From Thermodesulfobium sp. 4217-1 (lineage in GTDB: Bacteria; Thermodesulfobiota; Thermodesulfobiia; Thermodesulfobiales; Thermodesulfobiaceae), in NCBI RefSeq assembly GCF_039822205.1, contig NZ_JBAGBW010000042.1:1-6659 (forward strand): a stretch of DNA of 6,659 nt, read 5' to 3'. Below the pieces are notes generated by a model. The model had not been told where the DNA came from and ran no database searches. It saw only the letters and a list, made by a program, of their open reading frames with translations. The number at the start of each line of letters is the position of its first letter. Positions within the stretch are counted from its first letter, which is position 1. Below, in pieces: positions 1 to 6,659 of this stretch. Made by a program: the position numbers and the translations under genes.

Positions 1-410
1 TTATATATGTATTAATTAATTTTTTTGTTATATACCTGGCAGACAAACTAAACGACATATTGGGTCCAAAGCTATTAAAAGATAACTATGAAAAACTTTA
101 TAGTTATCAGACTAGGCTGGATGAAATAAAATATTACACAGTACTCGCCCTGGCACACAAAAACAAAGACGCGCAAAAGGGGTTCGAATCAGAATTTAAT
201 GAACTTTATGGTCAGTTCTTTTTTCTTAAAATAGCCACGAATGCATTATTTTTTGTAATACTAATACCTTACATCTTGATTTCAAGCTATTTTTTAGATA
301 AGGTAAAAATGCTATTTTATCCAGTAAATTATATCTTTGTATGCATGTTCTTGTATTTTATACTAAGATTCTTGTACTACAACCTTAAAAATTTCAATTT
401 AAAAACTTAA
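1..410 (+). CDS. Membrane protein, 3' end only (gene enters from the left edge)
   Basis: The reading frame is open all the way to the left edge: codons upstream of the first TTG at 60 (frame from base 3) read IYVLINFFVIYLADKLNDI without a stop. The true start therefore lies outside the window and the TTG at 60 is not needed. The visible 136 residues show a hydrophobic segment at the edge (LINFFVIYLA), then a charged, probably cytoplasmic or periplasmic stretch of about 60 residues. Two further membrane segments follow, ALFFVILIPYILISSYFL and YIFVCMFLYFILRFLYY, and the protein ends in a short basic tail. The family is not recognised. The gene converges on the minus-strand operon that ends at 469. 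There is no T-run after the stop in its own direction. Confidence 0.7.
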   Translation, partial: IYVLINFFVIYLADKLNDILGPKLLKDNYEKLYSYQTRLDEIKYYTVLALAHKNKDAQKGFESEFNELYGQFFFLKIATNALFFVILIPYILISSYFLDKVKMLFYPVNYIFVCMFLYFILRFLYYNLKNFNLKT

Positions 411-459
411 AAAACCTCGCAGTTCATAAAGATATTAAAAATACACTATGAACTGCGAG
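410..459 (-). terminator. Intrinsic terminator of the COG4315/flavoprotein operon
   Basis: CTCGCAGTTCATA (416-428) and TATGAACTGCGAG (447-459) are perfect 13-base inverted repeats around an 18-base loop. Read on the minus strand, the stem is followed at once by GTTTTTT (415 down to 409), the layout of a rho-independent terminator, 10 bases past the stop of the minus-strand flavoprotein gene. On the plus strand the stem is followed by CCCGCC and no T-run, so it should work in one direction only, although the stem could still protect the 3' end of the left-hand transcript. Confidence 0.85.
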
Positions 460-468
460 CCCGCCAAA

Positions 469-837
469 CTATTTCATTATAATCGGTAATTCCTTTACTA
501 ATTCAAAATAAACCAATGCCTTATCTTTTTTCAAAGTCTCTTCATCGTTGTATTTGTGCTTCAAAAGAGGGTTAATTTTATCCTGATCATTTTCCTCTTT
601 TATCTTTTTAAGGTATAACCTTTTGCCTTGATACTTCTCATCAACAAAAATATATGCTGCATAAGGATTTGCTTGGAGATTCAAATAGTTCAATTTTTTT
701 AGCATTATAAGAGCAACAGTTTTTTCATCAATAATAAAGGGCTTTGCATAAAGAGCAACATCTACTACACCCTTATCATCAGCAGTAGCCAAAACGCCTA
801 CGCCTTTCAAGTCTTCAAAATATTGCTTCAATTCCAT
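469..837 (-). CDS. Pyridoxamine 5'-phosphate oxidase-like flavoprotein (FMN-binding split barrel)
   Basis: This 122-residue protein resembles the small single-domain pyridoxamine-phosphate-oxidase-like proteins common in sulfate- and metal-reducing anaerobes. Family features seen are the start MELKxYF, the strand GVGVLATAD (12-20), the VDVALYAKP strand (25-33) and the block NLxxNPxAAYxF (53-64), which in the family lines the flavin or cofactor pocket. KGKRL-like residues QGKRLYL follow. Length and ends agree with the family, so it looks complete. Such proteins bind FMN, F420 or haem and reduce small molecules; the substrate cannot be read from the sequence. The start is an ATG with AAGGAGG at 843-849, five bases away. 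It lies 27 bases downstream of the COG4315 gene and is surely cotranscribed with it. The stop is TAG. Confidence 0.85.
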   Translation of the reverse strand: MELKQYFEDLKGVGVLATADDKGVVDVALYAKPFIIDEKTVALIMLKKLNYLNLQANPYAAYIFVDEKYQGKRLYLKKIKEENDQDKINPLLKHKYNDEETLKKDKALVYFELVKELPIIMK

Positions 838-864
838 AATATCCTCCTTAAAATTATATTGTGA

Positions 865-1332
865 TTAATTAATGTGTATAATCTTCCATGTTCCAACTGG
901 TGTAACAAAATTGTCTCCTAAGGTATAACCTGGCAATTTATCTTCTGAGAAAAAATATAAAGGATGTCCATTGTAAGAAACCTGTTTTTGTCCGTCAGGT
1001 CTGGTAAAAATTGAAAAGTCGCTAGAGTTTAAGCTATCAGGTAGGTTCAATTCACTTGCTGAGAGAATAGGCCATTTGGTTAGACAAACCTTACTAGTAC
1101 ATTTTAGATTACTTTCTGTTTCACCGCTTAGATAATATAGAGTCATGTTATTAGAACCAACTAAATAGTTTCCCAATTTTGCATTTTTATAAATATTAAC
1201 TGTGTGGGATGACTTAACGTTTGCATTAATAGAATTATCCAAAATATTATCAGCAAAAGCATAATGCATTGCAGAAAAAATTAACAACATACCGACAACA
1301 AAAGAAGCTAAAGTAAAAAAATATTTTCTCAT
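865..1332 (-). CDS. Secreted COG4315-family repeat protein
   Basis: This 155-residue protein belongs to the COG4315 family (predicted secreted or lipoprotein with Y-x-[FWY]-x-x-D type repeats). Residues 1-27 form a signal peptide: MRKYF, a hydrophobic core, then AFA before D28, the likely signal-peptidase I cut. There is no lipobox cysteine, so it is probably periplasmic or exported and not lipid-anchored. Two copies of the repeat are seen, NNMTLYYLSGE (61-71) with the following C78-x4-C83 and TKWP, and NGHPLYFFSEDKLPG near the C-terminus, joined by the usual FTRPDGQKQ linker. The function of the family is unknown. I chose the ATG at 1332 over a TTG at 1338 because AGGAGG (1340-1345) is seven bases from the ATG but only one from the TTG. 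It is the first gene of the operon with the flavoprotein. Confidence 0.85.
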   Translation of the reverse strand: MRKYFFTLASFVVGMLLIFSAMHYAFADNILDNSINANVKSSHTVNIYKNAKLGNYLVGSNNMTLYYLSGETESNLKCTSKVCLTKWPILSASELNLPDSLNSSDFSIFTRPDGQKQVSYNGHPLYFFSEDKLPGYTLGDNFVTPVGTWKIIHIN

Positions 1333-1362
1333 TTTCAAACCTCCTAAATATTAATAATAATT

Positions 1363-1391
1363 ATTATAAACCAAAATACTCAATTTTTACA
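1363..1391 (-). promoter_or_regulatory. Probable promoter of the COG4315-flavoprotein operon
   Basis: On the minus strand a perfect -10 box TATAAT (1363-1368) lies 17 bases from TGTAAA (1386-1391), a weak -35. Transcription would start near 1356, leaving a leader of about 24 bases that carries the AGGAGG at 1340-1345. The spacing is good but the region is so AT-rich that chance boxes are expected. Confidence 0.4.
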
Positions 1392-1617
1392 GATTTTAAT
1401 TTATGGATAAAATAAATTAAGTAGAGTAAAATTAATTTTGTTTATGTATAAATTAAATATTATTATTAATATGGTTTTAATTTTAAAAATGCTAATTAGT
1501 GATATAATTAACTTTTGTCGCTTAAAACGAATATTGAGTTAGTATTCTTTTGTAAAACAAGGGGATAAAAAAAACCAATATTGTATTAAGTAGAACTAAA
1601 TTTAGGAGGATTTTACG
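1392..1617. promoter_or_regulatory. Divergent intergenic control region upstream of the PocR gene
   Basis: The spacer between the divergent COG4315 and PocR genes is about 285 bases and very AT-rich. A plus-strand TATAAT (1503-1508) has no good -35. AATATT (1531-1536) and AGTATT form a weak stem with one G-U pair around GAGTT. The Shine-Dalgarno AGGAGG of the PocR gene is at 1604-1609, eight bases before the ATG at 1618. No reading frame, tRNA or riboswitch-like fold was recognised. Confidence 0.35.
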
Positions 1618-2148
1618 ATGGAACTTACAGACATTATTCCTATGTCAGAGTTAACAAAAATTGTCGAAGAAATTTATGACAAATTTGGATTTACTGGTGT
1701 ATTTTATAAGCCTGATAACTTTATTTTAGTTAGATCAAAAGAAATGGGAAACAATTTGTGCCCATTTATTAAGGACAACCCTAATTCATTGATGATCTGC
1801 TCAGTCGCACAACAGATACTTGGAAAAGATTCATTTGATTCAAAAGAAATCATAATAGATGAATGTGATGCAGAAATGGTAAAATTTGTTATCCCTATAT
1901 TTGTCGGCGAAGAGTTTTTAGGGACCGTAGGCGGTTGTGGACGTTTAGCTGACGATAAAGATTCAGTAGAAACATTCTATATTTCAAAGCTAACAGGAAA
2001 AGATGAAGGCGAAATAAAAGAGTTAGCAAAATCCATAACAAAAGTGTCCAAAGATGAAATGAAGGAGATAATATCATATATTCAAGGTAGGGTAAATCCA
2101 TATATCAATAAATATATTGAAACAGCAAAGAGTATGAAAAAAAACTAA
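1618..2148 (+). CDS. Free-standing PocR-type ligand-binding domain protein
   Basis: This 176-residue protein is a PocR sensory domain (a PAS-like fold named after the propanediol regulator PocR) with no output domain attached. Seen: the N-terminal ELTKIVEEIYDKFGFTGVFY helix-strand, NNLCPFIKDNP (45-55), ICSVAQQ (60-66), DECDAEMVKFVIPIFVG (81-97) and EEFLGTVGGCG (98-108). A C-terminal helix pair follows. Four cysteines (48, 61, 83, 107) sit at positions typical of this subfamily and could bind metal, haem or an Fe-S centre; that is inference. Length fits stand-alone homologues in anaerobic Proteobacteria. It would have to act through a partner or as a small-ligand binder. The start is supported by AGGAGG eight bases upstream. 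It is divergent from the COG4315 operon, which may be its target. Confidence 0.85.
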   Translation: MELTDIIPMSELTKIVEEIYDKFGFTGVFYKPDNFILVRSKEMGNNLCPFIKDNPNSLMICSVAQQILGKDSFDSKEIIIDECDAEMVKFVIPIFVGEEFLGTVGGCGRLADDKDSVETFYISKLTGKDEGEIKELAKSITKVSKDEMKEIISYIQGRVNPYINKYIETAKSMKKN

Positions 2149-2153
2149 AATTT

Positions 2154-2168
2154 GGGGGAGGGAGGGGG
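2154..2168 (+). other. G-rich tract G5-A-G3-A-G5
   Basis: Thirteen of fifteen bases are G, starting six bases after the PocR stop codon, in otherwise very AT-rich DNA. Only three runs of three or more G are present, so a classical three-tier G-quadruplex would need a split run or a second molecule; a two-tier quadruplex is possible. The tract also resembles an overlong Shine-Dalgarno sequence, but the next ATG behind it (2184) opens only a two-codon frame, and the next gene starts 59 bases away. Confidence 0.5.
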
Positions 2169-2192
2169 AATAAGATTTTCAATATGAGGTAG

Positions 2193-2221
2193 TTACAAAA
2201 ACCTAAAATATAAGATAAAAT
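2193..2221 (+). promoter_or_regulatory. Possible promoter of the 265-residue orphan gene
   Basis: TTACAA (2193-2198) and TAAAAT (2216-2221) are separated by 17 bases. Transcription would then begin at about 2228, right at the ATG (2227), which would make the message leaderless. This would fit the absence of a Shine-Dalgarno site, but both boxes are weak in AT-rich DNA. Confidence 0.2.
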
Positions 2222-2226
2222 AGTGT

Positions 2227-3024
2227 ATGAATAAAAATTTTTACGATGAAATGCTAAACATAATTAATGATTATTTTGTAAAAAGGTCTTTTAAGACATG
2301 TTTACAATCTAGCCCTTTATTTTATCTTTTATTAAGAGGTATTAAATATTATGATGGGGTTACAACTATCGGAAAACAAAAACTCTACTTAGATGATATA
2401 TATATCACAAAATTATCAAAAGAAGATTATGAATCATTAGACGACATGGCTTTTAATAGTTTGATAAAAAAAGAACAATCAAGATGCTATACACAAGTTA
2501 AACAATTCTCAAAAATATTTATAAAAAGTATATTGGATGAAGTTTACTATAGCGCATTTCCACAAAAGATAAATAATTTTGATACCTATTCAAACGATAC
2601 AATTTTTATAAATTATAATTTAATAATATCTAACATAATGAGTGCAGCTAATAGCTTCGAAAAGATGAACGATATCTACCCATCATATTTATTATTGGGA
2701 ACAAATTTTTTCAACCTATTCATAGAATCACTTCCATCAAGAGATAATAGGTCTTATAATCCTGATATTAAAAACATCGGATTTGACAGCGTTTACCACG
2801 ATATCTTATTAATTATTCACGAACCAATGTGTCCAAACAATATTGGGTACTTTGTAATTCCAGATAAAATATTTTTAGCTACAACAGAATCTGTCAAATC
2901 CTATTCAGAGAGATTTTCTCCGTTTTTTGCATCATTTTCAAGCGATAAGATTTCTATTCGCTTTGGAGCTCAATTAATTTCTCAATCAAAATACTCCGTT
3001 CAGAAGATCGTCTTGAATTGCTGA
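2227..3024 (+). CDS. Orphan 265-residue protein, possibly with a capsid-like C-terminal half
   Basis: No family is recognised with certainty. The frame is long and unbroken, with normal amino-acid composition, no signal peptide and no membrane segment, so it is probably a real gene. The N-terminal third is helical and lysine-rich. From about residue 90 the order is a helix with QSRCYTQVKQF, a helix with IISNIMSAANSFEKMND (136-152), then PSYLLLGTNFFNLFIE. Next come GFDSVYHDILLIIHEPM, YFVIPDKIFLA and a last block with ISIRFGAQLI. This succession of helix, 'P-x-x-L-L-G', glycine-led strand with D-x-L, strand reporting a displayed value and final R-x-G strand recalls HK97-fold phage major capsid proteins and encapsulins, but this is inference without any diagnostic motif. 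No Shine-Dalgarno site precedes the ATG. It may be a phage-remnant gene or a lineage-specific cytoplasmic protein. Confidence 0.55.
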   Translation: MNKNFYDEMLNIINDYFVKRSFKTCLQSSPLFYLLLRGIKYYDGVTTIGKQKLYLDDIYITKLSKEDYESLDDMAFNSLIKKEQSRCYTQVKQFSKIFIKSILDEVYYSAFPQKINNFDTYSNDTIFINYNLIISNIMSAANSFEKMNDIYPSYLLLGTNFFNLFIESLPSRDNRSYNPDIKNIGFDSVYHDILLIIHEPMCPNNIGYFVIPDKIFLATTESVKSYSERFSPFFASFSSDKISIRFGAQLISQSKYSVQKIVLNC

Positions 3025-3344
3025 TAAGAAACCTTATGTAAACTAAAATGAAAAAAATATTTATAGGCCTGTCTATTCTGAATTGAATATTTAAAAATTC
3101 TAAATATCTTGGAAGAATCTGAATAAAGCTTATTTTTTACCTTGCAGAACTGCTTAGCAAAGCCATTTGATTTTAAAAACGCTGAAATTTCGCTCTAGAT
3201 TAGATAAAAAATATTTTTTGATGATTTATATGTTTAAGTATATAATCAGCTCAAATATGAGCCTAAATTTTAGGATGATTTTTAAAAAAATTAAGCCATT
3301 TTAATTGTAGTGTAATGATTTTAATTCAAAGATATTCAGATTAT
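3025..3344. other. Intergenic stretch of 320 bases without a convincing gene
   Basis: Stops are common on most frames. Three weak items are seen. A 12-codon frame at 3047-3085 reads MKKIFIGLSILN then stops, like the first residues of a signal peptide. A minus-strand frame without start codons stays open for about 75 codons from near 3190 into the end of the orphan gene. A small hairpin GCTCA-AATA-TGAGC (3249-3262) is followed by CCTAAATTTTAGG and a T-rich run, which might end the orphan transcript. None can be named. The stretch may be residue of deleted sequence at the edge of the decayed restriction locus. Confidence 0.4.
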
Positions 3345-3779
3345 TTATATGATATGTTCAAGAATGCCTTTTTCTAACATAGCTAAATTAAATAAATAGT
3401 CGTTATGATCGAATGTTTCTCTAAGAGGTTTAATTGTATTTCTCCAACCATAACCGTCTGTAATCCAAATAAATTTATATTTATCATTTAAAACATCAAA
3501 TAAATTTCTATATTCACCAGCTGTTGACTTTAATTTTGAACCGCCTCCACCATAAAAATTAGATTCTATAATAAAAAGCTCTCTGCCATTATCAATCACA
3601 AAATCATATCTTCTTGAAGATTTATCAACTGGAACATCATAAAATGCTTCTACAATGTTTTCCATAATATTCCCACCACAATTTTTTCTGCCGTTACTAT
3701 CCAAACCTGCTTCAACCTCAACCATGTAATCAACTAAATTTTTAATATTTTTGTTCACTATTAAATCTTTTAAACCAGT
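3345..3779 (-). pseudogene. DpnII/MboI-family type II restriction endonuclease, truncated remnant
   Basis: The frame (GTG at 3758, 137 residues) matches the C-terminal half of DpnII-type endonucleases, which cut GATC and are about 280-290 residues long. Seen: NLVDYMVEVEAGLDSNGRKN, MENIVEAFY, RRYDFVI, FIIESNFYGGGGSKLKSTA, FIWITDGYGW and LRETFD. RRYDFVI and IESNFY hold the D and E-x-N of the PD-(D/E)xK-like catalytic core. Family likeness continues upstream of the GTG for seven codons (TGLKDLI) to a TAA at 3780-3782, so about 120 N-terminal residues are gone. Between MENIVEAFY and RRYDFVI only about ten residues remain where DpnII has about fifty, so an internal segment is probably lost too. 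It follows the methyltransferase by about 40 bases, as dpnB follows dpnA. It is almost surely inactive. Confidence 0.85.
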
Positions 3780-3821
3780 TTATTTGACAAAAATAAGAAA
3801 TTTTATAGGGTTATTTTTAAT

Positions 3822-4250
3822 TTAAGACCAAGACACATTGCTTGGCTTTAAATTTTGGATTAAAAAATTAAAAACTTCATCTTCAGTATTACAATTTAGT
3901 TCTTCTTTATAAAAATCTAATTGTTTTATACTACAAGCTTTGTCTGTAGTGAAAGGATCCAAAATTACATCTCCCTCATTTGTACTTGCTAATATTATTC
4001 TTTTAAGCAAGTCAAAAAGGCTTTTGTGTTGGATGCTTTCCAAATTTTTTTCGATTGGTTTTAATGTATTAATCAACCAAACAGATCTCATTTGCATACC
4101 CGGTTTTTTTAACTGATCTTCGCTCCAATCGCCATTTTTCATTAAATCATAATTGAAAGTGTGCTTTGCTTTTTTGTCTTTTCTGGCCCAAAGCAAAGTC
4201 TCGTGGCTAGCTGTAAAAAACGACATGATAAATTTGGAGATGCATTAGGC
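3822..4250 (-). pseudogene. C-terminal half of a beta-class DNA methyltransferase (M.DpnA-like), broken
   Basis: The open frame is 3822-4226, but likeness to the family continues upstream in another frame: KPNASPNLSCRF is encoded just before, ending in a run of six T (4215-4220), where one lost T explains the shift into FTASHETLLWARK. The start at MSFFTASHE is therefore an artefact. The recognition-domain region NYDLMKNGDWSEDQ and MRSVWLINT follow. Then the frame reads NLESIQHKSL where the family has KFGKHPTQKP; that motif is present one frame over (4019-4044), between a T7 run (4045-4051, plus strand) and an A5 run (4014-4018). After LLKRIILASTNEGDVILDPFT the text jumps to TDKACSIKQLDFY: the glycine-rich SAM-binding motif I (F-x-G-S-G-T) and some 25 residues are missing. 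It cannot be active. Confidence 0.85.
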
Positions 4251-4622
4251 TTAAACATTTAGAAAATGAAAATTATTAATTTCTAAAGCGAAACCGCATT
4301 GATAAATAGAATGGTATGTTCCACTAATCCAAATAGTTCCATTAGTTTTCAAAACACGCCTACAAGTCTTTATCCATTCTACATGAAATTCAAAGTTTTC
4401 TTTCGTGCAATTTGATAAATCCCAATCACCTTTTTTTACGCTTACCATCTTTCCATTTTGACAAGTAAAGCTACCGCTAGACAAAAAATATGGTGGATCA
4501 GCAAAAATCATATTTTTAGAGTTTTTTGGCAAAGTGTTTAAAATTTCCAACCAATCTGCATGATATAGTTTAAATCCGAATTTTTCATGATAAATCTGTT
4601 TCAAATAACACCCCATTTTCAT
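4251..4622 (-). pseudogene. N-terminal half of the same beta-class DNA methyltransferase, with DPPY motif
   Basis: These 123 residues carry the catalytic motif IV DPPY (42-45) in IFADPPYFLSSG, preceded by LYHADWLEIL and followed by KGDWD, WIKTCRRVLKTNGTIWISG and HSIYQCGFAL, all as in M.DpnA and related adenine methyltransferases. DPPY ahead of motif I defines the beta class. The frame ends in FHFLNV and a TAA at 4251, where homologues continue with D-I-x-W-x-K-P-N. The K-P-N is found just after the stop in another frame, and the spacing suggests that about 11 bases were deleted near 4256. In the Dpn system the partner enzyme cuts GATC, and the remnant of such an enzyme lies just downstream, so GATC is the likely former target. 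No dpnM-like first methyltransferase is seen. The start lacks a clear Shine-Dalgarno site; residues M1 or M3 could serve. Confidence 0.85.
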
Positions 4623-4748
4623 AGCATATTGTTTTACAATGCTTATTATTATATCATTTCTGTAGCACGATTAAATAAATTTTGATATAAAGAAAAATTT
4701 TTTTACAAAAATTGATTTCAATGATCTAACAAAAGCTCTTTTATTGTT
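4623..4748 (-). promoter_or_regulatory. Spacer with probable promoter of the methyltransferase remnant
   Basis: On the minus strand a perfect TATAAT (4648-4653) is separated by 16 bases from TTTAAT (4670-4675), a poor -35. Transcription would begin near 4641, about 19 bases before the ATG at 4622. The 126 bases hold no other recognisable signal, and no strong terminator is seen after the nuclease gene upstream, so read-through from that gene is also possible. Confidence 0.35.
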
Positions 4749-5846
4749 TTACTGAATTTCTATCTTTAAATCACTATCTTTATAACCAAACAACGTTATT
4801 ATATCTTTTGATAACTTAACTATACTATTAGCGCTAAGGTTTGTCTCAAGGTAAATATCTGTTCCACTTATTCTCTCTGGTTTTCTAAGTTCATCTAATT
4901 TGCTAGAAAAATATGGTCTTTTTGTGCCATGCAAATCAAGAACATAGTTAAATTGGTCTTTGTGCTTAGATAAGATAATTTCACATAGTTTTACTATCAG
5001 CTCTTTCCATGAACGCAATGAATATTTAACGCCTTTAAAAGAAAAGGAAATAGGCTTTTTTCCACTGTATTGATTAGAAACTGAACTATCACTTTTTTTA
5101 TGCATAGACTTTATTTTTGTTGGCACATATATATTTTCGGTTTTTATTTCCTCTTGAGAAATTCTTGTTAAAAACTGTTCTACTGTTTCACTATCCGGCT
5201 TATATCCGCACAATTTCTCTGTTTCGTCTGCTAAAAGCTCAATTAAAAGTTCATCCGGATCAGTTATTATTTTGTTCCATGCTTTTGGAAGCGTAGTATT
5301 AATCAAATTTTGTTTTTCTTTGTTATAATAAATTTCCTTGGCATATTCCAAAGATTTGCCAGAAACTACATTATCTTTGGATAAAAGCTTTTCGAATTTT
5401 TCAACTACAACTTTATCTTCTTGTTCGTATATTTCAATGGTATAAAATTTTCTTTGAGCCCAACTTCCCTCTCCTGAAGGCAAATAAAACCACCAACTGA
5501 TTCCATTTGTTAAAACTGAAAGCCCCACTCCCTCTTGAAAAGAGTAATTTAAAAGCTGCTCCTGGTGCTGATCCAAATCTTCATTAATCTTTTTTACTTC
5601 AATAAAAACCTTATTTTTCTTGTTAGATCTTAATGAGTAATCAACTCTTTTATCATTAACAGAGTATTCAGGGAAAACGCTTTCTATGTCAAACACATTC
5701 CATTTTAAGGCATTAAGTATTGGTAAAATAACACTTTGCTTGGTAGCCTCCTCGTTCAACAACCTCTGTCTGCCATCTTTTTTAAGCTCTCTTATAAAAT
5801 CCAACAACTTTTTATTGATTTCTTGCTCTGATATTGCATCTGGCAT
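4749..5846 (-). CDS. HsdR-N family PD-(D/E)xK nuclease, apparently intact
   Basis: This 365-residue protein has an N-terminal nuclease domain like the N-terminus of type I restriction subunit HsdR. Residues 32-49 (EEATKQSVILPILNALKW) are the leading helix, D69 sits in KRVDYSL, and VFIEVKK carries E83 and K85. QLLNYSF and LSVLTNGISWWFYLP follow, the usual strand after the Q-x-x-x-Y helix. A middle helical region of about 150 residues leads to a C-terminal domain (about 265-365) with FKGVKYSLRSWKELIVKLCE, KRPYFS, GTDIYLETNLSANSIVKLS and a final LFGYKDSDLKIEI; this domain is shared with other restriction-associated proteins. No helicase motifs exist, so it is not a full HsdR. All catalytic residues are present and the frame is clean. 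I prefer the ATG at 5846 over the GTG at 5855 because AGAGGTGG lies five bases upstream of the ATG. Its partner and target are unknown; it may act in defence on its own. Confidence 0.8.
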   Translation of the reverse strand: MPDAISEQEINKKLLDFIRELKKDGRQRLLNEEATKQSVILPILNALKWNVFDIESVFPEYSVNDKRVDYSLRSNKKNKVFIEVKKINEDLDQHQEQLLNYSFQEGVGLSVLTNGISWWFYLPSGEGSWAQRKFYTIEIYEQEDKVVVEKFEKLLSKDNVVSGKSLEYAKEIYYNKEKQNLINTTLPKAWNKIITDPDELLIELLADETEKLCGYKPDSETVEQFLTRISQEEIKTENIYVPTKIKSMHKKSDSSVSNQYSGKKPISFSFKGVKYSLRSWKELIVKLCEIILSKHKDQFNYVLDLHGTKRPYFSSKLDELRKPERISGTDIYLETNLSANSIVKLSKDIITLFGYKDSDLKIEIQ

Positions 5847-5912
5847 AAAGACCACCTCTTTAAACTATTTTTTATAACTACATCATAAAGTTAAATTTAT
5901 ATTTTATCTAAC

Positions 5913-5955
5913 AAAAGGATTTAAACTCTCATTGTTTAAAAAATAAAAAACCTTT
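5913..5955 (-). repeat. Inverted repeat between mazEF remnant and nuclease gene
   Basis: TTTAAAC (5920-5926) and GTTTAAA (5934-5940) form a perfect 7-base stem around TCTCATT. AAAGG (5914-5918) and CCTTT (5951-5955) could add an outer stem. On the minus strand the stem is followed by TCCTTTTG, which is too weak for a confident terminator. It may be a weak terminator for mazEF or an operator ahead of the nuclease gene. The rest of 5847-5993 shows only AT-rich sequence and the AGAGGTGG of the nuclease. Confidence 0.3.
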
Positions 5956-5993
5956 AGTTAAAATAATCAACCATATAATTTACATAATCTAAA

Positions 5994-6334
5994 TTAAAGT
6001 TTCTCACAAACTAAAACAATTAACTTTTCTATAACTTTATTGAATTCTTCGGATGGCAACTTGTAAATAAATTTGATTTTTGCTTTCCAATCAAGACTTT
6101 TTACTTGGTAAAATAATATCGCACCTTTTACTTCAATAATTTCATCAGGAATTAATACCTCAAATGGATAACCTTTTTTTGATTTGTTATCGGGCAAAGA
6201 ACTGCTAATCTAACTTTACCATTATAAGCTTTTGGAGACAAAACCAAAGCTGGTCTATAACCTGCCTGCTCATGTCCAGTTTGTGGGTTAAACATGATCC
6301 AAATAATGTCTCCTTTATCTGGAATATATTCCAT
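5994..6334 (-). pseudogene. mazF: MazF toxin (sequence-specific mRNA endoribonuclease), frameshifted
   Basis: The first frame (6152-6334) begins MEYIPDKGDIIWIMFNP, matching E. coli MazF (YVPDMGDLIWVDFDP), and keeps the active-site neighbourhood EQAGYRPALVLSP and LCPITNQ, with the catalytic Arg and Thr. It then runs off frame into VIHLRY and a stop. The second frame (5994-6197) continues the family with KKGYPFEVLIP and QVKSLDWKAK to a normal end. The switch lies in a run of seven A on the minus strand (6174-6180); one more A would give CPITNQKKGYPFEV and a 113-residue protein, against 111 in E. coli. The second frame's own start would be a TTG inside the gene, so it is not a real gene. Without the second half no functional toxin is made unless polymerase slips on the A-run. 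Confidence 0.85.
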
Positions 6335-6346
6335 ATTTCATCAAAT

Positions 6347-6580
6347 CTAATTCCCTACAACAAAGCCCGTGTCAACTTCATGATGAATGTTGTTATCTGT
6401 GATGCCAGATAGTAGCTCATTAAGTGTCTAATCTGATTTAGAAATAGGCTTAATAACTATTTCGTTTTTTATTTTGCTTATTTCTACTAGAGACTTGTTG
6501 TTTAGCTGCATTTCAGAAGCAAGTGGTTTTGGTATTCTTATAACAAGACTATTGCCCCACTTTTTAACTTTTGCACGCAT
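6347..6580 (-). pseudogene. mazE: MazE antitoxin (AbrB-fold), interrupted by an in-frame TAG
   Basis: The ATG at 6580 is preceded by GGAGGC (6587-6592), six bases away. The first 50 residues, MRAKVKKWGNSLVIRIPKPL and on to IVIKPISKSD, match the swapped-hairpin DNA-binding domain of MazE (E. coli: VKRWGNSPAVRIP). A TAG at 6428-6430 interrupts the frame. Beyond it the same frame continues for 26 codons as TLNELLSGITDNNIHHEVDT and FVVGN to a second TAG (6347-6349); this matches the toxin-binding tail of MazE ([20 protein letters not shown]). Full length would be about 77 residues, near the usual 82. The stop removes the part that wraps around MazF, leaving at most a DNA-binding fragment that could still occupy its operator. 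It ends 12 bases before mazF. Confidence 0.85.
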
Positions 6581-6596
6581 AAAACTGCCTCCAATT

Positions 6597-6612
6597 CGTT
6601 TATACAAAAACG
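6597..6612 (-). promoter_or_regulatory. Possible mazEF operator (short inverted repeat)
   Basis: CGTTT and AAACG flank six bases just upstream of the Shine-Dalgarno site of mazE. MazE-type antitoxins commonly repress their own promoter through palindromes in this place. TTGAAG followed after 17 bases by TATCGT on the minus strand could be the promoter. Both are weak, and the window ends soon after. Confidence 0.25.
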
Positions 6613-6659
6613 ATACACTATTTATTTGGTTTCTTCAAGACTAACATTTTTAAATTTTC

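Follow-up and report, generated by a model that had tools for sequence, protein, structure and literature searches.

An out-of-frame HPTQKP motif in the probable remnant of a DpnII-type restriction-modification operon of Thermodesulfobium

Introduction

Restriction-modification (R-M) systems turn over and are often lost (PMC4176335), and both the erosion of their genes and frameshifting within them have been described (PMC9465063). Among the known systems, DpnII-type R-M operons, which combine a beta-class methyltransferase with a PF04556 endonuclease, have the same gene order as the locus studied here, and their HPTQKP motif is alike at the DNA level; identity reaches 83% in the N-terminal part of the methyltransferase, and is 60-74% and 69-71% in the N-terminal and C-terminal pieces of the endonuclease, respectively. 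The difference is that both genes are broken here, whereas most of the homologues, which come from many candidate phyla, have full-length genes. The N-terminal half of the methyltransferase also matches the CcrM-like adenine methyltransferases (structure 6PBD; 1.7e-20), but the score is far below the CcrM cut-off and the gene lies beside the remnant of a DpnII-family endonuclease. The pseudogenised R-M genes of Mycoplasma agalactiae likewise display erosion of methyltransferase and endonuclease, frameshifts and gene transfer (PMC9465063), the present case differing in that a dead remnant is common to two species at near identity.

Results

The window is the whole stretch of DNA analysed, a contig of 6,659 nucleotides from Thermodesulfobium sp. 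4217-1 (the host); its features are collected in Table 1. Homologues were drawn from 63 loci in public genomes, and five of these were used for frame-aware alignment.

Table 1. Remnants, lesions and neighbouring intact gene of the R-M locus, in window coordinates.
Feature	Position	Strand	Evidence
HSDR_N-domain gene, intact, in putatively exchanged block	4749..5855	-	DNA 100% identical in G001
N-terminal piece of beta-class DNA methyltransferase, motif IV intact	4251..4622	-	PF01555 2.1e-13; PADLOC MTase_II 7.7e-36
Lesion 1: about 11 bases gone, two TAA in frame	4241..4256	-	alignment; also in G001
Lesion 2: frame change at T6 run (minus strand)	4215..4220	-	alignment; same run length in G001
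Middle/C-terminal piece of methyltransferase, ending in LDPFT	3948..4226	-	PF01555 4.8e-14
Lesion 3: A7 run (minus strand; plus T7), entry into other frame	4045..4051	-	alignment, sequence
FGKHPTQKP encoded out of frame, main frame NLESIQHKSL	4019..4044	-	frame-aware alignment, sequence reading
Lesion 4: T5 run (minus strand; plus A5), return to main frame	4014..4018	-	alignment, sequence
Lesion 5: methyltransferase cut after LDPFT, joins endonuclease start	3930..3948	-	alignment
Endonuclease residues 1-35, DpnII-family; usual start Met replaced by Ile	3825..3929	-	60-74% identity to homologues
Lesions 6 and 7: about 91 codons lost, stop right after SWS; nonsense TAA at 3780-3782	3780..3824	-	
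C-terminal remnant of DpnII-family endonuclease	3349..3803	-	PF04556 1.5e-45
Lesion 8: 26-codon in-frame loss within endonuclease C-terminal remnant	~3641/3642	-	

An earlier note on this DNA had proposed that a conserved motif of the methyltransferase is moved out of frame by a pair of opposite one-base slips while the net frame is restored, and alignment with the homologues agrees. Both homopolymer runs lie exactly where that note had put them, and the two readings that it gave proved exact when checked: minus-strand frame 0, the main frame, reads PIEKNLESIQHKSLFDLL around the motif, and the neighbouring minus-strand frame reads KKFGKHPTQKPF and then TGA, so that HPTQKP is absent from the translated frame of the methyltransferase and is found in the other frame only. 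In the frameshift-aware alignment, which had been suggested as a check, four of the five homologues place the frame changes at the two runs, -1 at A7 and +1 at T5; for the fifth the first change comes 6 bases before this, on the border of the A7 run. Nearly all the intact homologues read carry GKHPTQK(P/S) in frame, and among those whose reading spans this position none has NLESIQHKSL. By our own estimate the chance of finding nine consecutive family residues in another frame is ~20^-9 per position and, judged from the letters of the DNA, the occurrence of FGKHPTQKP out of frame at the correct alignment position is far beyond what chance would produce.

This observation is incomplete, since larger lesions flank the motif. 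At least eight lesions are distributed over the methyltransferase and the endonuclease, two of them common to a second species of the genus. While the opposite slips, the displaced motif and the restored frame stand as described in the earlier note, its view of a region that would otherwise be called intact does not, given an 11-base deletion, two TAA codons, the loss of the SAM-binding motif and C-terminus of the methyltransferase, and a broken endonuclease. The N-terminal piece, which is 80-83% identical to the closest homologues, retains motif IV (DPPY) in frame as ADPPYFLSSG. In the alignment to homologues HFL is not followed by the NDIAW of the family, and the gene has no single uninterrupted frame, the two TAA codons separating its halves; the frame is regained at FFTASHETLLWARK by the second change, at the T6 run. 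Similarity to the family ends after LDPFT, with GSSTTG (motif I) and approximately 55-60 C-terminal residues missing. By assignment from beta-class enzymes, we take GSSTTG, within DPFTGSSTTG, to be the SAM-binding motif I. With two upstream TAA codons and the SAM motif deleted no active enzyme is expected, and where HPTQKP lies is without consequence once a gene has neither SAM motif nor open frame.

The same losses bear on two readings in which the slips would be functional. Programmed double frameshifting, -1 at A AAA AAT and +1 at UUU UGA C, would yield the full motif, and the exit site resembles the +1 site of prfB, as A AAA AAT does a weak -1 heptamer; since the motif is in frame in homologues, and an active enzyme is ruled out by the two TAA codons and the deleted SAM motif, we regard the probability of this mechanism as practically nil. 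It is also extremely improbable that the gene is a phase-variable methyltransferase with homopolymer length as its switch: the tracts are short, two of them must change together, and the 11-base and larger deletions are irreversible, even though homopolymer switches have been described for phase-variable methyltransferases (PMC9465063). Loss of the SAM motif and of the open frame excludes both as functional routes.

A DpnII-family endonuclease begins past LDPFT, where the frame reads IKQLDFYKEELNCNTEDEVFNFLIQNLKPSNVSWS. This second gene is not full length either, having lost about 91 + 26 codons in addition to carrying a nonsense codon, which sits at a glutamate of its relatives; its C-terminal piece is the one with 69-71% identity to homologues. 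The PF04556 remnant adjoins the methyltransferase on the same strand, in the order seen in other loci (L005, L010 and others). Because in homologous loci the endonuclease lies 3' of the methyltransferase on the same strand, the remnants are best read as those of a decayed two-gene operon, with a beta-class N6-adenine methyltransferase first and the DpnII-family endonuclease second.

All the methyltransferase and endonuclease remnants (3345-4622) lie in one minus-strand frame, despite at least five potentially frame-shifting lesions. Under naive random decay such an arrangement has a probability of ~1% (1 in 100), a figure that comes from a post hoc count over a frame interrupted by stops; it counts against naive random decay and, being post hoc, carries no weight.

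In a search of the genus one further genome with the methyltransferase gene was recognized (G001), a finished genome consisting of a single contig of 1,774,794 bases. Positions 4190-4314 are 98.4% identical to it without gaps, and within them both the deletion of 11 bases and the T6 run agree letter for letter. An independent genome thus confirms lesions 1 and 2, the second being a homopolymer slip. The rest of the methyltransferase and the entire endonuclease are deleted in G001, where the DpnII endonuclease has no match at all; the A7/T5 stretch is among the parts absent, and confirmation by the second genome covers lesions 1 and 2 only. The G001 copy is a true pseudogene, more eroded than that of the host, and the existence of a more eroded copy in a related species argues for ordinary gene decay.

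The two genomes also share a block, 4494-5886, which is 99.8% identical and gap-free (99.6% over 4486-5886 with looser settings). Its three differences all fall between the two genes, and the HSDR_N gene, of 368 codons, is the same base for base. By comparison, identity between host and G001 is ~80% across the 144 kb of sampled sequence that aligned, none of the aligned stretches of at least 500 bases in this sample lies above 95.6%, and directly beside the block the identity is only 76%. Given near identity of the block against this genome-wide average, the simplest reading is a recent exchange, in which an already dead R-M remnant would have passed between two species. Neither of the two remaining genomes of the genus has the block, and no relatives of the HSDR_N protein were found in viral contigs. 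Tentatively, the dead remnant may have been exchanged as a passenger of HSDR_N, a putative stand-alone defence gene under putative selection. This suggestion agrees with a block that is nearly identical where the average is ~80%, and we hold it to be possible and somewhat short of an even chance.

The A7 and T5 slips could, in principle, be sequencing or assembly errors within an otherwise decayed gene. Both are one-base differences in homopolymer length, they are located on a short contig of 6,659 bases and where G001 is deleted, hence without direct confirmation by the second genome, and a contig-specific base-call problem would be possible, seeing that the MazF gene, on this contig too, breaks at an A7 run. 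Against this explanation, G001 bears out the T6 slip in the methyltransferase gene, and all 22 homopolymers of at least 5 bases in the block adjoining the slips have the same length in that independent genome, in a gap-free alignment. As a control we used 169 G001 proteins whose full length could be followed in a single frame within the sampled stretches of the host assembly, mostly on long contigs, with just 17 matches from short ones: no frameshift was observed in these 169 conserved genes (46,789 codons), although their ~129 kb of conserved coding sequence contain 1,154 homopolymers of at least 5 bases, 103 of them of at least 7. A high rate of homopolymer error is not a property of the host assembly. 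Overall, with two neighbouring lesions common to G001 and no frameshifts in the sampled host genes, the read error implied by the earlier note is disfavoured, and we consider it unlikely. Since frameshifts are absent from these 169 conserved host genes, it is most likely that the slips at A7 and T5 are genuine and neutral mutations of a dead gene.

Other genes of the window and the host were also inspected. The MazF-like gene (5994-6334, minus strand) lies in two frames, split at an A7 run at ~6174-6180, and its MazE partner (6428-6607) looks whole; a further genome, G003, holds an intact MazF with no DNA similarity to the window. A 265-aa protein encoded at 2227-3024 on the plus strand, with no matches in Pfam, NCBIfam or PADLOC, adjoins a PocR-domain gene in both the host and G001. 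A second methyltransferase locus (C48/C105) was considered broken and then rejected as such, as no stop interrupts its longest frame across the methylase motifs and the breaks look like search artefacts. The host bacterium has dsrA, and a stop reported in this gene as an internal break was rejected on reading, because it is not internal.

Discussion

The locus is very probably a pseudogene, the decayed form of a DpnII-type two-gene R-M operon, in which, we infer, the A7 and T5 slips are slippage events fixed by drift. Along this path an R-M operon would have been acquired and then inactivated, with the common lesions in place before the exchange with G001 at the latest, and would have drifted thereafter. 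The two slips would have arisen by ordinary strand slippage after the death of the gene and been fixed by drift, and the net frame would have been regained by chance and without function; for the host, the order in which the lesions arose is one that we infer. Ordinary gene decay, rather than a functional gene in disguise, is what is seen here.

In a dead gene it is no surprise to meet compensating slips close to a conserved motif, and the lesions that surround such a motif ought to be read before either a hidden gene or a sequence error is called. The locus offers a snapshot of the decay of an R-M system, in which the same dead block is found in two species at two stages of erosion.
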